64,000 bases of DNA from Pacificispira spongiicola (GTDB lineage: Bacteria > Pseudomonadota > Alphaproteobacteria > UBA8366 > Aestuariispiraceae): contig NZ_JABBNT010000001.1 in NCBI RefSeq assembly GCF_012926505.1, forward strand, positions 558,001 through 622,000. Direction: 5' to 3'. The notes beneath the pieces are model-generated. The model was not told the DNA's origin. It saw only the letters and a list, made by a program, of their open reading frames with translations, and searched no databases. A program made the position numbers and the translations under genes. Below are positions 1 to 64,000 of this stretch, piece by piece; position 1 is the stretch's first letter; each line of letters opens with the position of its first letter.

Positions 1-825
1 TCGTCCTTCGCCATGACGGAACCGCATCCCGGCGGCGGGTCCGATCCCGGCATGATGCTGACCACGGCGACGAAGAAGGGCGATAAATACGTCATCCGCG
101 GGCGCAAATGGTTCATCACGGGCGCGGAGGATGCATCGCATTTCATCCTGATGGCCCGCACGTCCGACGATCCCCGGCGCGGCCTGACGGCCTTCCTGCA
201 TCACCGGGACGAGCCGGGCTGGCGCATCGACCGGCGCATCCCGATCATGGGACCGGAGGAACATGGCGGTCATTGCGAAATCGTCTACGAGGATATGGAA
301 CTGCCGGCGGATCGGATCATCCTGGGCGAGGGCATGGGGTTGAAGATTACCCAGATGCGTCTGGGTCCGGCGCGTTTGACGCATTGCATGCGCTGGCTGG
401 GACTGGCGAAGCGATGCCTGGAAATCGCGCAGGAATACGCGCAAAACCGACATGGATTCGGCGTTCGGCTGTCCGACCGCGAGAGCATTCAAATCAAGAT
501 GGGCGACATCGCGATGGGGATCGAGGTCGGGCGCCTGCTGGTTATGAAAGCCGCCTGGGAACTGGATCGCGGCAGCTTCGCCCGCAAGGAGGTTTCCATG
601 GCGAAGATCCATGTTGCGAACCTGCTGCACAAGGCGGCGGATACCGCCATCCAGATCAACGGCGCGCGTGGCTATTCCCAGGACACGGTGCTGGAATGGA
701 TTTACCGATACGCCCGTCAGGCGCGGCTGGTCGACGGCGCGGATGAGGTTCATCAGATGGTGTTGAACCGACACCTGACGGATCAGAAACGAGATTTCTG
801 GAAGTGGGAGCCCGCAGAGGCATGA
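1..825 (+). CDS. Acyl-CoA dehydrogenase, ACAD10/11-like (5' truncated by window)
   Basis: The 3' part of an acyl-CoA dehydrogenase; the reading frame is open at base 1, so the N-terminal domain lies outside the window. Visible are the FAD/substrate loop MTEPHPGGGSDPG, the middle beta-domain (KWFITGAED) and the C-terminal helical domain with INGARGYSQD. The segment DGADEVHQM near the end is typical of the ACAD10/11 group. The stop overlaps the start of the downstream phosphotransferase (ATGA), so the two are translationally coupled. In mammals the same two domains are fused as ACAD10/ACAD11, and in Pseudomonas levulinate catabolism a similar kinase and dehydrogenase pair handles 4-hydroxyacyl-CoAs. 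The substrate here is inferred, not shown. Confidence 0.9.
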   Translation, partial: SSFAMTEPHPGGGSDPGMMLTTATKKGDKYVIRGRKWFITGAEDASHFILMARTSDDPRRGLTAFLHHRDEPGWRIDRRIPIMGPEEHGGHCEIVYEDMELPADRIILGEGMGLKITQMRLGPARLTHCMRWLGLAKRCLEIAQEYAQNRHGFGVRLSDRESIQIKMGDIAMGIEVGRLLVMKAAWELDRGSFARKEVSMAKIHVANLLHKAADTAIQINGARGYSQDTVLEWIYRYARQARLVDGADEVHQMVLNRHLTDQKRDFWKWEPAEA

Positions 826-1835
826 GCGATTTGGACCTTCCCGCGCTCGACACATGGCTGACCGCGAAGCTGCCCGGTGAAAGCGGCCTGTCCGTTGAAC
901 GGATCGGCGGCGGTCAATCCAACCCGACATGGTTCGTAACATTCGGGTCGGCGAAATTGGTTCTCAGGAAGAAGCCGGCCGGGCCGATCCTGAAGGGCGC
1001 GCATGCGATCGAACGCGAATTCCGGGTCCAGAAAGCCCTAGAAGCCACCAATGTTCCCGTCCCGAAAGTCCTTTGGCTGGAGGAAGACGACAGCATCCTG
1101 GGCACGCCGTTCTATGTCATGGAACGATTGGACGGCCGGGTTTTTTCCGATTGCCGCCTGCCCGGCATGCCTCCGGAAGACCGCAAGGCGATCTATCTGG
1201 AAATGGCCCGAACCCTGGCGAAACTGCATGCCGTCCGGCCCGATACCGTCGGACTGGGCGATTACGGCAGGCCCGGCAACTATTTCGAACGCCAGATCAG
1301 CCGGTGGAGCCGTCAATATGCGGACTCCACCGGACCGCGCATCCCGGCGCTCGACCGGCTGGTCGAGTGGCTGCCCGCCCATATCCCGGCGGACGATGGG
1401 GCGGTTTCGATTGCCCACGGCGATTTCCGGCTGGGGAACCTGATGTTCCATCCGACCGAACCGCGCGTCATCGCGGTCCTGGATTGGGAGCTATCGACCC
1501 TGGGCCACCCGCTGGCGGATGTCGGGTTTTGCGTCATGCCCTGGCATTCTAGCCCAGACGAGTACGGCGGTATCCTTGGCACCGACTGGCAGGAGAACGG
1601 TATTCCGACGCGCGACGACTTTCTGACGGAATACTACGCCCACGCTATACCGACGGAACCGCTGTTGCCGTTCCATGTCGCCTTCGCATTGTTCCGGTTT
1701 TCCGTGATCTTCGTCGGGATCGCCGACCGCGCCCGTGCTGGTAATGCGGCATCGGCGGAGGCCGCATCTCTGGCCCCACTCGCGGAACGGTTCGCGATCC
1801 GGGCCGCGCAAGCAGCAGACATTGACGTCAGCTAA
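822..1835 (+). CDS. APH-family phosphotransferase, ACAD10/11-partner type
   Basis: A 337-residue aminoglycoside-phosphotransferase-fold kinase. The catalytic loop is HGDFRLGNLMF (Asp201, Asn206) and the metal-binding motif is DWE (Asp221). The start is the ATG at 822, which overlaps the TGA of the acyl-CoA dehydrogenase. Members beside ACAD11-type dehydrogenases phosphorylate the 4-hydroxyl of 4-hydroxyacyl-CoAs (LvaA in levulinate use), so antibiotic resistance is unlikely. Its TAA stop overlaps the TAG of the convergent chrR gene at 1832-1835. Confidence 0.88.
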   Translation: MSDLDLPALDTWLTAKLPGESGLSVERIGGGQSNPTWFVTFGSAKLVLRKKPAGPILKGAHAIEREFRVQKALEATNVPVPKVLWLEEDDSILGTPFYVMERLDGRVFSDCRLPGMPPEDRKAIYLEMARTLAKLHAVRPDTVGLGDYGRPGNYFERQISRWSRQYADSTGPRIPALDRLVEWLPAHIPADDGAVSIAHGDFRLGNLMFHPTEPRVIAVLDWELSTLGHPLADVGFCVMPWHSSPDEYGGILGTDWQENGIPTRDDFLTEYYAHAIPTEPLLPFHVAFALFRFSVIFVGIADRARAGNAASAEAASLAPLAERFAIRAAQAADIDVS

Positions 1836-2488
1836 ATTCCGATAAACGGCTGAACCAGCCTGAAGGCAAGATTCCGGAACTTCAAGGGGGCGTCCGTCAC
1901 CGCAAGGCAGATGCAGTCGCGGTCCTTTTCCGCATGCGGTTGGTGCAGGACCGTTTCGTCCGCTTCCTGAAAATCGCCCGCCGCATAAATCCCGGTCGAA
2001 TCGCGGAAGGCCCCCTGAAGCACGAGCGTCACTTCTTCGCCCCTGTGGGTATGTTCCGGCACCGGTCGTCCCGCCGCGACGCAGAGCAGCCGCGCCGTCG
2101 ATTGATCCGCCGTCGGGATCAGTAGCTGGCGAACCCCCAATCCCATATTCTGCCAGGGCAGCGCATCGACCGATCCACCGACATAGCTGCGCAACGGTTC
2201 CGGCAAGTCGATCTTGCCTGCATGTCCCGCGATTGCAGGCATGCTGTCTGCTTCATCTTCTTCGGATTCCAGACGCGCCCACAGGGCATCGAATGAGTTG
2301 TCGGCCAGGGTCGCGGGTTCCGCCGCGTCCATCATGCCGCCGCCCATGGCTTCCAGTCGCGCAACCGTATTCCGGCATTTCGGGCACAGCGCCAGATGCG
2401 TCGCGACGGCAAGGCTCCAAGATTCGCCGAGGCCGCCGGAAACGTAATCCAACAACCGTTCTTCGCTGGGATGATGGTCGATACTCAC
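1832..2488 (-). CDS. chrR: ChrR-type zinc anti-sigma factor with cupin domain
   Basis: A 218-residue protein that should hold RpoE inactive until singlet oxygen or organic peroxide releases it. The N-terminal anti-sigma domain shows the zinc set His6, His31, Cys35, Cys38 (HLALCPKC). The C-terminal cupin-like domain has PEHTHRGEE (His146, His148, Glu151/152) and a later His (His182), matching the second metal site of Rhodobacter ChrR. Its start overlaps the rpoE stop by 4 nt (ATGA), giving the classical rpoE-chrR operon. Confidence 0.93.
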   Translation of the reverse strand: MSIDHHPSEERLLDYVSGGLGESWSLAVATHLALCPKCRNTVARLEAMGGGMMDAAEPATLADNSFDALWARLESEEDEADSMPAIAGHAGKIDLPEPLRSYVGGSVDALPWQNMGLGVRQLLIPTADQSTARLLCVAAGRPVPEHTHRGEEVTLVLQGAFRDSTGIYAAGDFQEADETVLHQPHAEKDRDCICLAVTDAPLKFRNLAFRLVQPFIGI

Positions 2489-3072
2489 ACGCTTTCTCCA
2501 AGTCCGGATCGGATGCGCTGAAACGCCAATCGGATCCGGGATTTCACGGTCCCAAGCGGCAGCCCGAGTTCAGAGGCGATCTCGGAATGCGGCTTCTCTT
2601 CATAAAAGGCCAAGGTCATAACGGCTTTCTGATCCGGCGGCAGGGCATCGAAGGCCTCGCGGACCAAATCCGCTTCCTGAGCCACCGACAGGACCTCGAA
2701 GCCGTCGGGTTCCGGGTCCGGCACAAACATCGGATCATTGAAATCCGGCTGCGGTCGTTTCTCTTTACGCAGGAAATCGACGCGCAGATTTCGGCCGATC
2801 GAAAAAATCCAGGTGGACGCCTTCGCTTTTGCCGGGTCGAACTGATCCGCCTTTCGCCAAACCTTCACCATGGTTTCCTGAACGATTTCTTCCGCCGCCG
2901 CCGGGTCCAAGCCACCGCGCATGAAGAATGTCTTCAGCCGTGGTGCGAAATGATCGAACAGCGCGCGAAAGGCGGCGCGGTCGCGCTTGCGCGCGATGGC
3001 AACGATCAAGTCTTCAAACTCGTCCAACACGGACTCCCGATCTTTATCGACGACCCGCCGCGCCAGCCGCAT
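2485..3072 (-). CDS. rpoE: RpoE/SigE-type ECF RNA polymerase sigma factor
   Basis: Region 2 (VQETMVKVWRKADQFD, STWIFSIGRNLRVDFLR) and region 4 (LPPDQKAVMTLAFYEE, GLPLGTVKSRIRLAF) are complete, as in group ECF11 sigma factors that pair with ChrR. The frame stays open to 3255, but a sigma-E-like promoter at 3189-3218 lies inside that extension, so a start downstream of it is required. ATG at 3072 is given (195 aa). GTG 3030 or TTG 3027, the latter with a GGGAG six bases upstream, would give the more usual 180 aa and is a real alternative. Confidence 0.88.
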   Translation of the reverse strand: MRLARRVVDKDRESVLDEFEDLIVAIARKRDRAAFRALFDHFAPRLKTFFMRGGLDPAAAEEIVQETMVKVWRKADQFDPAKAKASTWIFSIGRNLRVDFLRKEKRPQPDFNDPMFVPDPEPDGFEVLSVAQEADLVREAFDALPPDQKAVMTLAFYEEKPHSEIASELGLPLGTVKSRIRLAFQRIRSGLGESV

Positions 3073-3188
3073 CGGGGCGACAGCGGCGACCGCCCCCTCA
3101 ACCCCCGATCCTTTTCGATGCGGGGATGTAGGTCGTTCGGAGACCGGCGCGGCCTCCCGTTCGATTACGAAACATCCGTCCATATCAT

Positions 3189-3218
3189 CCGATACGAACC
3201 GGTGTGGTTTCCGGATCA
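3189..3218 (-). promoter_or_regulatory. Sigma-E (RpoE)-type promoter for rpoE-chrR
   Basis: On the minus strand TGATCC (3218-3213) is followed by an 18-nt spacer and TATCGG (3194-3189). TGATCC with about 18 nt to a TA-rich -10 is the form known for Rhodobacter RpoE targets. The implied transcript starts near 3183, about 110 nt before the proposed rpoE ATG, and fits autoregulation. Confidence 0.65.
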
Positions 3219-3247
3219 CTCTTTCCGTATTTCGCGGCACCTTCAAG

Positions 3248-3277
3248 TGATCCAACGCGAAAATCGACCCGTACCAA
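3248..3277 (+). promoter_or_regulatory. Sigma-E-type promoter for the FAD oxidoreductase/DUF1365/methyltransferase operon
   Basis: TGATCC at 3248-3253, an 18-nt spacer, then TACCAA at 3272-3277. A transcript starting near 3284 would carry the AGGAG at 3297-3301 and the GTG start at 3313. It is divergent from the rpoE promoter. Confidence 0.65.
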
Positions 3278-3312
3278 GAACGAAACTTGCCCGATCAGGA
3301 GTTTGTGAAACA

Positions 3313-4662
3313 GTGTCCGCTGGCCATCCCCCCCCGAAGTCCCATTACAAGATCGCCGTGGTCGGAACCGGCATTGCCGGTATGTCCGCGACCTGGCTGC
3401 TGAACCAGGGCCATGACGTCACCGTCTACGAAAAGGAGCCCCGGATCGGCGGTCACTCGAATACGGTGGAAGCATCCCTATCGTCGGAAAAGCTGCCGGT
3501 GGATACCGGCTTCATCGTCTATAACGAGCGTAATTATCCCAACCTGACGGCATTGTTCGCGCATCTCGGCGTCGATACGGATGCAAGCGACATGTCCTTC
3601 GCGGCCTCCGTCGATGGCGGGGGACTGGAATATTCCGGGTCTGACATCAATGGGCTTATCGGGCAACGAACGAACGTCCTTCGTCCCCGTTTCTGGCGCA
3701 TGGTGCGCGACCTGCTGCATTTCTATAAAAACGCCCCCGCCTTCCTGAACGAACCGGACGACGGGATGAGCCTCGGCGACTACCTGGACCGACACGGTTA
3801 TTCGGACGCGTTCATATCCGATCACCTGCTGCCTATCGGGGCGGCGATATGGTCGACCTCCGCGCTTGAAATGCGGGCCTATCCGGCGAAGGCCTTCATC
3901 CGCTTCTTCGTCAGTCACGGATTGTTCGAACTGGTCGACCGTCCGCAATGGCGGACCGTCACCGGCGGATCGCGCCGCTATGTCGAAAAACTGACGGAAT
4001 CCTACCGCGACCGCATCCGCTTTGACGCCGCCGTAAAAGTCCTTCGGCATCCGGATCATGTGGAAATCCATGACAGCCGGGGACAGGTAGACCGGTTCGA
4101 CGCCGTCGTCCTGGCCAGTCATGCGGATGAAAGCCTGCGTCTGCTGGGGGACGCGGACGACCGGGAACGGGCGCTCCTCGGCCCCTGGCGATATACGAAG
4201 AACCGGGCCGTCCTGCACAGCGATACATCCCTGATGCCGAAACGCCGGAATATCTGGTCCAGTTGGAATTTCCTGGAAGACTCGCGCGACCAGGCCGACG
4301 CGCCGATCTGCGTCACCTATTGGATGAACCGCCTGCAATCCCTGCCGTCGTCGAAACAGTTCTTCGTCACATTGAACCCCAATCACGAACCGCAATCGGA
4401 TTCGATCCTGTACGAAACGGAATACGAGCATCCTTTCTTCGACACCGCAGCCTTGAAAACACAATCGCGCCTTTGGTCCCTGCAGGGACACCGGCGGACC
4501 TGGTATTGCGGCAGCTATTTCGGTTATGGCTTCCATGAAGACGCGCTTCAATCGGGACTGGCTGCCGCCGAACAATTGGGCGGACTGCGCCGTCCCTGGC
4601 AGGTGGCGGACGAGAACGGCCGTATCCATGTCACGACAATCGAACGGGCGGCGGCGGAATGA
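3313..4662 (+). CDS. NAD(P)/FAD-dependent oxidoreductase, flavin amine oxidase-like (COG2907 type)
   Basis: A 449-residue flavoprotein with an N-terminal FAD Rossmann motif (KIAVVGTGIAGMSA, then YEKEPRIGGHSNT). This family is usually encoded next to DUF1365 and a cyclopropane-fatty-acid-synthase-like methyltransferase, as here. The corresponding gene set belongs to the RpoE regulon of Rhodobacter sphaeroides and is tied to unusual membrane fatty acids. GTG 3313 was chosen because AGGAG lies 11 nt upstream and the frame further upstream runs antisense through rpoE. The stop overlaps the next start (ATGA). Confidence 0.88.
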   Translation: MSAGHPPPKSHYKIAVVGTGIAGMSATWLLNQGHDVTVYEKEPRIGGHSNTVEASLSSEKLPVDTGFIVYNERNYPNLTALFAHLGVDTDASDMSFAASVDGGGLEYSGSDINGLIGQRTNVLRPRFWRMVRDLLHFYKNAPAFLNEPDDGMSLGDYLDRHGYSDAFISDHLLPIGAAIWSTSALEMRAYPAKAFIRFFVSHGLFELVDRPQWRTVTGGSRRYVEKLTESYRDRIRFDAAVKVLRHPDHVEIHDSRGQVDRFDAVVLASHADESLRLLGDADDRERALLGPWRYTKNRAVLHSDTSLMPKRRNIWSSWNFLEDSRDQADAPICVTYWMNRLQSLPSSKQFFVTLNPNHEPQSDSILYETEYEHPFFDTAALKTQSRLWSLQGHRRTWYCGSYFGYGFHEDALQSGLAAAEQLGGLRRPWQVADENGRIHVTTIERAAAE

Positions 4663-5450
4663 CATTCGCATCGGCACTCTATGAAGGTCGGGTCGTCCAT
4701 ACGCGCCATCGCCCGCGCGCGCATCGCCTTTCCTATTCCGTCTTTTCGATGTTGATCGATTTGGACGAGCTTCCGGTCCTCGACCGCGGCATGCCGTTCT
4801 TCGGCTACAACCGGTCCGCGCCGATCAGTTTCTTCGATCGCGATCACGGACCGGCGGATGGCGGGTCGCTGAAGGCCTGGGCCATGGATCGCCTGAAAGA
4901 CGCGGGAATCGATTTCGACGGCGGACCGATCCTGTTGCTCTGCTACCCCCGCATCGCGGGCTATGTCTTCAATCCGTTGAGCGTCTATTTCTGCTATCGC
5001 CGATCCGGGGAATTGGCGGCGATCCTGTATGAGGTCTGCAACACGTTCAAGGAACGCCATACCTATGTGATCCCCGTATCCAGCGATAGGCAGGGATCGG
5101 TCCGCCAGACCTGCGACAAGGCGCTGTACGTGTCGCCTTTCATCGGGATGGAGGCGACCTACCGCTTCCGCATCACCCCACCCGGTGAGGCGATCGGCAT
5201 CCATATCCGGCAGGAGGACGCGGCCGGGCCGTTCCTGTATGCGGGATTTGCGGGCAAGCGGCGGGCGCTGACGAAATGGTCCGCGGTCGGGCTATTGGCG
5301 CGGTTCCCCTTCATGACAGTGAAGATAATGGCGGCCATTCATTGGGAGGCCCTGAAACTGTGGCTGAAGGGCATGCCCGTTTTCGCCCATGTCCCGGCGG
5401 CATCGCCGGTCCAGGCCAGTTTCCAACAAAAACCGACCAACGGGGTTTGA
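4659..5450 (+). CDS. DUF1365 family protein
   Basis: A 263-residue DUF1365 protein, beginning ALYEGRVVHTRHRPRAHRLSYSVF with the His-rich N-terminal block of the family, and a central FNPLSVYFCY segment. Its biochemical role is not established. It almost always sits between an FAD amine-oxidase-like protein and a CFA-type methyltransferase, so a part in modified fatty-acid formation is inferred. Its ATG lies within the stop of the upstream gene. Confidence 0.88.
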   Translation: MTFASALYEGRVVHTRHRPRAHRLSYSVFSMLIDLDELPVLDRGMPFFGYNRSAPISFFDRDHGPADGGSLKAWAMDRLKDAGIDFDGGPILLLCYPRIAGYVFNPLSVYFCYRRSGELAAILYEVCNTFKERHTYVIPVSSDRQGSVRQTCDKALYVSPFIGMEATYRFRITPPGEAIGIHIRQEDAAGPFLYAGFAGKRRALTKWSAVGLLARFPFMTVKIMAAIHWEALKLWLKGMPVFAHVPAASPVQASFQQKPTNGV

Positions 5451-5456
5451 TCGACC

Positions 5457-6689
5457 ATGGAAGACACCTTTACGAACTTGGCGACACCGAATGCGCGGCG
5501 GACATCGGTAGCGAAACCGTCCGGCCTTCGGGAAATGCTGTTGGCCCGTGGCTTGAAGAACATCGAAACCGGCCGCCTGACCGTCGATTTCCCGTCCGGT
5601 GCGCGCCTTCACGTTGCCGGGAAACAGCAAGGGCCGGATGCCATGCTGTCGATCGCCGACAATCGCGCCGTAACCCGATTGTTGACGGCGGGCGATTTGG
5701 GCTTTGCCGAGGGATACATGGCCGGCGAATGGGACACGCCGGATTTGAAGGTCTTGCTGGACTTAGGGCTCCGGAACGAGGCGGCTTTCGCCGGATCGGT
5801 ACGCCGGATCGGTGCTCTTGAGCTCGTGAACCGCCTGCGCCATCGGCTGCGCGCCAACAGCCGTCGCGGCAGCCGCCGTAACATTGCGGCCCATTACGAC
5901 CTGGGGAACGATTTCTATACCCCATGGCTGGATCAGACGATGTCCTATTCATCGGCGATATTCGAGGATATGGACGAACCGATGGAAATCGCCCAGCAGC
6001 GTAAATATGCGCGCATGGCCGAAATGCTGGACCTGCAAGACGGCGACCATATCCTGGAAATCGGCTGTGGTTGGGGCGGGTTCGCGGAATATGCGGCTCG
6101 AAACCATGGATGCCGCGTAACCGGCTTGACGCTGTCCCATGAACAGGCGCGTTACAGCCGCGACCGCATGATCCTGAACGGCTTGTCCGACCAGGTCGAA
6201 ATCCGGTTGCAGGATTATCGCGACGTCGATGGGCGTTTCGACAAGATCGCCTCCATCGAAATGTTCGAAGCGGTCGGTCAGGCCTATTGGCCCGTCTATT
6301 TCGGCACGCTGAAGGCCCGTCTGAAACCGGGGGGCAAGGCGGCGTTGCAGAGCATCACCATCGCCGATGACGGTTTCGATGCCTATCGCGCATCGCCGGA
6401 CTTCATCCAGCGCTATATCTTCCCCGGCGGCATGCTGCCGTCGCCGAAGGTTTTCGGGGAGGCCGTGGCGCAATCCGGGCTGACCCTGTCGGACTCCTTC
6501 TTCTTCGGCCCGTCCTATGCCGAAACCCTGCGCCGCTGGGACCGCGACTTCACCGCCCAATGGTCGGCCATCCGAAAGTTGGGGTTCGACGAACGGTTCC
6601 GCCGCATGTGGCATTATTATCTGAAATACTGCGAGGTCGGGTTCGACGCCGGTCGGATCGACGTCGGTCAATTCGTCCTGGAACGATGA
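5457..6689 (+). CDS. Cyclopropane-fatty-acid-synthase-type SAM methyltransferase
   Basis: A 410-residue SAM-dependent methyltransferase of the CFA synthase family. The SAM-binding motif ILEIGCGWGGFAEYA is intact, as are the upstream AAHYDLGNDFY and MSYSSAIF segments. It should transfer a methyl(ene) group to unsaturated acyl chains of membrane phospholipids. Together with the flavoprotein and DUF1365 it may make cyclopropane or methylated/furan-type acyl chains as a singlet-oxygen defence. The stop overlaps the MFS start (ATGA, 6686-6689). Confidence 0.9.
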   Translation: MEDTFTNLATPNARRTSVAKPSGLREMLLARGLKNIETGRLTVDFPSGARLHVAGKQQGPDAMLSIADNRAVTRLLTAGDLGFAEGYMAGEWDTPDLKVLLDLGLRNEAAFAGSVRRIGALELVNRLRHRLRANSRRGSRRNIAAHYDLGNDFYTPWLDQTMSYSSAIFEDMDEPMEIAQQRKYARMAEMLDLQDGDHILEIGCGWGGFAEYAARNHGCRVTGLTLSHEQARYSRDRMILNGLSDQVEIRLQDYRDVDGRFDKIASIEMFEAVGQAYWPVYFGTLKARLKPGGKAALQSITIADDGFDAYRASPDFIQRYIFPGGMLPSPKVFGEAVAQSGLTLSDSFFFGPSYAETLRRWDRDFTAQWSAIRKLGFDERFRRMWHYYLKYCEVGFDAGRIDVGQFVLER

Positions 6690-8080
6690 CACAGACGGCG
6701 GCACACTCCACCCTGCTTCGGCGCATCCTGGTGCCCTATGCGTTGCCGGGTTTCGCGATCGCATTGCCGACCATTCCAGTCTATATCGCGCTGCCCTCCC
6801 TTTACGGCATCGATCAGGGATTGGGGCTTGCGGCGGTCGGGGCCGTTCTGCTGATCGCTCGCGCCTTCGACACGGTCACGGACCCGATTATCGGGGCGCT
6901 CAGCGACCGTAGCAGTATCGGTCGGATGCGCCGGAAACCTTGGATCGCGGTCGGATCGGTTATCGCAGGGATCGGTCTTTGGAACGTCCTGGCACCCGAT
7001 CCCGGGGACGGGCTGGCATATTTGCTGTTTTGGTCCATCGTCCTCTATACCGGTTGGACCATGGTTGCGGTCCCCTATCTGGCCTGGGGCGCGGAACTGA
7101 CCGAAAACTACCGCGACCGGGCACGTGTCACCTCCTGGCGGGAGGGGGCGGGACTTCTGGGTATCATCGGCGCCAGCGCCCTGTCGGCGGCGATCGTTAA
7201 TGCCGGCGGAACCAACGGCATGGCGCTGCAAGCCGTGGTTTTAGCCACCGTGACCGTCGGCGCGATTTTCTTGACCGCTGCGTTGGCCTTCGTGCCGGAT
7301 GACGCCGCGCCGTCGGGAATGGAACAGCCGCTTTCCGAAATGCGGCGTGGCCTGCACCGACTGTTCAAGAATAGGCTATTTCTGCGCCTGTTGACCGCGT
7401 GGTTCATGAACGGATTGGCAAATGGCATTCCCGCCGCGCTGTTCATGGTCTATCTGGAATTCGGTCTGGGTGCGACGGCCTCGGAAAGCACAGTGCTGAT
7501 CCTGATCTATTTCGCCGCCGCCGTTGCCGGAATTCCTCTGTGGCTTTGGCTGACCCGTCGTTTCGACAAACATCGAATCTGGTGCGGCGCGATGGCGATG
7601 GCCAGCCTCGCCTTCCTGTGCGTGCCCCTATTACCCGACGGGGCGATCCTGGGATTCGCCGCGATCTGCCTTTTGACCGGCGCGGCGTTCGGTGCGGATC
7701 TCGCCCTGCCGCCCGCCATTCAAGCCGATGTCGCGGACTACGACCGGTTGCGCACCGGATACCGGCGGGAAGGTCTGATCTTCGCCTTCTGGGGCATGGG
7801 GACGAAACTCGCGCTCGCGGGGTCGGCGGGGATCGCGCTTCCCGGCGTGGTCTGGTTGGGTTTCGACCCTGAGGCACCGACGGCATCGGGGCTAACGGCG
7901 CTGGTTGCGGTCTACGCGGTCCTGCCGGTCGCGATCAAACTCCTGACCACCGCCTTCATGTGGGGCTTCCCGCTGGGCGCGGTCCGGCACGGCACCGTGC
8001 AACGGCGGCTCGCCGCCCTCTCCCGACACTCAACCCGGAGGATGCCGCCATGTGGCAGCGCCTATTCGCCCTGTTCGTAA
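6686..8080 (+). CDS. MFS transporter, GPH/MelB-like
   Basis: A 464-residue membrane protein with about 12 hydrophobic segments. The cytoplasmic-loop signature PIIGALSDRSSIGRMRRKPWI is that of the glycoside-pentoside-hexuronide (MelB) family. The start is the ATG at 6686, coupled to the methyltransferase stop. The substrate is unknown; placement in a lipid-modification operon suggests a lipid, precursor or breakdown product rather than a sugar. The 3' end overlaps the lipoprotein gene by 31 nt. Confidence 0.85.
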   Translation: MTQTAAHSTLLRRILVPYALPGFAIALPTIPVYIALPSLYGIDQGLGLAAVGAVLLIARAFDTVTDPIIGALSDRSSIGRMRRKPWIAVGSVIAGIGLWNVLAPDPGDGLAYLLFWSIVLYTGWTMVAVPYLAWGAELTENYRDRARVTSWREGAGLLGIIGASALSAAIVNAGGTNGMALQAVVLATVTVGAIFLTAALAFVPDDAAPSGMEQPLSEMRRGLHRLFKNRLFLRLLTAWFMNGLANGIPAALFMVYLEFGLGATASESTVLILIYFAAAVAGIPLWLWLTRRFDKHRIWCGAMAMASLAFLCVPLLPDGAILGFAAICLLTGAAFGADLALPPAIQADVADYDRLRTGYRREGLIFAFWGMGTKLALAGSAGIALPGVVWLGFDPEAPTASGLTALVAVYAVLPVAIKLLTTAFMWGFPLGAVRHGTVQRRLAALSRHSTRRMPPCGSAYSPCS

Positions 8081-8652
8081 CGGTCCTGGCAGTGAATGGA
8101 TGTTCGACAATGAAACCGACAGATTTTGAAAACACCACCCCGAAGCTGGCCATTGAAGACTATTTCAACGGCCGCGTAGAAGCCTATGGCCTATTCGAAG
8201 ACCGGTTCGGAACATTGCGCCGTCAATTCACGGTGACGATAGACGGGACCTGGGACGGCGATGTTCTGGTCCTGGACGAACGATTTACCTATTCCGACGG
8301 GGAAAAGGATCGGCGGGTCTGGACGATCCGCAAGAAAGGCCCGCATCTCTATGAAGGATCGGCCGACGATATTATCGGCACGGCGATCGGGGAATCCTAT
8401 GGCAACGCCCTGAACTGGCGCTATACCATGGACCTGAAAGTGGGCGACGGCAGCCTGCGCGTCCGGTTCGACGATTGGATGTTCCTGTTGACCCAGGACG
8501 TCATGATGAACCGGGCGACCGTATCGAAATTCGGTATCGAGATCGGAACGGTGACCCTGGCCTTCGTCAAGCGGTCGAATGCACTGGACAGCGCCGTCAA
8601 CGATGACGAACGCCAACCTTCCGGCGTATCCGCGATAACAGCCAGCCGATAA
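8050..8652 (+). CDS. DUF3833 family putative lipoprotein
   Basis: A 200-residue protein with a short signal sequence ending in a lipobox-like VNGC (Cys19), so probably membrane anchored. The body (PKLAIEDYFNGRVEAYGLFEDRFG, later WTIRKKGPHLYEG) matches DUF3833, a family regularly found with CFA-type methyltransferase clusters. The start at ATG 8050 gives a proper signal peptide and lies inside the MFS gene. Its 3' end overlaps the convergent SnoaL-like gene by 56 nt. Confidence 0.83.
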   Translation: MWQRLFALFVTVLAVNGCSTMKPTDFENTTPKLAIEDYFNGRVEAYGLFEDRFGTLRRQFTVTIDGTWDGDVLVLDERFTYSDGEKDRRVWTIRKKGPHLYEGSADDIIGTAIGESYGNALNWRYTMDLKVGDGSLRVRFDDWMFLLTQDVMMNRATVSKFGIEIGTVTLAFVKRSNALDSAVNDDERQPSGVSAITASR

Positions 8653-9022
8653 CCGGCAGGCGCTCGTAAAACGCCCCGGCGGCGTCCCAATGATCGATAT
8701 GGGACCGAACGAGCCCGTCCGGGGCGAATTCCACAATGCTCATCCCGTCGAAGGTCCATGGCTGTCCGCGCAGAGTGGAGTCGAAACGCCATTCCAGGAG
8801 GCAGGTATCGCCGTCGCTGAGCATGCGACGGACCTGAAAACGAACCTCCCCCAATTCGCGGTACATATGCTCAAACACCGCCCGCATCGCATCGACGCCA
8901 CGCACGTCGTTGAACGGGTCCTTGAAGCAAACATCCGCCGTCGCGATACCGTCCAGATCGGACAACCGCTCGGGGCTCAGCGTTTCCAGGAAGTGCTTGT
9001 ACCGTTCCGCAGGCGTGGTCAT
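8597..9022 (-). CDS. SnoaL/NTF2-like protein
   Basis: A 141-residue NTF2-fold protein (YKHFLETLSPERLSDLDGIATADVCFKDPFNDVRG; later SHIDHWDAAGAFYE). The family includes small isomerases, cyclases and binding proteins; no specific reaction can be assigned. It is the last gene of a leftward sigma-E operon and its ATG overlaps the SDR stop. Homologues commonly accompany the RpoE-associated SDR and CFA genes. Confidence 0.8.
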   Translation of the reverse strand: MTTPAERYKHFLETLSPERLSDLDGIATADVCFKDPFNDVRGVDAMRAVFEHMYRELGEVRFQVRRMLSDGDTCLLEWRFDSTLRGQPWTFDGMSIVEFAPDGLVRSHIDHWDAAGAFYERLPVIGWLLSRIRRKVGVRHR

Positions 9023-9777
9023 TCGGGGATCATCCGCCGGGTCAGGGAAAACAGCAATCGGTTCGGCAGCAACCGCATCAGTTTCATGATCACCGCGAAC
9101 CGCCAGGGAAAGGCGATTTCGAAGGCCCGCCCCTTCAAACCTTTGACAATCGCATCGGCTGCACGCTCCGCCGTGATCAGGAAAGGCATTGGAAATTCGT
9201 TACGGTCCGTCAGTGGCGTTTCGACGAAGCCCGGATTGATCAGTTTCAGATCGACGCCATGGCGGGCAAGGTCCGGCTGCAGCGCCTCGCACATATTGAT
9301 CAGCCCGGCCTTGGTCGCGCCATAGGCGGCGGATGTCGGCAGGCCCCGGTAGCCTGCGACGGATGCGACGACAGCCAACGTCCCGCGGCCGCGTTCGATG
9401 AAGCGCGGCATCAATGCCCCCAGGCAATGGACATTGCCCATCAGGTTCACGTCACACAGTTTCCGGAAGGCATCGATATCGAAATCCACTGCCTGCATCG
9501 GCGCGTGGGTTCCCGCGTTCAATACGGTGAGGGCCAGCGGGCCCATCGTCGCTTCGATGGCGGCGACCGTCTCGAAAATCGCATCCCTGTCGGTAATATC
9601 GACGGGAAAGACCTCAATCGACCCGGCCGGGCATTCCGCCGCCAGACTGTCCAGATCGGCCCGCGTGCGCGCGCTGACCGCGACACGCCAATTGTCCTGC
9701 GCCAGTTTGCGGGCGACCGCGCGGCCAATCCCCTTCCCGGCCCCCGTTACCCAGGCTACCTGCTGACGATCAGTCAT
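9019..9777 (-). CDS. SDR family oxidoreductase
   Basis: A classical short-chain dehydrogenase of about 252 residues with TGAGKGIGRAVA (NAD(P) binding), NAG (VLNAGTH) and the catalytic YGATK (Tyr and Lys). ATG 9777 is preferred over GTG 9786 because GGGAAG lies 8 nt upstream. It overlaps the upstream gene by 8 nt. The C-terminal hydrophobic stretch (FPWRFAVIMKLMRLLPNRLLF) suggests membrane association, as in SDRs acting on lipids. Confidence 0.87.
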   Translation of the reverse strand: MTDRQQVAWVTGAGKGIGRAVARKLAQDNWRVAVSARTRADLDSLAAECPAGSIEVFPVDITDRDAIFETVAAIEATMGPLALTVLNAGTHAPMQAVDFDIDAFRKLCDVNLMGNVHCLGALMPRFIERGRGTLAVVASVAGYRGLPTSAAYGATKAGLINMCEALQPDLARHGVDLKLINPGFVETPLTDRNEFPMPFLITAERAADAIVKGLKGRAFEIAFPWRFAVIMKLMRLLPNRLLFSLTRRMIPE

Positions 9778-10504
9778 TCGCCGCACTTCCCACCGTCATG
9801 CCTTGGCACAGACGGCAGCGATAATCGAAGTCCGACCCGTCCGGCCCCTTGAAGCGCAGGCGGACCCAGCGCCCGGCATCGTCGTACCAGACTTCCGCCT
9901 CCACATCGCCGCTATAGGTATAATGGGTGGCCGAAACCAAGCCGCGTTCCGTCGCGACGTCTTCGCGCCCGACTGTGTCAATGGTCACATCCGCGACCGT
10001 TCCGGTCAGGGTATTCAGCACCCGGCTTTGCGTCAGAACATCCGCGTTCCAATGGTTGGTGGGGAAAAGCGGGGCGTCCGCAATCCCTGCTTCCGACCCG
10101 GCCTCAATACGGAACCTGCCGCCATCCTTTACCGCTCGTATTTCCGAGAAATCGCCATCGTCATCCACTGTGGCCGTTATCGCGTCGAGCCACCCGTCGC
10201 GCCACAGCGCTTTCGACCGGTACCGATATTCGTAAACTGTCAGTCCCAGCATCGTGATATCGACCCTGAAATCGACATCGACATGCAAGCCCTCGGGCGT
10301 ATCTCGGAACAGGACGGTATGCGATCCGACCGGGCTACCGTTTCGGAAAACGTCGAAGGCGATTCGGTCGCCATAAAGCGCCGCGACCTGGTCCGCGCGC
10401 CCGCCCGCCGGCTTCCCGCCATATGCGGCAACCGGCGCGGCCAGGGCACACAGGCCAGCCCAGAAGGCAAAAACCGCTATACCTGTTCTTCGGACGGAAA
10501 CCAT
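9770..10504 (-). CDS. Secreted DUF6134-like protein
   Basis: A 244-residue protein with a cleavable signal peptide (GIAVFAFWAGLCALAAPVAAYG). The mature part has a beta-rich layout with GDRIAFDVFRNGSPVGSHTVLF and ends in a CRLCQG motif. It resembles DUF6134 proteins that accompany RpoE-linked SDR/CFA clusters; the function is unknown. It is the first gene of the leftward operon, has GAGGG before the ATG, and sits about 30 nt downstream of a sigma-E-like promoter. Confidence 0.75.
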   Translation of the reverse strand: MVSVRRTGIAVFAFWAGLCALAAPVAAYGGKPAGGRADQVAALYGDRIAFDVFRNGSPVGSHTVLFRDTPEGLHVDVDFRVDITMLGLTVYEYRYRSKALWRDGWLDAITATVDDDGDFSEIRAVKDGGRFRIEAGSEAGIADAPLFPTNHWNADVLTQSRVLNTLTGTVADVTIDTVGREDVATERGLVSATHYTYSGDVEAEVWYDDAGRWVRLRFKGPDGSDFDYRCRLCQGMTVGSAAND

Positions 10505-10537
10505 GATCCCTCATCATCGTGAAAGGACATCCATTCC

Positions 10538-10567
10538 TTTCTACGGATGATGGGGGGCGGCGGATCA
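10538..10567 (-). promoter_or_regulatory. Sigma-E-type promoter for the DUF6134/SDR/SnoaL operon
   Basis: On the minus strand TGATCC (10567-10562), an 18-nt spacer and TAGAAA (10543-10538). This has the same form and spacing as the two divergent elements at 3189-3277. It places the transcript start near 10531, just ahead of the ATG at 10504, and makes this convergent operon part of the same regulon. Confidence 0.65.
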
Positions 10568-10602
10568 GACAATATTTTGCCGATCGCATCCAATACGGCG
10601 AT

Positions 10603-11799
10603 TTAAGATGCCGCGACGTTCCGCGGAACCGACGCGCCCATCGCCTCCACAAGGATCGATCGCAGCCCGGCCGGGTCCAACGGCACCGGATTCCCGCCCG
10701 CACAGGGATCTTTCGCGCCCATCTCGCACACCCGGTCCACGGCGATATCGGTCAACCCCATATCGGCCAAGGTGTTCGGAATGGACAATTCGCGCCGCAA
10801 GTCTTCGATCCAGTCGACGACGCCATCCGCCGTGTGTGACGGCAGGTCCAGGAACCGGGCCAGAACCGACAGTTTCCCTTCGATCACCGGCATATTGAAG
10901 CGCAGGACATAGGGCATCAGAACCGCATTCAGCAGGCCGTGATGCACGTCGTAAAGCGCGCCCAACGGATGGGCCAGGGCATGGATCGCACCCAACCCCT
11001 TCTGCAAGGCAACCCCACCCATACCGGACGCGACCAACATCTGGCCACGGGCTTCCAAGTCGGCACTATTCGCCACCGCGACCGGCAGCCAGTCCTTGAC
11101 GATCCGCATCGCGTTCAGGGCAACGCCTTCCGCCATCGGATGGAAACCGGGCGCGCTGTACCCTTCCAGCGCATGGGACAGGGCGTCCATACCGGTCGCC
11201 GCCGTCACATGCGGCGGCAGGCCAACCGTCAGTTCCGGGTCCATGACGACGAGGTCCGGCATCATACGCGGGTGAAAAACGATAACCTTCCGCTGTTCGC
11301 CTTCATGGGTGATGACGGAAGACCGGCCGAATTCGGACCCCGTTCCCGCCGTTGTCGAAAGCGCGATCAGCGGCACGGGGTCGGTCATCGACGCGCGTTT
11401 CCAGTTGTCGCCGATATCTTCCAGGTCCCACATCGGGATGGTCTGCCGGGCCATCAGCGCGATGGCCTTCGCCGCGTCCAACGCACTGCCGCCGCCGATG
11501 GCGACGATGCAGTCATGCCGACCGTCGAAAAACACGCGGACGCCGTCGTCGACATTGGTCCCGGTCGGGTTCGGCTTCACATTCCAGTACAAATCGGCAG
11601 CAAGTCCCCCCGCCTTCAGCACCTCCAGCGCCCGTTGGACCGGAAACAGGTCCTTCATACCCGCATCTGTGACGACCAGGGGCCGCTTGCGCTTCAGGTC
11701 GCGGACCATATCGGCCAATTCGCCGATCCGGCCCTTGCCGAAACGGACGGGGGTCGGGAAGCTCCAATTGCTCGCGGTGCTCTGGGGTACGCTCGTCAT
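10603..11799 (-). CDS. Iron-containing alcohol dehydrogenase
   Basis: A 398-residue group III alcohol dehydrogenase. The nucleotide site GGGSALDAAKAIAL and metal-ligand segments GMDALSHALEGY and IHALAHPLGALYDVHHG are present. It is the last gene of the polyamine-type transporter operon, 19 nt after a permease gene, with AAGGA before its ATG. It could reduce or oxidise an aldehyde/alcohol derived from the imported compound; the substrate is not predictable from sequence. Confidence 0.9.
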   Translation of the reverse strand: MTSVPQSTASNWSFPTPVRFGKGRIGELADMVRDLKRKRPLVVTDAGMKDLFPVQRALEVLKAGGLAADLYWNVKPNPTGTNVDDGVRVFFDGRHDCIVAIGGGSALDAAKAIALMARQTIPMWDLEDIGDNWKRASMTDPVPLIALSTTAGTGSEFGRSSVITHEGEQRKVIVFHPRMMPDLVVMDPELTVGLPPHVTAATGMDALSHALEGYSAPGFHPMAEGVALNAMRIVKDWLPVAVANSADLEARGQMLVASGMGGVALQKGLGAIHALAHPLGALYDVHHGLLNAVLMPYVLRFNMPVIEGKLSVLARFLDLPSHTADGVVDWIEDLRRELSIPNTLADMGLTDIAVDRVCEMGAKDPCAGGNPVPLDPAGLRSILVEAMGASVPRNVAAS

Positions 11800-11818
11800 G
11801 TTGGGGTCCTTGATTGTC

Positions 11819-12655
11819 TTACGCGGTTGGAACGGCGGCGGATTGGCGCTTCAACGCGCGCCGCCGCATGAATTCGGCAAACGCGACCAGCAGCAATGCC
11901 GGAACGAGGTTCAGGGTGGCCAGCGCCGGGTAGATCGGCGACGAGCCGACGGCGATCCCGCTATAGACGAAGATCGGCAATGTCCGCGCCGTCCCGGCTA
12001 GGGAATAAGAAACGTAGAAGTTCCCCCAGGACAGCAGGAAGGCGAAAATCGCGGCGGAAAAGATACCCGGCCACAGCAGCGGCAGCGTGATTTCCCGAAA
12101 CACCTGCCATCCATTGGCCCCGGCGTCGCGGGCCGCATCCTCCAGCGTGTCGTCGAAACCGAAGACCTGCACCGCCACGATCACCAGCGCGAAGGGCGTG
12201 ATATAGACGATATGCCCGATGATGACGGTAACCAGCCCGGTGGAGAAGTTCAGCCAATTCCCCAGCACGGAGAACCACAGCAACATGACGACGCCAAGCA
12301 GCAATTGCGGAAACAGCAACGGCGCAAAGGTCACGACCTGGAAGGCCCGTTGCAGTCGGAAGCGATAGCGAATCCAGGCGACCGCCCCAGCCGTACCCAG
12401 CGCCGTGGCGAAGACGGTCGATACCGCGGCGACGGCGGCGGAGTTGGTCACGGCGGGCAGGAAGTCCGGCTTGGCCAGCAATTCGCCGTACCATTCGAAG
12501 GAAAACCCTTCCATCGGCAGGGACAGGACACGGCTGGACGAGAAGGAAAACGCCACCAGCGTCGCGATCGGCGCATAGAAGAACAACAGCAGCAGCACGA
12601 TGCTGCCGATCAGCATCGTATCGACCAGGGCGCCTTTGAAACGATCGGACATCAT
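11819..12655 (-). CDS. ABC transporter permease, PotC-like
   Basis: A 278-residue inner-membrane permease with about six membrane spans and the EAA loop EDAARDAGANGWQVFREITLP. It belongs to the spermidine/putrescine (PotC) branch and should form a heterodimeric channel with the adjacent PotB-like protein. The start overlaps the upstream permease stop (ATGA). The actual cargo may be a polyamine or another small cationic or organic compound. Confidence 0.9.
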   Translation of the reverse strand: MMSDRFKGALVDTMLIGSIVLLLLFFYAPIATLVAFSFSSSRVLSLPMEGFSFEWYGELLAKPDFLPAVTNSAAVAAVSTVFATALGTAGAVAWIRYRFRLQRAFQVVTFAPLLFPQLLLGVVMLLWFSVLGNWLNFSTGLVTVIIGHIVYITPFALVIVAVQVFGFDDTLEDAARDAGANGWQVFREITLPLLWPGIFSAAIFAFLLSWGNFYVSYSLAGTARTLPIFVYSGIAVGSSPIYPALATLNLVPALLLVAFAEFMRRRALKRQSAAVPTA

Positions 12656-13527
12656 GCGGCGCCCCCTTTGGTCGCTTTCCGGCGCAACGTGAAGAAACCG
12701 AACGCCGCCAGCGTCAGCGCACCGATGACGATCAGCACGATGGTCAGCGCCGCCCCTAGCGGCCAGTTCACCCGCGTTTCGAAGCTCTGTCGGATCAGTT
12801 CCGACGCCATCGGGGATGTGCCGCCGCCGAGAACACGCGGTTCCAGAAACGCGCCGAGGCTCAAGACGAAAACCAGCACCGCGCCGGAATACAGGCCCGG
12901 TTTGGACAAGGGCAGCGTCACCTCGAAGAAGGTCCGCAAGCGCGACGCCCCGGCATCGTAGGATGCCAGGATCAGATCCCGGTCGATCCGCATCAGCGAC
13001 AAATAAATCGTGAACATCGGATAGACCGCGAGGTTATACAGCATCCCGATCATCGTTGCCGTCGGCGTATAGAGCAGGTTCAACGTTTCCGGCGGGAAAC
13101 CGACCTTCGCCAGCAGCCAGTTCAGGACGCCGTTGTTATCCAAGACCAAAATCCAGCCGAAGGTCTTCAACACCGCATCCGTCAGGAAGGCAAAGATGAT
13201 CAATATCTGGATTTGCGTGCTGTAGGTCTTAAGCCGCGTCGCCAGTGCATAGGCACAGGGATAGGCGATCAGCACCGACAGCACGACGCAGATCAGCGCC
13301 ATACTGACCGTGCGCAGCATGATCGTCCAATAGTGCGGTTTGGAAAAAATCTCCGTCCAAATGGTCAGATCCCAGGTCCAGGCCAGCCGGTAGTACTGCG
13401 TGGTCTGGAAGGTCAGCACCGTCGTCATGACCAGCGGGATGACGAAGAAGAACAGCATGACCGCCGCCAGGGGCGTAACCGATCCGATCAGAACCGGGTC
13501 CGTCCAGGATTTCCGTTCGATCTTCAT
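12652..13527 (-). CDS. ABC transporter permease, PotB-like
   Basis: A permease of about 291 residues with the EAA loop LASYDAGASRLRTFFEVTLP and six predicted membrane spans. ATG 13527 is chosen because GGAG lies 5 nt upstream; a GTG at 13533 overlapping the ATPase stop is the alternative. It is the partner of the downstream PotC-like permease. Confidence 0.88.
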   Translation of the reverse strand: MKIERKSWTDPVLIGSVTPLAAVMLFFFVIPLVMTTVLTFQTTQYYRLAWTWDLTIWTEIFSKPHYWTIMLRTVSMALICVVLSVLIAYPCAYALATRLKTYSTQIQILIIFAFLTDAVLKTFGWILVLDNNGVLNWLLAKVGFPPETLNLLYTPTATMIGMLYNLAVYPMFTIYLSLMRIDRDLILASYDAGASRLRTFFEVTLPLSKPGLYSGAVLVFVLSLGAFLEPRVLGGGTSPMASELIRQSFETRVNWPLGAALTIVLIVIGALTLAAFGFFTLRRKATKGGAA

Positions 13528-13529
13528 GG

Positions 13530-14624
13530 TCACTCCGACAGCAGGAAGGCGCGGGACGGATCGAAAGCGACACGCACTGCCTGCCCCACTTCCGCGGGCA
13601 GCACGATGGATCCCGGCAGATCCATGACCAGCGGCGCATCAAGACCGGAGACGCGGATACGGTATTGGGTCGACGATCCCTTGATGAAGAATTCATCGAC
13701 CATACCGTTCAGAACCCACAGCCCCGGTTCGGGGTCGCCCGTCACGAAACGGATGGTTTCCGGACGGACCAGCAGGGCCGGCCCCTTGTCCGTCAAATCG
13801 GGGGAAATATGATCGGCCGGCATGTCGGTCGGTTGGCCTTCGACCAGCGGGGACGACACGGTGGCCGCATCGCCCTTCCGCGCCACATCGACCGGCAGGA
13901 AATTGGTTTCGCCGATGAAGCCCGCGACGAACATATTGGCGGGGCGATAGTAGATATCGGTGGGCGTGCCGATCTGGACGACATTGCCGCCGCGCATCAC
14001 ACAGATGCGATCCGCCAGCATCATCGCCTCTTCCAGGTCATGGGTGACGAGAACGAAGCTGGTGCCGATTTCACGGTGCAGCTTCTTCAATTCCGCCTGT
14101 AGCGATTTCTTCAGCTTCGCGTCCAGCGCGCTCATCGGTTCGTCCAGCAGCAGCACGCTGGGCTGGGAGACCAGGGCGCGGGCCAGCGCGACGCGCTGTT
14201 GCTCCCCGCCCGACAATTGCGCCGGGAACCGGTCCAGATATTCCGGCTTCAGATGCATCAGATCCAACATGGCGCGCACACGTTCCTTGACGGTCGGCGC
14301 ATCCACTTTCTGAAGCTTCAGGGGAAACCCGATATTGTCGGCGACGCTTTTATGCGGAAACAGCGCCAGTTTCTGAAAGACCATGCGGGTCGGGCGGGCC
14401 GCCGCCGGAACGCCGCGCATGTCCTTGCCCTGGATTTTCAACCCCCCGTCGGTCGGATCTTCGAATCCTGCGAGAATTTTCAACAATGTGGTCTTGCCGC
14501 AGCCTGACGGTCCGACAAGCGCCACGAATTCCCCCGCACCGACCTGCAGGGAAACCCCGTGCAACGCGCGGTTGGCCCCGTAATCCTTCACAATATCGAC
14601 GGCATCAATGATCGGTGTGGGCAA
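13530..14624 (-). CDS. ABC transporter ATP-binding protein, PotA-like
   Basis: A 364-residue ATPase with Walker A GPSGCGKTT, signature LSGGEQQRVALARAL, Walker B VLLLDEP and H-loop VTHD, followed by a C-terminal TOBE domain typical of PotA/CysA-type subunits. The start appears to be TTG 14624, with AGGA 9 nt upstream; no in-frame ATG precedes the Walker A region. It energises the two downstream permeases. Confidence 0.9.
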   Translation of the reverse strand: MPTPIIDAVDIVKDYGANRALHGVSLQVGAGEFVALVGPSGCGKTTLLKILAGFEDPTDGGLKIQGKDMRGVPAAARPTRMVFQKLALFPHKSVADNIGFPLKLQKVDAPTVKERVRAMLDLMHLKPEYLDRFPAQLSGGEQQRVALARALVSQPSVLLLDEPMSALDAKLKKSLQAELKKLHREIGTSFVLVTHDLEEAMMLADRICVMRGGNVVQIGTPTDIYYRPANMFVAGFIGETNFLPVDVARKGDAATVSSPLVEGQPTDMPADHISPDLTDKGPALLVRPETIRFVTGDPEPGLWVLNGMVDEFFIKGSSTQYRIRVSGLDAPLVMDLPGSIVLPAEVGQAVRVAFDPSRAFLLSE

Positions 14625-14658
14625 GCTGAAAAATCCTCAAATTCCAATGAACGACAAC

Positions 14659-14689
14659 GGGTGGGTCCGCCGGAAAGACGGACCCACCC
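14659..14689 (-). terminator. Intra-operon GC-rich hairpin between binding-protein and ATPase genes
   Basis: An 11-bp perfect inverted repeat GGGTGGGTCCG / CGGACCCACCC with a 9-nt loop. No clear U-tract follows on the minus strand, so it is more likely an mRNA-stabilising or attenuating hairpin that keeps binding-protein expression above that of the membrane subunits. Confidence 0.6.
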
Positions 14690-14707
14690 CTGTTTCGGCC
14701 GGACCGC

Positions 14708-15850
14708 TTAGCGCGCGGCCAATTCCTCCTGCCAGATCGCCAGCATATCATCGATATTCGGCGCGACGGTATGGAACTGACTGTTGTCCCAGGCGGTCCA
14801 CATGTAATCCATCTGCAGGGCCGATTTCTCCGCGTCGGAGAACAGGGCTTCGGCCTTCTGGTTCGGAACCAGGTTGCAGGTGGCGTCCGTGATCGCCAAT
14901 TCCTTGGCGACGGCCGGGGACACAATGTATTTCAGGAAGTCCGCGGCGACCTTGGAGTCCTTGCCGTTGTCGATCAGGCCGGTGGCTTCCATCCAGATGA
15001 TGCCCTGCTTCAACCCGTCCTTCGGATCCGGCACGATCGACTGGATATAGTCGTGGCCCTTCAGGCGCAGCGAGGACGTGCAGTAGGTACCGCCGCCGAT
15101 CAGCGCCCGGAACGATCCGTCCAGCAGGCCTTTCTGCGCGACGGCAAGGTCGCCGACGATGGCGCGGGTATTCTTGAACGCCGCGCGCAGGACCGTGCGG
15201 ACTTCGTCCAGGGCCGCCTGGTCGAGTTCTTCATACGGGTTGATCCCGGCATAGAGGACCAGCGGCATGATCGGCCAATCGCCCCAATCCAGCAGGCAGA
15301 TTTTGTCCTTATAGGCCGCGTCGAAAACCGGCGCGTAGCTGGACCAGGTTTCCAGCTTGTCGAATTTCGTGTTCACCGTCGGACCGACCCAGCCCCAACG
15401 CGTCGGCAGGCCCGTCGCCTTGCCGTCGAACTGCAGCGGTTCGAACGGTGCGCGGAACTGCGGATAGAAATCCGAATATTGCTTGGCGAAGTCGTTATCG
15501 TCGATGAAGCGGCAGAAGCCCGCCGGGCCCATGCGCTGAATCCACGGGCTGTCCGACGAGACGAGATCGAATTCGCGATACGCACCGGCTGCCAGCTTGG
15601 CGAAGCCGCCGGCGGAGTCGGTGATCAGATCGATGGAGACCGTCGCGTCGTTGCGCTTCTGGAACGGCTCCAGAATCGACGGCGCGTTATACCCTTCCCA
15701 GCACATGTAGTTCAGGCTTTCGGACGCGAAGGCCCCTTGAGGGAATCCCCCGGCCGCCGCCGCGATACCCAGACCACCCATGCCTTTCAGCATCGTGCGG
15801 CGGTTCAATTCGCCCATGACAGGGCCATTACCTGCAATTCGCTTTGTCAT
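14708..15850 (-). CDS. Extracellular solute-binding protein, polyamine type (PotD-like)
   Basis: A 380-residue periplasmic binding protein. The N-terminus carries a twin-arginine motif (NRRTMLKG) followed by a short hydrophobic stretch, so it may be exported folded via Tat. The mature protein begins near ESLNYMCWEGYNAP, characteristic of PotD/PotF-like proteins. ATG 15850 has AAGGA upstream; the frame extends further but without a better start. It lies directly after the GS-like gene. Confidence 0.88.
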   Translation of the reverse strand: MTKRIAGNGPVMGELNRRTMLKGMGGLGIAAAAGGFPQGAFASESLNYMCWEGYNAPSILEPFQKRNDATVSIDLITDSAGGFAKLAAGAYREFDLVSSDSPWIQRMGPAGFCRFIDDNDFAKQYSDFYPQFRAPFEPLQFDGKATGLPTRWGWVGPTVNTKFDKLETWSSYAPVFDAAYKDKICLLDWGDWPIMPLVLYAGINPYEELDQAALDEVRTVLRAAFKNTRAIVGDLAVAQKGLLDGSFRALIGGGTYCTSSLRLKGHDYIQSIVPDPKDGLKQGIIWMEATGLIDNGKDSKVAADFLKYIVSPAVAKELAITDATCNLVPNQKAEALFSDAEKSALQMDYMWTAWDNSQFHTVAPNIDDMLAIWQEELAAR

Positions 15851-15888
15851 TTTACGTTCCTTTCGTTCTTCACGCGATAAGGCACGGA

Positions 15889-17232
15889 TCAGACGACCCC
15901 CAGGTACCGCCTTATCTCCCATTCACTCACCTGTTTCTGATATTCAGCGAATTCGACGTCGCGGCTTTCTGTGAAGCTGTCGACGAAGTCGTCACCGAAA
16001 ATGTCGCGCGCAACCGAACTCTCCCGCAGCCGGGCAGAGGCTTCGTGCAGATCCCGCGGAAAGACCGCGTCGGGTTTCGGTGTCGTGGCATAGAAATCCT
16101 CGCCGCTGCCGGGCGACGGTTCCATGCCGTTACGGATGCCGTGCAAGCCGGCCCCGATCAAAAGCGCCAGCGCCAGATAGGGATTGGTATCGGCGGACGG
16201 CACGCGGAATTCGACACGGGTCGATTCCGGCGCGTCGTTGATGACGCGAACGGCGGCGGTGCGGTTCTGCACGCCCCAATTCGACGCGGTCGGGGCCCAG
16301 GCCCCTGGCACCAGACGCTTATAGGCATTCACCGTGGACGAACACATGGCCAGCAGTTCCGGCATCAGCGCCGTCAAACCGCCGATAAAATGGCGGGCGG
16401 TCTCGCTCAATCCATCCGGCGCCGACGGGTCGGCGAACACCGGATTGCCGGATTTGTCGCGCAGGGAAACATGCAGATGCCCCGACTGCCCCGACAGATT
16501 CGGCGACAGCTTGGACATGAAACTGACCGTCTTGCCGTGGCGCGCGAAATAGGCGCGGGCGAAGTTCTTGAACAACATCGCATCGTCCGGCGCCTTCATC
16601 CCCTTCGCATAGGTCAGCGGCGCCTCGAAGCAGCCCGGCCCCAGTTCCGTATGGATGGCGTCCAGCGCGATGCCCATCGTGGACATCGTATCGTCCAACC
16701 CTTGGAGGAGATCGCCGTGAAGCGCGGAGGTGCCGAGCGAATAGGTGCGGTTCCCCTGCGCGAAATGGGTCAAGTCGCGGTATTGCTTGGCGCGCAGGCT
16801 TTCCGCCGTTTCGTCGAAAACGAAGAATTCGAATTCAAAGGCGGAAAAAACGTCGAACCCCATATCCGCCGCCTTGTCCATCTGCGCCTGACAGACATTG
16901 CGCGGCGACCGACGCCCGAAATCGCCCGTGAAATCGGCGAGGCACAGGGCCGTATCCTCGGCGAAGGGATAGGCGCGCACCGTATCGGCATGCAGCGTGG
17001 CCGGCCGGTCGACGAAAGATCCGTCGCGGAAGGTCTTTTCGGCGATGTCCCAGAAATATAGAACTTCGCAGAACAGATAACCGTTCTTGGCCAGTTTCAC
17101 CGCCTTGTCGGCGGAAACGAGCTTGTCGCGGAATTCGCCTTCCGGGTCGACCATGCCGATATGGACGGAACGGGCCCCGGTTTCCTGGAGTTTTTGTTCA
17201 AAGAGGGAAGAAGGATCGCTTATCTTGGACAT
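15889..17232 (-). CDS. Glutamine synthetase family protein (possible gamma-glutamyl-amine synthetase)
   Basis: A 447-residue GS-fold ligase. Visible are the N-terminal beta-grasp region, EFEFFVFDE, the ATP/glutamate-binding segment SGQSGHLHVSLRDKSG, NAYKRLVPG and the arginine-bearing RTAAVRV and VEFRVPSADTNPYLALA. It heads an operon for a polyamine-type importer, so it may glutamylate an imported amine as PuuA does. A plain GlnA role is less likely because the GlnA adenylylation-site context was not recognised. The length fits PuuA-like enzymes. Confidence 0.85.
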   Translation of the reverse strand: MSKISDPSSLFEQKLQETGARSVHIGMVDPEGEFRDKLVSADKAVKLAKNGYLFCEVLYFWDIAEKTFRDGSFVDRPATLHADTVRAYPFAEDTALCLADFTGDFGRRSPRNVCQAQMDKAADMGFDVFSAFEFEFFVFDETAESLRAKQYRDLTHFAQGNRTYSLGTSALHGDLLQGLDDTMSTMGIALDAIHTELGPGCFEAPLTYAKGMKAPDDAMLFKNFARAYFARHGKTVSFMSKLSPNLSGQSGHLHVSLRDKSGNPVFADPSAPDGLSETARHFIGGLTALMPELLAMCSSTVNAYKRLVPGAWAPTASNWGVQNRTAAVRVINDAPESTRVEFRVPSADTNPYLALALLIGAGLHGIRNGMEPSPGSGEDFYATTPKPDAVFPRDLHEASARLRESSVARDIFGDDFVDSFTESRDVEFAEYQKQVSEWEIRRYLGVV

Positions 17233-17282
17233 ATCTTTTTTCTCGGTGTTTGATAAAGCCTAGGCCCGTCGCGAATGCACCG

Positions 17283-17304
17283 AAATATCCCGATCGTGAT
17301 ATTT
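17283..17304. promoter_or_regulatory. 22-bp near-perfect palindrome between divergent GS-like and luxR genes
   Basis: AAATATCC-CGATCG-TGATATTT style dyad: 10 of 11 base pairs match across the centre at 17293/17294. It lies between the divergent starts at 17232 and 17349 and is a good candidate operator for the LuxR-type regulator. Confidence 0.55.
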
Positions 17305-17348
17305 TACGGTTCTGTGTCACCGAAGCGGCGGGCGGGAGAAGGTGATCG

Positions 17349-18152
17349 TTGGATAAACTGTTTGGCGCTTGGAATGCTGCGGCTGCAGCGGCCTTCAACG
17401 CTCTGGGGACGGATGATTTTCCGGAGAAGGTGGAAGCGGCGCTGCGCACCATCCTGGATTTCGACATCCTGATGGTCTTCGGCTATTGCGGCGCGGAAAG
17501 ACCGATCGGCTGTTACCACAACATGGAGCCCAACCGATCGAAGACGGTGATCGACGCCTATGCCTCCGGCCCCTATCTGTTGGACCCGTTCTATAGCGCG
17601 GCGATGGATTTGAAGGTCTCCGGCGTCCGCCGCCTGAAGACCATGGCCCCCGACCATTTTTACAGTTCGGAATATTACAAACATCACTATGTCCTGACCG
17701 GCATCCGGGACGAGGTCGGGATCGTCTGCCGCCCGCGCAACTGGACCGGCGTCGTCATCAGCCTGACGCGCCCGGTCAGCGCCCCCGTCTTCGGACGACG
17801 GGACCTGACGGCGATCCGCGACGTGGAACCGCTACTGCGCCTGATGGCGGAAAATCATTGGGGCCGCGACGAGTACGGCCCCGGTGCACCCAGCGGCGCG
17901 GAACGGCGGCAGGACCCGATCAACGAGACGCTGAACCGCATGAGCTTCGGCATCCTGACGCCGCGGGAAATCGAGATCACCTCCCTGATCCTGCGCGGCC
18001 ATTCGAATGTATCGATTGCGGACAGCCTCAGCATCTCGCCCGGCACGGTGAAAATTCACCGCAAGAACATCCATCAGAAGCTGGAAATTTCCAATCAGTC
18101 GGAACTGTTCGCGATGTTCATTCGCGAATTGTCGACCTCGGCGGCGGCTTAG
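17349..18152 (+). CDS. LuxR family transcriptional regulator
   Basis: A 267-residue regulator. The C-terminal LuxR HTH is clear (LTPREIEITSLILRGHSNVSIADSL, then GTVKIHRKNIHQKL). The N-terminal two-thirds resembles a GAF-like sensor region of no recognised ligand, and the autoinducer-domain signature residues are not evident. The start is TTG with AGAAGG 7 nt upstream; a stop lies in frame just before it. It diverges from the GS/ABC operon, which it probably controls. Confidence 0.85.
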   Translation: MDKLFGAWNAAAAAAFNALGTDDFPEKVEAALRTILDFDILMVFGYCGAERPIGCYHNMEPNRSKTVIDAYASGPYLLDPFYSAAMDLKVSGVRRLKTMAPDHFYSSEYYKHHYVLTGIRDEVGIVCRPRNWTGVVISLTRPVSAPVFGRRDLTAIRDVEPLLRLMAENHWGRDEYGPGAPSGAERRQDPINETLNRMSFGILTPREIEITSLILRGHSNVSIADSLSISPGTVKIHRKNIHQKLEISNQSELFAMFIRELSTSAAA

Positions 18153-18171
18153 AAACCGGACATTCTGAACG

Positions 18172-18876
18172 TTAGCTGTGCTTGCTCCCAGTGCTCAACG
18201 CATTGGACACCGCGTCGGTCGTTCCCTGAATATGCGCGCCGATCACGGTGACGGCCTTTTCGATATCGCGGTCCAACGCAGCCTCGAACAGCGCGCGGTG
18301 TTCCAGGCTGATATCGCGGGTTCGCACCGTGCGCACGCGCGACAGTCGGCGATAGCGTTCATGCTGATCGAAGACTTGGCGGCGCAGACGGAACAGCCAG
18401 GGTGAATCGCAGGCCGCGACCAGCGCGACATGGAATTGCTTGTTGCGCCTTTCCCATTCGGCCAGATCGTCGATGCCCTGATTGATCTTGCGTTCAATAC
18501 TTTCCAACCGGTGAAAGGCGGCAATGACATCCGCTTCCCAAGCATCGTCCCCGTTGGCGATGGAAATGCGCAGGGCTTCGGCCTCCAGCATCTTCCGGAC
18601 ATGGCCGACATCCCGCGCGTCGGCGACCGACATCGGCACGACCTCGCAGCCACGCTGCCCTTCCAGCCGGACCAGATGGTCGCTGGACAGGCGGGCCAGC
18701 GCCTCCCGAATCGGTGCCGCGCCCAAACCGTAGCGTTGCCGCAGCATTTCGATTTTCAGCTTCAGACCGGGGGCAAGGTCCCCTGAAATGATGTCGTCGC
18801 GCAGCAGGCGATAGGCACGCTCCGCGATTGTGCGTTCCGGTGCTTCCGGACCGGGATCGACCATAATCGTCGTCAT
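18172..18876 (-). CDS. GntR family regulator, FCD subfamily
   Basis: A 234-residue regulator with an N-terminal winged helix (AERAYRLLRDDIISGDLAPG, then APIREALARL) and an all-helical FCD ligand domain. FCD members often bind metals and organic acids. It diverges from the TRAP/meta-cleavage operon and a tandem AT-rich operator lies between them, so it is the probable repressor of that operon. Confidence 0.9.
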   Translation of the reverse strand: MTTIMVDPGPEAPERTIAERAYRLLRDDIISGDLAPGLKLKIEMLRQRYGLGAAPIREALARLSSDHLVRLEGQRGCEVVPMSVADARDVGHVRKMLEAEALRISIANGDDAWEADVIAAFHRLESIERKINQGIDDLAEWERRNKQFHVALVAACDSPWLFRLRRQVFDQHERYRRLSRVRTVRTRDISLEHRALFEAALDRDIEKAVTVIGAHIQGTTDAVSNALSTGSKHS

Positions 18877-18920
18877 ATTCCACCGAACCTTGTTATGCGG
18901 CTGTCTTAACAGTCTTCGTC

Positions 18921-18957
18921 AAAAATATCGAGATTTTTAAAAATATCGATATTTTTA
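18921..18957. promoter_or_regulatory. Tandem 18-bp palindromic operator (GntR target candidate)
   Basis: Two head-to-tail 18-bp units, AAAAATATCGAGATTTTT (18921-18938) and AAAAATATCGATATTTTT (18939-18956), identical at 17 of 18 positions. The second is a perfect palindrome. They lie between the GntR start (18876) and the first TRAP gene (19027) and stand out strongly in this GC-rich sequence. Confidence 0.7.
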
Positions 18958-19026
18958 TTGACCCATGAACATTTTCGATTTTTTATCCGGAGCAACAAAG
19001 AGAAGACAATCTGGAGGAAACGGTTC

Positions 19027-19629
19027 GTGGCGGGGCAATCACAGCCGTCCGATTCCATCGCGCAGCCCCATCGAGGGGCCGCTGTGGAAACAGGATTCTT
19101 AAGGGCGGCAAGCGACCGGGTGGTTTGGCTTGAAAAGCGGATTGCAGGTGCGTTCGTCGCGGCGATCTTCTGCCTGCTGATCGCGAATGTCGTCACCCGT
19201 ATGTTGAGCATCCCCGTCATCTGGATCGACGAACTGGCCGTTCATTTCATGATCGTCGGCGCATTCTTCGGTGCTTCCATCGCCATCCGAGAACGCGAAC
19301 ATATCGCCGTGACCCTGTTGCGCGACGCCTTGCGCGGCCCGGGCCGAACCGTGTTGGTCGTCGGCGTGGACCTGATGGTGATCCTGTTCATCGGCGCCCT
19401 CGCCGTGATCCTGTGGCGCTGGTTCGATCCGCTGGGCATTTTGGCGGCGGAAAGCCGGGCGGCCTATGCCGCCGCGACCTTCAATTTCCTGTATGACGAA
19501 CCGACGACGACGATCGGCATCCGCAAGGTCTGGTTCTGGCTGGTCCTACCGGTCTTCTGTTCAACCGCGCTGTTGCACGCCAGTGCCAATCTGACGGGCA
19601 CGCTGTGCGCCGTTCGGGAGGATGCGTGA
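19027..19629 (+). CDS. TRAP transporter small permease (DctQ-like)
   Basis: A 200-residue membrane protein with four hydrophobic segments and VVTRMLSIPVIWIDELAVHFMIVGAFFG, typical of DctQ. GTG 19027 is chosen because GGAGGAAA lies about 7 nt upstream; the open frame starting at 18958 has no ribosome-binding site and overlaps the operator. The stop overlaps the next start by one base (TGATG). Together with the large permease and the binding protein it imports an organic acid. Confidence 0.88.
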   Translation: MAGQSQPSDSIAQPHRGAAVETGFLRAASDRVVWLEKRIAGAFVAAIFCLLIANVVTRMLSIPVIWIDELAVHFMIVGAFFGASIAIREREHIAVTLLRDALRGPGRTVLVVGVDLMVILFIGALAVILWRWFDPLGILAAESRAAYAAATFNFLYDEPTTTIGIRKVWFWLVLPVFCSTALLHASANLTGTLCAVREDA

Positions 19630-20903
19630 TGGCAGTCGCCGGTTGGTTCTTCGCCTTTCTGATCGTCGGGTTGCCCATCGCCCTGGTATTGGCCGCCACG
19701 GCCATGGTTTTCATCGTCGTCAGCGGCAATACGGTCCTGTTCCAATCCTATGCCCAGCAACTGTATGGCGGATTGGAAAACTACGGCCTGTTGGCCCTGC
19801 CTTTATTCATCCTGCTGGGCGAATTCATGAATGCGGGCGGGATCGGGCGACGCCTGATGGCCATGGCCTTGGCCATGCTGGGATCGGTGCGCGGCGGCCT
19901 CGCCTATGTGAACCTGATCGCAAATATGGTCATGGCGTCCATCCTGGGGACCGCCGTCGCGCAAATCACGATCATGTCCAAGATCGCCGTGCCGGAAATG
20001 GAAAAGGCGGGCTATCCCCGTGATCTGTCCGTCGCGATCACGGCGGCGGGCGGGCTGTTGGCCCCTATCGTACCGCCGTCGATGCTGTTCATCATCTTCG
20101 GCGTGATCGCGCAAATGCCCATCGGCGACTTGTTCATTTCGGGAATCCTGCCGGGCGTGATGCTGTTCACGTCCTTCCTGGCAGCCATCGCCTTGCTGGG
20201 CCGAATTCACGGTTTCCCGAAGACCGATCCGTTGCCGTTCCGGGAGCGGTTGAAACCCGTGCTGGACGCCCTGCCCGCCGTCGCCATTCCGGCAACGATC
20301 ATCGGCACCATCCTGGGCGGCATCGCCACCCCGACGGAAGCCGCGGCCATCGCCACGCTGGCCGCCGTCTTGATCGGCCTGTTCGTCTATAAGGAAATGA
20401 CCGTCCGCGATCTGTTCCCGGCCTGCATGAGCGCCGCGCGCAGTTCCGCCGTCGTCCTGTTCCTGATCGCGGCGGCGCAGGTCTTCAGTTGGGTCATCAC
20501 CTTCGAAAACCTGCCCGCCCTGGTCGCGGCTTGGTTGGAACAACTGACCACATCGCCGATCCTGTTCCTTTTGATGCTGAACCTGATCCTGCTCGGACTC
20601 GGCACCGTGACCGATCCGATCCCGGCGATCATTCTGGTCGTGCCGGTGCTGCTGCCGGTCGCAACCGACGTCTACCATATCGACCCGTTCCAGTTCGGCG
20701 TCATCGTCTGCCTTAACCTGACGCTGGGATTGCTGACCCCGCCGGTCGGCACCGGCCTGTTCACCGCCGCGCTGATGGGGCAGGTCCGGGCCGAACGGAT
20801 CGCCCGCCTGTTGATCCCGTTCTTCCTGTCTTCCGTGGCCGTTCTGGTGCTGCTGGCCTTCTTCCCGATCCTGACGACCGGTCTGAAGGATTGGCTGGGA
20901 TGA
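19629..20903 (+). CDS. TRAP transporter large permease (DctM-like)
   Basis: A 424-residue DctM-family protein with about 12 membrane spans, including the conserved LPLFILLGEFMNAGGIGRRL and LAPIVPPSMLFIIFG segments. It forms the sodium-coupled transport channel with the DctQ-like subunit. The start at 19629 follows directly from the upstream stop. The downstream dehydrogenase begins inside its stop codon (ATGA). Confidence 0.93.
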   Translation: MAVAGWFFAFLIVGLPIALVLAATAMVFIVVSGNTVLFQSYAQQLYGGLENYGLLALPLFILLGEFMNAGGIGRRLMAMALAMLGSVRGGLAYVNLIANMVMASILGTAVAQITIMSKIAVPEMEKAGYPRDLSVAITAAGGLLAPIVPPSMLFIIFGVIAQMPIGDLFISGILPGVMLFTSFLAAIALLGRIHGFPKTDPLPFRERLKPVLDALPAVAIPATIIGTILGGIATPTEAAAIATLAAVLIGLFVYKEMTVRDLFPACMSAARSSAVVLFLIAAAQVFSWVITFENLPALVAAWLEQLTTSPILFLLMLNLILLGLGTVTDPIPAIILVVPVLLPVATDVYHIDPFQFGVIVCLNLTLGLLTPPVGTGLFTAALMGQVRAERIARLLIPFFLSSVAVLVLLAFFPILTTGLKDWLG

Positions 20904-21952
20904 CTTTGACGGGCTTCCATATCCTCGTCCTCGGTGGTGGGACGATCGGCGCCGGATGGGCCGCGGGCTTCGCCGGGGCGGGTGCGCGCGTCAGCGTCGT
21001 CGACCCGAACCCGGACAGCGCGGAAATGATCGCCGGGCTGTTCGACAAGGCCGTGCCGATCATACGCGACCTGGGAACCTGTGTTTCCGACCCGATCGCA
21101 CCGGTGCATTGCCTGTCCCTGGACGCGGTGAATGGCCCCATCGACTTCGTGCAGGAAGCCTTGCCCGAACGCCTGCCTCTGAAACGGGATAGCCTTTGCG
21201 CCGTCGAAGACCACGTTTCCGACGATGTCGTGATCGCGTCCAGTTCGTCCGGCTATACGGCCAGTGAAATCCAGGACGGGTTGCGCCGTCCGCAACGCGT
21301 GGTCATCGGTCATCCGTGCAATCCGCCCTATCTGATGCCCGTCGTCGAACTGGGGGGCGGCAAGCAGACCACGCCGGATTTCCTGAGCGCCGCCCAAACC
21401 GTCTACGAGGCGGCGGGCAAGACGGTCCTGCGCGTGAACAAGGAACTGCCGGGCCATCTGGTCAACCGCTTGCAGGCCGCGCTGTGGCGCGAGGCGGTGC
21501 ATATGGCGACACTCGGCGTTGCCTCCGTCGCCGATATCGAACGCGCGGTGACACAGGGCCTGGGCCCGCGTTGGTCCGTCGTCGGACCGACGACCATTTT
21601 CGATCTGGCAGGCGGCGACGGCGGTTTGGCGAAATTCTTCGACGATCTGGGCGACGAGGTCGACCGATGGTGGGACTCGCTGGGAACGCCGCGCCTGACC
21701 CCTGAAAATCGTGCCCTCCTGGTGGAGGGAATGAAGGCCGCCAGAGACGGCCGAACGAGCGCCGAAATCGCCGCAAGACGCGATCGGCTGGTACCCCGCG
21801 TCATGGGCGCGGTGCAACAGGATCCGACAAACGAAACAGTCGATACTTCCAAGGGAGGAATAGAGAATGTCCAAGATAACCAAACTTTTCGGGGCGGTCG
21901 CCGTTGGGACGCTGACGACGGTACTATCCCTGCAGACGGCCACCGCCGATGA
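20900..21952 (+). CDS. 3-hydroxyacyl-CoA dehydrogenase family (carnitine/L-gulonate dehydrogenase-like)
   Basis: A 350-residue NAD-dependent dehydrogenase with the Rossmann motif GGGTIGAGWAAGFAGAGA and acidic end VVDPN, then NRLQAALWREAVH of the C-terminal domain. The short overall length resembles L-carnitine dehydrogenase, lambda-crystallin and L-gulonate dehydrogenase rather than fused fatty-acid oxidation enzymes. Its last about 28 codons run through the ribosome-binding site and first 86 nt of the next gene, so the C-terminus may be an extension of recent origin. Confidence 0.83.
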   Translation: MTLTGFHILVLGGGTIGAGWAAGFAGAGARVSVVDPNPDSAEMIAGLFDKAVPIIRDLGTCVSDPIAPVHCLSLDAVNGPIDFVQEALPERLPLKRDSLCAVEDHVSDDVVIASSSSGYTASEIQDGLRRPQRVVIGHPCNPPYLMPVVELGGGKQTTPDFLSAAQTVYEAAGKTVLRVNKELPGHLVNRLQAALWREAVHMATLGVASVADIERAVTQGLGPRWSVVGPTTIFDLAGGDGGLAKFFDDLGDEVDRWWDSLGTPRLTPENRALLVEGMKAARDGRTSAEIAARRDRLVPRVMGAVQQDPTNETVDTSKGGIENVQDNQTFRGGRRWDADDGTIPADGHRR

Positions 21953-22847
21953 CTATCGCGTCGGCCTGATCACACCGCCGCCGCATAAATGGACCGTCAC
22001 CGCGAATGAGGTCGCGGCGGAGGTCAAGGACAAGACCGGCGACAGCGTCAACATGCTGATCTTCCCCAGCGGTCAGTTGGGGAACGAGGCCGCCATGCTG
22101 CAACAGCTGCAGACCGGCGCCCTGGATTTTGCCTTCCTGACACTGGGCGAATTTGCGAACCGCGATGACAATTACGGCATTTTCCTGGCCCCCTATATCG
22201 TCAAGGACGTGGCCGGTGCCCGGACGCTTTTGAAAGGGTCGACCGCCACGGAACTATTGGACGGGGTCAGCAAGTTCGGCGTCGTCGGCCTGGGCTACGG
22301 CATGGCCGGGATGCGGCAGATCGTGATGCGCGACAAGGTCGAAACCGTCGCCGACCTGGCGGGCAAGAAGGTCCGCACCATCCCGTTCAAGCCGGAACTC
22401 GACTTCTGGACCAAGATCGGCGCGACGCCGACCCCGATGCCCCTGCCTGCGCTGTATGACGCCTTCGCCAACGGTCAGGTCGACGGCATGCAGATCGATT
22501 TCGAAGGCACCTGGAACACGAAATACTACGACCATGCGGGCGCGATCGTCGAATCCAACCACATGATGTTCCCGATGATCGCCGTCGCGTCGGCCCGCCG
22601 CTGGGCCGCCATGTCGGAAGACGACCGCGCTGTCGTCACGGAAGTCGTGAAACGGCACCTGGACGAATTGGTGCATTCCTACGCCGCGATCGATGCGGAC
22701 TATCTGGCGAAATTGAAGACGACGTCGGTCCCGGTGGTTACCATCGACCGCAACTTCTTCGGTTCCGCGATTGACGACTGGTATGCCGAATGGCGCGAAC
22801 GCGCGCCGATGCTGAAGAAGCTCGAAGCGGAAGCAGCCGGTCTGTAA
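21867..22847 (+). CDS. TRAP transporter substrate-binding protein (DctP-like)
   Basis: A 326-residue periplasmic protein with a clean signal peptide (LFGAVAVGTLTTVLSLQTATA) and DctP-family segments (KDKTGDSVNMLIFPSGQLGNE, AGKKVRTIPFKPELDFW). The arginine of the VRTIP segment normally binds the carboxylate of the ligand. AAGGGAGG precedes the ATG. It determines the substrate of the TRAP system; given the downstream genes, an aromatic or aliphatic acid is expected. Confidence 0.92.
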   Translation: MSKITKLFGAVAVGTLTTVLSLQTATADDYRVGLITPPPHKWTVTANEVAAEVKDKTGDSVNMLIFPSGQLGNEAAMLQQLQTGALDFAFLTLGEFANRDDNYGIFLAPYIVKDVAGARTLLKGSTATELLDGVSKFGVVGLGYGMAGMRQIVMRDKVETVADLAGKKVRTIPFKPELDFWTKIGATPTPMPLPALYDAFANGQVDGMQIDFEGTWNTKYYDHAGAIVESNHMMFPMIAVASARRWAAMSEDDRAVVTEVVKRHLDELVHSYAAIDADYLAKLKTTSVPVVTIDRNFFGSAIDDWYAEWRERAPMLKKLEAEAAGL

Positions 22848-22858
22848 GCCCTGCACTT

Positions 22859-22888
22859 GCCGGTTCCGGTGGTGATGCCGGAACCGGC
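22859..22888 (+). terminator. GC-rich hairpin after the TRAP binding-protein gene
   Basis: A perfect 11-bp stem, GCCGGTTCCGG / CCGGAACCGGC, with an 8-nt loop, 12 nt after the dctP-like stop. No T-run follows, so partial attenuation or 3'-end stabilisation of the transporter mRNA is more likely than full termination. Confidence 0.6.
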
Positions 22889-22915
22889 AACGGCCGGGGA
22901 ATGGGAGGAAAGACG

Positions 22916-23782
22916 GTGACAATACAGTATCGCGACTTGCGCTATATCCGGATCGCATCCAAGGACACGCCGTCCATGGGCGCCTTCCTGCACGATACGA
23001 TCGGACTTCAGGCCGCTGGGGAAAGCGACGGACGGCAATATTTCCGGTCCGATCATCGCGCCTATTCGGTCTGCATCGATCCGTCATCAGGAGAGGATGC
23101 CGTCGCCCTGACCGTCGGCACCAAGGCCGACCTTGCCAACGCCGCCGACCGGCTGACGAAGGCGAATGTCACCGTCATCGAACTGGATGAAACCGCCTGC
23201 GCCGCGCGTCAGATCAAGGCGGGCATCGCCTGCCGCGCGCCGAATGGCGTTACCGTCGAAATCGTCTGGCGTCCGCTGCATTCCGGTTGGCGCTATCACG
23301 GGCCACGCGATGCAGGCATCGTCGATCTGCTGGCCGTATCGCTGACCTCCACCGATATCGCGGCGGATGAGGCTTTCTGGACGGATGCCGTCGGTCTGAC
23401 CGTTTCCGATTGGGCGGGCGACGCCTGCTATCTGCGGCTGGATGACAAACATCACCGCATCGCGATTTACCCGTCAAAGACGGATGGTTTGTTCGGCATC
23501 GAATTCGAAGTCGAAGAGCTGAACAACGTCATGCAGGGTTATTACTATTTTCAGGGTCATCAGATCCCTGTCGTTCAGGGACCGGGGAAGGAACCCGTTT
23601 CCGACAAGATATTCGTCACCGCGCGCGGTCCGCGCGGGATTCTGTTCACCTATGGCGCGGATATGGCGCAGGGCGATGCCGTAACGACGCGCATCCCCCG
23701 CCAATACCCGGCCGCCCCGGCCTCCTTCTGCGCCTGGGGATCACCGACGGACCAGCCCGAATTCCTGGGCACCCGGACGTAA
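22916..23782 (+). CDS. VOC/extradiol-dioxygenase-like protein lacking the metal ligands
   Basis: A 288-residue two-domain vicinal-oxygen-chelate protein, colinear without gaps with the following gene through residue 250 (both have RYHG.RDAGI at 127-135). In type I extradiol dioxygenases the C-terminal domain supplies His, His and Glu to iron. In the paralogue these are His140, His197 and Glu245; here the same positions are Ala140, Phe197 and Thr245. It is therefore unlikely to bind iron and may be a regulatory or structural partner. GTG 22916 follows GGAGG; no ATG fits better. Confidence 0.85.
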   Translation: MTIQYRDLRYIRIASKDTPSMGAFLHDTIGLQAAGESDGRQYFRSDHRAYSVCIDPSSGEDAVALTVGTKADLANAADRLTKANVTVIELDETACAARQIKAGIACRAPNGVTVEIVWRPLHSGWRYHGPRDAGIVDLLAVSLTSTDIAADEAFWTDAVGLTVSDWAGDACYLRLDDKHHRIAIYPSKTDGLFGIEFEVEELNNVMQGYYYFQGHQIPVVQGPGKEPVSDKIFVTARGPRGILFTYGADMAQGDAVTTRIPRQYPAAPASFCAWGSPTDQPEFLGTRT

Positions 23783-23795
23783 GGGAGGATTGGAT

Positions 23796-24653
23796 ATGAT
23801 CGATCTCAAAGACGTCGTCTATTGCCGGTTGGGCACTGCCGATCTGGAGGAAGCCGAAAGCTTCGCCGTCGGCATTCTGGGCCTGGAAGTGTCGGAACGC
23901 CGCAAGGACGCGATCCATTTCAAATCCGACATCCGCGATCACACGCTGTGCTATTTCGAAGGCGACCCGGAAGATCAGGTAACGGCGTTCGAGGTCGGCA
24001 GCGCCGCCGACCTGCAGGCCGCCGCCAACACGCTGGACACCTTGAGCATGGATGTCGAACAAGGCAGCGCCGCCGAATGCGAGGCGCGCCATGTCCGCGA
24101 CTTCATCCGCTTCAAGGACCCGACCGGAAACCGCATCGAACTGGTCGTCCGCCCGACGCAATCCAGTCGCCGCTATCACGGTACCCGAGACGCCGGGATC
24201 ACCGGGTTCAGCCATGTCGGCCTGTGCACGACCGACCCGGCCCGGGACGAGGAATTCTGGACCACCGTGTGCAACGCGCGGGTATCCGACCGGATCGGTG
24301 ACGCGCCGCTGATGCGGCTGGGGGCGATCCATCACACGATCGCGCTGTTCCCGTTCCACAAACCGGGGATCCAGCACATCAACCATCAGGTGGAAACCGC
24401 CGACGACATTCAACGGTCCTGGAATTTCCTGAAGGAACGGCAGGTCAACATCACCTTCGGTCCCGGCCGCCATCCGACGTCGTCGGCGAAGTTCCTGTAT
24501 TTCAGCGGCCCGAACGGACTGACCTTCGAATATTCGTCCGGCGTGCGGGAAATCCATGACGAGCCGGGCTGGCATAACCGTCAGTTCCCCTTCGAACCGA
24601 CCGGCTTCTGCCAATGGGGATCGCGTCCGAATATCGCGGCCTTCAAGGATTGA
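23796..24653 (+). CDS. VOC-family extradiol ring-cleavage dioxygenase
   Basis: A 285-residue type I extradiol dioxygenase-like enzyme with two VOC domains. The iron ligands are all present: His140 (FSHVGL), His197 (INHQVET) and Glu245 (LTFEYSS), with an active-site His at 179/180 (IHHT) and Tyr246. It should open a catechol-type ring next to its hydroxyls, giving a muconic semialdehyde for the next enzymes. AAGGGAGG precedes ATG 23796. The exact catechol is unknown. Confidence 0.87.
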   Translation: MIDLKDVVYCRLGTADLEEAESFAVGILGLEVSERRKDAIHFKSDIRDHTLCYFEGDPEDQVTAFEVGSAADLQAAANTLDTLSMDVEQGSAAECEARHVRDFIRFKDPTGNRIELVVRPTQSSRRYHGTRDAGITGFSHVGLCTTDPARDEEFWTTVCNARVSDRIGDAPLMRLGAIHHTIALFPFHKPGIQHINHQVETADDIQRSWNFLKERQVNITFGPGRHPTSSAKFLYFSGPNGLTFEYSSGVREIHDEPGWHNRQFPFEPTGFCQWGSRPNIAAFKD

Positions 24654-25360
24654 TGCGGATGAGCGATAGCGTAACCGAAAGCACGCTGACCCGGACGGTC
24701 CGTATCGCCGCGCGCGCGCTGGGGCGGCACGGTCTTGTCCATGCCTATGGCCATTGTTCCGCACGATTGGATGCGGATAGTTTCCTGGTCTGCCCGGCCA
24801 AGCCCATGGGTCTGACGGACGTTGGAGAGGCGTGCACCCGCGTGCCGGTACACGGTCCCCTGCCCGATGGCGTGTTGGGCGAAGTTCGCCTGCACCAGCA
24901 TCTGTACCGGACCCGGCCGGAAGCGGGCGGCGTCGTGCGGTTCATGTCGCCGCAGATGATGGCGCTGGCGGCCCTTGGCCGTGTCCCTGCCATGCGCAAC
25001 GGTTTCGGCACTTATTTCAAGCCGGGCGCCGGTTTGTGGAACGACCCGCAACTGATCCGCGACGATGAAAAGGCACAGGGCGTCATCGCCGCCATGGGAC
25101 AATCCGCCGGGGTTATGATGCGCGGCAACGGCGCGGTGACAGCGGGCGACAGTTTGGAAGAAGCCGTCGTGCTGGCCTGGTATCTGGAAGATGCCTGCCG
25201 CATCGAATTGGAGGCCCTGCGTACCGGACTGGCCGACAGCGCGCCGGTGATTTCCCAGGCGGAGGCGGAGCAACGCGCAACCAAGGCCGGACAGATTTTC
25301 GAGCGAATGTGGACTTACCTGACCGACGGCGACCCGGAGGTTTCCCGAAAGGATTCCTAG
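24653..25360 (+). CDS. Class II aldolase/adducin-like protein with missing zinc ligands
   Basis: A 235-residue class II aldolase/adducin-fold protein. The fold landmarks are present (GLVHAYGHCSARLD, LYRTRPEAGGVVRFMSP, MMRGNGAVTAG). In FucA-like enzymes the zinc ligands are HxH in the VVHxH segment plus the His of xxHHG; here these read RFM and RGN. The acidic residue before RLHQHLY is kept. It probably is not a zinc aldolase; some family members work as decarboxylase- or dehydratase-like enzymes, so a non-aldol role is possible. The start overlaps the previous stop (TGATG). Confidence 0.8.
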   Translation: MRMSDSVTESTLTRTVRIAARALGRHGLVHAYGHCSARLDADSFLVCPAKPMGLTDVGEACTRVPVHGPLPDGVLGEVRLHQHLYRTRPEAGGVVRFMSPQMMALAALGRVPAMRNGFGTYFKPGAGLWNDPQLIRDDEKAQGVIAAMGQSAGVMMRGNGAVTAGDSLEEAVVLAWYLEDACRIELEALRTGLADSAPVISQAEAEQRATKAGQIFERMWTYLTDGDPEVSRKDS

Positions 25361-25403
25361 ACGCTTTCCTGACCGGGATCGATTTTCAGACAGAGAGGAT
25401 GTT

Positions 25404-26861
25404 GTGGTGAACAGGGTACAGAACTTCATCGACGGGCAATTCGTCGATGGCAGCGAACCGGATTTCGAAAACCGCTTCCCGGCGACGGGAGAGGTCGTAT
25501 CCGCCGTTTCCTGCGCGGGGCAGGACGAGGTCGACCGCGCGGTTCGCGCCGCGAAGAAGGCCTTGACCGGCCCATGGGGTAAAATGTCGGTGGCCGAACG
25601 GATCGCCCTTCTGCGCAAACTCGCGGACGGTATTCAGGCGCGGTTCGACGAATTCCTATCCGCCGAAATCAAGGACACCGGCAAGCCGATTTCCATCGCC
25701 AGCCATATCGACATCCCGCGCGGTGCGGCCAATTTCAACGTCTTCGCGGATCAGATCGCCACGGTGTCGACCGAAACGTTTCAGATGGCGACGCCCGACG
25801 GCAACGGGGCACTGAATTACGCCCTGCGCATGCCGCGCGGCGTCATTGGCGTCGTCTGCCCCTGGAACCTGCCGCTATTGCTGATGACCTGGAAGGTCGC
25901 CCCGGCGCTGGCCTGCGGCAATACCGTGGTCGTCAAACCGTCGGAAGAAACGCCGACCACCGCGACCCTGCTGGGCGAGGTGATGAATGCCGTCGGTATC
26001 CCGCACGGCGTCTATAACGTCGTGCACGGTTTCGGCGGCGGCAGCACCGGCGAATTCCTGACCAGCCACCCGGATGTCGACGCGATAACCTTCACCGGCG
26101 AGACGGTGACGGGAGAAGCGATCATGGCCGCGGCGTCGAACGGAGTACGTCCCGTGTCGCTGGAACTGGGCGGCAAGAACCCGGCTGTCGTGTTCGACGA
26201 TGCCGATATCGACGCGACGCTGGAAGGTCTGGGCCGGTCCTGTTTCGCCAATACGGGTCAGGTCTGCCTGGGTACCGAACGGGTTTATGTCCAGCGCGGC
26301 ATCTTTGATGAATTGGTCGAGAAACTGGGCGCGAAGGCGAAAGCCTATAAATTCGGCGACCCATTCGACAAGGCAACCGGTATGGGACCGCTGATCAGCG
26401 CGGAACATCGCCGCAAGGTGCTGGGTTTCTATGACAAGGCGCGGGCCGACGGGGCGACGATCGTCGCGGGCGGCGGCGTCCCCGATGTCGACGGCTTTCC
26501 CGGCGGCTATTGGGTGGAGCCCACGGTCTGGACCGGGCTGTCCGCGGATTCCGCCGTCGTGACGGACGAAATCTTCGGCCCCTGCACCCATCTGATGCCC
26601 TTCGATGACGAGGACGAAGCCGTCGCCCTCGCGAATGCCAGCCCCTATGGCCTTGCCGCGTCGATCTGGACGACGAATCTGACCCGCGCGCATCGCGTGG
26701 CGGCGCAGGTCGATTCCGGGATCACCTGGGTGAACTGCTGGTTCCTGCGAGATCTGCGCACCCCGTTCGGCGGGTCGAAGCGATCCGGCATCGGCCGTGA
26801 AGGCGGCATCCATTCTCTCGAATTCTACACGGAACTGCGCAACGTCTGCATCAAGCTGTAA
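25404..26861 (+). CDS. Aldehyde dehydrogenase, hydroxymuconic-semialdehyde type
   Basis: A 485-residue NAD-dependent aldehyde dehydrogenase. The catalytic Glu lies in LELGGKNPAVVFDDAD and the Cys in NTGQVCLGTERVYV; the PWNLPLLLMTWK segment is standard. The NTGQVCLG wording matches 2-hydroxymuconic and 5-carboxymethyl-2-hydroxymuconic semialdehyde dehydrogenases, which fits a position after the ring-cleaving enzyme. The start is GTG 25404 or 25407, after AGAGAGG. Confidence 0.9.
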   Translation: MVNRVQNFIDGQFVDGSEPDFENRFPATGEVVSAVSCAGQDEVDRAVRAAKKALTGPWGKMSVAERIALLRKLADGIQARFDEFLSAEIKDTGKPISIASHIDIPRGAANFNVFADQIATVSTETFQMATPDGNGALNYALRMPRGVIGVVCPWNLPLLLMTWKVAPALACGNTVVVKPSEETPTTATLLGEVMNAVGIPHGVYNVVHGFGGGSTGEFLTSHPDVDAITFTGETVTGEAIMAAASNGVRPVSLELGGKNPAVVFDDADIDATLEGLGRSCFANTGQVCLGTERVYVQRGIFDELVEKLGAKAKAYKFGDPFDKATGMGPLISAEHRRKVLGFYDKARADGATIVAGGGVPDVDGFPGGYWVEPTVWTGLSADSAVVTDEIFGPCTHLMPFDDEDEAVALANASPYGLAASIWTTNLTRAHRVAAQVDSGITWVNCWFLRDLRTPFGGSKRSGIGREGGIHSLEFYTELRNVCIKL

Positions 26862-26884
26862 CGACGGCGCCGGAGGACAAATCC

Positions 26885-27667
26885 ATGCTTACCGAAGAAC
26901 AACGCACGGCCGCGGTCGCGTCCCTGCTGAAATCCCACGAAACGAAGATCCAGGGCGAGCGCCCGTCGGAGATGTTTCCCGATATCGAAATCGAGGACAG
27001 CTACGCCATTTCCTCCATGGTCGCGGACAAGTTCGTCGCCGACGGGCGCAAGGTCATCGGCCACAAGATCGGCCTGACTTCCAAGGCCATGCAGGCGGCG
27101 TCCAAGATCGACGAGCCGGATTACGGTTACATCTTCGACGATTTGCTGCTGGACGACGGCGCCTGTGTGCCGTTCGAAAACTTCTGCGTGCCGCGCGTTG
27201 AACCGGAATTGACCTTCATCCTGAAGGAACCGCTAAAAGGCCCCAATGTCGGGCTGGTCGATGTCCTGCGCGCCACGGAATGGGTCGTCCCGTCCATCGA
27301 AATCATCGACGCGCGCGTCACCGAACCGCGCCGGATTTTCGATACCGTGGCCGATAACGGCGCGGCGGCGGGGCTGGTTTTGGGCGGCCGTCCGGTCCGG
27401 CCGGAAGATGTCGATCTGCGCTGGGTCGGCGCGATCTTCTATCGCAATTCTGGGATTGAGGAGACAGGTCTTGCCGCGGGCGTCCTGGGTCATCCGGCCA
27501 TGGCCGTCGCCTGGCTGGCCAACAAATTGGCGCCGTTCGACGTGACATTGGAGCCGGGCCATATGATGCTGTCCGGGTCGTTTACCCGGCCTGTCTGGGC
27601 CAAGAAGGGCGATACCCTTCACGCCGATTTCGGACCGCTGGGCAGCGTCGCCGTTCAATTCGTGTGA
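26885..27667 (+). CDS. hpaH: 2-oxo-hept-4-ene-1,7-dioate hydratase (HpaH) family
   Basis: A 260-residue hydratase of the HpaH/MhpD family with VIGHKIGLTSKAMQ, PRVEPELTFILK and the metal-site glutamates of that block. HpaH adds water to the 2-oxo-enoate so that the aldolase can cleave it. GGAGG precedes the ATG. The exact chain length of the substrate cannot be told from the sequence, but pairing with an HpaI-type aldolase supports a homoprotocatechuate-like route. Confidence 0.87.
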   Translation: MLTEEQRTAAVASLLKSHETKIQGERPSEMFPDIEIEDSYAISSMVADKFVADGRKVIGHKIGLTSKAMQAASKIDEPDYGYIFDDLLLDDGACVPFENFCVPRVEPELTFILKEPLKGPNVGLVDVLRATEWVVPSIEIIDARVTEPRRIFDTVADNGAAAGLVLGGRPVRPEDVDLRWVGAIFYRNSGIEETGLAAGVLGHPAMAVAWLANKLAPFDVTLEPGHMMLSGSFTRPVWAKKGDTLHADFGPLGSVAVQFV

Positions 27668-27674
27668 GGCATCG

Positions 27675-28436
27675 ATGGAACTGAAGAAAAACGCGTTCAA
27701 GGCCGGGCTGAAGGCGGGACAACCGCAACTGGGCCTGTGGAGCAGCCTGTGCAGCCCGATCGTGCTGGAAATGCTGTCCAATGTCGGATTCGATTGGCTG
27801 TTGATCGATGCCGAACATTCGCCGCTGGAAATCGCGGACCTGCTGCCCCTGTTGCAAGCGTCGGCGGCGGGCCCGTCCATGGCGGCGGTGCGGCCGCCCT
27901 GGAACGACAAGGTTCTCTTGAAGCGGGTTCTGGATATCGGGGCGCAAACCGTTCTGATCCCCTTCGTGGAGAACGAGGACGAGGCAGCCGCCGCCGTGTC
28001 CAGTTGCCGCTATCCCCCGCATGGCATTCGCGGTGTCGCCGGCGCGACCCGGGCCAGCGGCTATGGCCGTATCCCGGACTACCTGCACCGCGCGCAGGAA
28101 GAATTGTGCATCCTGGTCCAGGTGGAAACCGGCGCGGCCTTGTCCCGATTGCCGCAGATCGCCGCGACCGAGGGCGTAGACGGCGTCTTCATCGGCCCGT
28201 CCGACCTGTCGGCCTCCATGGGGCATTTGGGCAATCCGGCACACCCGGACGTTCAGGCCGCGATCAAAAATGCGGCGCAGGTCATACGAGATGCCGGGAA
28301 AGCACCGGGGATTCTGGCGACATCCGTCGACGATGCGAAACGCTATCTGGATTGGGGTTTCGGCTTCGTGGCCTGCGGCATCGACCTGCGCCTATTGGCG
28401 ACCGGGGCCGCGACGCTATTGTCCAATATGCGTTAA
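27675..28436 (+). CDS. hpaI: HpcH/HpaI family aldolase
   Basis: A 253-residue class II pyruvate aldolase with the FDWLLIDAEHSPLE start of the active site, IPFVENEDEA, VQVETGAAL (metal Glu) and the FIGPSDLSASMG loop. It should split a 4-hydroxy-2-oxo acid to pyruvate and an aldehyde such as succinic semialdehyde, ending the lower pathway. Its TAA shares the 10-bp palindrome TAAGCGCTTA with the TAA of the convergent deacylase gene. Confidence 0.9.
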   Translation: MELKKNAFKAGLKAGQPQLGLWSSLCSPIVLEMLSNVGFDWLLIDAEHSPLEIADLLPLLQASAAGPSMAAVRPPWNDKVLLKRVLDIGAQTVLIPFVENEDEAAAAVSSCRYPPHGIRGVAGATRASGYGRIPDYLHRAQEELCILVQVETGAALSRLPQIAATEGVDGVFIGPSDLSASMGHLGNPAHPDVQAAIKNAAQVIRDAGKAPGILATSVDDAKRYLDWGFGFVACGIDLRLLATGAATLLSNMR

Positions 28437-28440
28437 GCGC

Positions 28441-29634
28441 TTAGGTCAATTGGTCCAGCAGCCGGTCGAGCATCCGGTCGCAGGCCGCCAGTTGATCCCG
28501 CGTGACATATTCATCCGGTTTGTGGCCCTGCCCTTCCATGGAGCCGGGGCCGCAAACGACGGTGGGGATGCCGCGTTCGGCGAAGAACCCGGCCTCCGTC
28601 CCGAAGGCGACCTTGCCGATCGAATTCACGCCGGACAGCGCCCGCACGCGATCCACCGCCGCATGGGCGGCGGGCATATCCAGGCCGGGATATCCGCCGA
28701 CCCGGTCGATGCGGATTTCCGCACCGTCGAACCGGGGGCGATACCGATCCTCAATCTCCCGCGCGACCTCCACCACACGGGCGAGCAGGGCGTCGGGATC
28801 GTCGGCAGCCAGATGACGGATTTCAAATTCGATATCCGCCCGGTCGGGTACGATGTTCAGGGCCGTACCGCCCGACAGCGTCCCGACATGGATGGTCGAA
28901 TAAGGCACGCTATAGGCCTCGTCCTTAAGGCCGCTCTCGGCAATCGTCTCTTGCAGCGCCGTCAGCCCGATCACGAATTCGCTTGCCAGATGCAGCGCGT
29001 TGACGAATTGCGGCGCCAAGGCGGAATGGCCGCTCTGCCCGATGCAGGTCGCGCGTAAGGACAGCTTGCCCTTATGGCCGATGGTCGGTTGCATGTCCGT
29101 CGGTTCGCCGATGATGCACAGGTCCGGCAGGCCGATGCCCGGTTCCATGTCGTCGATCATCCGGCGAATGCCGACGCAGCCCACTTCCTCGTCGTAAGAC
29201 ACGGCCAGCGACAGCGGGGACTTCAGGTCGACTTTCGACGCGCGGTCCGCCAGCGACAGCATCGCGGCCAGGAACCCCTTCATATCCGTTGTGCCGCGAC
29301 CGTACAGCTTGTCGTCCTCCGCCGTCAGCGTGAACGGATCGACATGCCAATTCTGTCCCGCCACCGGGACGACATCGGAATGCGCGGACAGCAACACGCC
29401 CGCCCCGTCCACAGCCCCGTCCACAGCGCCGTCCACTGCCCCATCTTTCGGGGTGAGCCGGGCGAACAGCCCCGCCTTCGTGCCGTCCTCATTCACCGTC
29501 CGATGCACGGCGAAACCGCGTTCCGTCAGGTAGGATTCGACAAAATCGATCAGCGCCAGATTGCTGTCCGCGCTGACCGTCGGAAAAGAGACCAAACGTT
29601 CCAGAATAGAGATCGTATCCGTCATGTCGCCCAT
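28441..29634 (-). CDS. argE: M20 family deacylase, acetylornithine deacetylase-like
   Basis: A 397-residue M20 metallopeptidase with LSAHSDVVPV (metal His), RGTTDMKGF (bridging Asp), the Glu pair in SYDEEVGC and CIIGEPTDM, matching ArgE. Between residues about 65 and 80 there is a run of repeated (V)DGA tetrapeptides encoded by 12-bp repeats. It begins 4 nt after the amine dehydrogenase stop, so in this operon it may deacylate an amine-derived intermediate rather than serve arginine synthesis. Confidence 0.87.
   Translation of the reverse strand: MGDMTDTISILERLVSFPTVSADSNLALIDFVESYLTERGFAVHRTVNEDGTKAGLFARLTPKDGAVDGAVDGAVDGAGVLLSAHSDVVPVAGQNWHVDPFTLTAEDDKLYGRGTTDMKGFLAAMLSLADRASKVDLKSPLSLAVSYDEEVGCVGIRRMIDDMEPGIGLPDLCIIGEPTDMQPTIGHKGKLSLRATCIGQSGHSALAPQFVNALHLASEFVIGLTALQETIAESGLKDEAYSVPYSTIHVGTLSGGTALNIVPDRADIEFEIRHLAADDPDALLARVVEVAREIEDRYRPRFDGAEIRIDRVGGYPGLDMPAAHAAVDRVRALSGVNSIGKVAFGTEAGFFAERGIPTVVCGPGSMEGQGHKPDEYVTRDQLAACDRMLDRLLDQLT
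29404..29439. repeat. Three 12-bp tandem repeats inside the M20 deacylase gene
   Basis: Two identical copies of CCCGTCCACAGC followed by a near copy (GCCGTCCACTGC), encoding repeated VDGA in frame on the minus strand. Such a minisatellite can change copy number by slippage without breaking the frame. Confidence 0.75.
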
Positions 29635-29638
29635 GCTG

Positions 29639-31708
29639 TCAGTCCGCGGCCAGTTCCGCAATCTCGCGGCGGAAGGGCAGCGCGTCGCCCCGATCCGGCC
29701 CGTCCAATTCCCGTGCATACCGGTGTCCGGCATAGGTCGCCCAGGCAATCGGGCCCGCCGCTTCCGCATCGCCGAACAGGGTCACGGATTTGATCCCCGC
29801 ATCCGCCCATTCGTCCGACCGCGCCAACAGGGCGTCATAGACGGCGCTTTCGCCGATCCGGGACGCGACCATGACGACAGCATCCGCAGCGTAGGTTTCG
29901 GTTCGTCCGGTATAGACGCAATTGCTGACGACATGGTCCGCCGCGATTTCCGTGACCCCGCGATTGAGGACAATGGTTACGCCCAATTCGACCAAACGGG
30001 CGTGGATGGCAGCCTGTTCCAACGTGTTCAACGTCCAATCGGAGACATAGGCCGACGGCGTGATCAGCGTGACCGACGCCCCCTTGGACGCCAGTAGTTC
30101 GGCAAGGACCCCACCCATGTAATAGTGGTCGTCGTCATAAACGACGACAGTCCCCGTCGGAACCGTGCCGTCCATCAGGTCGTCCGGCGTCAGTACCGTC
30201 GCGCCGTTCGCAATCGGCATCGGCACGACATGCTGACGCGACACGCCGTCCCGCCGCCAGGTCGCGCCGGTTGCCAGCGCCACATGTTCGAATCCGAATT
30301 CCAGGATCTCGTCCGCGCCCAACGTACTGTCCAGATAGGTTTCGACATTGCCGCGCTGGCTCAATTGATAAGCGCGGTAGTCCCGCACCCGGCCCCAGGC
30401 GTTCAGTCCCGGCAGCTTGCATTCACGCGCCACGCGCCCGCCCAGTTCGGATCGTGCCTCCGCCAGGGCAACGTCATAGCCGCGACGGCACAGCGCCCAG
30501 GCAGCCTCCAGCCCGGCGGGGCCGGCCCCGACGACCAGCACATTGTTGCTGTCCCCCTTCGGGTTCATGTTTTCCGGGTGCCAGCCCTTGCGCCATTCTT
30601 CCATAAAGGTCGGGTTCTGGGTGCAGCGGCTGATCGACATGGTCATATCGCCGGTAATGCAGATGTTACAGCCGATGCATTCGCGGATGTCTTCGATCCG
30701 GCCTTCTTCCACCTTCTTAGGCAGGAACGGGTCGGCGATGGACGGCCGCGCGCAGCCGATGAAGTCCAACGTCCCGGACGTAATCATCTTCACCATCACA
30801 TCGGGGGAGGTGAAGCGCCCCACCCCGACGATGGGCCGGTCTGTCAGTTTATGGATGCCGTCGACCAGCGCATGCTGGGCCGCTTCCTCCTTGAACCGCG
30901 ACGGGCCGGAGCAATCCTCCCACGCGCCATGGGCCAGGTCCCACAGGTCCGGCAGGTTGCGGTTCATATCGACGAATTCGCGAACCTCCGCATTGGAAAA
31001 GCCCAGATCGCCGATCGTCTCGTCCAGGCTTACCCGCAGCGTAATGCCCATCGTATCGCCAACGGCATCGCGGATATCCGCCACGACCTCGTTCACGAAG
31101 CGGGTCCGGTTTTCCAGACTGCCGCCATATTCATCCGTGCGCTGGTTCGTCGCGCGGCTGAGGAAATGTTGGAAAATGCCGAAGCCATGCGCGCCATACA
31201 GGCAGACCAGATCGAATCCGGCGATTTTCGCGCGCTTCACCGCGTTCACGAACCATCGGCGCAGGTCGCGGATTTCGGACAGGGTCAGCGCCCGCGCCTG
31301 AACCGGATCGTTGGTGAAGGTCCGGATCGGCAGGGCGGACGGCGCCAGCGGCACTTCCTTCGTATACAGGTTCGGCCCGTTGATTCCGGAATAGGCCAAC
31401 TGGATTCCGGCCAGCGCGCCGTGTTCCTTCATCCGGTCCGCCATCTTGGCCAATTGCGGGATATCGCGGTCGTCCCACAGGCGCAGTTCGATGAAGGGGG
31501 TGATTTCCGACGTGTGGTGCATTTCACACTGTTCGGTGAAAATAACGCCCCAGCCGCCTTCCGACTTCACGCCGCGCATCGCCGCCGCCGCCGACGGATC
31601 GCGATACCCACCGCCGTTACAGTGCGGGACCTGATAGAACCTGTTTTTCGCCGTGACCGGACCGATCTGCATCGGCTGGAACAGAACATCGTATCGAGCG
31701 TCGCGCAC
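29639..31708 (-). CDS. TMADH/DMADH/histamine-dehydrogenase family amine dehydrogenase
   Basis: A 689-residue flavoprotein: an FMN-binding TIM barrel, a 4Fe-4S site (Cys344, Cys347, Cys350, Cys362) and a C-terminal FAD/ADP-binding module (VVGAGPAGLEAAWAL). Cys30 (VPHC) matches the covalent 6-S-cysteinyl-FMN residue of trimethylamine dehydrogenase; Tyr171 and His174 keep the catalytic YGAH. The trimethylamine pocket is altered: position 60 is Gln, 74 Glu, 105 Ala, and the Trp after the Fe-S loop is Asp354, while Trp263 is kept. This resembles histamine dehydrogenase more than TMADH. GTG 31708 has GGAGG 6 nt upstream. Confidence 0.88.
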   Translation of the reverse strand: MRDARYDVLFQPMQIGPVTAKNRFYQVPHCNGGGYRDPSAAAAMRGVKSEGGWGVIFTEQCEMHHTSEITPFIELRLWDDRDIPQLAKMADRMKEHGALAGIQLAYSGINGPNLYTKEVPLAPSALPIRTFTNDPVQARALTLSEIRDLRRWFVNAVKRAKIAGFDLVCLYGAHGFGIFQHFLSRATNQRTDEYGGSLENRTRFVNEVVADIRDAVGDTMGITLRVSLDETIGDLGFSNAEVREFVDMNRNLPDLWDLAHGAWEDCSGPSRFKEEAAQHALVDGIHKLTDRPIVGVGRFTSPDVMVKMITSGTLDFIGCARPSIADPFLPKKVEEGRIEDIRECIGCNICITGDMTMSISRCTQNPTFMEEWRKGWHPENMNPKGDSNNVLVVGAGPAGLEAAWALCRRGYDVALAEARSELGGRVARECKLPGLNAWGRVRDYRAYQLSQRGNVETYLDSTLGADEILEFGFEHVALATGATWRRDGVSRQHVVPMPIANGATVLTPDDLMDGTVPTGTVVVYDDDHYYMGGVLAELLASKGASVTLITPSAYVSDWTLNTLEQAAIHARLVELGVTIVLNRGVTEIAADHVVSNCVYTGRTETYAADAVVMVASRIGESAVYDALLARSDEWADAGIKSVTLFGDAEAAGPIAWATYAGHRYARELDGPDRGDALPFRREIAELAAD

Positions 31709-32044
31709 CTTCACCCTCCCCTGCTTCCTAAAAGAATCTCGACGGATCGCGGGCTTTCCAACACGTCCACCCCGCCATTCGGCATCGGTCGAAAATACAG
31801 GGTAGCCAGCCCCAGAAAAGACTGGCTTTCGGAATCGCCGGTTAGGATGAACCTAACGCCGGAACGTCGCCGCATCGGCTTACCTTTCCATCCGGCGATT
31901 AGCGACAGCCCAAGCAATGCTTCGTGATTTAGTAGTTATCCCGAACCAACGGTTCCCCTAGTCTAATCGCCTACCGTTACACCCGGCATCCCGCCGATTA
32001 CTGAAACACGCCTGAACGCGAAACGATAAGGAAATTAAACGGAT
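31709..32044. other. Intergenic region between divergent amine dehydrogenase and monooxygenase genes
   Basis: About 336 nt without a convincing gene. It holds one TTAG-N7-CTAA site (listed separately), a half-site CTAA near 31963, and AAGGA just before the monooxygenase ATG. A short frame on the minus strand was judged non-coding. Confidence 0.6.
31842..31856. promoter_or_regulatory. LysR-type operator site 1 (TTAG-N7-CTAA)
   Basis: GTTAGG-ATGAA-CCTAAC, a perfect inverted repeat of T-N11-A form. It lies about 135 nt from the amine dehydrogenase start and 190 nt from the monooxygenase start. The same pattern recurs at four other promoters in 37-44 kb. Confidence 0.6.
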
Positions 32045-33304
32045 ATGCCGGTTGAGACGATAAACACGCTTGTCATCGGTGGGGGACAAGCCGGTGTGGC
32101 CATGAGCGAACATCTAAGCGCTTGCGGCGTGCCGCATCTGGTGCTGGAGCGCGGTCGGATCGCCGAGCGCTGGCGGTCGGGGCGGTGGGATTCCCTGGTC
32201 GCCAACGGACCGGCCTGGCACGATCGTTTTCCGGGCATGACCTTCCCGAACACCGACCCGGACGCCTTCCCGCCAAAGGAAACGGTCGCCGACTATTTCG
32301 CCGCCTATGCCGAAAAAATTCAGGCCCCGATCCGATGCGGGATCGAGGTCACGTCGGTCAAACGGCGGGACGGGGGGATCGGCTTCGTCGTGGAGACCAG
32401 TGACGGCGTGATAGAGGCCGACAATGTCGTCGCCGCGACCGGGCCGTTTCAGCGACCCGTCATCCCGCCGATCGTCCCGGAGACGTCCGGCCTGATGCAG
32501 ATTCATTCCTGCGACTACCGCAACCCGGCGCAATTGCCGAACGGCGGTGTCCTCGTCGTCGGCGGCGGCGCTTCCGGCGTGCAGATCGCCGACGAGCTGA
32601 ACCGCGCGGGAAAGAAGGTCTATATTTCCGTAGGCCCACACCACCGCCCGCCGCGCGCTTATCGCGGACGCGATTACGTCTGGTGGCTGGGCGTTCTGGG
32701 CGAATGGGACCGTGAGGTGCCGAAGGAAGGCAGCGAACACGTCACCATCGCCGTCAGCGGCGCGCATGGCGGGGAAACCATCGACTTCCGACGGCTGGCC
32801 ACGCAGGGGATCACGCTCGTCGGGATCACGAATTCCTACAAGGACGGCGTGATGACATTCGCCCCCGATCTTGCCGCCAACATCGCCGTCGGGGACGAAA
32901 ATTATCTGTCGGTTCTGAGGCAGGCGGATGCCTTCACCGACAAATACGGCCTCGATCTGCCGGAAGAACCGGAGGCCTATATCATCGACGCCGACCCGCC
33001 CTGCGTGACCGATCCGATCCTGTCCCTGGATATGGCGGAAGCCGGAATCACCGCCATCGTCTGGGCCACCGGCTATGCGCTCGATTACGGTTGGCTGAAG
33101 GTCGATGTCTTCGACGACAAGGGAAAACCGATCCATCAGCGCGGCGTATCGAAGGAACCGGGCCTGTATTTCGTCGGCCTGCCCTGGCTGCAAAAGCGGG
33201 GATCGTCGTTCATTTACGGCGTCTGGCACGACGCCAAATATCTGGCCGACCATATCTTCAAGCAGAACAAATACGCGGTCTACGACGCCGCCGCCCGCGG
33301 CTAG
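32045..33304 (+). CDS. Flavin-containing monooxygenase-like NAD(P)/FAD oxidoreductase (copy 1)
   Basis: A 419-residue protein with an N-terminal FAD site (TLVIGGGQAGVAMSEHL), the WRSGRWDSL segment, a central NADPH Rossmann motif (VLVVGGGASGVQIADEL) and the C-terminal ATGY motif (WATGYALDYGW). It resembles CzcO-type class B flavin monooxygenases. A close paralogue lies at 41155-42426. Likely role is oxygenation of an amine- or ketone-type intermediate; the substrate is unknown. Confidence 0.85.
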   Translation: MPVETINTLVIGGGQAGVAMSEHLSACGVPHLVLERGRIAERWRSGRWDSLVANGPAWHDRFPGMTFPNTDPDAFPPKETVADYFAAYAEKIQAPIRCGIEVTSVKRRDGGIGFVVETSDGVIEADNVVAATGPFQRPVIPPIVPETSGLMQIHSCDYRNPAQLPNGGVLVVGGGASGVQIADELNRAGKKVYISVGPHHRPPRAYRGRDYVWWLGVLGEWDREVPKEGSEHVTIAVSGAHGGETIDFRRLATQGITLVGITNSYKDGVMTFAPDLAANIAVGDENYLSVLRQADAFTDKYGLDLPEEPEAYIIDADPPCVTDPILSLDMAEAGITAIVWATGYALDYGWLKVDVFDDKGKPIHQRGVSKEPGLYFVGLPWLQKRGSSFIYGVWHDAKYLADHIFKQNKYAVYDAAARG

Positions 33305-33337
33305 TCGGGCCTCAAGAGTATCACAGCCGGAATCGAA

Positions 33338-33367
33338 AACCGCGCCCCGATCTCTCGGGGCGCGGTT
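33338..33367. terminator. Bidirectional rho-independent terminator
   Basis: A 13-bp stem AACCGCGCCCCGA / TCGGGGCGCGGTT with a TCTC loop. CTCTTTT follows on the plus strand and TTTTCG on the minus strand. It separates the rightward monooxygenase gene from the leftward ABC binding-protein gene. Confidence 0.85.
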
Positions 33368-33406
33368 CTCTTTTATCCGCCTGATGGTTGGGTCAGGCAG
33401 GACCGA

Positions 33407-34426
33407 TTACTGCAGAAGGTCGGTCCAGACCTTGGTCACCAGGTCCTGGGCCGCCGGGCTGCAGGCCTTGGAGAATTCGACCGGCACGGTCGGGAACAGT
33501 TCCGGCGCGTTCTCCGGCGTATAAGCCGCTTTCGACACGTCGATTTCGACCGGCGAGGAGTGGGCGTAGTAGTTGTATTGGATCGTCGCGTTTTCGACGG
33601 TGGACATGAAGTCGATGAACTGCTTCGCGAGGTCCACATTCTCTGCACCCTTCGGCACGACGAAGCTGTCGAGCCAGCCGACGAGGCCTTCCTTCGGCAT
33701 CGCGTATTCGATATTCGCACCGCTGTTGCGGGTGCGCAGGGTGTTGCCGTCCCACCAGAAATGGGCCGCGACTTCACCGGACCCGATACGGTTTTCGATA
33801 TTGTCGGAGGTATAGGCCGCAACATAGGGCTTCTGCGCCATCAGCAGGTCGTAGACCTTCTTCATCTCCGCCTTGTCTTCGGTGCAGAACGGGATGCCGA
33901 GGTAAAGCTGCGCCGCGCCGACAACTTCATCCGGATAGGACAGCGAGGCGATTTTGCCCTGCAATTCCGCCGGCGGCTCGAAATAGACGGACCAGCTGTC
34001 AACCGGGCCTTTATACAGGTCGCGGTTCACGGTGTACCCGGCGGTGCCGTAGGCGAGCGGAATGGAGTACTTGTTTTCCGGGTCCCACCACTGGCCCTTC
34101 CAACGGTCGTCCAACTGGCCATAGGCCGCCAGATCCGTGGCGCCGATGTCTTCCAGCAGGCCTTCGTCGACCATGATCTTCACAAAGTGCTGGGACGGGG
34201 TGACGATGTCGTAGCCCGACGAACCGGCCTGCAGTTTGGTCAGCGCGTCTTCGTTGGAATTGAAGCCGTCGACATTGACCGTCGCGCCGGTTTCCGCCTG
34301 GAACTTCTCAATCAGTTCCGGGGCGATGGAATCCGACCACGCGTAAATGTTCAACGTCCCTTCGGCCTGCGCCTGGGTAATCATGGCAACGGAAAGAACC
34401 GCGCCGAGAAGAAGTGTCTTTTTCAT
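33407..34426 (-). CDS. Polyamine-type ABC substrate-binding protein (PotD/PotF-like)
   Basis: A 339-residue periplasmic protein with a signal peptide (TLLLGAVLSVAMITQAQA) and mature start EGTLNIYAWSDSIAPEL, typical of PotD/PotF. SSGYDIVTPSQHFV matches the ligand-site region. AGGAG lies before the ATG. It is the last gene of the ATPase-permease-permease-SBP operon, 61 nt after the second permease. Confidence 0.92.
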   Translation of the reverse strand: MKKTLLLGAVLSVAMITQAQAEGTLNIYAWSDSIAPELIEKFQAETGATVNVDGFNSNEDALTKLQAGSSGYDIVTPSQHFVKIMVDEGLLEDIGATDLAAYGQLDDRWKGQWWDPENKYSIPLAYGTAGYTVNRDLYKGPVDSWSVYFEPPAELQGKIASLSYPDEVVGAAQLYLGIPFCTEDKAEMKKVYDLLMAQKPYVAAYTSDNIENRIGSGEVAAHFWWDGNTLRTRNSGANIEYAMPKEGLVGWLDSFVVPKGAENVDLAKQFIDFMSTVENATIQYNYYAHSSPVEIDVSKAAYTPENAPELFPTVPVEFSKACSPAAQDLVTKVWTDLLQ

Positions 34427-34487
34427 GAAGTCTCTCCTGTTTGGGTTTACTTGGTTGGCGCCGGGACCCTCCTCGCCCCGGCAAGGA

Positions 34488-35288
34488 TCAATCCCTCGTC
34501 ATGGCACGACTGCTCATCACAAGCGCCGCTGTGGCGATGATCAGAGAGGCGATAATCATGAGGGTGGAAATGGCATTCAGTTCCGGCGTCGTGCCGCGCT
34601 TGATCAGCCCGAAGATATAGACGGGCAGCGTCGTCGACCCGCCGGAATTGAGGAGATTGGACGTGATGAAATCGTCCATGGAAATGACGAAGGCCAGCAT
34701 CGCCCCGGCGAAGACACCCGGCGCGATCATCGGCAGGGTCACACGGCGGAAGGCGACCCAGGGACTGGCGAACAGGTCGCGGGCGGCCTCTTCCATCTCC
34801 AGTGTCATGCCCTGCATCCGGGCGCGGATCGGCAGAAAGGCGAAGGGGGTGCAGAACGCCGTATGCGCCAGGATCAGCTTCAGCATCCCGTTCGTCAGGC
34901 CGATCTGCGAAAACAGGATCAGCACCGCGACGGCGACGACGATTTCCGGCAACATCAGCGGCATGTTCACCACGGCTTCCGACAATTGGAAGATGCCGCG
35001 CCGGGGCGCACGGCTCAAAACCATGGCGGCGCATAATGCGATCAGCGTTGCCCCGATTGTCGCGATGACCGCGACGATGAACGACACTTCCAGGGCCGCC
35101 AACAGCGCCTTGTTTTCCAGTGCCGCGGCATACCATTTCGTGGAAAACCCGGACCAGACGGACACCAGGCGGTTTTCGTTGAAGGAATACCAGACGACCA
35201 CGCCGATCGGCAGATACAGCCAGATGAAGAAGATCAGCGTGACGAGGCGCGCGCCGGGATAATGGCGGACATCGGTGGCTCGGTTCAC
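34488..35288 (-). CDS. ABC transporter permease, PotC/PotI-like
   Basis: A 266-residue permease with six predicted spans and the EAA loop EEAARDLFASPWVAFRRVTLP. The start is GTG 35288, overlapping the upstream permease stop (GTGA) with AGGAGG 7 nt upstream; the longer open frame ahead of it is the shadow of the first permease. It pairs with the PotB/PotH-like protein. Confidence 0.88.
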   Translation of the reverse strand: MNRATDVRHYPGARLVTLIFFIWLYLPIGVVVWYSFNENRLVSVWSGFSTKWYAAALENKALLAALEVSFIVAVIATIGATLIALCAAMVLSRAPRRGIFQLSEAVVNMPLMLPEIVVAVAVLILFSQIGLTNGMLKLILAHTAFCTPFAFLPIRARMQGMTLEMEEAARDLFASPWVAFRRVTLPMIAPGVFAGAMLAFVISMDDFITSNLLNSGGSTTLPVYIFGLIKRGTTPELNAISTLMIIASLIIATAALVMSSRAMTRD

Positions 35289-36163
35289 AGCAACGCCTCC
35301 TTCCGGCTGGCGCGGCGCGCGTTGAGCATGAGCAGAACCACCACGATGGCCATCAGCACCAGCGCAATCGCCGCGCCGAACGGCCAGTTGCGGGCCCCAC
35401 CGAACTGCGACTGAATCAGCGTGCCCATCATCATCAGCTTGCCGCCGCCCAGCAGCATGGGTTCCAGTACCGTACCGATGGCCGGGACGAAAACCAGGAT
35501 CGCCCCGGCGGCAAGACCGGGCCAAGTCAGGGGCAGAATGATCTTCCGCAGCGTCACCCAGCGGTTGCCGTACAGATCATGGGATGCCTCCAGCAACGCC
35601 GGGTCCAATTTCTCGATCGCCGCGAAGACCGGCAGCACCATCAGCGGGATATAGCTGTAGACCATCCCAGCGAGCATGGCGCCCGGCGTGAACAGGAAGG
35701 TGTCGATCTCCCCGCCGCCGACGAACCGCCACAGCTTTTCCGCCAACCCGTTATTCCCCAGGATAATCAGCCACGCATACACACGTACGATCATCGACAC
35801 CCAGAACGGCAGCGTGACCAGATAGATCAGCAACGGTTTCCAACGGCCGGGGCTCTGCGCGATGATATAGGCGACGGGCAGCGCCAGGATCATACAGATC
35901 GCCGTGGTCGCAAGGCCCAACGCCAAGGTCCGCCCAATGATGATCAGATATTTCGGTGTGAATTCCAGTTCGTCGGTCCAGCCGAGGGAGAACAGCAGCT
36001 CACGATAGCTGTCGATATTGGCGCTCCATTCGAAGCCGCCATAGGCGCCGCGTTCCGCGAAGCTGACGCCGATGACGATCCCCACCGGGATGATCAACGT
36101 GAACAGCATGATCGCCCAGGCGGGGACGAGGCCCCAGAAGCGGAAGCTGCGCAAGACGGTCAT
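35285..36163 (-). CDS. ABC transporter permease, PotB/PotH-like
   Basis: A 292-residue permease with six predicted spans and the EAA loop EASHDLYGNRWVTLRKIILP. The start overlaps the ATPase stop (ATGA). It forms the membrane channel with the downstream permease. Confidence 0.92.
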   Translation of the reverse strand: MTVLRSFRFWGLVPAWAIMLFTLIIPVGIVIGVSFAERGAYGGFEWSANIDSYRELLFSLGWTDELEFTPKYLIIIGRTLALGLATTAICMILALPVAYIIAQSPGRWKPLLIYLVTLPFWVSMIVRVYAWLIILGNNGLAEKLWRFVGGGEIDTFLFTPGAMLAGMVYSYIPLMVLPVFAAIEKLDPALLEASHDLYGNRWVTLRKIILPLTWPGLAAGAILVFVPAIGTVLEPMLLGGGKLMMMGTLIQSQFGGARNWPFGAAIALVLMAIVVVLLMLNARRASRKEALL

Positions 36164-37233
36164 CTGGCCAATACCCGCGCGCTGTCGTCGCGGAAGCCCA
36201 AGGGCACCGTCTGTCCGATGTCGAAACTGTCGGCGTGACTGACGTCGTTGCGGCGCGACACGCGCAGCAGGATGCCCGACACATCCACCGTATAATGGGT
36301 GAAGCCGCCCATATAGTTACGGCCCGCAATCGTCCCGGTCAGGGAATTGCCGGTCGCCTGTTCCGCCATGCCGATCTTTTCCGGACGCAGGGAGACCGTC
36401 ACCGGCCCCGGACCCGTCACGCCCTTCTGAAACGTCGTGATGTCGAAGCCGAACGGGGTCTTAACCCGCGCCTTGTCGCCATCGACCGACACGACCGTGC
36501 CGTCCAGGAAATTGGTTTCGCCTATAAAGTCCGCGACGAAGCGGTTTTCCGGGTCTTCGTAGATTTCGGACGGCGTGCCGATCTGTTGAATTTGTCCGTC
36601 GCCCAGGACGCAGATCCGATCCGACATATCCAGTGCCTCGTCCTGGTCATGGGTGACGAAGACAAAGGTAATACCAGTCTGACGCTGCAACTGGCGCAAC
36701 TCGTCGCGCATGGCCTGCCGCAGCTTCAAATCCAGCGCCGACAGCGGTTCGTCCAACAGCAATATTTGCGGTTCCGTTGCCAAGGCCCGTGCCAGGGCGA
36801 TGCGTTGCCGCTGCCCGCCGGACAATTGGAGCGGGTTCCGAGCGGCGAAATCGGACATATGCACAAGGTCCAGCATTTCCCCGACCCGCGCGTCGCGCCG
36901 GGCCTTGTCCCAACCCAGATTTTCAAGACCGAAGGCGATGTTCTGCGCCAAGGTCATATGCGGGAAAAGAGCGTAGCTCTGAAAGACCGTGTTCACCTTG
37001 CGCTTTTCCGGCGGCAGGCCTGCGATTTCCTTGCCATAGAGCAAGATCGCGCCGCTCGTCGGACTTTCAAAGCCCGCGATCATTCGCAACAGCGTGGTCT
37101 TGCCACAGCCCGACGGGCCGAGAAGCGTGAAGAATTCGTTCTCGTCGATGGTGAAGCTTACGTGATCCAGCGCACGATAGCTGCCGAACTGCTTTGATAC
37201 GTCAAAGACCTCCAGGGCCCGGCCGCGCGTCAT
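36160..37233 (-). CDS. ABC transporter ATP-binding protein, PotA/PotG-like
   Basis: A 357-residue ATPase with Walker A GPSGCGKTT, signature LSGGQRQRIALARAL, Walker B ILLLDEP, H-loop VTHD and a C-terminal TOBE domain. It heads the second polyamine-type importer operon. GGGGAG precedes the ATG. A LysR-type site lies about 140 nt upstream. Confidence 0.93.
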   Translation of the reverse strand: MTRGRALEVFDVSKQFGSYRALDHVSFTIDENEFFTLLGPSGCGKTTLLRMIAGFESPTSGAILLYGKEIAGLPPEKRKVNTVFQSYALFPHMTLAQNIAFGLENLGWDKARRDARVGEMLDLVHMSDFAARNPLQLSGGQRQRIALARALATEPQILLLDEPLSALDLKLRQAMRDELRQLQRQTGITFVFVTHDQDEALDMSDRICVLGDGQIQQIGTPSEIYEDPENRFVADFIGETNFLDGTVVSVDGDKARVKTPFGFDITTFQKGVTGPGPVTVSLRPEKIGMAEQATGNSLTGTIAGRNYMGGFTHYTVDVSGILLRVSRRNDVSHADSFDIGQTVPLGFRDDSARVLAR

Positions 37234-37368
37234 ACGTTACTCCCCATTGCTCCATCCCGATCCCAGACACAACCTGTGGAACAGCACCGCTCATGCCCAC
37301 ATGTCTTGGAAAGGCAACAGAGTGGCATCTGCGCGGTTCAAGTAAATTACACTTTACGGAAGCTCGAC

Positions 37369-37383
37369 TTAGGCCACCCCTAA
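37369..37383. promoter_or_regulatory. LysR-type operator site 2 (TTAG-N7-CTAA)
   Basis: CTTAGG-CCACC-CCTAAC upstream of the ABC importer operon, in the 268-nt gap between it and the lysR-type gene. It keeps the TTAG/CTAA arms and the spacing of the other four sites. Confidence 0.6.
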
Positions 37384-37501
37384 CTGCACGCAAAATTGGC
37401 ACAGGTGCCGCCTAATTGCGCATTTCCAACGTGAACCGCCTCGCCACAGCCGCGATTTTATGCAAGCGATGTCGCTGTTTTGTGCAGTGAGAAATTGGTG
37501 G

Positions 37502-38455
37502 TCAAGCCGACGCGTCGGTGCCGCCCTTGGGCAATTCCAACCCCGGCGCGTGGGTGGGGGTGATACGCGACCGGCAATGGTCCAGGAAGGCCCGGACGGT
37601 CAGGGAATTCAAGGCCCCTTCGGGATGCAGCAACCCCAGCTTCATTGGCCGGACCGGCCCCGTCATGGGGACGAGGCGCAGCGGCTTTCCATCCGGCGCG
37701 CGGGTCGTGGCAGGTCGGATATTGGCGATGGAATAACCGAACCCGTTGGCGACCAACGACCGCATCACGGCGATATCGCGCGTTCGTTCGGCGATCTTCG
37801 GCTTCACGCCCAGTTCATCGAAAAAGGACAGGAAGTATTCCGCACTCATCGGCAGGTCGAGCAGGATCAACGGATAGTCGACCAGCATCTCCAGCGAGAT
37901 ACTGTCCAGATGGCTCAATTCATGGACCTCCGGCAGCAACACGAAAGGCGGCAATTCGATCAACGGAATGAATTCCAGGTCAGACGGAATCTTCAGATCG
38001 TAGGTCAGCGCGATGTCCAGGCGCGCCGACCGCAGGCCTTCGAAAATCTCCAACTGGTCGCGTTCGTATTGCCGGAAGCTCACTTCCGGATAGGTATCGA
38101 CGAAACTGCGCCGGATTTGCGGCAGGACGATTTGCGCGAAGGTCACCAGACCGCCGACATTCAACGGTCCCCGCACCTGTCCCGTAATGTCGTTCGACAG
38201 GTCGTTCAGCTTGCGCGCACGCTCCAACACATCGCGGGCATGTTCCAGGAACCGCAGCCCGCCCTGAGTCAGCGAGAGCCCCTGAGCATGGCGGCGAATG
38301 AACAACTGAACGCCGAATTCGGCTTCAAGCTGAGAGATGGCGGCGGAAATCGACGGCGACGATACGCTTACCTTTTCCGCGGCAAGCGCAATCGATCCGC
38401 ATTCCCCGACAGCCACAAAATATTCCAGCTGACGCAGCGTGAAACGTAAGGCCAA
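37502..38455 (-). CDS. LysR family transcriptional regulator
   Basis: A 317-residue LysR-type regulator: N-terminal winged helix (FTLRQLEYFVAVGECGSIALAAEKVSVS, SPSISAAISQLEAEFG) and a co-inducer-binding domain. The start appears to be TTG 38455. A TTAG-N7-CTAA site 24-38 nt upstream suggests autoregulation, and the same site precedes the ABC importer, both monooxygenases and the GMC oxidoreductase. Confidence 0.9.
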   Translation of the reverse strand: MALRFTLRQLEYFVAVGECGSIALAAEKVSVSSPSISAAISQLEAEFGVQLFIRRHAQGLSLTQGGLRFLEHARDVLERARKLNDLSNDITGQVRGPLNVGGLVTFAQIVLPQIRRSFVDTYPEVSFRQYERDQLEIFEGLRSARLDIALTYDLKIPSDLEFIPLIELPPFVLLPEVHELSHLDSISLEMLVDYPLILLDLPMSAEYFLSFFDELGVKPKIAERTRDIAVMRSLVANGFGYSIANIRPATTRAPDGKPLRLVPMTGPVRPMKLGLLHPEGALNSLTVRAFLDHCRSRITPTHAPGLELPKGGTDASA

Positions 38456-38478
38456 GTTTTTCCCATCCGGTACTTATA

Positions 38479-38493
38479 TTAGGTTTTCCCTAA
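38479..38493. promoter_or_regulatory. LysR-type operator site 3 (autoregulatory position)
   Basis: ATTAGG-TTTTC-CCTAAT, a perfect inverted repeat, followed by a third half-site CTAA at 38495. It lies immediately upstream of the lysR-type start. Confidence 0.65.
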
Positions 38494-38516
38494 TCTAATC
38501 CGGCAGGGGATGCGGA

Positions 38517-39998
38517 TCAATATTTGATCCAAACGGTTTTCAGCGCAGTGTATTTGTCGAAGGAGTGGATCGACAGGTCACGACCGAAGCCCGATTGCTT
38601 CATACCGCCGAAGGGCGTCATCGCCGACAGCGCATCCACCGTATTGACCGACACCGTCCCGGCATTCAGCCGGTCCGATACGTCCATCGCCCGGCTGAGG
38701 TTCCCCGTCCAGACGGAGGCCGCCAATCCATAGATCGTGTCGTTGGCAATCGCCACCGCGTCGTCATCGGTCTCGAAGGTCTGGACGGACAGGACGGGAC
38801 CGAAGATTTCCTCCCGCGCGATACGTGCGTCACGCGGCACATCAGCGAAAATTGTCGGTTGAATGAAGGCGTCGGAAATGCCGATCGACACCCGCTCCCC
38901 GCCGGTAACCAGACGCGCCTCTTGCTTGCCGGATTTCAGGAAGCCTTCCACGCGGTCGGCATGGGACCGATCGACCATCGCCCCCATCTGCGTTTCGGGG
39001 TCGAGCGGGTCGCCCTGGCGGATCGCCGCCGCCCGTGCGGCCAGCTTCTCCAGCATCGCATCGGCGATATCCTGATGCACCAGCAGCCGGGAATTCGCGG
39101 AGCAGACCTCCCCCTGATTGAAGAAGATGCCGAAGGCCGCCATGTCCGCCGCCGCGTCCAGATCGGCATCCGGGAAGATCAGGTTCGGGCTTTTGCCGCC
39201 GGTTTCCAGCCATACCTGCTTCATATTGCTCTCACCGGCATAGCGCTGGAACATCTTGCCGACAGCAGTGGACCCGGTGAAGACGAGGCAATCCACATCC
39301 TCGTGACGGCCCAGGGCCTGCCCGGCCTCCTCGCCATATCCCGGCACGACGTTCAAGACACCGTCCGGCAAACCGGCTTCCGCCGCCAGTTCCGCCAGTC
39401 GCAGGGCCGACAGGGGCGATTGTTCCGCCGGTTTCAACACGACGGAATTCCCGGCGGCGAGCGCCGGGGCCAGTTTCCAGGTCGCCATATCCAACGGGAA
39501 GTTCCACGGCACAACGGCGCCGATAACGCCCAGCGGCACGCGCCGGATCATCGCCACATCGCGCCCGCCGGTCGGCGCGACCTCGTCATACAGCTTGTCG
39601 ATCGCTTCGGCATGCCATTGGAAGAAATAGGCGGAACCGGGCACATCCACGTTGACGGTTTCCGAAATCGGCTTGCCCATATCCAACGTATCCAGCAAGG
39701 CCAATTCGGTCAGGTTCTCGCGGATCAGACCTGCCAGTTTCAGCAGGACTTCCTTGCGTTCCCCCGGCGTTTTGCGGGACCAGCGACCGTCCTCAAACGC
39801 CGCGCGGGCGGCGATCACGGCGCGGTCGATATCCGCCGCCCCGCCGCGCGCCGGTTGAGCGATGACCGCCCCGGTGGCGGGATTGATGCTGTCGAATACC
39901 CGACCGTCCGCAGCGGGGGCGAAGGCGCCATCGATCCAGCATCCCGTATGCGGTTTAAGAGCGGCGGCCTTTGCGCGGTATTCGTCAAAACTCAGCAT
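38517..39998 (-). CDS. Aldehyde dehydrogenase, PuuC-like
   Basis: A 493-residue NAD(P)-dependent aldehyde dehydrogenase with catalytic Glu in LETGGKSPNLIFPDAD and Cys in NQGEVCSANSRLLV. The NQGEVCSA wording and proximity to a polyamine-type importer resemble gamma-glutamyl-gamma-aminobutyraldehyde dehydrogenase (PuuC). ATG 39998 has AGGAGG 5 nt upstream. It follows the DUF1028 gene in the monooxygenase-RidA-DUF1028-ALDH operon. Confidence 0.9.
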   Translation of the reverse strand: MLSFDEYRAKAAALKPHTGCWIDGAFAPAADGRVFDSINPATGAVIAQPARGGAADIDRAVIAARAAFEDGRWSRKTPGERKEVLLKLAGLIRENLTELALLDTLDMGKPISETVNVDVPGSAYFFQWHAEAIDKLYDEVAPTGGRDVAMIRRVPLGVIGAVVPWNFPLDMATWKLAPALAAGNSVVLKPAEQSPLSALRLAELAAEAGLPDGVLNVVPGYGEEAGQALGRHEDVDCLVFTGSTAVGKMFQRYAGESNMKQVWLETGGKSPNLIFPDADLDAAADMAAFGIFFNQGEVCSANSRLLVHQDIADAMLEKLAARAAAIRQGDPLDPETQMGAMVDRSHADRVEGFLKSGKQEARLVTGGERVSIGISDAFIQPTIFADVPRDARIAREEIFGPVLSVQTFETDDDAVAIANDTIYGLAASVWTGNLSRAMDVSDRLNAGTVSVNTVDALSAMTPFGGMKQSGFGRDLSIHSFDKYTALKTVWIKY

Positions 39999-40006
39999 CG
40001 GACCTC

Positions 40007-40681
40007 CTATTCGTCGCCGGGCACGCCGTAGGACGGCGCGGCTGTCGGGTTCAGGGCTCGGGTCACGTAATCGTCGGCCTGCGGTTTGTAGACGTCCCAC
40101 GCTGCGGCGAGCGCCGCGATGGGACAATCCTCCGTCCAATCGATCCGCAATTCGGCATAGGGCCAGTCTTGCTTGTCGACGATCAACATCCCGGCGGAAT
40201 GGACGGGACCGGCCTCTCCCCCCAGGGACAGCGCCGCCTGCATGGCTGCGATCAGTCGGTCGCCCAGGGAGCCGGTGGCCTTCTCAAACCCCGTCACCAT
40301 CGCTTGCGGGACGCCGGCATCAGCCAGCAGGTTTCCGCCGGCCGCACAATCCCTGCCGGATGCCGACGACCACGTACCCAAAGCCTTACCGCCGGAATGA
40401 ATCGCGGTACCGCCCTGCCCGTCAACGGCGAGCACCTGCCGGTAATCGGGATAGGCTTCGTCCCGGATCGCGGCGGCCAATGCGTCCTCTGCGGATTTCC
40501 CCGCCGCCAGGAGGTCCAGAACGATCGGCCCCAGCGCCGGGTTGGTCACGTTCTGGGTCGCGACCGCGCCGACACCGGCCCGTGCGAAAGCGCACCGCGC
40601 CGCCACCGCCGGGGAGGACGACGAAATTGCCAGACCGAACCGACCGGTTTCAGCGCAGCGTGCAACGATAGAGAAGGTCAT
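40007..40681 (-). CDS. DUF1028 family (Ntn-hydrolase-like) protein
   Basis: A 224-residue DUF1028 protein; the N-terminus TFSIVARCAETGRFGLAISSSSPAV is the hallmark of the family. The fold is predicted to be Ntn-hydrolase-like, with Thr2 a possible nucleophile after Met removal. Genomes often place it with RidA and amine or amino-acid catabolic genes, as here, suggesting amide hydrolysis. Confidence 0.87.
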   Translation of the reverse strand: MTFSIVARCAETGRFGLAISSSSPAVAARCAFARAGVGAVATQNVTNPALGPIVLDLLAAGKSAEDALAAAIRDEAYPDYRQVLAVDGQGGTAIHSGGKALGTWSSASGRDCAAGGNLLADAGVPQAMVTGFEKATGSLGDRLIAAMQAALSLGGEAGPVHSAGMLIVDKQDWPYAELRIDWTEDCPIAALAAAWDVYKPQADDYVTRALNPTAAPSYGVPGDE

Positions 40682-40702
40682 CGGGCCCCCTTTCGGTGTC
40701 GA

Positions 40703-41116
40703 TCAATCGGGGATAACGAATGTGGCGTCGATTTCGACCAGCCATTCCGGACGGGCCAGCGCCGTCACCACCACGCCGGTCGAAACCGGATGCACGCCGC
40801 GAATATAGTCGCCCATCGTGCGATAGACCGCTTCCCGGTGACGCACGTCGGTCAGGTAGACGACGACCTTGCACATATGCGCCATCTCTCCGCCCGCTTC
40901 GGTGATGAGCTGCTGGATGTTCTGCATCACCTTGTGGGTCTGTTCCACCGGATCGCCGCTTTTGATATTTTCCGCCGTGTCCAGGTCCTGCGGGCACTGG
41001 CCGCGCAGGAAGACGGTGGCGCCACGGGCGACGACCGCCTGGCACAGATCGTTATCCAGCTTCTGTTCGGGATAGGTGTCGCGCGTGTTGAACTTACGAA
41101 TGCGGGTGTGGGCCAT
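40703..41116 (-). CDS. RidA family protein (enamine/imine deaminase-like)
   Basis: A 137-residue RidA-fold protein (QAVVARGATVFLRGQCPQDLD, HKVMQNIQQLITEAG, HMCKVVVYLTDVRHR). RidA proteins hydrolyse reactive enamines and imines, which are formed when amines are oxidised. ATG 41116 is preferred because GGAG lies upstream; ATG 41128 is the alternative. The canonical RidA arginine position reads as VVVYLTDVRHREA here, so activity on enamines is plausible but not certain. Confidence 0.87.
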   Translation of the reverse strand: MAHTRIRKFNTRDTYPEQKLDNDLCQAVVARGATVFLRGQCPQDLDTAENIKSGDPVEQTHKVMQNIQQLITEAGGEMAHMCKVVVYLTDVRHREAVYRTMGDYIRGVHPVSTGVVVTALARPEWLVEIDATFVIPD

Positions 41117-41154
41117 TGGGCTCTCCATGCCGGATAGGGTTAAGATTCGATGCG

Positions 41155-42426
41155 TCAGGCGGGTTCGGGCAAACGGACCTCCGAGCCCTTATATGACAAG
41201 TAGCCGCGCTGTTTGGAAATATGGTCGGCGACGAATTTCGCATCGTGCCAGACGCCCCAGAGGAAGGACGACCCGCGCCGCGACTGCCACGGCAGCCCCA
41301 GGAAATAGACCCCCGGCTCCGTGGACACACCGCGCCGATGGGCAGGGCGTCCAGACTTGTCGAAGGCATCGACCTGCAACCAGCCGAAATCCAGCGCGAA
41401 TCCCGTGGCCCACAGGATCGTGGTGATCCCCGCCTCTTTCAGGTCCAGTTGCGAAATCGGATCGGTCATGCAGGCCGGGTCCGGGCCGATCACGCGCGCG
41501 TCGGGTTCTTCCGGCAGGTCCAGCCCGTTGCGGGCGACGAAGTCATCGGCCTCGTCCAACAAGGATAGGTAATTGGCGTCCCCGGCGGCGACATTGCGCG
41601 TCAAGTCGGATGCGAAGGACATCACACCGTCGCGATAGGTTTCGGTGCGGCCGACCAAGGTGATCCCCTGTTCCGCCAGGTTCCGGAAATCGATGGTGTG
41701 TCCACCATCCGCGCCGCTGACGGCGATGGTCGTGTGTTCGACGCCCGGCGTTGTTTCCGCATCCCACTTATTCAGGACACCCAGCCACCAAACGAAATCC
41801 CGCCCACGATAGCGGCGCGGCGGGCGGTCATGCGGACCGACCGACAGATAGACGCGCTTTCCGGCTTGGTTCAACTCGTCGGCGATCTGAACGCCGGACG
41901 ACCCCGCGCCGACGACCAGAACCGCCCCGTCCGGCAATTGCGCCGGATTGCGGTAGGCATTGGAATGGATCTGCGCGACCCCGGCTTCATCCGGCACGAT
42001 ACCGGGGATGATCGGCTTCTGAAACGGGCCGGTCGCGGCGACGACATATTGCGCTTCAATCACCCCGTCCGACGTTTCCACCCGAAAACCGGACCAACCG
42101 TCTAGACGCGTCACCGACGTCACGGACACACCGCACCGGATCGGCGCTTTGATACGGGCGGCATAATCGACGAGGTAGTCTGCGATGCCTTCCTTCGGCA
42201 CGAAGGCATCCTGATCGAAGCCATCGAATTCACCGTTGGGGAAACGGTCGTGCCAGGCCGGGCCGTTGGCGACCAGCGAATCCCACCGTTCCGACCGCCA
42301 GCGTTCGGCGATCCGGCTGCGTTCCAGGACGATATGGGGAATGGCGTTCTTACCCAGATGTTCGCTCATCGCTATCCCAGCCTGACCGCCGCCGACAACA
42401 AGCACTTCCGTTTTCTCGACCGACAT
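41155..42426 (-). CDS. Flavin-containing monooxygenase-like NAD(P)/FAD oxidoreductase (copy 2)
   Basis: A 423-residue paralogue of the protein at 32045-33304, with the same landmarks: VLVVGGGQAGIAMSEHLG, WRSERWDSLVANGPAWHDRFP, AVLVVGAGSSGVQIADEL and WATGFALDFGW. It heads an operon with RidA, DUF1028 and aldehyde dehydrogenase genes. The set suggests oxidative breakdown of an amine through imine and aldehyde intermediates. AAAGGGA precedes the ATG. Confidence 0.86.
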   Translation of the reverse strand: MSVEKTEVLVVGGGQAGIAMSEHLGKNAIPHIVLERSRIAERWRSERWDSLVANGPAWHDRFPNGEFDGFDQDAFVPKEGIADYLVDYAARIKAPIRCGVSVTSVTRLDGWSGFRVETSDGVIEAQYVVAATGPFQKPIIPGIVPDEAGVAQIHSNAYRNPAQLPDGAVLVVGAGSSGVQIADELNQAGKRVYLSVGPHDRPPRRYRGRDFVWWLGVLNKWDAETTPGVEHTTIAVSGADGGHTIDFRNLAEQGITLVGRTETYRDGVMSFASDLTRNVAAGDANYLSLLDEADDFVARNGLDLPEEPDARVIGPDPACMTDPISQLDLKEAGITTILWATGFALDFGWLQVDAFDKSGRPAHRRGVSTEPGVYFLGLPWQSRRGSSFLWGVWHDAKFVADHISKQRGYLSYKGSEVRLPEPA

Positions 42427-42538
42427 TTCAGCGTCCCTTTCCGATCGTCTGCATATTCCGGTTGCCGCTCAGCGGCAGGTCCCGTGATATCTGACGCATC
42501 TCCTGATAAGGGAAAAGAAAAACATACATCACTTATGA

Positions 42539-42553
42539 TTAGTTTAGGCCTAA
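42539..42553. promoter_or_regulatory. LysR-type operator site 4 (TTAG-N7-CTAA)
   Basis: TTAG-TTTAGGC-CTAA with a further CTAA at 42554, about 115 nt upstream of the second monooxygenase start. It overlaps the stop codon of the GMC oxidoreductase gene. Confidence 0.6.
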
Positions 42554-44142
42554 CTAATTAGAACGGCCCGGGCGCATCGTTCGCCGATCATCATCGACGG
42601 AACATTGGTATTCCCGCCGATCAGCGTCGGCATGATGGACGCATCCGCGACCCGCAGCCCGTCGAGGCCGGAGACCTTCATCGTCGCCGGATCGACCACC
42701 GCCATCGGGTCCGTCCCCATCTTGCAGGTCCCGACCGGGTGATAGACGGTCAGTGCCTCCGCCCGCAGGTAGTCCAGGATTTCGTCATCGGTCCGGACGT
42801 CCGGGCCGGGCAGGATTTCCGGCCCGCGAATGGGGGCGAAGACATCGGATTCGAAAATCGACCGCGCGACCTTGATCCCTTCGACGAGCGTCTGCGCGTC
42901 TTCGGGGGCGGAGAAGAATTTGTGGTCGATTTCCGCCGCGCCATTCCCGACAAGACGGATTTCCCCCACGGATTTGGGCCGCAGGACGCAGGTATGGACG
43001 GCATAACCATGGCCGTATTCCACCAGCCGACCTCGATGGCTGCGGTAGCCGGGGACGAAATGGAACTGAATATCCGGTTCCTTTCCGGCATATTTGGTCT
43101 TCGCGAAACCGCCCGCTTCGACATAGTTGGTCGTCAGCATCCCCTTGCGGGCGAACATCCACTGGAACGGCGCGGCCAGCATCGACGGCAGGTTTGCGAC
43201 GGACAGTCCCAGCGTTTTCGTTGAACTCGACCGGACGGTAATCATCCCATCCACGTGATCGCGCAAATTCTGGCCGACACCGGGCAGGTCGTGCAGGACC
43301 GACACGCCCGCGGCTTTCAAACCAGCGGCGGGACCGATCCCCGACCGCATCATCAAGGTCGGCGATCCGATCGCCCCGGCGGACAGAATAACCTCCTTCG
43401 CCGCCGTCAATGTCTGCACGCCCGCTTTCGTGGCGACCTCCACCCCCGTGACGCGGGTCCCGTCCAGGATGAGGCGGCGGGTTTCCGTTTCCGCCAGGAC
43501 GGTCAGGTTCGGACGGTCCAGAACCGGTTTCAGGAAGGCGCGATAAGACGACCAGCGCATCCCGTCCTTTTGCGTGACGTTGTAAATCCCGACACCGAAT
43601 TGATCGCCGTCGTTGAAGTCCGTCTTTTCCGGCAAGCCGACGGATTTTCCGGCCTCAATGAACATTCGGGAGACCGGGTTCGGGTCACGCGCCTTGTTGA
43701 CATAGAGTTCACCGTCGAAACCGTGCCAATCCGCGGATTGGCCGACCCGGTTCCGCTCCAGCGATTTGAAGACGGGCAGTACATCGTCCCAGGCCCATCC
43801 CGCGCAGCCGAGTTCCGCCCATTCGTCATAATCCGAACAAGCCCCGCGAATGAAGACCATGGAATTGATCGTCGACGACCCGCCCAGGGCCTTACCGCGA
43901 TTGACCGGAATCCGACGATTGTTGAGTTCCGGTTGCGGCGTCCCGACATAGGCGTAGTCGTATTTCGGATTGCCGTAGAGCGACAGGATACCCGCCGGAA
44001 TGCTGACATTCGGCGCGCTTTCCGACCCGCCACCTTCGACCACGCAGACCGAATTGCCGCTATTCGCCGACAACCGATTGGCGAGAACGCATCCCGCCGA
44101 CCCCGCGCCGATAATGATATAGTCGAAGGCTGTCTTACTCAC
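42550..44142 (-). CDS. GMC family oxidoreductase, choline-dehydrogenase-like
   Basis: A 530-residue FAD enzyme with the GMC fingerprints FDYIIIGAGSAGCVLANRLS near the N-terminus, GKALGGSSTINSMVFIRG and the C-terminal VYHPVGTCKMG with the active-site His. It oxidises an alcohol; choline is one option but the neighbours suggest an alcohol from amine catabolism. GTG 44142 has GGGGAG 8 nt upstream. Confidence 0.9.
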   Translation of the reverse strand: MSKTAFDYIIIGAGSAGCVLANRLSANSGNSVCVVEGGGSESAPNVSIPAGILSLYGNPKYDYAYVGTPQPELNNRRIPVNRGKALGGSSTINSMVFIRGACSDYDEWAELGCAGWAWDDVLPVFKSLERNRVGQSADWHGFDGELYVNKARDPNPVSRMFIEAGKSVGLPEKTDFNDGDQFGVGIYNVTQKDGMRWSSYRAFLKPVLDRPNLTVLAETETRRLILDGTRVTGVEVATKAGVQTLTAAKEVILSAGAIGSPTLMMRSGIGPAAGLKAAGVSVLHDLPGVGQNLRDHVDGMITVRSSSTKTLGLSVANLPSMLAAPFQWMFARKGMLTTNYVEAGGFAKTKYAGKEPDIQFHFVPGYRSHRGRLVEYGHGYAVHTCVLRPKSVGEIRLVGNGAAEIDHKFFSAPEDAQTLVEGIKVARSIFESDVFAPIRGPEILPGPDVRTDDEILDYLRAEALTVYHPVGTCKMGTDPMAVVDPATMKVSGLDGLRVADASIMPTLIGGNTNVPSMMIGERCARAVLIS

Positions 44143-44221
44143 GCTGTCGTCTCCCCGTTGCTGCACTGCAATGAAGCACCAGGAGAAGGCTAGGTCATAG
44201 TAGCAATTCTCTCGCCCACGC

Positions 44222-44236
44222 TTAGTGAAAACCTAA
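44222..44236. promoter_or_regulatory. LysR-type operator site 5 (TTAG-N7-CTAA)
   Basis: TTAG-TGAAAAC-CTAA with another CTAA five bases after the first, about 80 nt upstream of the GMC oxidoreductase start. Confidence 0.55.
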
Positions 44237-44322
44237 CCTAACGACGGTCACGGCCTGTCGACGCAATCGTCAATTGGTGCCGCTGGCGGGGCCGTCGCTT
44301 GCCGTTGATTTTATTGCCATGA

Positions 44323-45027
44323 TCAAACGGCGCTGTAACCGCCATCCACGGGAATAACCGTTCCGGTCACAAATCCCGCATCCGGTGACAATAGGAGGGA
44401 GATTGCACGGCCGACATCTTCGGGATCGCCCCATCGTCCCATCGGGGTGCGCGACAATACCGTGTCGTTCCGAACCGGGTCGTCTTTGAGAACCTGTGTC
44501 AGGTCGGTGTGGATCCATCCAGGCGCAACGGCGTTCACACGAATACCGTCCTTTGCCCAATGGGCCGCCAATGCTTTCGTCAACTGCCCGACACCGCCTT
44601 TCGACGCGGTATAGGCCGGAACCAAAGGCCCACCGAAAAACGTCAACATGGACGCGACATTGACGATGGCCCCGCCGGACTCCGCCAAGAGGTCATGGCA
44701 GGCCGTACACATCCGCATCGTGCCGGTCAGGTTGACGGCAATCACTTGTTCGAAGGCATCGATGTCGTATTCCTGACCGCGTTTGGTGATCCCGGCGCAG
44801 TTGATCAGCGCGTCCAGACGATCGATCTCGGCGACAAGCGCCGCCACGCCCGCGCCGTCGGTCACGTCCAGGATACGGTTCGTCAAATAGTCGGCGTCCC
44901 GCGCTTTCGAAACGTGATCCGGGTTGACGCCGGTCGCGGTCACCCGCCAGCCTTGGGACAGCAGGACATCGACGACCCCGCGCCCGATCCCCCGCGTCCC
45001 GCCGGTAACAAGGGCATGTTTCATCAT
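44323..45027 (-). CDS. SDR family oxidoreductase
   Basis: A 234-residue classical SDR: TGGTRGIGRGVVDVL, NCAG, the YTASK active site and a C-terminal TGTVIPVDGGYSAV. It is downstream of a 2-keto-3-deoxygluconate kinase and KDPG aldolase, so it probably oxidises or reduces a sugar acid or aldose. ATG 45027 overlaps the kinase stop (ATGA). Confidence 0.88.
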   Translation of the reverse strand: MMKHALVTGGTRGIGRGVVDVLLSQGWRVTATGVNPDHVSKARDADYLTNRILDVTDGAGVAALVAEIDRLDALINCAGITKRGQEYDIDAFEQVIAVNLTGTMRMCTACHDLLAESGGAIVNVASMLTFFGGPLVPAYTASKGGVGQLTKALAAHWAKDGIRVNAVAPGWIHTDLTQVLKDDPVRNDTVLSRTPMGRWGDPEDVGRAISLLLSPDAGFVTGTVIPVDGGYSAV

Positions 45028-45944
45028 TTATTGCGCTCCTCCAGAAATCTATCGACGGCCGATCGCGTCGGCATCGGTGCCACGGCACCATAGCCCAAGG
45101 TCGACAGAGCTGCCGCCGCATTGGCGTAGCGCCCGGCGGCAAACGGGTCATCGGTCCTCAACAATTCGCCTAGAAACGCGCCGTCGAACGTATCGCCGGC
45201 CCCCGTTGCGTCCACCGCCTTCACCGGGAAGGCCGCGATACGCTCCCGTCGATCCGATGTCGCGACCAATGTCCCGTCCGACCCGAGGGTCAGGGCCACG
45301 ACCTTGGCACCGAGCGTCAGATAAAAGTCGACGATCGCATCCGGGTCCGACAGGCCGGTCAGGTGTTCCGCATCGTCCTTACCCGGAAGCGCGATATCCG
45401 CCATGGCCATTGCCGCATGGGTGACGGCCCGCGCCCGCGCCAACGGCCACAGTTTCAATCGAAGATTCGTATCGTAGGAAACGCGCGTTCCCGCCGCCCG
45501 CGCGATATCGATCGCCGCGAAAACGGCATCCGCCGCAGTATTGGAAATCGCCTGACTGATCCCCGACACATGCAGAATTTTCGCCGCCTCGATATCCGCG
45601 ACGGGCAGATCCTGCGGCGTTACGCGGCTGGAGGCCGATCCCGCCCGCATATAGCTGAATTGATGGCCGTCCGGTCCGTGGCTGACAAAGTAGATGCCGG
45701 TATGGGCCACCGCCGACCCCGTGACAGTGGATGTATCGACGCCCTCAACCTCCCACAAGGACAGGAAACTGTCCCCGAAGGCATCCGCGCCGACATGGGC
45801 CAGCATACCCACGGACGCCCCGGACCGCGCAGCAGCAATGGCGCAGTTGGACGTATCCCCGCCATGTCCGGGCAGATAGTTGCCGTCGGATTGCTGATTG
45901 AATTCCAACATCGGTTCGCCGAAGCACAGAAGATCCACGCTCAT
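45024..45944 (-). CDS. kdgK: PfkB sugar kinase, 2-dehydro-3-deoxygluconokinase-like
   Basis: A 306-residue ribokinase-fold kinase: LCFGEPMLEFNQ start, GGDTSNCAIAAARSG and the catalytic DATGAGDTFDGAFLGEL. KdgK phosphorylates 2-keto-3-deoxygluconate to KDPG, and a KDPG aldolase gene lies directly upstream in the same operon. ATG 45944 has GGAG at a suitable distance. Confidence 0.88.
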   Translation of the reverse strand: MSVDLLCFGEPMLEFNQQSDGNYLPGHGGDTSNCAIAAARSGASVGMLAHVGADAFGDSFLSLWEVEGVDTSTVTGSAVAHTGIYFVSHGPDGHQFSYMRAGSASSRVTPQDLPVADIEAAKILHVSGISQAISNTAADAVFAAIDIARAAGTRVSYDTNLRLKLWPLARARAVTHAAMAMADIALPGKDDAEHLTGLSDPDAIVDFYLTLGAKVVALTLGSDGTLVATSDRRERIAAFPVKAVDATGAGDTFDGAFLGELLRTDDPFAAGRYANAAAALSTLGYGAVAPMPTRSAVDRFLEERNK

Positions 45945-46020
45945 CACCGTCTCCAAATTCCTCAAACATATCCATATGTCGCAGGCCCGCGCGGCACGAC
46001 CACGTATCTTTTATCGCTTC

Positions 46021-46659
46021 CTACTTCTTGGAAAGTCCGCGTACGCGTACATAAGCTGCCCGAACGAACTCCATTGCGGCGCCGTCGTCGCCACGTTCTA
46101 GGTCGCGCGCGGGAAACAGCTCCCCAAGCCCGACGCAGAGGACACCTGCATCCAAATAATCCTGCATATCGTCCAGACCGATTCCGCCCGTGGGCATCAA
46201 CGGAATGTCGGGGAAAACCGCTTTGACGGCCTTTACGAAACCGGGGCCGCCCGCCTGTTTTGCCGGGAACACCTTCACGACCGCTGCTCCCGCCTGCCAG
46301 CAGGCGAATACTTCCTTCGGGGTTGCCGCCCCCGGCAGATAGGGAACCGCCCGCTCTTCGCATAGGTCGGCGACATCCTCCGCCAGACAGGGTGAAACGA
46401 TGAATTCGGCCCCCGCGTCGATTGCCGCATTCGCCTGGGCCACGGTCATAACGGTCCCCGCGCCGAAACATGCCTCTGGCTGCCGATCCCGCAGCGATGC
46501 GATGAGGTTCGCCGCTTCGGGGACGGTGAAGGTCACTTCTACGACCGGAAACCCGTTCTCTGCGAGAATTGAGGCCCCCCGCGCCGCAACCGATGCGTCC
46601 GCATGACGGACGACAGGGATGGCGCGTGCCTCCGATAGTTTGGAAAGAATATCCGTCAT
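46021..46659 (-). CDS. eda: KDPG/KHG aldolase
   Basis: A 212-residue class I aldolase with PVVRHADASVAARGA, the GAGTVMT loop, FIVSPCLAEDV and the Schiff-base lysine in VVKVFPAKQAGG. It splits 2-keto-3-deoxy-6-phosphogluconate to pyruvate and glyceraldehyde-3-phosphate and is the first gene of the Eda-KdgK-SDR operon. ATG 46659 gives the usual N-terminus; an ATG/GTG slightly upstream is possible. Confidence 0.9.
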   Translation of the reverse strand: MTDILSKLSEARAIPVVRHADASVAARGASILAENGFPVVEVTFTVPEAANLIASLRDRQPEACFGAGTVMTVAQANAAIDAGAEFIVSPCLAEDVADLCEERAVPYLPGAATPKEVFACWQAGAAVVKVFPAKQAGGPGFVKAVKAVFPDIPLMPTGGIGLDDMQDYLDAGVLCVGLGELFPARDLERGDDGAAMEFVRAAYVRVRGLSKK

Positions 46660-47113
46660 CACCGGTTCACCCCGCATTTTGGTTCTTCTCCAGATCGGAT
46701 GCGCTTGTGCGCCCGTCGCAGCATTGTCCGGTAGCCGCGAAATCCGACTGTTCGGAATAACAGGATGTTCAAGTGCTGACCACGGCGTTCACTCCACGAA
46801 AGGACGGATAATAGCGCTAGAGGTCAATCAGGCACTATTAAAACACGCGCCGACCGGCGTCAGGAAGTCGCCACCGTCCAGAATCGGCGGTGCGACGTGG
46901 CGGCACCGGATCGGGCCTGGGTGACCGATATCACCGATATTCGGACGTAGGAGGGCTTTGTCGACGATCTTGCATTGGAGGGTGTGGGCCATATGTGCTG
47001 ACGGGGAACACAAAATCCTTGGAAATATCACACGGGCTGGAACGACAAAGGTCCGGCTCTTGCCGGACCTTTGCCAAACTTGATTACCGGGGCCTGATCC
47101 GGCCCCGCGGATC
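46660..47113. other. Gene-poor region between eda and the Liv-type operon
   Basis: About 450 nt. It must contain the promoter of the eda operon and it holds the terminator of the Liv-type operon (47047-47072). Around 46840-46990 the minus strand reads like a degenerate end of a transposase-linked segment, but no intact frame or terminal repeats were found. Confidence 0.4.
47047..47072 (-). terminator. Terminator of the Liv-type ABC operon
   Basis: A perfect 11-bp stem AAAGGTCCGGC / GCCGGACCTTT with a four-base loop, about 40 nt after the binding-protein stop. The minus strand continues TTTGTCGTT, a modest U-rich tail. Confidence 0.75.
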
Positions 47114-48328
47114 TTATTCGAAAGCGCTGGCCGGGAAGAATTTCTCATCTACCCAGGCGCCGTCGACAGCCTTCATGATCTGATAGGCACCGGCCGGCGT
47201 ACCGCTCTTGTCGAGCGTCAGCGGACCGGAGGCCCCTTCGTAATCGATGTCCTTGCCGTCGGCGAGCGCCGCCTTGCCGTCGGCGAAGGAAGAGACTTTC
47301 TCGCCGCCTTCCGTGACATCGCGGATCATGGAATTGACCGCAGCCCCGGTGCAGCCGTCGGACGCTTCCAGCGCCAGCGCGACCAGCATCGCCATGTCAT
47401 AGGAGTTGGCCGCGAACGGACCCGGCTCGGCACCGGTTTCCGCCTTGTGGAAGGCTTCGAACGCCTTGTATTCCGGCAGGGATTTGTCCGCCTGAGCGAC
47501 TTCGACATAGGCCTTGTCGTTCAGGATGCGCGGATCCAGCGCGTCGAAGACTTCCGGCACCGCGAGGTCCGCCGTCAGCAGCCATTCGCCGCCATAGCCG
47601 CCGGCCGCCGCTTCCTTGAGAACCGTCACACCGGATTCCTGCCCCCCCGCGAGATAGATCGCGTCCGGCTCATTCGCGAGGACCGAGATCAACTCGGCCT
47701 GATAGGACGGCTGGCCCGGATTGTAGATCACGTAATCCGTCAGTTCGATACCGGCATCCTTCAGACGTTCCTGGGCGACCTGGGCCGGGGAGATCGTGGA
47801 TTCCTCATTCTGCACCAGGAAGGCGACCTTCTTGTAGCCCTTTTCCTTGAGCCAGAGACCCGAGGCCTCCCCGTCACCCAGATCCGAGGACACTGTGCGA
47901 TAGATGTAGTCGCCGCCGATTTCGTTCAGCGTGATCGTCCCGGCATAAGGCGACATCACCACTGTTTCTTTACGCTTGGCCAGATCGACCAGCGCGACCA
48001 TGGCACCCGACGTCGGACCGAGGAGGGCAACCGCGCCTTCCGTATCGATCATCTTGGTCGCCTCGCGAATGGCCTGCTCCGCACTGCCGGCCGTATCCGC
48101 GACGACGGTACGGAGCATGCCGCATTTGGTGCCGCCCGCTTCGTTGATCTGTTTGACACCGAGCTCGACCGAGCCGGCGACGATTTTACCGAATTCACCC
48201 AGTTCGCCCGTCAGGGGAACAAGCACGCCGACCGTGACGTCATCGGCCTGCGCGACGGCAGGTACGGCAACGGACGCGATCGTGGCGAGAGCCGTGAAAC
48301 CGCTGAGAACTTTCTTCATGCCACCCAT
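47114..48328 (-). CDS. Liv-type ABC substrate-binding protein
   Basis: A 404-residue periplasmic binding protein with signal peptide (LSGFTALATIASVAVPAVAQA) and LivJ-family start DDVTVGVLVPLTGELGEFGK, then GPTSGAMVALVDLAKRKE. GGAGG precedes ATG 48328. Such proteins often bind aromatic acids rather than leucine when located in degradation clusters; beside a picolinate-type pathway, a pyridine carboxylate is the likely ligand (inference). Confidence 0.9.
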   Translation of the reverse strand: MGGMKKVLSGFTALATIASVAVPAVAQADDVTVGVLVPLTGELGEFGKIVAGSVELGVKQINEAGGTKCGMLRTVVADTAGSAEQAIREATKMIDTEGAVALLGPTSGAMVALVDLAKRKETVVMSPYAGTITLNEIGGDYIYRTVSSDLGDGEASGLWLKEKGYKKVAFLVQNEESTISPAQVAQERLKDAGIELTDYVIYNPGQPSYQAELISVLANEPDAIYLAGGQESGVTVLKEAAAGGYGGEWLLTADLAVPEVFDALDPRILNDKAYVEVAQADKSLPEYKAFEAFHKAETGAEPGPFAANSYDMAMLVALALEASDGCTGAAVNSMIRDVTEGGEKVSSFADGKAALADGKDIDYEGASGPLTLDKSGTPAGAYQIMKAVDGAWVDEKFFPASAFE

Positions 48329-48375
48329 AGAAACCTCCAAGTTTTCTGTTCGCTCTGTTTTGCAATTATTTGCGG

Positions 48376-49080
48376 TCAATGCGCCTGAAGGAGCATTTCC
48401 TCCAACCGGCCCGGCACGAGGAGGTCCTCGCTGGGCAGGGTTTCACGGTTGCAGCCTGCATCGAGCATCCAGGTGGTCCGCGATATTTTCAGGATTTTTT
48501 CCGGGTCCTGTTCCACGACCCAGATGACGCTCACGCCATCCTGGGCGAGTTCCCAGACCCATTCGATGATCCGATCGACAAAGATCGGCGCGAGTCCCGC
48601 CGTCGGTTCATCAAGGATCAGCATTTGCGGATTGCCGACCAATGCATTGGCGATCGCGAGCGTCTGACGCTCCCCGCCGGACAGGGTGGATGCCTGCTGA
48701 TTGGACCGTTCCTTCAGGATCGGGAACCGTGCATAGGTATCCTCAATCCGCGCCTGCGTATTGCTGAAGCTGAGTGCCGACGCCAACAGATTGTCGCGCA
48801 CGGTCATCTCGCCAAATGTGTTGTTGCCCTGTGGGACGTAGCCGACACCGGCCATCGTCGTGTGCAGGGCGTTGAAGGATGCGATCGACTGCCCGTTCAG
48901 CAATATATCGCCCTTACCCACGGGCAGATGCCCGGCGATGGTTTTCATCAGCGTGCTCTTGCCGGCGCCGTTCGCGCCCAGGACACAGGTGATCTCACCC
49001 GGCTCCGCCACGAAATCGACGCCGTGGAGGATGGTGACTTTTCCGTAGCCGCTGTGCAGGCCGTTCACTTCAAGCTTCAT
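48376..49080 (-). CDS. Liv-type ABC ATP-binding protein (LivF-like)
   Basis: A 234-residue ATPase with Walker A GANGAGKST, signature LSGGERQTLAIANAL and Walker B MLILDEP. The usual final glutamate and H-loop region reads VIWVVEQD, so the H-loop His is replaced by Gln as commonly seen in LivF. ATG 49080 has GGGAG upstream and overlaps livG by 11 nt. Confidence 0.9.
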   Translation of the reverse strand: MKLEVNGLHSGYGKVTILHGVDFVAEPGEITCVLGANGAGKSTLMKTIAGHLPVGKGDILLNGQSIASFNALHTTMAGVGYVPQGNNTFGEMTVRDNLLASALSFSNTQARIEDTYARFPILKERSNQQASTLSGGERQTLAIANALVGNPQMLILDEPTAGLAPIFVDRIIEWVWELAQDGVSVIWVVEQDPEKILKISRTTWMLDAGCNRETLPSEDLLVPGRLEEMLLQAH

Positions 49081-49843
49081 GGTCAGCTCCCAGATAGGCT
49101 GCAACGACATCCGGATTGCGTCGGATTTCATCCGGCGCCCCTTCCGCGAGAAGGGCACCGTTCTGAAGCACGACGACCCGATCCGCGAGATTGAGCAGGA
49201 AGGCCAGGTTATGCTCGACGACGATCAACGTCGTGCCGGCGGCATGCAGATCCGCCAACAGCGAGGCGAGTTTCTGCTGAAGCGTCGGATCGACACCGGC
49301 CGTCGGCTCATCCAGGAGGAACACTTTCGGCTCGCGAACGAGCTGACGGGCGACTTCCAGCATGCGCAACTCGCCGCCGGAAAGATTGCCGACCTCGTCG
49401 TCCTCGTGACCGTGCAACCCGACCTTCGCCAGGGCCGCCTGTGCCTTCTCGCGTAATTCACCGTCGGACTGCCGCCAGTTGCCGAGCATCGCAGAGAACG
49501 GTCCCTCATTGGTGTGGCTTACCCCGACCATGACGTTTTCGAGAACCGTCAAAGAGGGGAAGGCGCGCGGCGTCTGGAACGTCCGCGCAAGACCGAGGCC
49601 GGCGATATCCGACGCCTTACAGTCGGAGAGATCCTTGTCTTCCAGAACCACCCGGCCTTCGCTGGGTTTGAGCACGCCGGAAACCAGATTGAAGGTCGTC
49701 GATTTGCCGGCACCATTCGGACCGATCAGGCCGAGAAAGCCGCCACGGGGAACATTGAAGGTGAGCCCGTCCGGGCCGCCCACCGCGCGAAAGCCGCCAA
49801 AATTCTTTATGACGCCTTCGACTTTGAGGATCGCGTCGCTCAT
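49070..49843 (-). CDS. Liv-type ABC ATP-binding protein (LivG-like)
   Basis: A 257-residue ATPase with Walker A GPNGAGKST, LSGGELRMLEVARQL and VFLLDEPTAGVDPT. The long insert after Walker A (ARTFQTPRAFPSLTVLENVMVG) is typical of LivG. ATG 49843 overlaps the permease stop (ATGA) and has GGAGGAAA upstream. Confidence 0.9.
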   Translation of the reverse strand: MSDAILKVEGVIKNFGGFRAVGGPDGLTFNVPRGGFLGLIGPNGAGKSTTFNLVSGVLKPSEGRVVLEDKDLSDCKASDIAGLGLARTFQTPRAFPSLTVLENVMVGVSHTNEGPFSAMLGNWRQSDGELREKAQAALAKVGLHGHEDDEVGNLSGGELRMLEVARQLVREPKVFLLDEPTAGVDPTLQQKLASLLADLHAAGTTLIVVEHNLAFLLNLADRVVVLQNGALLAEGAPDEIRRNPDVVAAYLGADHEA

Positions 49844-50760
49844 GCCCCTTTCCTCCGCTTCATTTTTTCCCAGGGCTGCCAACGCAGAACGATGATGAAC
49901 AGGACACCGGTTAGGACCTCCTCAACCGAGGCGGCGATCTGTGCGGAGCGCACGCTTTCGAACGGGATCATCCGAACGAGTTCTTGGAAGAAAACCAGGG
50001 CCATAGTGCCGATGATCGCGCCGAGGATGGTTCGCTCACCGCCCAACACCAGGGCGATCCAGACAAAGAAGGTGATCTCCGCCGTGAACAGGGCCGGCGA
50101 CACCAGCGTCGTGATCATCGCGTAGAGCGCCCCGGCAAAACCGATCGGAATGGCGGAGATGACGAAAACCTGCAGCCGCGTCCGTGTCGTATCCTTGCCG
50201 ACCGCTTCGGCGGCGGTTTCATCATCCCGTGTCGCATCCACAAGCCGGCCATAAGGCGAGGCCAGCAGACGATTGAACAGCCAGGCCGTCACCAGCATCA
50301 GAACGCATGCCGCCACCGCATAGCCGATCTGCTCGTCGAGACCGAAGAAGGACAAATCCGGCCGCTCTACATTCGCGAGACCGACGCTGCCGTTTCCGAT
50401 CCGCCGCTCGTTCAGGAGGAAGGAATGCAACACCTCGGCAAAGGCGAAGGTTGTCAGGGCGAGATATTCCCCCCGCAGCCGCAGGGTCGGCCAGCCGGTG
50501 ATGAGGGCGAACAGGGTCGCCGCAACGCCGGCTGCCAGGAAACCGGCCCACCAGGGCAGGTCGAAGCCGAACGCATACTGATCCAGGCCCGATGGCGGTT
50601 CCTGTGTGAAGATCGCATAGGCATAAGCGCCGGCCGCGAAGTAGGCGACCGTGCCGAAGTTGATCATGCCACCGCGCGCATATTGAAGGTTCAGCGAAAT
50701 GGACAGGACCGAGAAAAGGGCCCCGAACATGAGAGTCGATAGGAGAAGGCTCTGTATCAT
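49840..50760 (-). CDS. Liv-type ABC permease (LivM-like)
   Basis: A 306-residue permease with several spans and the LivM segments LNLQYARGGMINFGTVAYFAAGAYAYAI and EYLALTTFAFAE. It begins at ATG 50760, sharing one base with the LivH-like stop (TGATG). It forms the channel with the LivH-like protein. Confidence 0.9.
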   Translation of the reverse strand: MIQSLLLSTLMFGALFSVLSISLNLQYARGGMINFGTVAYFAAGAYAYAIFTQEPPSGLDQYAFGFDLPWWAGFLAAGVAATLFALITGWPTLRLRGEYLALTTFAFAEVLHSFLLNERRIGNGSVGLANVERPDLSFFGLDEQIGYAVAACVLMLVTAWLFNRLLASPYGRLVDATRDDETAAEAVGKDTTRTRLQVFVISAIPIGFAGALYAMITTLVSPALFTAEITFFVWIALVLGGERTILGAIIGTMALVFFQELVRMIPFESVRSAQIAASVEEVLTGVLFIIVLRWQPWEKMKRRKGA

Positions 50761-51623
50761 CACGAAGACTTGCTCCCTGCCAGGCCCTGCGGGCGCACGA
50801 GAAGAACCAGGATCACCACCGCGAATGCAATGAGCGGGCGGTAGCCGGCTGGGATCCAAAAGACCGACACATCCATCGCGATCCCGACGATCAGTCCGGA
50901 CAGGATCACCGCATAGAGGGATCCGAGCCCGGCCAGAATGGCGACGGCGAGGATCTGCAGGATCTGATGGAAGGCGATATCCGTGGACAGGGTCGCGATC
51001 ACCGACAGCATGACGCCGGCGAGCCCGGCCAGCCCGGAGGAAATTAGCCAGGTCGCACGCGACGTCTTCTGAACGTCGATCCCACGGGACGCTGCCAGTT
51101 CCGGGTTCACGGAGATGGCGCGAATGGCCAGACCGGTTTTCGTCTTGTTCAGGAACAGCGCCAGAGACCCGCTTGCCACGATCGCGAGCGCGACCACGAG
51201 AAGCTGGTAATCCGTGATGCGCAGGCCCCAGAAGCGGTAGGACGTGGCCAGGGGAATATCCAGTGTGCGAATGCCTGTGCCGATAACGGCATCGATCACC
51301 CCACCGATGGCATAGGAAACACCGACAGACGTGATCAGCAGGACCGCCGGACCGAAGCGTCGGATCGGATCATAGACGATCCGTCCAATGGCCAGACCCA
51401 GGAATGCGGTGACAATGATCCCGACCGCCGCGGATGGCAGGATATGCCACCCTGCCAGCTTGTTCAGTCCCCAGGTCGTGAAGGCCGACACGCCCAGCAG
51501 TTCCGCATGCGCGATGTTCAGAAACCCTTCGACCCGTCGGGTGAAGGAGAAGCCGATCGTCGCCAACACCAGAAAACAGCCCGTGACAATTCCGGTCAGC
51601 AAGAATTGTAGAAACAAAGTCAT
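50760..51623 (-). CDS. Liv-type ABC permease (LivH-like)
   Basis: A 287-residue permease with GFSFTRRVEGFLNIAHAELLGVSAF, the LivH hallmark. It is the first gene of the leftward operon livH-livM-livG-livF-binding protein. ATG 51623 has GGGAG 8 nt upstream. Two MarR-type operator copies lie at 51755-51790, about 130-165 nt upstream of the ATG. Confidence 0.9.
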   Translation of the reverse strand: MTLFLQFLLTGIVTGCFLVLATIGFSFTRRVEGFLNIAHAELLGVSAFTTWGLNKLAGWHILPSAAVGIIVTAFLGLAIGRIVYDPIRRFGPAVLLITSVGVSYAIGGVIDAVIGTGIRTLDIPLATSYRFWGLRITDYQLLVVALAIVASGSLALFLNKTKTGLAIRAISVNPELAASRGIDVQKTSRATWLISSGLAGLAGVMLSVIATLSTDIAFHQILQILAVAILAGLGSLYAVILSGLIVGIAMDVSVFWIPAGYRPLIAFAVVILVLLVRPQGLAGSKSS

Positions 51624-51934
51624 CACGAGCGCTCCCGCCCATGACAATCGACGAGATCGGCACCGACCAAACAGTCGGGACCGCCATATGGAGACGGCCT
51701 GCCGCCTCGACATAGTCGCATATCGTCCATTTTCCCCATCCGTCTTTTTATTAAGGAGTATGCTCCCTGATCTGATACGGAGTATGCCTCGTTTTTTTAT
51801 GGAGGCAATGGGTTTTTTATTTTTTTGTCACAAAATATGGAGATCCGACCGCCGATCGCGGAAAAAACGGTCCCAATTCAGGCGCGCAACATGTCGCCGA
51901 CCGGAACCGGCATTCGAGATTTGGCGAGGGCCGC
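51624..51934. other. Regulatory gap between MarR gene and Liv-type operon
   Basis: About 310 nt with the leftward operon promoter region and two operator copies (51755-51790), plus T-rich runs at 51790-51830 that could serve as terminator tail for the MarR gene. No credible gene was found. Confidence 0.6.
51755..51790. promoter_or_regulatory. Paired MarR-type operator upstream of the Liv-type operon
   Basis: GGAGTATGCTCC (51755-51766), a dyad with one mismatched pair, and GGAGTATGCCTC (51779-51790), centre to centre 24 bp. Similar elements occur before the molybdenum hydroxylase and the decarboxylase operons. Confidence 0.6.
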
Positions 51935-52444
51935 TCACGCCATCGGCGCGCGACTGGCGTCATTATTCGCTTCGACCAGACGACGGATGAAGTCCATGAA
52001 CTGCCCCTGTTCGTCCTCGGAGAGCGGGGCCAGCAATTTCTCCTGTGCCCGTTCCATGGCCGGGCGCATGCCCCGGACGAGTTCCCGGCCTTCTTCGGTG
52101 ATGCGGACCACCTTGGCGCGCCGGTCCTGCTCGGACGGTTCGCGCGACACCAGTCCCCGCCGGACCAGACGCTTGAAAACATCCGCGCCGCTCGTGCGGT
52201 CGATCCCGACCGCCTTCGACAATGTGTGCTGGTCGAACTGATCGCCGTTATAGAGTACCGACAGCACGGCATATTGAACGGCCGTGAATTCCTTGGAGTT
52301 GCATTCCTCGGCAAACAGGCCGACATGAATTTGGTGTAGCCGCCGGATCAGATATCCCGGACGCCCCCAAAGATTGTTATATTTCGGCTGCCCCAGCGGG
52401 CTTTCGAGAACGTCATCGATTTTCGCATGACGGTTGCTGATCAT
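51935..52444 (-). CDS. MarR family regulator (PicR-like position)
   Basis: A 169-residue winged-helix regulator. The N-terminal helix (GYLIRRLHQIHVGLFAEE), recognition region (TLSKAVGIDRTSGADVFKRL) and the wing (PSEQDRRAKVVRITEEG) are complete. ATG 52444 has GGAGG upstream. It diverges from the molybdenum hydroxylase operon. MarR proteins in pyridine-carboxylate clusters usually repress and are released by a pathway intermediate; that role is inferred here. Confidence 0.9.
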   Translation of the reverse strand: MISNRHAKIDDVLESPLGQPKYNNLWGRPGYLIRRLHQIHVGLFAEECNSKEFTAVQYAVLSVLYNGDQFDQHTLSKAVGIDRTSGADVFKRLVRRGLVSREPSEQDRRAKVVRITEEGRELVRGMRPAMERAQEKLLAPLSEDEQGQFMDFIRRLVEANNDASRAPMA

Positions 52445-52468
52445 GACCTTCCTCCACACAAACCCTAT

Positions 52469-52493
52469 CGGCTTTTATAAACGGAATAAGCCG
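52469..52493. promoter_or_regulatory. Inverted repeat upstream of the MarR gene
   Basis: CGGCTT at 52469-52474 and AAGCCG at 52488-52493 around an AT-rich centre, in the 298-nt gap between the divergent MarR and molybdenum hydroxylase genes. It could be a regulator site or part of the promoter; it differs from the GGAGTA motif. Confidence 0.4.
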
Positions 52494-52543
52494 TACACGA
52501 GTAGTTTCATCTATTCGATGGCCTGTTGCCACACAACAAATGC

Positions 52544-52555
52544 GATGTATACTCC
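52544..52555. promoter_or_regulatory. MarR-type operator upstream of the molybdenum hydroxylase operon
   Basis: GATGTATACTCC: the right half TATACTCC matches the motif of the other two loci exactly, the left half with two mismatches. It lies about 190 nt before the large-subunit start and 100 nt from the MarR start. Confidence 0.5.
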
Positions 52556-52742
52556 CCTTTATCGGCGAGCAAGATAACACCTCGATTCAATAAGGGAAAC
52601 ATCGTGTCGCCGTCGGGGATAGAGAGAAGCAAGAACACTAGTTCTTTCATATGCATAGCGGACAAACACCCAACACCCCAAAGGATCGGGAGACGGGCTG
52701 TCGTCATGCTGTGCCGAAGAAACAGGGTATGGAGACTGGCAA

Positions 52743-55094
52743 ATGACCTCCGGCATTGGTGAACGCGTTCTGCGCAAGGAAGATGCCCGGCATCTTCGCG
52801 GAACGGCGCAGTTCGTTGGCGATATAAAGATCGCCGGATGTTGGGAGGCGGCCTTCGTCCGCAGCCCGCTCGCCCATGCGCGAATCCGCGGCATTGAGAA
52901 ACCGGATGGGCTTGAGTCCCGGGTATTCGTCGCAGCGGATATGCCTGATGTGCTGCCCATCCGCGCGGAATCGAGCCTGCCCAGCTATAAGCAATCCGAC
53001 TATCCCGCATTGGCGAAAGACAAGGTGCGCTATGTCGGGGAATGTATTGCGATCTGTATTGCGCCGACACGCGCCGAGGCGGAAGACATCGCAGAATCGG
53101 TGAGGGTCGATCTTGAGCCGCTGCCGCCGGTGGCGTCGATCGATACGGCACTGGAGAAAAACCCGCCCCTTCTGCACGAGGAATGGGGCGACAACCTGTT
53201 CCTGACCACCGAATTCAACAGCGACCTGAGCGAGGCGAAGAAAAATGCCGCGGTCGTAATCGAGCGGGAATACAACACGGCCCGCCAGTGCATGAATCCG
53301 ATGGAAGGCAAGGGCGTGCTCGCCCATTGGGACACGAAATACGACCAATTGGTCGTCTACACCTCGACCCAGGTGCCACATCTGATCCGCACCGGTATTT
53401 CCCAATCGCTGCAGCTCGATCAGGCGGATGTCCGCGTTGTCGCGCCGGATGTCGGCGGCGGCTTTGGATACAAATGCGTGCTGCAGCCAGAGGAACTTTC
53501 GGTCGCCTGGACCGCCCGGCATTGCAATCGCCCGATCCGCTGGACCGAAGACCGCCGCGAGCATCTCACCGCCGGTGCGAATACGCGCGAACACCGCTAC
53601 AAGCTGAAGGCCTATGCCGACAAGAACGGTCGGCTTCTGGGTGTCGATGCGGATATCTGGGTCGATATCGGCGCCTATTCCGTCTGGCCGTTCACGGCCT
53701 GCCTGGAAGCGGCGCAGGCTGGCGGCAATCTGCCCGGCCCGTATGATCTGGGCGCCTATTCCTGCCGGACCTATTCTGTCGCGACGAACAAACCGGCCTT
53801 TACACCCTATCGCGGCGTGGCCCGCCCGGGCGTCTGTTTCGCGATGGAACTGACCATTGATGCCATCGCGCGCGCCGTCGGCAAGGATCCGCTGGAAATC
53901 CGCCGTCTCAATCTCGTCCAAGCGGAGGCAATGCCCTACACCAACATCACCGGCAAATTCTACGACACGGGCGACTACCCGTCCGCAGCGGTGCAGGCCG
54001 CCGACATGATCGGTTTCGACACATTCCGCAAACGCAAGGAAGAGGCCGCGCGTGACGGCCGGTTCATCGGTCTTGGCCTCTCTTCCTTCACTGAGCAATC
54101 GGCCCACGGGACAAAGGTCTTCGCCGCCTGGGGTCTACCGCTCGTCCCCGGCTACGAACAGGCGATGGTCAAGCTGACGCCGTCAGGCTCCATCGAAGTG
54201 AAATCCGGGAACCATTCTTTTGGCCAGGGGCTCGAGACAACCCTGGCTCAGGTCGCCTGCGACTGGCTCAAGGTCGATATCGACCGGGTCAAGATCGTCA
54301 TGGGCGATACCGGTCTCACCCCCTATTCGACCGGGGCCTATGCCTCCCGCGGCATGGTGATGGCCGGCGGTGCGGTGTCAAAGGCATCGGAAGAGCTGGT
54401 GCGGCGACTCCGGATCCACGGTGCCCATCTGCTGCAATGCGATCCGGAAAAAACGGAAATAAAGGATGGCCGTGTCGTCCATGGCCAGGCTTCCGTCTCC
54501 TTCGCCGAGATCGCCGACGCCTGGTACCTGCACCCCGATCGTCTGCCGGATACTGTCAACACGGCGGGGCTTGAGGTTACCGAGGGCTACAAGCCGGACA
54601 TCGACACAGGCGTTTTCACCTATGCGACCCATGCGGCGATCGTCGAGGTCGATCCGGATACCGGCCGCGTGGAAATCCTGGATTATGTGATTTTCGAAGA
54701 TTGCGGCCGCCGCGTGAACCCGATGATCCTCGACGGCCAGTCCTATGGCGGCGCGGCGCAGGGGATCGGCACCGCCCTGTTCGAGGAGACCCTGTACGAT
54801 TCCGGAGGCCAACCTCTGACCTCCACGCTGGCCGATTATGTCCTGCCGGGACCGTCCGAACTGCCGTCCTTCCGGCTGGGCCACAGCGAGTCGCCCTCTC
54901 CGTACACACGGCACGGCATCAAGGGCGTCGGTGAAGGGGCGGCCATCGCGCCGAGCGGCGCAATCGTCAACGCGATCAATGATGCGCTCGCCCCTCTCGG
55001 CGCTGAGCTCACACAGATCCCGGCAACGCCGCATCGCGTTCTCGAAGCAATCTTCGAGGCGAAGGAACAGAATCGAGCAGGAGCGTCGGCATGA
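52743..55094 (+). CDS. Xanthine-dehydrogenase-family molybdenum hydroxylase, large subunit (picA-like)
   Basis: A 783-residue molybdopterin-binding subunit: GIGERVLRKEDARHLRGTAQFVGD start, VVAPDVGGGFGYK, PYRGVARPGVCFAMEL and the C-terminal GVGEGAAIAPSGAIVNAINDAL with the catalytic Glu. The AYRCSFR motif of true CO dehydrogenase is absent. By position it should hydroxylate a pyridine carboxylate next to the ring nitrogen (picolinate to 6-hydroxypicolinate). ATG 52743 starts the operon; the stop overlaps the FAD subunit start (ATGA). Confidence 0.9.
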   Translation: MTSGIGERVLRKEDARHLRGTAQFVGDIKIAGCWEAAFVRSPLAHARIRGIEKPDGLESRVFVAADMPDVLPIRAESSLPSYKQSDYPALAKDKVRYVGECIAICIAPTRAEAEDIAESVRVDLEPLPPVASIDTALEKNPPLLHEEWGDNLFLTTEFNSDLSEAKKNAAVVIEREYNTARQCMNPMEGKGVLAHWDTKYDQLVVYTSTQVPHLIRTGISQSLQLDQADVRVVAPDVGGGFGYKCVLQPEELSVAWTARHCNRPIRWTEDRREHLTAGANTREHRYKLKAYADKNGRLLGVDADIWVDIGAYSVWPFTACLEAAQAGGNLPGPYDLGAYSCRTYSVATNKPAFTPYRGVARPGVCFAMELTIDAIARAVGKDPLEIRRLNLVQAEAMPYTNITGKFYDTGDYPSAAVQAADMIGFDTFRKRKEEAARDGRFIGLGLSSFTEQSAHGTKVFAAWGLPLVPGYEQAMVKLTPSGSIEVKSGNHSFGQGLETTLAQVACDWLKVDIDRVKIVMGDTGLTPYSTGAYASRGMVMAGGAVSKASEELVRRLRIHGAHLLQCDPEKTEIKDGRVVHGQASVSFAEIADAWYLHPDRLPDTVNTAGLEVTEGYKPDIDTGVFTYATHAAIVEVDPDTGRVEILDYVIFEDCGRRVNPMILDGQSYGGAAQGIGTALFEETLYDSGGQPLTSTLADYVLPGPSELPSFRLGHSESPSPYTRHGIKGVGEGAAIAPSGAIVNAINDALAPLGAELTQIPATPHRVLEAIFEAKEQNRAGASA

Positions 55095-55915
55095 AACCCG
55101 TCGGATTCACGCATTCATTCCCGGACACCGGCACCGATGCAGCAGCGGCGCTGAAAGCCGCCGACACAAAGATCATCTCGGGTGGGCAATCGCTCGGCCC
55201 GATGCTGAACCTGCGCCTCGCCCGTCCGGCAAGCCTTGTCGATATCGGCGCCATCGCCGCGTTCAAGGATATCCGTATTGAGAAAGATACGCTCATCATC
55301 GGCGCCGCGGTCACCCATGCCCGGATCGAAGACGGCGACAGCCCGGTGCCGCTGCCCGCCATGATGCGGAGCGTTGCACACAACATCGCCTATCGGGCGG
55401 TGCGCAATCGCGGCACGATCGGTGGCTCCCTCGCACATGCCGATCCGGCCGCCGACTGGGTCACGACGATGACGGCAATCGGCGCGGAACTGACACTGGT
55501 CAATGCCGCGGGCGAACGCCGCCAGATGGCGATGGGCTCGTTCATGCATGGCGCCTATCGCACGGCCCTGAACGCGGACGAGATCATTGAATCCGTCTCT
55601 GTTCCGGTGGGGCGCGGCGATGCCCATTGGGGCTATTACAAGGTCTGCCGAAAGGTCGGTGAATTCGCGGACGCCATCGGTGCCGCGGTTTTCGACCCCA
55701 CCCGGCGCTATGCCCGGATCGTCGTCGGCGCCACGGGCGGCGCGCCGCTTATTCTGGATGAGTTGGCCGTCGAGACGGCGCGCAGCGCAATGCTTCCGAA
55801 AGACGGCCGGATCGAAGAGATCCTGGCACGGGAACTGCCCGACGCGGATCGGGTGAAACGACACCTTCTGGCCACGGCGACCCGGCGCGCCCTCGAAAAG
55901 GTACTTGCAAAATGA
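55091..55915 (+). CDS. Molybdenum hydroxylase FAD-binding subunit (CoxM-like)
   Basis: A 274-residue FAD subunit with the two flavin loops GGQSLGPMLNLRLARP and NRGTIGGSLAHADPAADW. It passes electrons from the Fe-S clusters. Both ends overlap neighbouring genes by 4 nt, so the three subunits are translated as a unit. Confidence 0.92.
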   Translation: MKPVGFTHSFPDTGTDAAAALKAADTKIISGGQSLGPMLNLRLARPASLVDIGAIAAFKDIRIEKDTLIIGAAVTHARIEDGDSPVPLPAMMRSVAHNIAYRAVRNRGTIGGSLAHADPAADWVTTMTAIGAELTLVNAAGERRQMAMGSFMHGAYRTALNADEIIESVSVPVGRGDAHWGYYKVCRKVGEFADAIGAAVFDPTRRYARIVVGATGGAPLILDELAVETARSAMLPKDGRIEEILARELPDADRVKRHLLATATRRALEKVLAK

Positions 55916-57057
55916 GCAACATCCAACCCACGCCGATCACCCTGACCGTCAACGGGCGGAAAGCGACCGTTCTGGCGACGCCGCGGACGCAACTGGCCGA
56001 GGTCCTGCGCGATCAGATGAATCTGACGGCCACGCATCTCGCCTGCGAGCAGGGAGTCTGCGGCGCCTGTACGGTGCGGATGAACGGACGCCCCGTGCGA
56101 TCCTGTCTGACATTCGCCAATAGCTGCGACGGCGCCGAGATCGAGACGCTGGAAGGATATGACGGGGACACGCTGATGGACCGTCTGCGCGAAGCCTTCA
56201 ACCGGAACCATGCGCTTCAATGCGGATTCTGCACGCCGGGCATGCTGGCGACATCCCGCGACATCGTCGCCCGTCTTGAAACACCGGATGAGGCGGTCAT
56301 TCGCCACGAATTGTCGGGTAATCTGTGCCGCTGCACCGGCTATATGGGAATCGTCGACTCCATCCGGCAGGTAATCGAGGAACGCAATGCCCTGGGCATT
56401 GCCGCCGAACCGGCCGCCTCTTTCCCTGAGCCGGACGCGGCCGGCTTTACGCCCTTCGAAGCGGAGGTCACCGCGGCCGAAAAACCGGAAGCCGGCGCCG
56501 CGCAGGGCAAAACCGTCATTCAGGACGGATGGACCGTCGTCAGCCGCCGTGTCACGCTCGACCATGCGCCAGATGCTGTCTGGGACCATTTCAGCGACCT
56601 CAATGCGGTCGCCCGCTGTCTGCCGGGTGCGGAACTAACCGGGCATGATGCGGAAACCTTCGCCGGTTTCGTCGCCGTGAGCTTCGGCCCGATCAAGGCC
56701 AAATTCGAGGGCGAAGGACACTATACTTTCGACCCCGCCACCCATACGGGACGGGTCGAGGGTCGCGGCAAGGACCGCGGCGGCCAGTCCAATGTCGAAG
56801 GCCACATGACCTATTCCGTGCACCCGGCGGAGAGCGGCGACAACAGCGCCGTCGATGTCGATTTCAAGTTCCGAATCGAAGGCCTTCTCGGCCAGTTCAA
56901 CCGGCCCGAACTCGTCAACGGTCTAGTCAATCACATCCTCGCGGAGTTCACCGCGAATTGTGACGCCGTCCTGTCCGGTGGCGAGGTTCGTGAAAGCCGC
57001 GGCGTGAGCGCCTGGGCCCTCTTGCGCAGCCTGATTGTATCCCTGTTCAAAAAGTAA
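55912..57057 (+). CDS. 2Fe-2S subunit fused to CoxG-like SRPBCC domain
   Basis: A 381-residue fusion. Residues 1-160 form a complete CoxS-type subunit with one 2Fe-2S set at Cys45, Cys50, Cys53, Cys65 and a second at Cys104, Cys107, Cys139, Cys141. After an Ala/Pro/Glu-rich linker (about 165-200), residues about 205-350 match CoxG (SRPBCC): DHAPDAVWDHFSDLNAVARCLPGAEL and VSFGPIKAKFEGEGHY. It ends in a hydrophobic tail (SAWALLRSLIVSLFKK) that may touch the membrane. CoxG is normally a separate protein that helps membrane attachment or maturation. Confidence 0.9.
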   Translation: MSNIQPTPITLTVNGRKATVLATPRTQLAEVLRDQMNLTATHLACEQGVCGACTVRMNGRPVRSCLTFANSCDGAEIETLEGYDGDTLMDRLREAFNRNHALQCGFCTPGMLATSRDIVARLETPDEAVIRHELSGNLCRCTGYMGIVDSIRQVIEERNALGIAAEPAASFPEPDAAGFTPFEAEVTAAEKPEAGAAQGKTVIQDGWTVVSRRVTLDHAPDAVWDHFSDLNAVARCLPGAELTGHDAETFAGFVAVSFGPIKAKFEGEGHYTFDPATHTGRVEGRGKDRGGQSNVEGHMTYSVHPAESGDNSAVDVDFKFRIEGLLGQFNRPELVNGLVNHILAEFTANCDAVLSGGEVRESRGVSAWALLRSLIVSLFKK

Positions 57058-57089
57058 GATACCGCCCGCAGGCACCTGCGGGCGGTATC
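57058..57089. terminator. Terminator hairpin between convergent operons
   Basis: A 15-bp inverted repeat GATACCGCCCGCAGG / CCTGCGGGCGGTATC with a very short loop, immediately after the Fe-S/CoxG stop. It probably ends the rightward hydroxylase transcript and may also act on the leftward one. Confidence 0.75.
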
Positions 57090-57150
57090 ATCACCTTGAA
57101 GCGGCCGCCCGGCCGCTTTCTCTTTTCCGGCCAGTCAGACGGGCAACACC

Positions 57151-57684
57151 TCAGACGGGTAGCACCAGGGCGTTCGCCACCAGCAGCGTATCGTATACGG
57201 CGATGCGGGACTTCAGCAGCAGCCCGCCATCGCTTTGCGGCTCGAACCGGTCAAACAGGCGGCCGGCCTGATGCAGACGGCCATCGGGCACATCCATCAG
57301 AACTTCCAGCAGTATGTAATTCGATTGCGCACAGATCGTGCCGTCCGCCTCAATCCCCGTAACCCGCGTATTCGTGATAAAGTGGCGCAGGAACCGTGGG
57401 CCGAACATCGATGTCTTGCTCACGGCCAGAGCCCGATCGCGCATCATGGCACGGCTCTCGCAGTAGACGAGACCGACCGGCATGCCGCGATCGAAATTCT
57501 CGCGTGCGGTGATGTTGTAGAAACCGTCCTCCGTGAAGAAATCAGGCCAATCCTCGAGAGCGCCATCGTCGAGAACGGCGCAATATTCGGCGTTGAACTC
57601 CTCAATCGCCAACCGCGCTTCGCGGCGCGCTTCCCGTGTGTCCAGCGGTGACCCCACCGAGTTTTCCTGAGCATCCATGGTCAT
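57151..57684 (-). CDS. Aromatic-ring-hydroxylating oxygenase beta subunit (picB4-like)
   Basis: A 177-residue small subunit with the SnoaL-like cone fold (RLAIEEFNAEYCAVLDDGALEDWPDFFTEDGFYNIT) and the RVTGIEADGTICAQSNYILLE strand. It has no cofactor and holds the alpha subunits together. It starts one base into the stop of the fused alpha/reductase gene (TGATG), giving fixed stoichiometry. The GTG three bases earlier is an alternative start. Confidence 0.9.
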   Translation of the reverse strand: MTMDAQENSVGSPLDTREARREARLAIEEFNAEYCAVLDDGALEDWPDFFTEDGFYNITARENFDRGMPVGLVYCESRAMMRDRALAVSKTSMFGPRFLRHFITNTRVTGIEADGTICAQSNYILLEVLMDVPDGRLHQAGRLFDRFEPQSDGGLLLKSRIAVYDTLLVANALVLPV

Positions 57685-60503
57685 CACAATCCCATCTCCT
57701 GACGCCAGTATTTGTACATCGCGCGAATGGCCGCCTCTGAAATCAGCGTGTCCGACGTGCCGGCGGGCACCTCCGGATCGAGTGCGATCAGATGCTCGCC
57801 CTTGCGCGTGTTCAGCATGCCGTCCTGCACGAATTTGATGGCCTCGTTGTCTTCCATGCCGAGATAGCCGGCCGGCCCCATCAGATTCCCCTGCCGCAGA
57901 CGGTGCCGCGTCATTTCCTCGTCGTCGTCCTCATAACCGAACATCGTCCAGACCATGGTGAACTCGTTAGGGCCGGTCGGGTTGATCTGGCGCACGCCCA
58001 GCGTATTCATCTCGCGCTGAACGATCAGGTTCGGCCAGACGACCTGCATCGTGACTGACCACGGGCTGTCGAATTCGGGCACGAAATCCATCATGCGCGG
58101 ATCTTCCAGCGTCATCCCGTCGCGATAGGCCCGCATCTGCGATTTATCCTCGTCCGACACCTTACCGGCATCTGACTTGGCAGAGGCCATGGTCGAATGC
58201 CGGCCTTTCGGGTCAACGATCATCGCCGACTTATTGCCCGCCACCAGCAGACCGAAGGTCACCAGGAACGTATGCAACAGCGTCGCGTGATACGGGTCCT
58301 TCAGATTTTCCGGATAAAGCTTCCAGTTTCCGCTCAGCGTATGCCGGTAATGGCCGAGGACCTTGATCTTGCGACCGGAAAATACCGCGTCAAAATCCTT
58401 CAGCATGTCCTCCCCGAGATAGTCTTCGACGCTTTCCATATCCGACGCGAAGGAAGCGAAGATCGCGCCGTTTCGCGTGGCAACGGACAGGCACCGCAAC
58501 CCGTGTTTCTCGGGCTGGAAATCCGGCCCCATTCCGCCTTTACCGGCAGCGCCGCGACGGAACGGGATGCCGGCCAGATTCCCCTTCAGATCGTAACTCC
58601 ACTGGTGATAGGGACAGACGAATTCGTCCGTATTGCCGTGCAATTCCCGGCAGAACTCTGCGGCGCGATGGGCACACCGGTTTTCGAAAACATTGATCCC
58701 CCCGTCCTCGTCGCGCGACACGACGACGGCGGTCGGGCCGACATAGGACCGGATGAAGTCACCGGCATTGGGAATTTCCGCTTCCAGACCGACATAGTTC
58801 CAGGTCCTGCCGTGGAATATCCGCTCGACTTCCCGGTCGAAGATTTCCTGATCGGTATAAACCCAGTCCGGTATCCGTTCGAGGCCCGTGGCCGGCCAGA
58901 CGAAGCGTTTCTCCAGCGGAATTGTCTTCATGTCATCCTCGTTCAATTGGGATAGATCGACGTCCCGATCCGTCAGTAATGCCGGGGAAAGCTCGGTCCC
59001 TTCCAGCATCAGGCTTCGCGCCGCCTGGATCGCTTTCGGCTGGCCGAAATCGACGACCAGTTCAATGCTCCCCTCTTCATTGAGCCCGAAGAATACCGGC
59101 GCCTGTCCTCCGTCACGGCGGACAAGGGTCAAACCGTCACGCATTTGCCCCAGCATCTGGACCGTCCCGCCGAACAGGTCGGACCAGAACCAGGGGAGAT
59201 CGATGCTATGATCGGCCGCCCCGGCAATCGCCATGCCGGTCGACCGGGCCGTCAGATTGGCGTTCTGCCAGCTCTCCAGACGGTGTTCGCGGCCGGAAAT
59301 CTCATCACGATGCACGGCGACATCGCCGACCGCGTAGATCGCCGGGTCCGATGTCCGCCCGATTGGGTTGACGAGGATGCCGCCGCGCTCGGCGACGGCC
59401 AGCCCCGCTTCGCGCGCCAAGGCGTCATTCGGCACTGCGCCGATACCGACCACGATGCAATCGGCGGCCACCATGCGACCGTCGTCGAGCATAACTCCCT
59501 CCCGGGATACGGCGGCGGTCGTGTGCCCCAGTTCCAGCGCCACGCCGTTTGCCACCGCCAGCTCCTGCATGTATCCGGCAGCCTCTTCGGGCAGAAGCCG
59601 TCCCATAAGGCGGGCCGCAGCTTCGATCACGGTGACATGCTTTCCCAGCTTCCGGGCAGCGGAGGCGATTTCGAGTCCGATAAATCCGCCGCCGATCACA
59701 GCAACCTGTGTCGCTTTACGCAGAGCCTCGCCAAGAGATTTCGCATGCCGCAGGTTACGCAGATAGAAGAGCGAAGTTTCGTCGCTGCCGGTGACGGAGA
59801 GTTCCCGAGCCCGAGCACCGGTTGCCAGTACAAGCATGTCATAGGAAAGCTGCCGGCCGTCAGAGAGAGAAACACGCCGTGCCTTCCGGTCAACGCCGGA
59901 CACCTGAATACCATTCAGGAGTTCAATCTTCAGGGCGTCCAGTTCCGCGGCGCTGTATATCGTCGCTTCGTCCAGACCGGACTCGCCCATCAGCATACCC
60001 TTGGACAGCGGCGGACGCTCGTAGGGAAGAACCGGCTCATCGCCAATCAGGGTAATGGTACCGGCAAAGCCATTCTGACGCGCGGCAACGGCGGTTTCGA
60101 CACCGGCCTGTCCCGCGCCCACGATAAGCAGCGCCCTCGGATCCTCCGGCATGCTTTCCGTGTGCTCCGGCGCCGCGTCCGTCTCGGCAAGGCGGGAATC
60201 GGTATCGACCCAGACCTGACCATCGCGGATGTCGACCGCGTAGGTCGCGATGTCCTTGGTGACCGGCGTGCCCTGGGCCTTACCGGTACGGATGTCGAAA
60301 AGCCCCTGGTGTAGCGGACATTCCACGCAGCCGTTTTCGACATGTCCGTCGGTCAGCAGCGCGAAGGCATGCGTACAGATATTGCCGGTCGCATGGATGT
60401 CTCCGTCGAGCGAGAACAGCGCGATGCGCAGCCCGTCCACCTCGACGCCCACCGCACCCTGCGTATGGACGTCAGCCGCCGGGATTGATTGAAACCAGGC
60501 CAT
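57684..60503 (-). CDS. Fused Rieske ferredoxin - ferredoxin reductase - oxygenase alpha subunit (picB-like)
   Basis: A 939-residue single protein holding a whole electron chain. Residues 1-105 are a Rieske ferredoxin (Cys43, His45, Cys62, His65). Residues about 123-510 are an FAD/NADH ferredoxin reductase with GAGQAG (129-134), GGGFIG (271-276) and AVGD (391). From Met525 there is a full oxygenase alpha subunit: Rieske site Cys610, His612, Cys630, His633, then NxxDxxHxxxxH with Asn733, Asp736, His739, His744. The known picolinate PicB system uses four separate proteins. The frame is unbroken and GAGG lies 5 nt before codon 525, a relic of a separate gene. Confidence 0.93.
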   Translation of the reverse strand: MAWFQSIPAADVHTQGAVGVEVDGLRIALFSLDGDIHATGNICTHAFALLTDGHVENGCVECPLHQGLFDIRTGKAQGTPVTKDIATYAVDIRDGQVWVDTDSRLAETDAAPEHTESMPEDPRALLIVGAGQAGVETAVAARQNGFAGTITLIGDEPVLPYERPPLSKGMLMGESGLDEATIYSAAELDALKIELLNGIQVSGVDRKARRVSLSDGRQLSYDMLVLATGARARELSVTGSDETSLFYLRNLRHAKSLGEALRKATQVAVIGGGFIGLEIASAARKLGKHVTVIEAAARLMGRLLPEEAAGYMQELAVANGVALELGHTTAAVSREGVMLDDGRMVAADCIVVGIGAVPNDALAREAGLAVAERGGILVNPIGRTSDPAIYAVGDVAVHRDEISGREHRLESWQNANLTARSTGMAIAGAADHSIDLPWFWSDLFGGTVQMLGQMRDGLTLVRRDGGQAPVFFGLNEEGSIELVVDFGQPKAIQAARSLMLEGTELSPALLTDRDVDLSQLNEDDMKTIPLEKRFVWPATGLERIPDWVYTDQEIFDREVERIFHGRTWNYVGLEAEIPNAGDFIRSYVGPTAVVVSRDEDGGINVFENRCAHRAAEFCRELHGNTDEFVCPYHQWSYDLKGNLAGIPFRRGAAGKGGMGPDFQPEKHGLRCLSVATRNGAIFASFASDMESVEDYLGEDMLKDFDAVFSGRKIKVLGHYRHTLSGNWKLYPENLKDPYHATLLHTFLVTFGLLVAGNKSAMIVDPKGRHSTMASAKSDAGKVSDEDKSQMRAYRDGMTLEDPRMMDFVPEFDSPWSVTMQVVWPNLIVQREMNTLGVRQINPTGPNEFTMVWTMFGYEDDDEEMTRHRLRQGNLMGPAGYLGMEDNEAIKFVQDGMLNTRKGEHLIALDPEVPAGTSDTLISEAAIRAMYKYWRQEMGL
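58931..58944 (-). promoter_or_regulatory. Internal ribosome-binding-like site at the reductase/alpha junction
   Basis: On the minus strand GAGGATGAC precedes the ATG of codon 525 (58931-58929), the natural start of an alpha subunit. It may be a remnant of the unfused state or allow extra alpha subunit to be made. Confidence 0.45.
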
Positions 60504-60509
60504 GACGCC

Positions 60510-61484
60510 TCACACTTTCCCGGAAAGGAGCGGCAGACCGAAGAGACGCGCAGCATTGTCGTGACAGACATTGCGTCGGGTCTTTTCGTCCAGAGGCGCC
60601 GACTCGATAAACTCGACCGCCGCCCCGCTATCCTCGTAAGGGTAGTCGACGGAGAACATGACCGCCTCGTCTCCCATTTCGCCGATCGCGCCGAGAAGCG
60701 ACGGATGGGAGCAGACACCGGAGGTCGTGATCACGATGTTCCGGCCAAAATAGGCGGACGGGGCCCGATCCAGGGTCACGCCCATGGGATAGGCGCCAAA
60801 GCGGCTGTCGTACCGCCATCGCAGAAACGGCAGGGCTTCCCCCATATGACCGAGCGCAACACGCACTTTCGGGAAACGGTCGAAGACGCCGCCAAACAGG
60901 AGGCGTAGCGCGTGGCTGCCCGTCTCGACGCCCCAGCCCCAGGTCGCCCCATACAGAACCGGATGCCCTTCCAGGACATAGGGATTGGCATAAGCGTTGG
61001 TCGGGTGGAGGTAGAAGGGCACATCAAGCGACGACAGTTCCGCCCAGAAGGAATCGTATTCCGCCCCTTCGTAATAGGTGCCATGCGTATGCCCGTTCAC
61101 GAGGCACCCGAGGAATCCAAGCTCCTTCACGGATCGCCGCAGCTCGGCCGCGGCGGCATCCGGGTCGTGCATCGGCAGGGCCGCGAGACCGCTGAACCGG
61201 TCGGGTCGGGACGCAATCTTCCCGGCTAGAAAGTCATTCGCCTTGCGGGCCGCCTCGACCGCATTGTCCGGCGCTTCTCCCTGAACGCCCGGCCCGGTCA
61301 GAGACAGAATGGTGCGAACGATATTTCCCTTGTCCATCAGGTCGAGACGCTCGCCTTCGAAGTCGTTGAGGCGGCGCATCAGGATCTCGGCCTGATCGGC
61401 GGGAATGAGCTTCAGAAAGGCCGCGGAATACTGCTCGAATCCCGGCGCCATGAAATGCTCTTCAAAAGTTATTTTCGGGGTCAT
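60510..61484 (-). CDS. picC: Amidohydrolase-family decarboxylase (3,6-dihydroxypicolinate decarboxylase-like)
   Basis: A 324-residue ACMSD/gamma-resorcylate-decarboxylase type TIM barrel. Metal and catalytic residues are visible in KITFEEH, FYLHPTNAYA, VALGHMGEALPF and FSVDYPYED. These enzymes remove a carboxyl group without oxygen, here expected to turn 3,6-dihydroxypicolinate into 2,5-dihydroxypyridine. Its need is explained by the 2-carboxyl of picolinate and it argues against a nicotinate route. Six nt separate it from the fused oxygenase gene. Confidence 0.85.
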   Translation of the reverse strand: MTPKITFEEHFMAPGFEQYSAAFLKLIPADQAEILMRRLNDFEGERLDLMDKGNIVRTILSLTGPGVQGEAPDNAVEAARKANDFLAGKIASRPDRFSGLAALPMHDPDAAAAELRRSVKELGFLGCLVNGHTHGTYYEGAEYDSFWAELSSLDVPFYLHPTNAYANPYVLEGHPVLYGATWGWGVETGSHALRLLFGGVFDRFPKVRVALGHMGEALPFLRWRYDSRFGAYPMGVTLDRAPSAYFGRNIVITTSGVCSHPSLLGAIGEMGDEAVMFSVDYPYEDSGAAVEFIESAPLDEKTRRNVCHDNAARLFGLPLLSGKV

Positions 61485-61517
61485 TGCCCTTACTCTCCCG
61501 TCCCATCATTTTTTTAG

Positions 61518-61549
61518 TGAGCACACTCCGTATTTATGGAGTATACCCC
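61518..61549. promoter_or_regulatory. Paired MarR-type operator upstream of picC-oxygenase operon
   Basis: GGAGTATACCCC (61538-61549) and TGAGCACACTCC (61518-61529), centres 20 bp apart, in the 110-nt gap before the picC-like start. The first differs from a perfect GGAGTATACTCC palindrome by one base. Confidence 0.6.
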
Positions 61550-61594
61550 CTTTTAAATGATAATCAAGGGTACGCTTCCAACGCGACCAGGGGA

Positions 61595-62218
61595 TCAGGA
61601 GAGTGAGTCGAGATAGCTCAGAATATCTTTTGAATCAGTAACGTCTGCATATTTTTGCGCCATGTCATACAGATTGGCGTCGTGCGGTGCGACGGCACGG
61701 TCGCCGCAACAATCGCCGGGCACGAGCACATTGAAACCGGACTGAACGGCATCGACGACCGTTGCCCGGACGCACCCGGAAGTTGTCGCACCGGTCACAA
61801 TGGCGGTATCGACCCCGCTGCCGGTGAGAAGGCCCGCGAGGTTGGTGCCGAAAAAAGCGGACGCGCCATGTTTCACGATCACCGGATCCCCGGGTTCGAT
61901 CCCGGTCGCCGCGTCGATCTCGACGAGTCGCGTTCCCTGCAGCAGGGCCGCCATTCCCGCCGCCTTTTTGAGCCACGGCAGGGCCCCGACTTCCCAGGGC
62001 TGGTAGGCGATCGTGGTATAGATTACGGGAAGCCCCATTGCCCGGGCCTTGTCCGTGATACGCCGGGTCGCCGCGATCGGCCCGGACATCTCCGCGGCTG
62101 TCGGATATTGCGTGTCCGTAAAGCCATAGGTGAAATCCACAACGATGACCGCCGGGCGCGTGCCGCGCGGCACGGACTGTCCAAAGCCCGCATCCGAATA
62201 GACTTTTTGCTGATCCAC
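61595..62218 (-). CDS. picF: Isochorismatase-family maleamate amidohydrolase-like
   Basis: A 207-residue cysteine hydrolase. The catalytic triad is visible as Asp in VIVVDFTYGF, Lys in VIVKHGASAFF and Cys in TSGCVRATVVD. NicF/PicF of this family hydrolyse maleamate to maleate and ammonia, which fits beside a 2,5-dihydroxypyridine dioxygenase. The start is GTG 62218 with GGAAGGAAG upstream. Related nicotinamidase or N-carbamoylsarcosine amidase activity cannot be excluded by sequence alone. Confidence 0.85.
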   Translation of the reverse strand: MDQQKVYSDAGFGQSVPRGTRPAVIVVDFTYGFTDTQYPTAAEMSGPIAATRRITDKARAMGLPVIYTTIAYQPWEVGALPWLKKAAGMAALLQGTRLVEIDAATGIEPGDPVIVKHGASAFFGTNLAGLLTGSGVDTAIVTGATTSGCVRATVVDAVQSGFNVLVPGDCCGDRAVAPHDANLYDMAQKYADVTDSKDILSYLDSLS

Positions 62219-62247
62219 GGTTTGCTTCCTTCCCGTTCGGTCGGCTG

Positions 62248-63273
62248 TCAGGGACGTTCCGACCGCATTTCAGGAACGGCGATATCGCCGTCCAGCACAA
62301 TCGGCTCATCATCGAGGAACAGCGAACATCCCCGCATCGGAATATCCAGATGGCAGGCGGTATCGTTCGGGCCGCCGAGTTCGTTGTTCGGGCCGGTCGA
62401 GAACATGACATTGCCGTAAAAGCTTCGCAGCTCCATGCCCATGCCGCCGGGGAAGTCGGTCAGCCCGTGCCAGTGCGCCCGCGGATCGAGACCCCAGCCG
62501 ACATGGCTCATCCCCATACCGCGCGGATCGTTGAAGCTCGCCATGTAGGACTTAATCAGCTCCGCATCGAGGCCGCCTCGGATATCCTGAATGAAGCCTT
62601 TCTCGATGGTGTAGGTCACGGGTTCCCGGACATAGGTATTGAATGGCAACAGCACGTCGCCGGGCGCGAGCACGATCTGACCGTCCACTCCGTCATCCGC
62701 AGCGCCGGTAAAGACGAATGTCGCCGGCCAGTGATCCCAACGCCCCGGTTCGTCGGTGCAGCCATACTCGGTGATCGTCGGATAGACGCCGAGACGATAG
62801 GTGACGTCAGTTCCGTGCGGCGAGGTGATGCGCATGGTCTGCGCCTTGGCGAGGATTTCTCCGCCGATCTCGACTTTCTCGCGCAGTTCAGTGGTCGGTA
62901 GCAGTCGAGCGAGAAGCTCCGGCGGTTCGACGGCCGTCAACACCCGTGTCCCGGAGGCCTGGATCGCCATCTGCTCGTCCGAGAAGAGTAGGAAGATGCA
63001 GTCGATCACCATATCCGCCTGCTTCAGTGCCTCGACGGCCTCAGGCAGCGCCGCCAGACCGGTCACGCCAACATTCCATCCACTCACGGGCGGCGGCGAC
63101 GGGAGGCGCATGTGATACATCTGCGCGCCCAATTGCTGACCCGCCGCCAAAAAAGCATCGGCGTAGTCCAATCGGTCCGCGCCCTGAGTCAGAACGATGA
63201 GTTTCTCACCTTCTTTCACGCCCGACATCTTCAACTGATGCAGGCAGATTTCCATAAAGCTGACCTGGTCCAT
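62248..63273 (-). CDS. picD: 2,5-dihydroxypyridine 5,6-dioxygenase (NicX/PicD)
   Basis: A 341-residue M29-like iron dioxygenase that closely follows Pseudomonas NicX: TAVEPPELLARLLPTTE, YPTITEYGCTDEPGRWDHWP, EKGFIQDIRGGLDAEL, SHVGWGLDPRAHW and FSTGPNNELGGPNDTACHLDIP. It cleaves 2,5-dihydroxypyridine to N-formylmaleamate. The His and acidic residues in these blocks include the metal ligands. ATG 63273 has AGGAGG upstream. It is followed by the picF-like gene, 29 nt later. Confidence 0.93.
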   Translation of the reverse strand: MDQVSFMEICLHQLKMSGVKEGEKLIVLTQGADRLDYADAFLAAGQQLGAQMYHMRLPSPPPVSGWNVGVTGLAALPEAVEALKQADMVIDCIFLLFSDEQMAIQASGTRVLTAVEPPELLARLLPTTELREKVEIGGEILAKAQTMRITSPHGTDVTYRLGVYPTITEYGCTDEPGRWDHWPATFVFTGAADDGVDGQIVLAPGDVLLPFNTYVREPVTYTIEKGFIQDIRGGLDAELIKSYMASFNDPRGMGMSHVGWGLDPRAHWHGLTDFPGGMGMELRSFYGNVMFSTGPNNELGGPNDTACHLDIPMRGCSLFLDDEPIVLDGDIAVPEMRSERP

Positions 63274-63311
63274 AGCGCGTCCTCCTGCTGTCGTCATCCT
63301 GTGCCCGACGC

Positions 63312-64000
63312 CTAGCGGGCGCCGAGATCCATCACCGCTTCCAGAAAGCCTTCCAGATTGTCCCAGGGAATCATGTGTCCGGCGTCGGGAACCGTGCGGA
63401 CGTCGATTGTTGGCGCCAACTCCTGGATTTCGGCAACATCCTCATCGAGGATAACCGTTGCCGACCCCGCCCGGACGAGCCGCATCGGGTCCTGCACTTT
63501 CGGCAGATCCTGGTGGATATCGTCCGTATGGAACCCTTCGAAGGCCGTCACGATGGCATCCGTCTGGCAAGTATGCAGCCACTCGGCACGAAGCGCGAGT
63601 TGGTCCTCTGTCCAGGTCGGGCAGAAGGCGCGCATGTCTTCAGCGGAACACCCGCCAACTGCCATTTCGATACTGTCGACATACCAGGGGAGCTTCGACG
63701 GATAAGCCCGGCGACCAGGACCGCTGACCGGCGGGTCGACCAGGATCAGTTGCGAGAATGTGCCCGGCTTCATCCGAGCTGCCCGGATTGCCGTCCGGGC
63801 GCCCATCGAATGCCCGAGGATCACGGGATCGGAAAGGCCCAACGCATCGACCAGGGCAATCGCATCCTCTGCCATCGCATCTAGCGAATAGTCCAATGCC
63901 CCGGCTTGGCTCAACCCCCGTCCCCGCACGTCGAGGACATGAACGTCGAATGCCTCGGAGAGACGCTCCGCGACAAATCCCCAGGTGATCGCCGGCGACG
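63312..64000 (-). CDS. picE: Alpha/beta hydrolase, N-formylmaleamate deformylase-like (5' end outside window)
   Basis: A partial alpha/beta hydrolase running off the window edge. Visible are the GxSxG elbow GHSMG, VHVLDVRGRGLSQ before it and a C-terminal PDAGHMIPWDN with the catalytic His. NicD/PicE of this family removes formate from N-formylmaleamate, the product of the adjacent dioxygenase. The open frame extends to the last base, so the true start lies beyond. Confidence 0.85.
   Translation of the reverse strand, partial: SPAITWGFVAERLSEAFDVHVLDVRGRGLSQAGALDYSLDAMAEDAIALVDALGLSDPVILGHSMGARTAIRAARMKPGTFSQLILVDPPVSGPGRRAYPSKLPWYVDSIEMAVGGCSAEDMRAFCPTWTEDQLALRAEWLHTCQTDAIVTAFEGFHTDDIHQDLPKVQDPMRLVRAGSATVILDEDVAEIQELAPTIDVRTVPDAGHMIPWDNLEGFLEAVMDLGAR

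Follow-up and report, generated by a model that had tools for sequence, protein, structure and literature searches.

A natural, conserved fusion of ferredoxin, reductase and Rieske oxygenase alpha subunit, predicted to be a self-sufficient PicB, with a putative internal start for free alpha subunit

The ferredoxin and the reductase that serve salicylate 5-hydroxylase NagGH are separate proteins. Another enzyme of this kind, the 6-hydroxypicolinate 3-monooxygenase PicB of Alcaligenes faecalis JQ135 and Bordetella bronchiseptica RB50, has four components encoded by picB1B2B3B4 (PMC10142695, from the accessible part of that paper), as an earlier note on the DNA described here had said. Rieske oxygenases are prized for selective hydroxylation, and the need for separate redox partners hampers their study and use. 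The available portion of a review published in August 2025 (PMC12445004) says that a self-sufficient Rieske oxygenase has yet to be identified and turns to engineering to obtain one; the accessible portions of PMC12746152 and PMC9508527 make no mention of a fused one. In the open-licence literature, as far as its texts were available and with the original picolinate papers outside that scope, we found no report of a natural fused Rieske oxygenase. Here, we describe such a gene in a stretch of 64,000 nucleotides from Pacificispira spongiicola (hereafter the window). Judging from sequence, we put at about 0.78 the probability that it encodes a natural fused Rieske oxygenase which, by gene context, is a PicB driven by NADH without soluble partners.

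The gene (57684..60503) begins with an ATG at 60503 and ends with a TGA whose last base is 57684; its 939 codons contain no internal stop, so that ferredoxin, reductase and oxygenase alpha subunit are read as a single ORF, as the earlier note reported. That note gave no strand; the ORF lies on the minus strand. Pfam models match the 939-aa chain at residues 3-99 (Rieske_2), 125-416 (Pyr_redox_2), 438-520 (Reductase_C), 567-649 (Rieske) and 717-937 (Ring_hydroxyl_A, 58.9 bits against a cut-off of 24.9). We therefore divide the minus-strand ORF into a Rieske ferredoxin domain (residues 3-104, 60192..60497), an Ala-rich linker 1 (105-123, 60135..60191), an FAD/NADH ferredoxin reductase domain of the BphA4/TodA type (124-520, 58944..60134; PDB matches 1d7y, 3ef6 and 1q1r), a linker 2 with approximate boundaries (521-535, 58899..58943) and the oxygenase alpha domain (536-939, 57687..58898). 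The first domain is of the BphA3 kind in its length of ~100 aa and its CxH...CxxH site, the second is a GR-type NADH:ferredoxin reductase and the third a Rieske oxygenase alpha subunit; at the level of the ORF, reductase, carrier and oxygenase form one polypeptide, and the beta subunit stays separate.

The cofactor sites named in the earlier note are present and are conserved across the 34 tri-domain genes described below. Both Rieske sites (C43/H45/C62/H65, and C610/H612/C630/H633 at 58605..58676 on the minus strand) and the mononuclear iron motif N733-D736-H739-H744, of the NxxDxxHxxxxH form (58272..58307, minus strand), occur in 34/34 genes, as does D885 (57849..57851, minus strand), which we take to be the likely carboxylate ligand of this iron. 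Among the invariant residues D736, H739, H744 and D885 there are presumably two His ligands and one carboxylate ligand, plus a bridging Asp. The reductase domain carries both Rossmann GxGxxG motifs, at 129 and 271. Altogether 18 cofactor positions, including the Rieske ligands and five Rossmann glycines, are invariant in all 34 genes; G134, the final glycine of the first GxGxxG motif, lies outside these 18 positions and is Ala in two of 18 fused genes. The closest solved alpha subunit is that of salicylate 5-hydroxylase (7c8z, 1.1e-130; Foldseek TMt 0.92), and Foldseek matches the modelled chain to NagGH and BphA4. The pTM of the AlphaFold2 model, 0.52, leaves the placement of the domains open; the ferredoxin cluster loop and iron-site residues 740-742 are likewise poorly modelled, and pLDDT is <50 at residues 105-116 in linker 1 and 58 in block 521-530 in linker 2.

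The earlier note had proposed a search for proteins that cover all three domains in one chain. We found at least 34 such single-ORF genes (the window's included), of 933-970 aa, in different assemblies and families. All genome counts are lower bounds, since scoring was confined to the two best candidates of each genome and 80 of 104 loci were taken in. In one genome search at least 26 of 391 genomes matched, with 16 tri-domain genes, eight lacking the reductase and two others (G1300 and G1381, alpha 55-56% identical); a plasmid search listed 40 matches of 2892 records, and four were opened. In the alpha tree the fused genes group as a single clade (bootstrap 100, SH-aLRT 98; 19 rows, namely 18 whole genes and a G429 copy broken inside the reductase domain, which is not among the 34). 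In an alpha tree of 60 rows the 34 fused genes, the G429 copy and eight reductase-less derivatives again form one clade (100/99), and in a quick search the 18 fused genes among 80 rows of the reductase tree do so as well (SH-aLRT 95). The fusion has not always been kept, because these eight derivatives, nested inside the fused clade, lack the fused reductase.

Ten unfused rows lie near the fused clade. Four of these (L010, L011, L012 and L148) are ordered ferredoxin-reductase-alpha-beta; another five (L147, L149, L150, L151 and L163) have no ferredoxin or reductase match in the stretches examined, and for L108 only a short stretch was covered. Since the nearest unfused relatives include operons of the same gene order, one fusion is the simplest history: most likely the fusion arose once, by loss of stops in a ferredoxin-reductase-alpha-beta operon. 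We do not place the unfused ferredoxin-reductase-alpha operons as sister clade of the fused genes, as the 60-row tree does not resolve the relevant fork. A 1489-aa open frame in genome G129 was rejected, as its locus (L148) has three separate ORFs with reductase and alpha in different frames. An apparent cross-phylum transfer to an actinobacterium was discarded as a mislabelled or contaminated record (L019, titled Enemella evansiae TN21-6): its genome, G430, belongs to a set of 394 genomes taken from the Paracoccus luteus (G424) family, and a family search with G430 at its centre gave an overlapping set. We also surveyed 299 genomes for Ring_hydroxyl_A, of which 103 had a match. Three open frames >700 aa were among the matches listed; one (G1082) belongs to the same tri-domain family, and the other two were judged by inspection to be overlong reading frames upstream of an ordinary oxygenase, so no second kind of Rieske fusion was seen in frames of this length among the matches listed. 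Three more frames, of 619-645 aa, were also among them.

The genes around the fusion point to its substrate. Downstream on the minus strand, the oxygenase beta subunit has its own gene (57151..57687, Ring_hydroxyl_B), as the earlier note held, with a GTG start that overlaps the tri-domain stop. On the same strand lie a PicC-like amidohydrolase, by context 3,6-dihydroxypicolinate decarboxylase (60510..61484; Amidohydro_2 and synteny), an isochorismatase-fold amidohydrolase that is PicF-like by context (61595..62218, Pfam), a PicD-like 2,5-dihydroxypyridine 5,6-dioxygenase (62248..63297; no Pfam match, but 46% identical to a Variovorax homologue so annotated) and a PicE-like alpha/beta hydrolase truncated at the edge of the window (63312..63998; Pfam, searched from 63929). 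A PicA-like molybdenum hydroxylase is encoded on the plus strand (52743..57057; MoCoBD_1/2 and Fer2_2) by three genes, 52743-55094, 55091-55915 and 55912-57057, and a MarR regulator (51935..52459, minus strand, Pfam) is PicR-like by place only. By domain content and synteny, the fused gene thus lies in a cluster with picA, C, D, E and F, as PicB does; of the four components that are separate in PicB, three are here in one ORF.

By this context the substrate would be 6-hydroxypicolinate, an assignment drawn from the gene neighbourhood. That it is instead another hydroxylated aromatic or N-heteroaromatic acid seems to us unlikely. The alpha part does fall outside the Alcaligenaceae clade, its nearest solved structure is a salicylate hydroxylase and five of the 34 stretches examined, four of them <6 kb, contain no picA-F-like gene; against this, PicA-, PicC-, PicD-, PicE- and PicF-like genes surround the fused gene in the window and at several other loci, and at least one picA-F-like gene stands beside 29/34 fused genes. 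The best NCBIfam models for the alpha part, those of anthranilate 1,2-dioxygenase, score below their equivalog cut-offs (bits against cut-off: AndAc 417/750, AndAa 315/650, AndAb 105/150, AndAd 118/230). We regard as still less probable a polypeptide that is not self-sufficient in the cell, in which the tethered reductase or ferredoxin is weak and soluble partners do the work. Other reductase-like genes in the genome (L002, 39% identity, and L003, 32%) and the persistence of relatives without the reductase domain would fit such a case, whereas the invariance of the Rieske ligands and of all the Rossmann glycines except G134 speaks against it, as does the lack of any second ferredoxin or reductase match (E 1e-8) beside the fused gene in 34/34 stretches examined. 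It is scarcely credible that two or three genes were merely joined by sequencing or assembly error. A plasmid record of Paracoccus seriniphilus annotates alpha as a CDS of its own and leaves the first half blank, in a table that describes itself as incomplete, but the 34 uninterrupted ORFs come from different assemblies and families, their linkers differ in sequence and length yet stay in frame (linker 1: 16-34 residues, mean pairwise identity 16%), and the reductase domain has diverged to a minimum identity of 34% with its frame intact. Because tri-domain homologues occur in other assemblies, chance and assembly error are excluded, including the frameshift at the domain junction that the earlier note had named as grounds for rejecting the fusion.

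The earlier note had further suggested that electrons may pass from NADH to the mononuclear iron within one chain. In Rieske oxygenases, the last step leads from the Rieske cluster in one alpha subunit to the iron in an adjacent one, about 12 A away, whereas the distance inside a subunit is 45 A (PMC12445004, in its available portion). A path within one chain is therefore possible at most up to the second Rieske cluster, and for the last step the suggestion does not hold. We propose that NADH reduces the FAD of the reductase domain, that the tethered ferredoxin would take electrons one at a time from FAD to the Rieske cluster in the oxygenase domain, either of its own chain or of a neighbour, and that the last electron would cross to the mononuclear iron of an adjacent alpha in an alpha3-beta3 assembly. 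If electrons take this route, NADH, O2 and the beta subunit should therefore suffice without soluble partners.

With less confidence, we propose that the old alpha start may still be used, giving a full-length chain and free alpha. A putative internal start, the ATG of Met525 (58929..58931, minus strand), lies in linker 2 behind a Shine-Dalgarno (SD)-like GAGGA that is weak in the window (58936..58940, minus strand); it is probably the former alpha start, and its counterpart in P. seriniphilus is the annotated start of alpha. A first linker-2 ATG is found in 32/34 genes, 29 of which place an SD core before it, compared with 79/745 other in-frame ATGs and 20/34 true 5' starts; Loktanella and family f174 have genes in which the site is strong. 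The linker-2 SD is stronger than that of equal-length stretches elsewhere (0/20000 permutations, both for all 34 genes and for 12 divergent representatives) and than expected under synonymous recoding (54/20000, for the 11 of 12 representatives with the ATG; only eight of the 11 carry the SD core there). Among 19 conserved Met columns the linker-2 column has the strongest mean SD energy, with the core in 22/23. The core alone proves little, because conserved Met column 896 has a four-base core in 34/34 genes as well, though its mean energy, -4.0, is weak.

Whether this start is used divides our two readings of the locus. It is quite possible that only the full-length chain is made and that the linker-2 start and SD are left over from the former alpha gene or simply follow from acidic (Glu/Asp) linker codons. 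Under synonymous recoding much of the SD strength, on average -6.2 of -8.6 kcal/mol, is explained by the amino acids, and gene by gene most synonymous tests fall short of significance. So does the signal of the window taken alone (19.6% of equal stretches are as strong with ATG, 29.7% with ATG or GTG; synonymous test p 0.49-0.54). G011 has no linker-2 ATG, G013, of the same subclade, has one without SD, and G1436 has only a GTG. On the other side, start and SD have been kept through several subclades although linker 2 has drifted (residues 516-535, 27% mean pairwise identity), codon choice adds strength beyond the amino acids in the representatives, and linker 1, where we rejected an internal start, has an ATG in only 3/34 genes. 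On sequence grounds we consider the chances even that the gene for a self-sufficient Rieske oxygenase also yields free alpha from a nested, conserved linker-2 start and that mixed alpha3-beta3 hexamers form. Because both chains would be made, such hexamers would have fewer reductases than oxygenases, and the internal ribosome-binding site would set the ratio of ferredoxin-reductase arms to oxygenase subunits. The earlier note took two separate proteins in proteomics as evidence against a fusion; two overlapping products would not refute it, because most relatives retain the linker-2 start site.

The 34 natural genes offer ready-made linkers and a domain order, their unfused relatives can serve as controls, and there are ferredoxin-alpha derivatives without reductase; with this set the effect of tethering on rate, coupling and peroxide leakage can be tested. 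If the internal start is used, evolution has not settled on one reductase per oxygenase.

Compared with known systems, the fused gene resembles PicB of JQ135 and RB50 in its kinds of component and, by gene context, in its pathway step, but replaces four genes by one plus beta. The Alcaligenaceae loci L025, L031 and L037, which we take as the PicB type by kinship and not by name, are ordered beta-alpha-ferredoxin-reductase, with alpha about 45-46% identical and in another clade. The Caballeronia and Variovorax operons (L010, L011, L012) and that of G129 (L148) are close to the fused clade, with the same ferredoxin-reductase-alpha-beta order, alpha 60-67% identical and pic-like genes near, yet their ORFs are separate; in Caballeronia SBC2 (L011) all three genes share one frame, split only by stops and short spacers. 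The solved chain of NagGH, also a Rieske monooxygenase, is the large oxygenase component alone, and the BphA4, TodA and putidaredoxin reductases share the fold of the reductase domain but are stand-alone chains; by their PDB titles, 2yvj (BphA3-BphA4) and 4emj (TodA) are reductase-ferredoxin complexes. Self-sufficient P450s such as P450 BM3 and CYP116B join an oxygenase to its source of electrons within a single polypeptide, but with heme and other reductases, whereas the oxygenase of the window has Rieske and non-heme iron centres and a separate beta. The architecture, which the earlier note had called new for the family, is real and conserved, although it is not peculiar to this genome but shared with genes of others. 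In engineered Rieske oxygenase fusions (Runda, Miao, Schmidt 2024, cited in the available portion of PMC12445004) the partners are tethered in a like manner, but these are man-made, whereas the fused gene is natural and conserved.

The gene at 57684-60503 on the minus strand is a single ORF of 939 codons, in which Pfam places, in order, a Rieske ferredoxin domain (residues 3-99), a pyridine-nucleotide/FAD reductase (125-416) with a reductase C-terminal domain (438-520), a second Rieske domain (567-649) and a ring-hydroxylase catalytic domain (717-937). The earlier note's description of ferredoxin, reductase and oxygenase alpha subunit in one 939-residue chain is thus upheld, and the cofactor residues it named were confirmed on checking the sequence. 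In the AlphaFold2 model (mean pLDDT 87, pTM 0.52) the individual domains are mostly predicted with confidence but their relative placement is not. pLDDT is below 50 at residues 105-116 of linker 1 (ferredoxin-reductase, residues 105-123) and at the iron-site residues 740-742, 53 in the ferredoxin cluster loop (41-50), and 58 in block 521-530 of linker 2 (reductase-alpha, residues 521-535).

Uninterrupted tri-domain ORFs were found in 34 genes: that of the window, those of four of the five other searched genomes of its genus (G010-G013), those of all four genomes of family f138, nine from Paracoccus, Mangrovicoccus, Poseidonocella, Loktanella, two other relatives and one mislabelled relative, and 16 from family f174. 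With the best two candidates per genome scored, the family of Paracoccus luteus has the fused gene in at least five of the 394 genomes searched, and f174 in at least 16 of 391. Three-domain single-chain proteins, which the earlier note proposed to seek and map, therefore number at least 34 and span several genera and families. A record titled Enemella evansiae TN21-6, an actinobacterium (L019/G430), groups with P. luteus family genomes, and is mislabelled or contaminated; G011 carries, besides its fused gene, a further alpha (L097) of Alcaligenaceae-type grouping, 49% identical to the window's.

The 34 proteins are 933-970 amino acids long and share 18 invariant ligand and Rossmann positions (34/34); in the first Rossmann motif, two of the 18 genes compared have Ala in place of G134. 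Mean pairwise identity is 0.58 for the ferredoxin, 0.48 for the reductase and 0.78 for alpha, with 0.16 for linker 1 and 0.27 for linker 2. As the linkers vary in sequence and length but keep the frame, these comparisons argue that the single-chain state is under selection. A frameshift or assembly error at the junction is contradicted by the 34 uninterrupted ORFs, whose drifting linkers are all in frame. A broken copy does exist in Mangrovicoccus ximenensis (G429; L018, L132, L133): it is interrupted inside the reductase domain, and its two parts, oppositely oriented, are separated by about 224 kb of a single contig. Its alpha ORF retains linker 2, and the break is due either to rearrangement or to misassembly.

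A tree built from 36 alpha domains unites the fused genes and the broken G429 copy in one clade of 19 rows (bootstrap 100, SH-aLRT 98), and a reductase tree from a quick search is concordant (18 fused among 80 rows, SH-aLRT 95). With 60 alpha domains, the clade comprises 35 tri-domain rows, including G429, and eight without reductase (100/99); the branching around it is an unresolved fork with ten unfused rows. Four of these (L010 and L011 from Caballeronia, L012 from Variovorax, and L148 from G129) show the order ferredoxin-reductase-alpha-beta, and the remaining six have no ferredoxin or reductase neighbours within the stretches read. In Caballeronia SBC2 (L011 4923-7847) the ferredoxin, reductase and alpha genes share one frame and are separated only by stops and short spacers, which illustrates how the fusion could arise. 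The eight reductase-less genes belong to genera g420 and g426, whose assemblies are fragmented (190-990 contigs), and form two groups nested within the fused clade, a pattern more simply read as reductase loss. Ferredoxin and alpha share one ORF in five (L187, L188, L189, L190 and L193, of which L187 is cut short by the end of its contig), with two Rieske stretches and no reductase found by Pfam in L188 and L193; no ferredoxin match was found in L191, L192 or L194, the last on a 3.2-kb contig. Other reductase genes in these genomes are 34-40% identical. The window gene itself groups with Paracoccus/Loktanella and not with the other copies in its genus, and so the pic cluster has probably moved between lineages.

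The neighbourhood of the fused gene looks like a picolinate cluster. A beta subunit gene of its own (57151-57687, minus strand) overlaps the stop of the tri-domain gene, in keeping with the suggestion that the beta subunit alone is left separate. PicC-, PicF-, PicD- and PicE-like genes lie upstream on the same strand; the opposite strand carries a three-gene PicA-like molybdenum hydroxylase, past which come a gene for a MarR regulator and others for permeases of the branched-chain amino-acid type. Given these surroundings, the fused enzyme is most likely PicB, 6-hydroxypicolinate 3-monooxygenase. The PicA-like small subunit (55912-57057) is also a fusion, of 2Fe-2S domains (Fer2_2, residues 79-152) followed by CoxG (217-353). 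In the stretches of 5.6 to 19 kb around the 34 fused genes, at least one picA-F-like gene is present in 29, and a second ferredoxin or reductase match (E 1e-8) in none.

On the Paracoccus seriniphilus plasmid, the annotated alpha CDS starts at the linker-2 ATG (L009 7567), although the ORF upstream is stop-free; the feature table gives alpha alone as CDS and leaves the first half (L009 5991-7566) without any entry. This may have helped the architecture to escape notice. A linker-2 ATG is present in 32 of 34 genes, and a GGAG/GAGG/AGGA core lies 5-15 bases upstream of the first such ATG in 29 of the 32; the other in-frame ATGs have it in 79 of 745 cases and the true 5' starts in 20 of 34. Mean anti-Shine-Dalgarno duplex energies for these three sets are -8.1, -3.0 and -6.7 kcal/mol, respectively. 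Among 19 Met columns, each in at least 17 genes, the linker-2 start has the strongest mean energy (core 22/23); column 896 has the core in 34/34 but a mean energy of just -4.0. In 25 of 34 genes, under 10% of equal-length stretches of the same gene match the strength of linker 2, and no permutation was as strong (0/20000) for all 34 or for 12 representatives (alpha identity <88%), figures whose independence is overstated by shared ancestry.

Much of this signal nevertheless comes from the amino acids: under synonymous recoding most single genes are non-significant, while recodings as strong numbered 0/20000 for the 32 genes together (taking the best ATG of each) and 54/20000 for the 11 of 12 representatives having an ATG (first ATG), eight of which carry the core there. 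The window's own site is ordinary, with 19.6% or 29.7% of equal stretches equally strong. G011 has no linker-2 ATG and G013 a single one without a Shine-Dalgarno stretch, each with a GTG and an SD-like stretch nearby; in G1436 a linker-2 GTG is preceded by GAGGAG. On these patterns, free alpha is a probable second product of the linker-2 start, at about even odds.

The domains, ligands, single ORF and beta gene are established from the sequence. The earlier note suggested that electrons may pass from NADH to the mononuclear iron within one chain, which can hold only as far as the oxygenase Rieske cluster (the proposed path being NADH to FAD, to the tethered ferredoxin, to that cluster). The final step would instead cross to the mononuclear iron of an adjacent alpha, because the Rieske-iron distance in Rieske oxygenases is ~45 A within a subunit versus 12 A between subunits, according to a review (PMC12445004); a hexamer with beta should therefore remain the minimal unit. 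The ferredoxin, on a loose linker, would swing between the FAD and the oxygenase surface, and a single arm could supply several active sites should free alpha be produced as well.

PicB as described in PMC10142695 is encoded by picB1B2B3B4. The review states that no self-sufficient Rieske oxygenase has been identified so far (PMC12445004), and searches of openly licensed literature listed no report of a natural one; the proposal of a new architecture for the family stands within that scope. Each part of the chain belongs to a known family: the closest solved structure to the alpha part is NagG of salicylate 5-hydroxylase (1.1e-130), those closest to the middle part are BphA4, TodA and putidaredoxin reductase, and Foldseek matches of the window protein model include 7c8z (TMt 0.92) and 2gqw (0.91). 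What is new, as far as we have seen, is the covalent domain order, the conservation of that order and the retained internal start.
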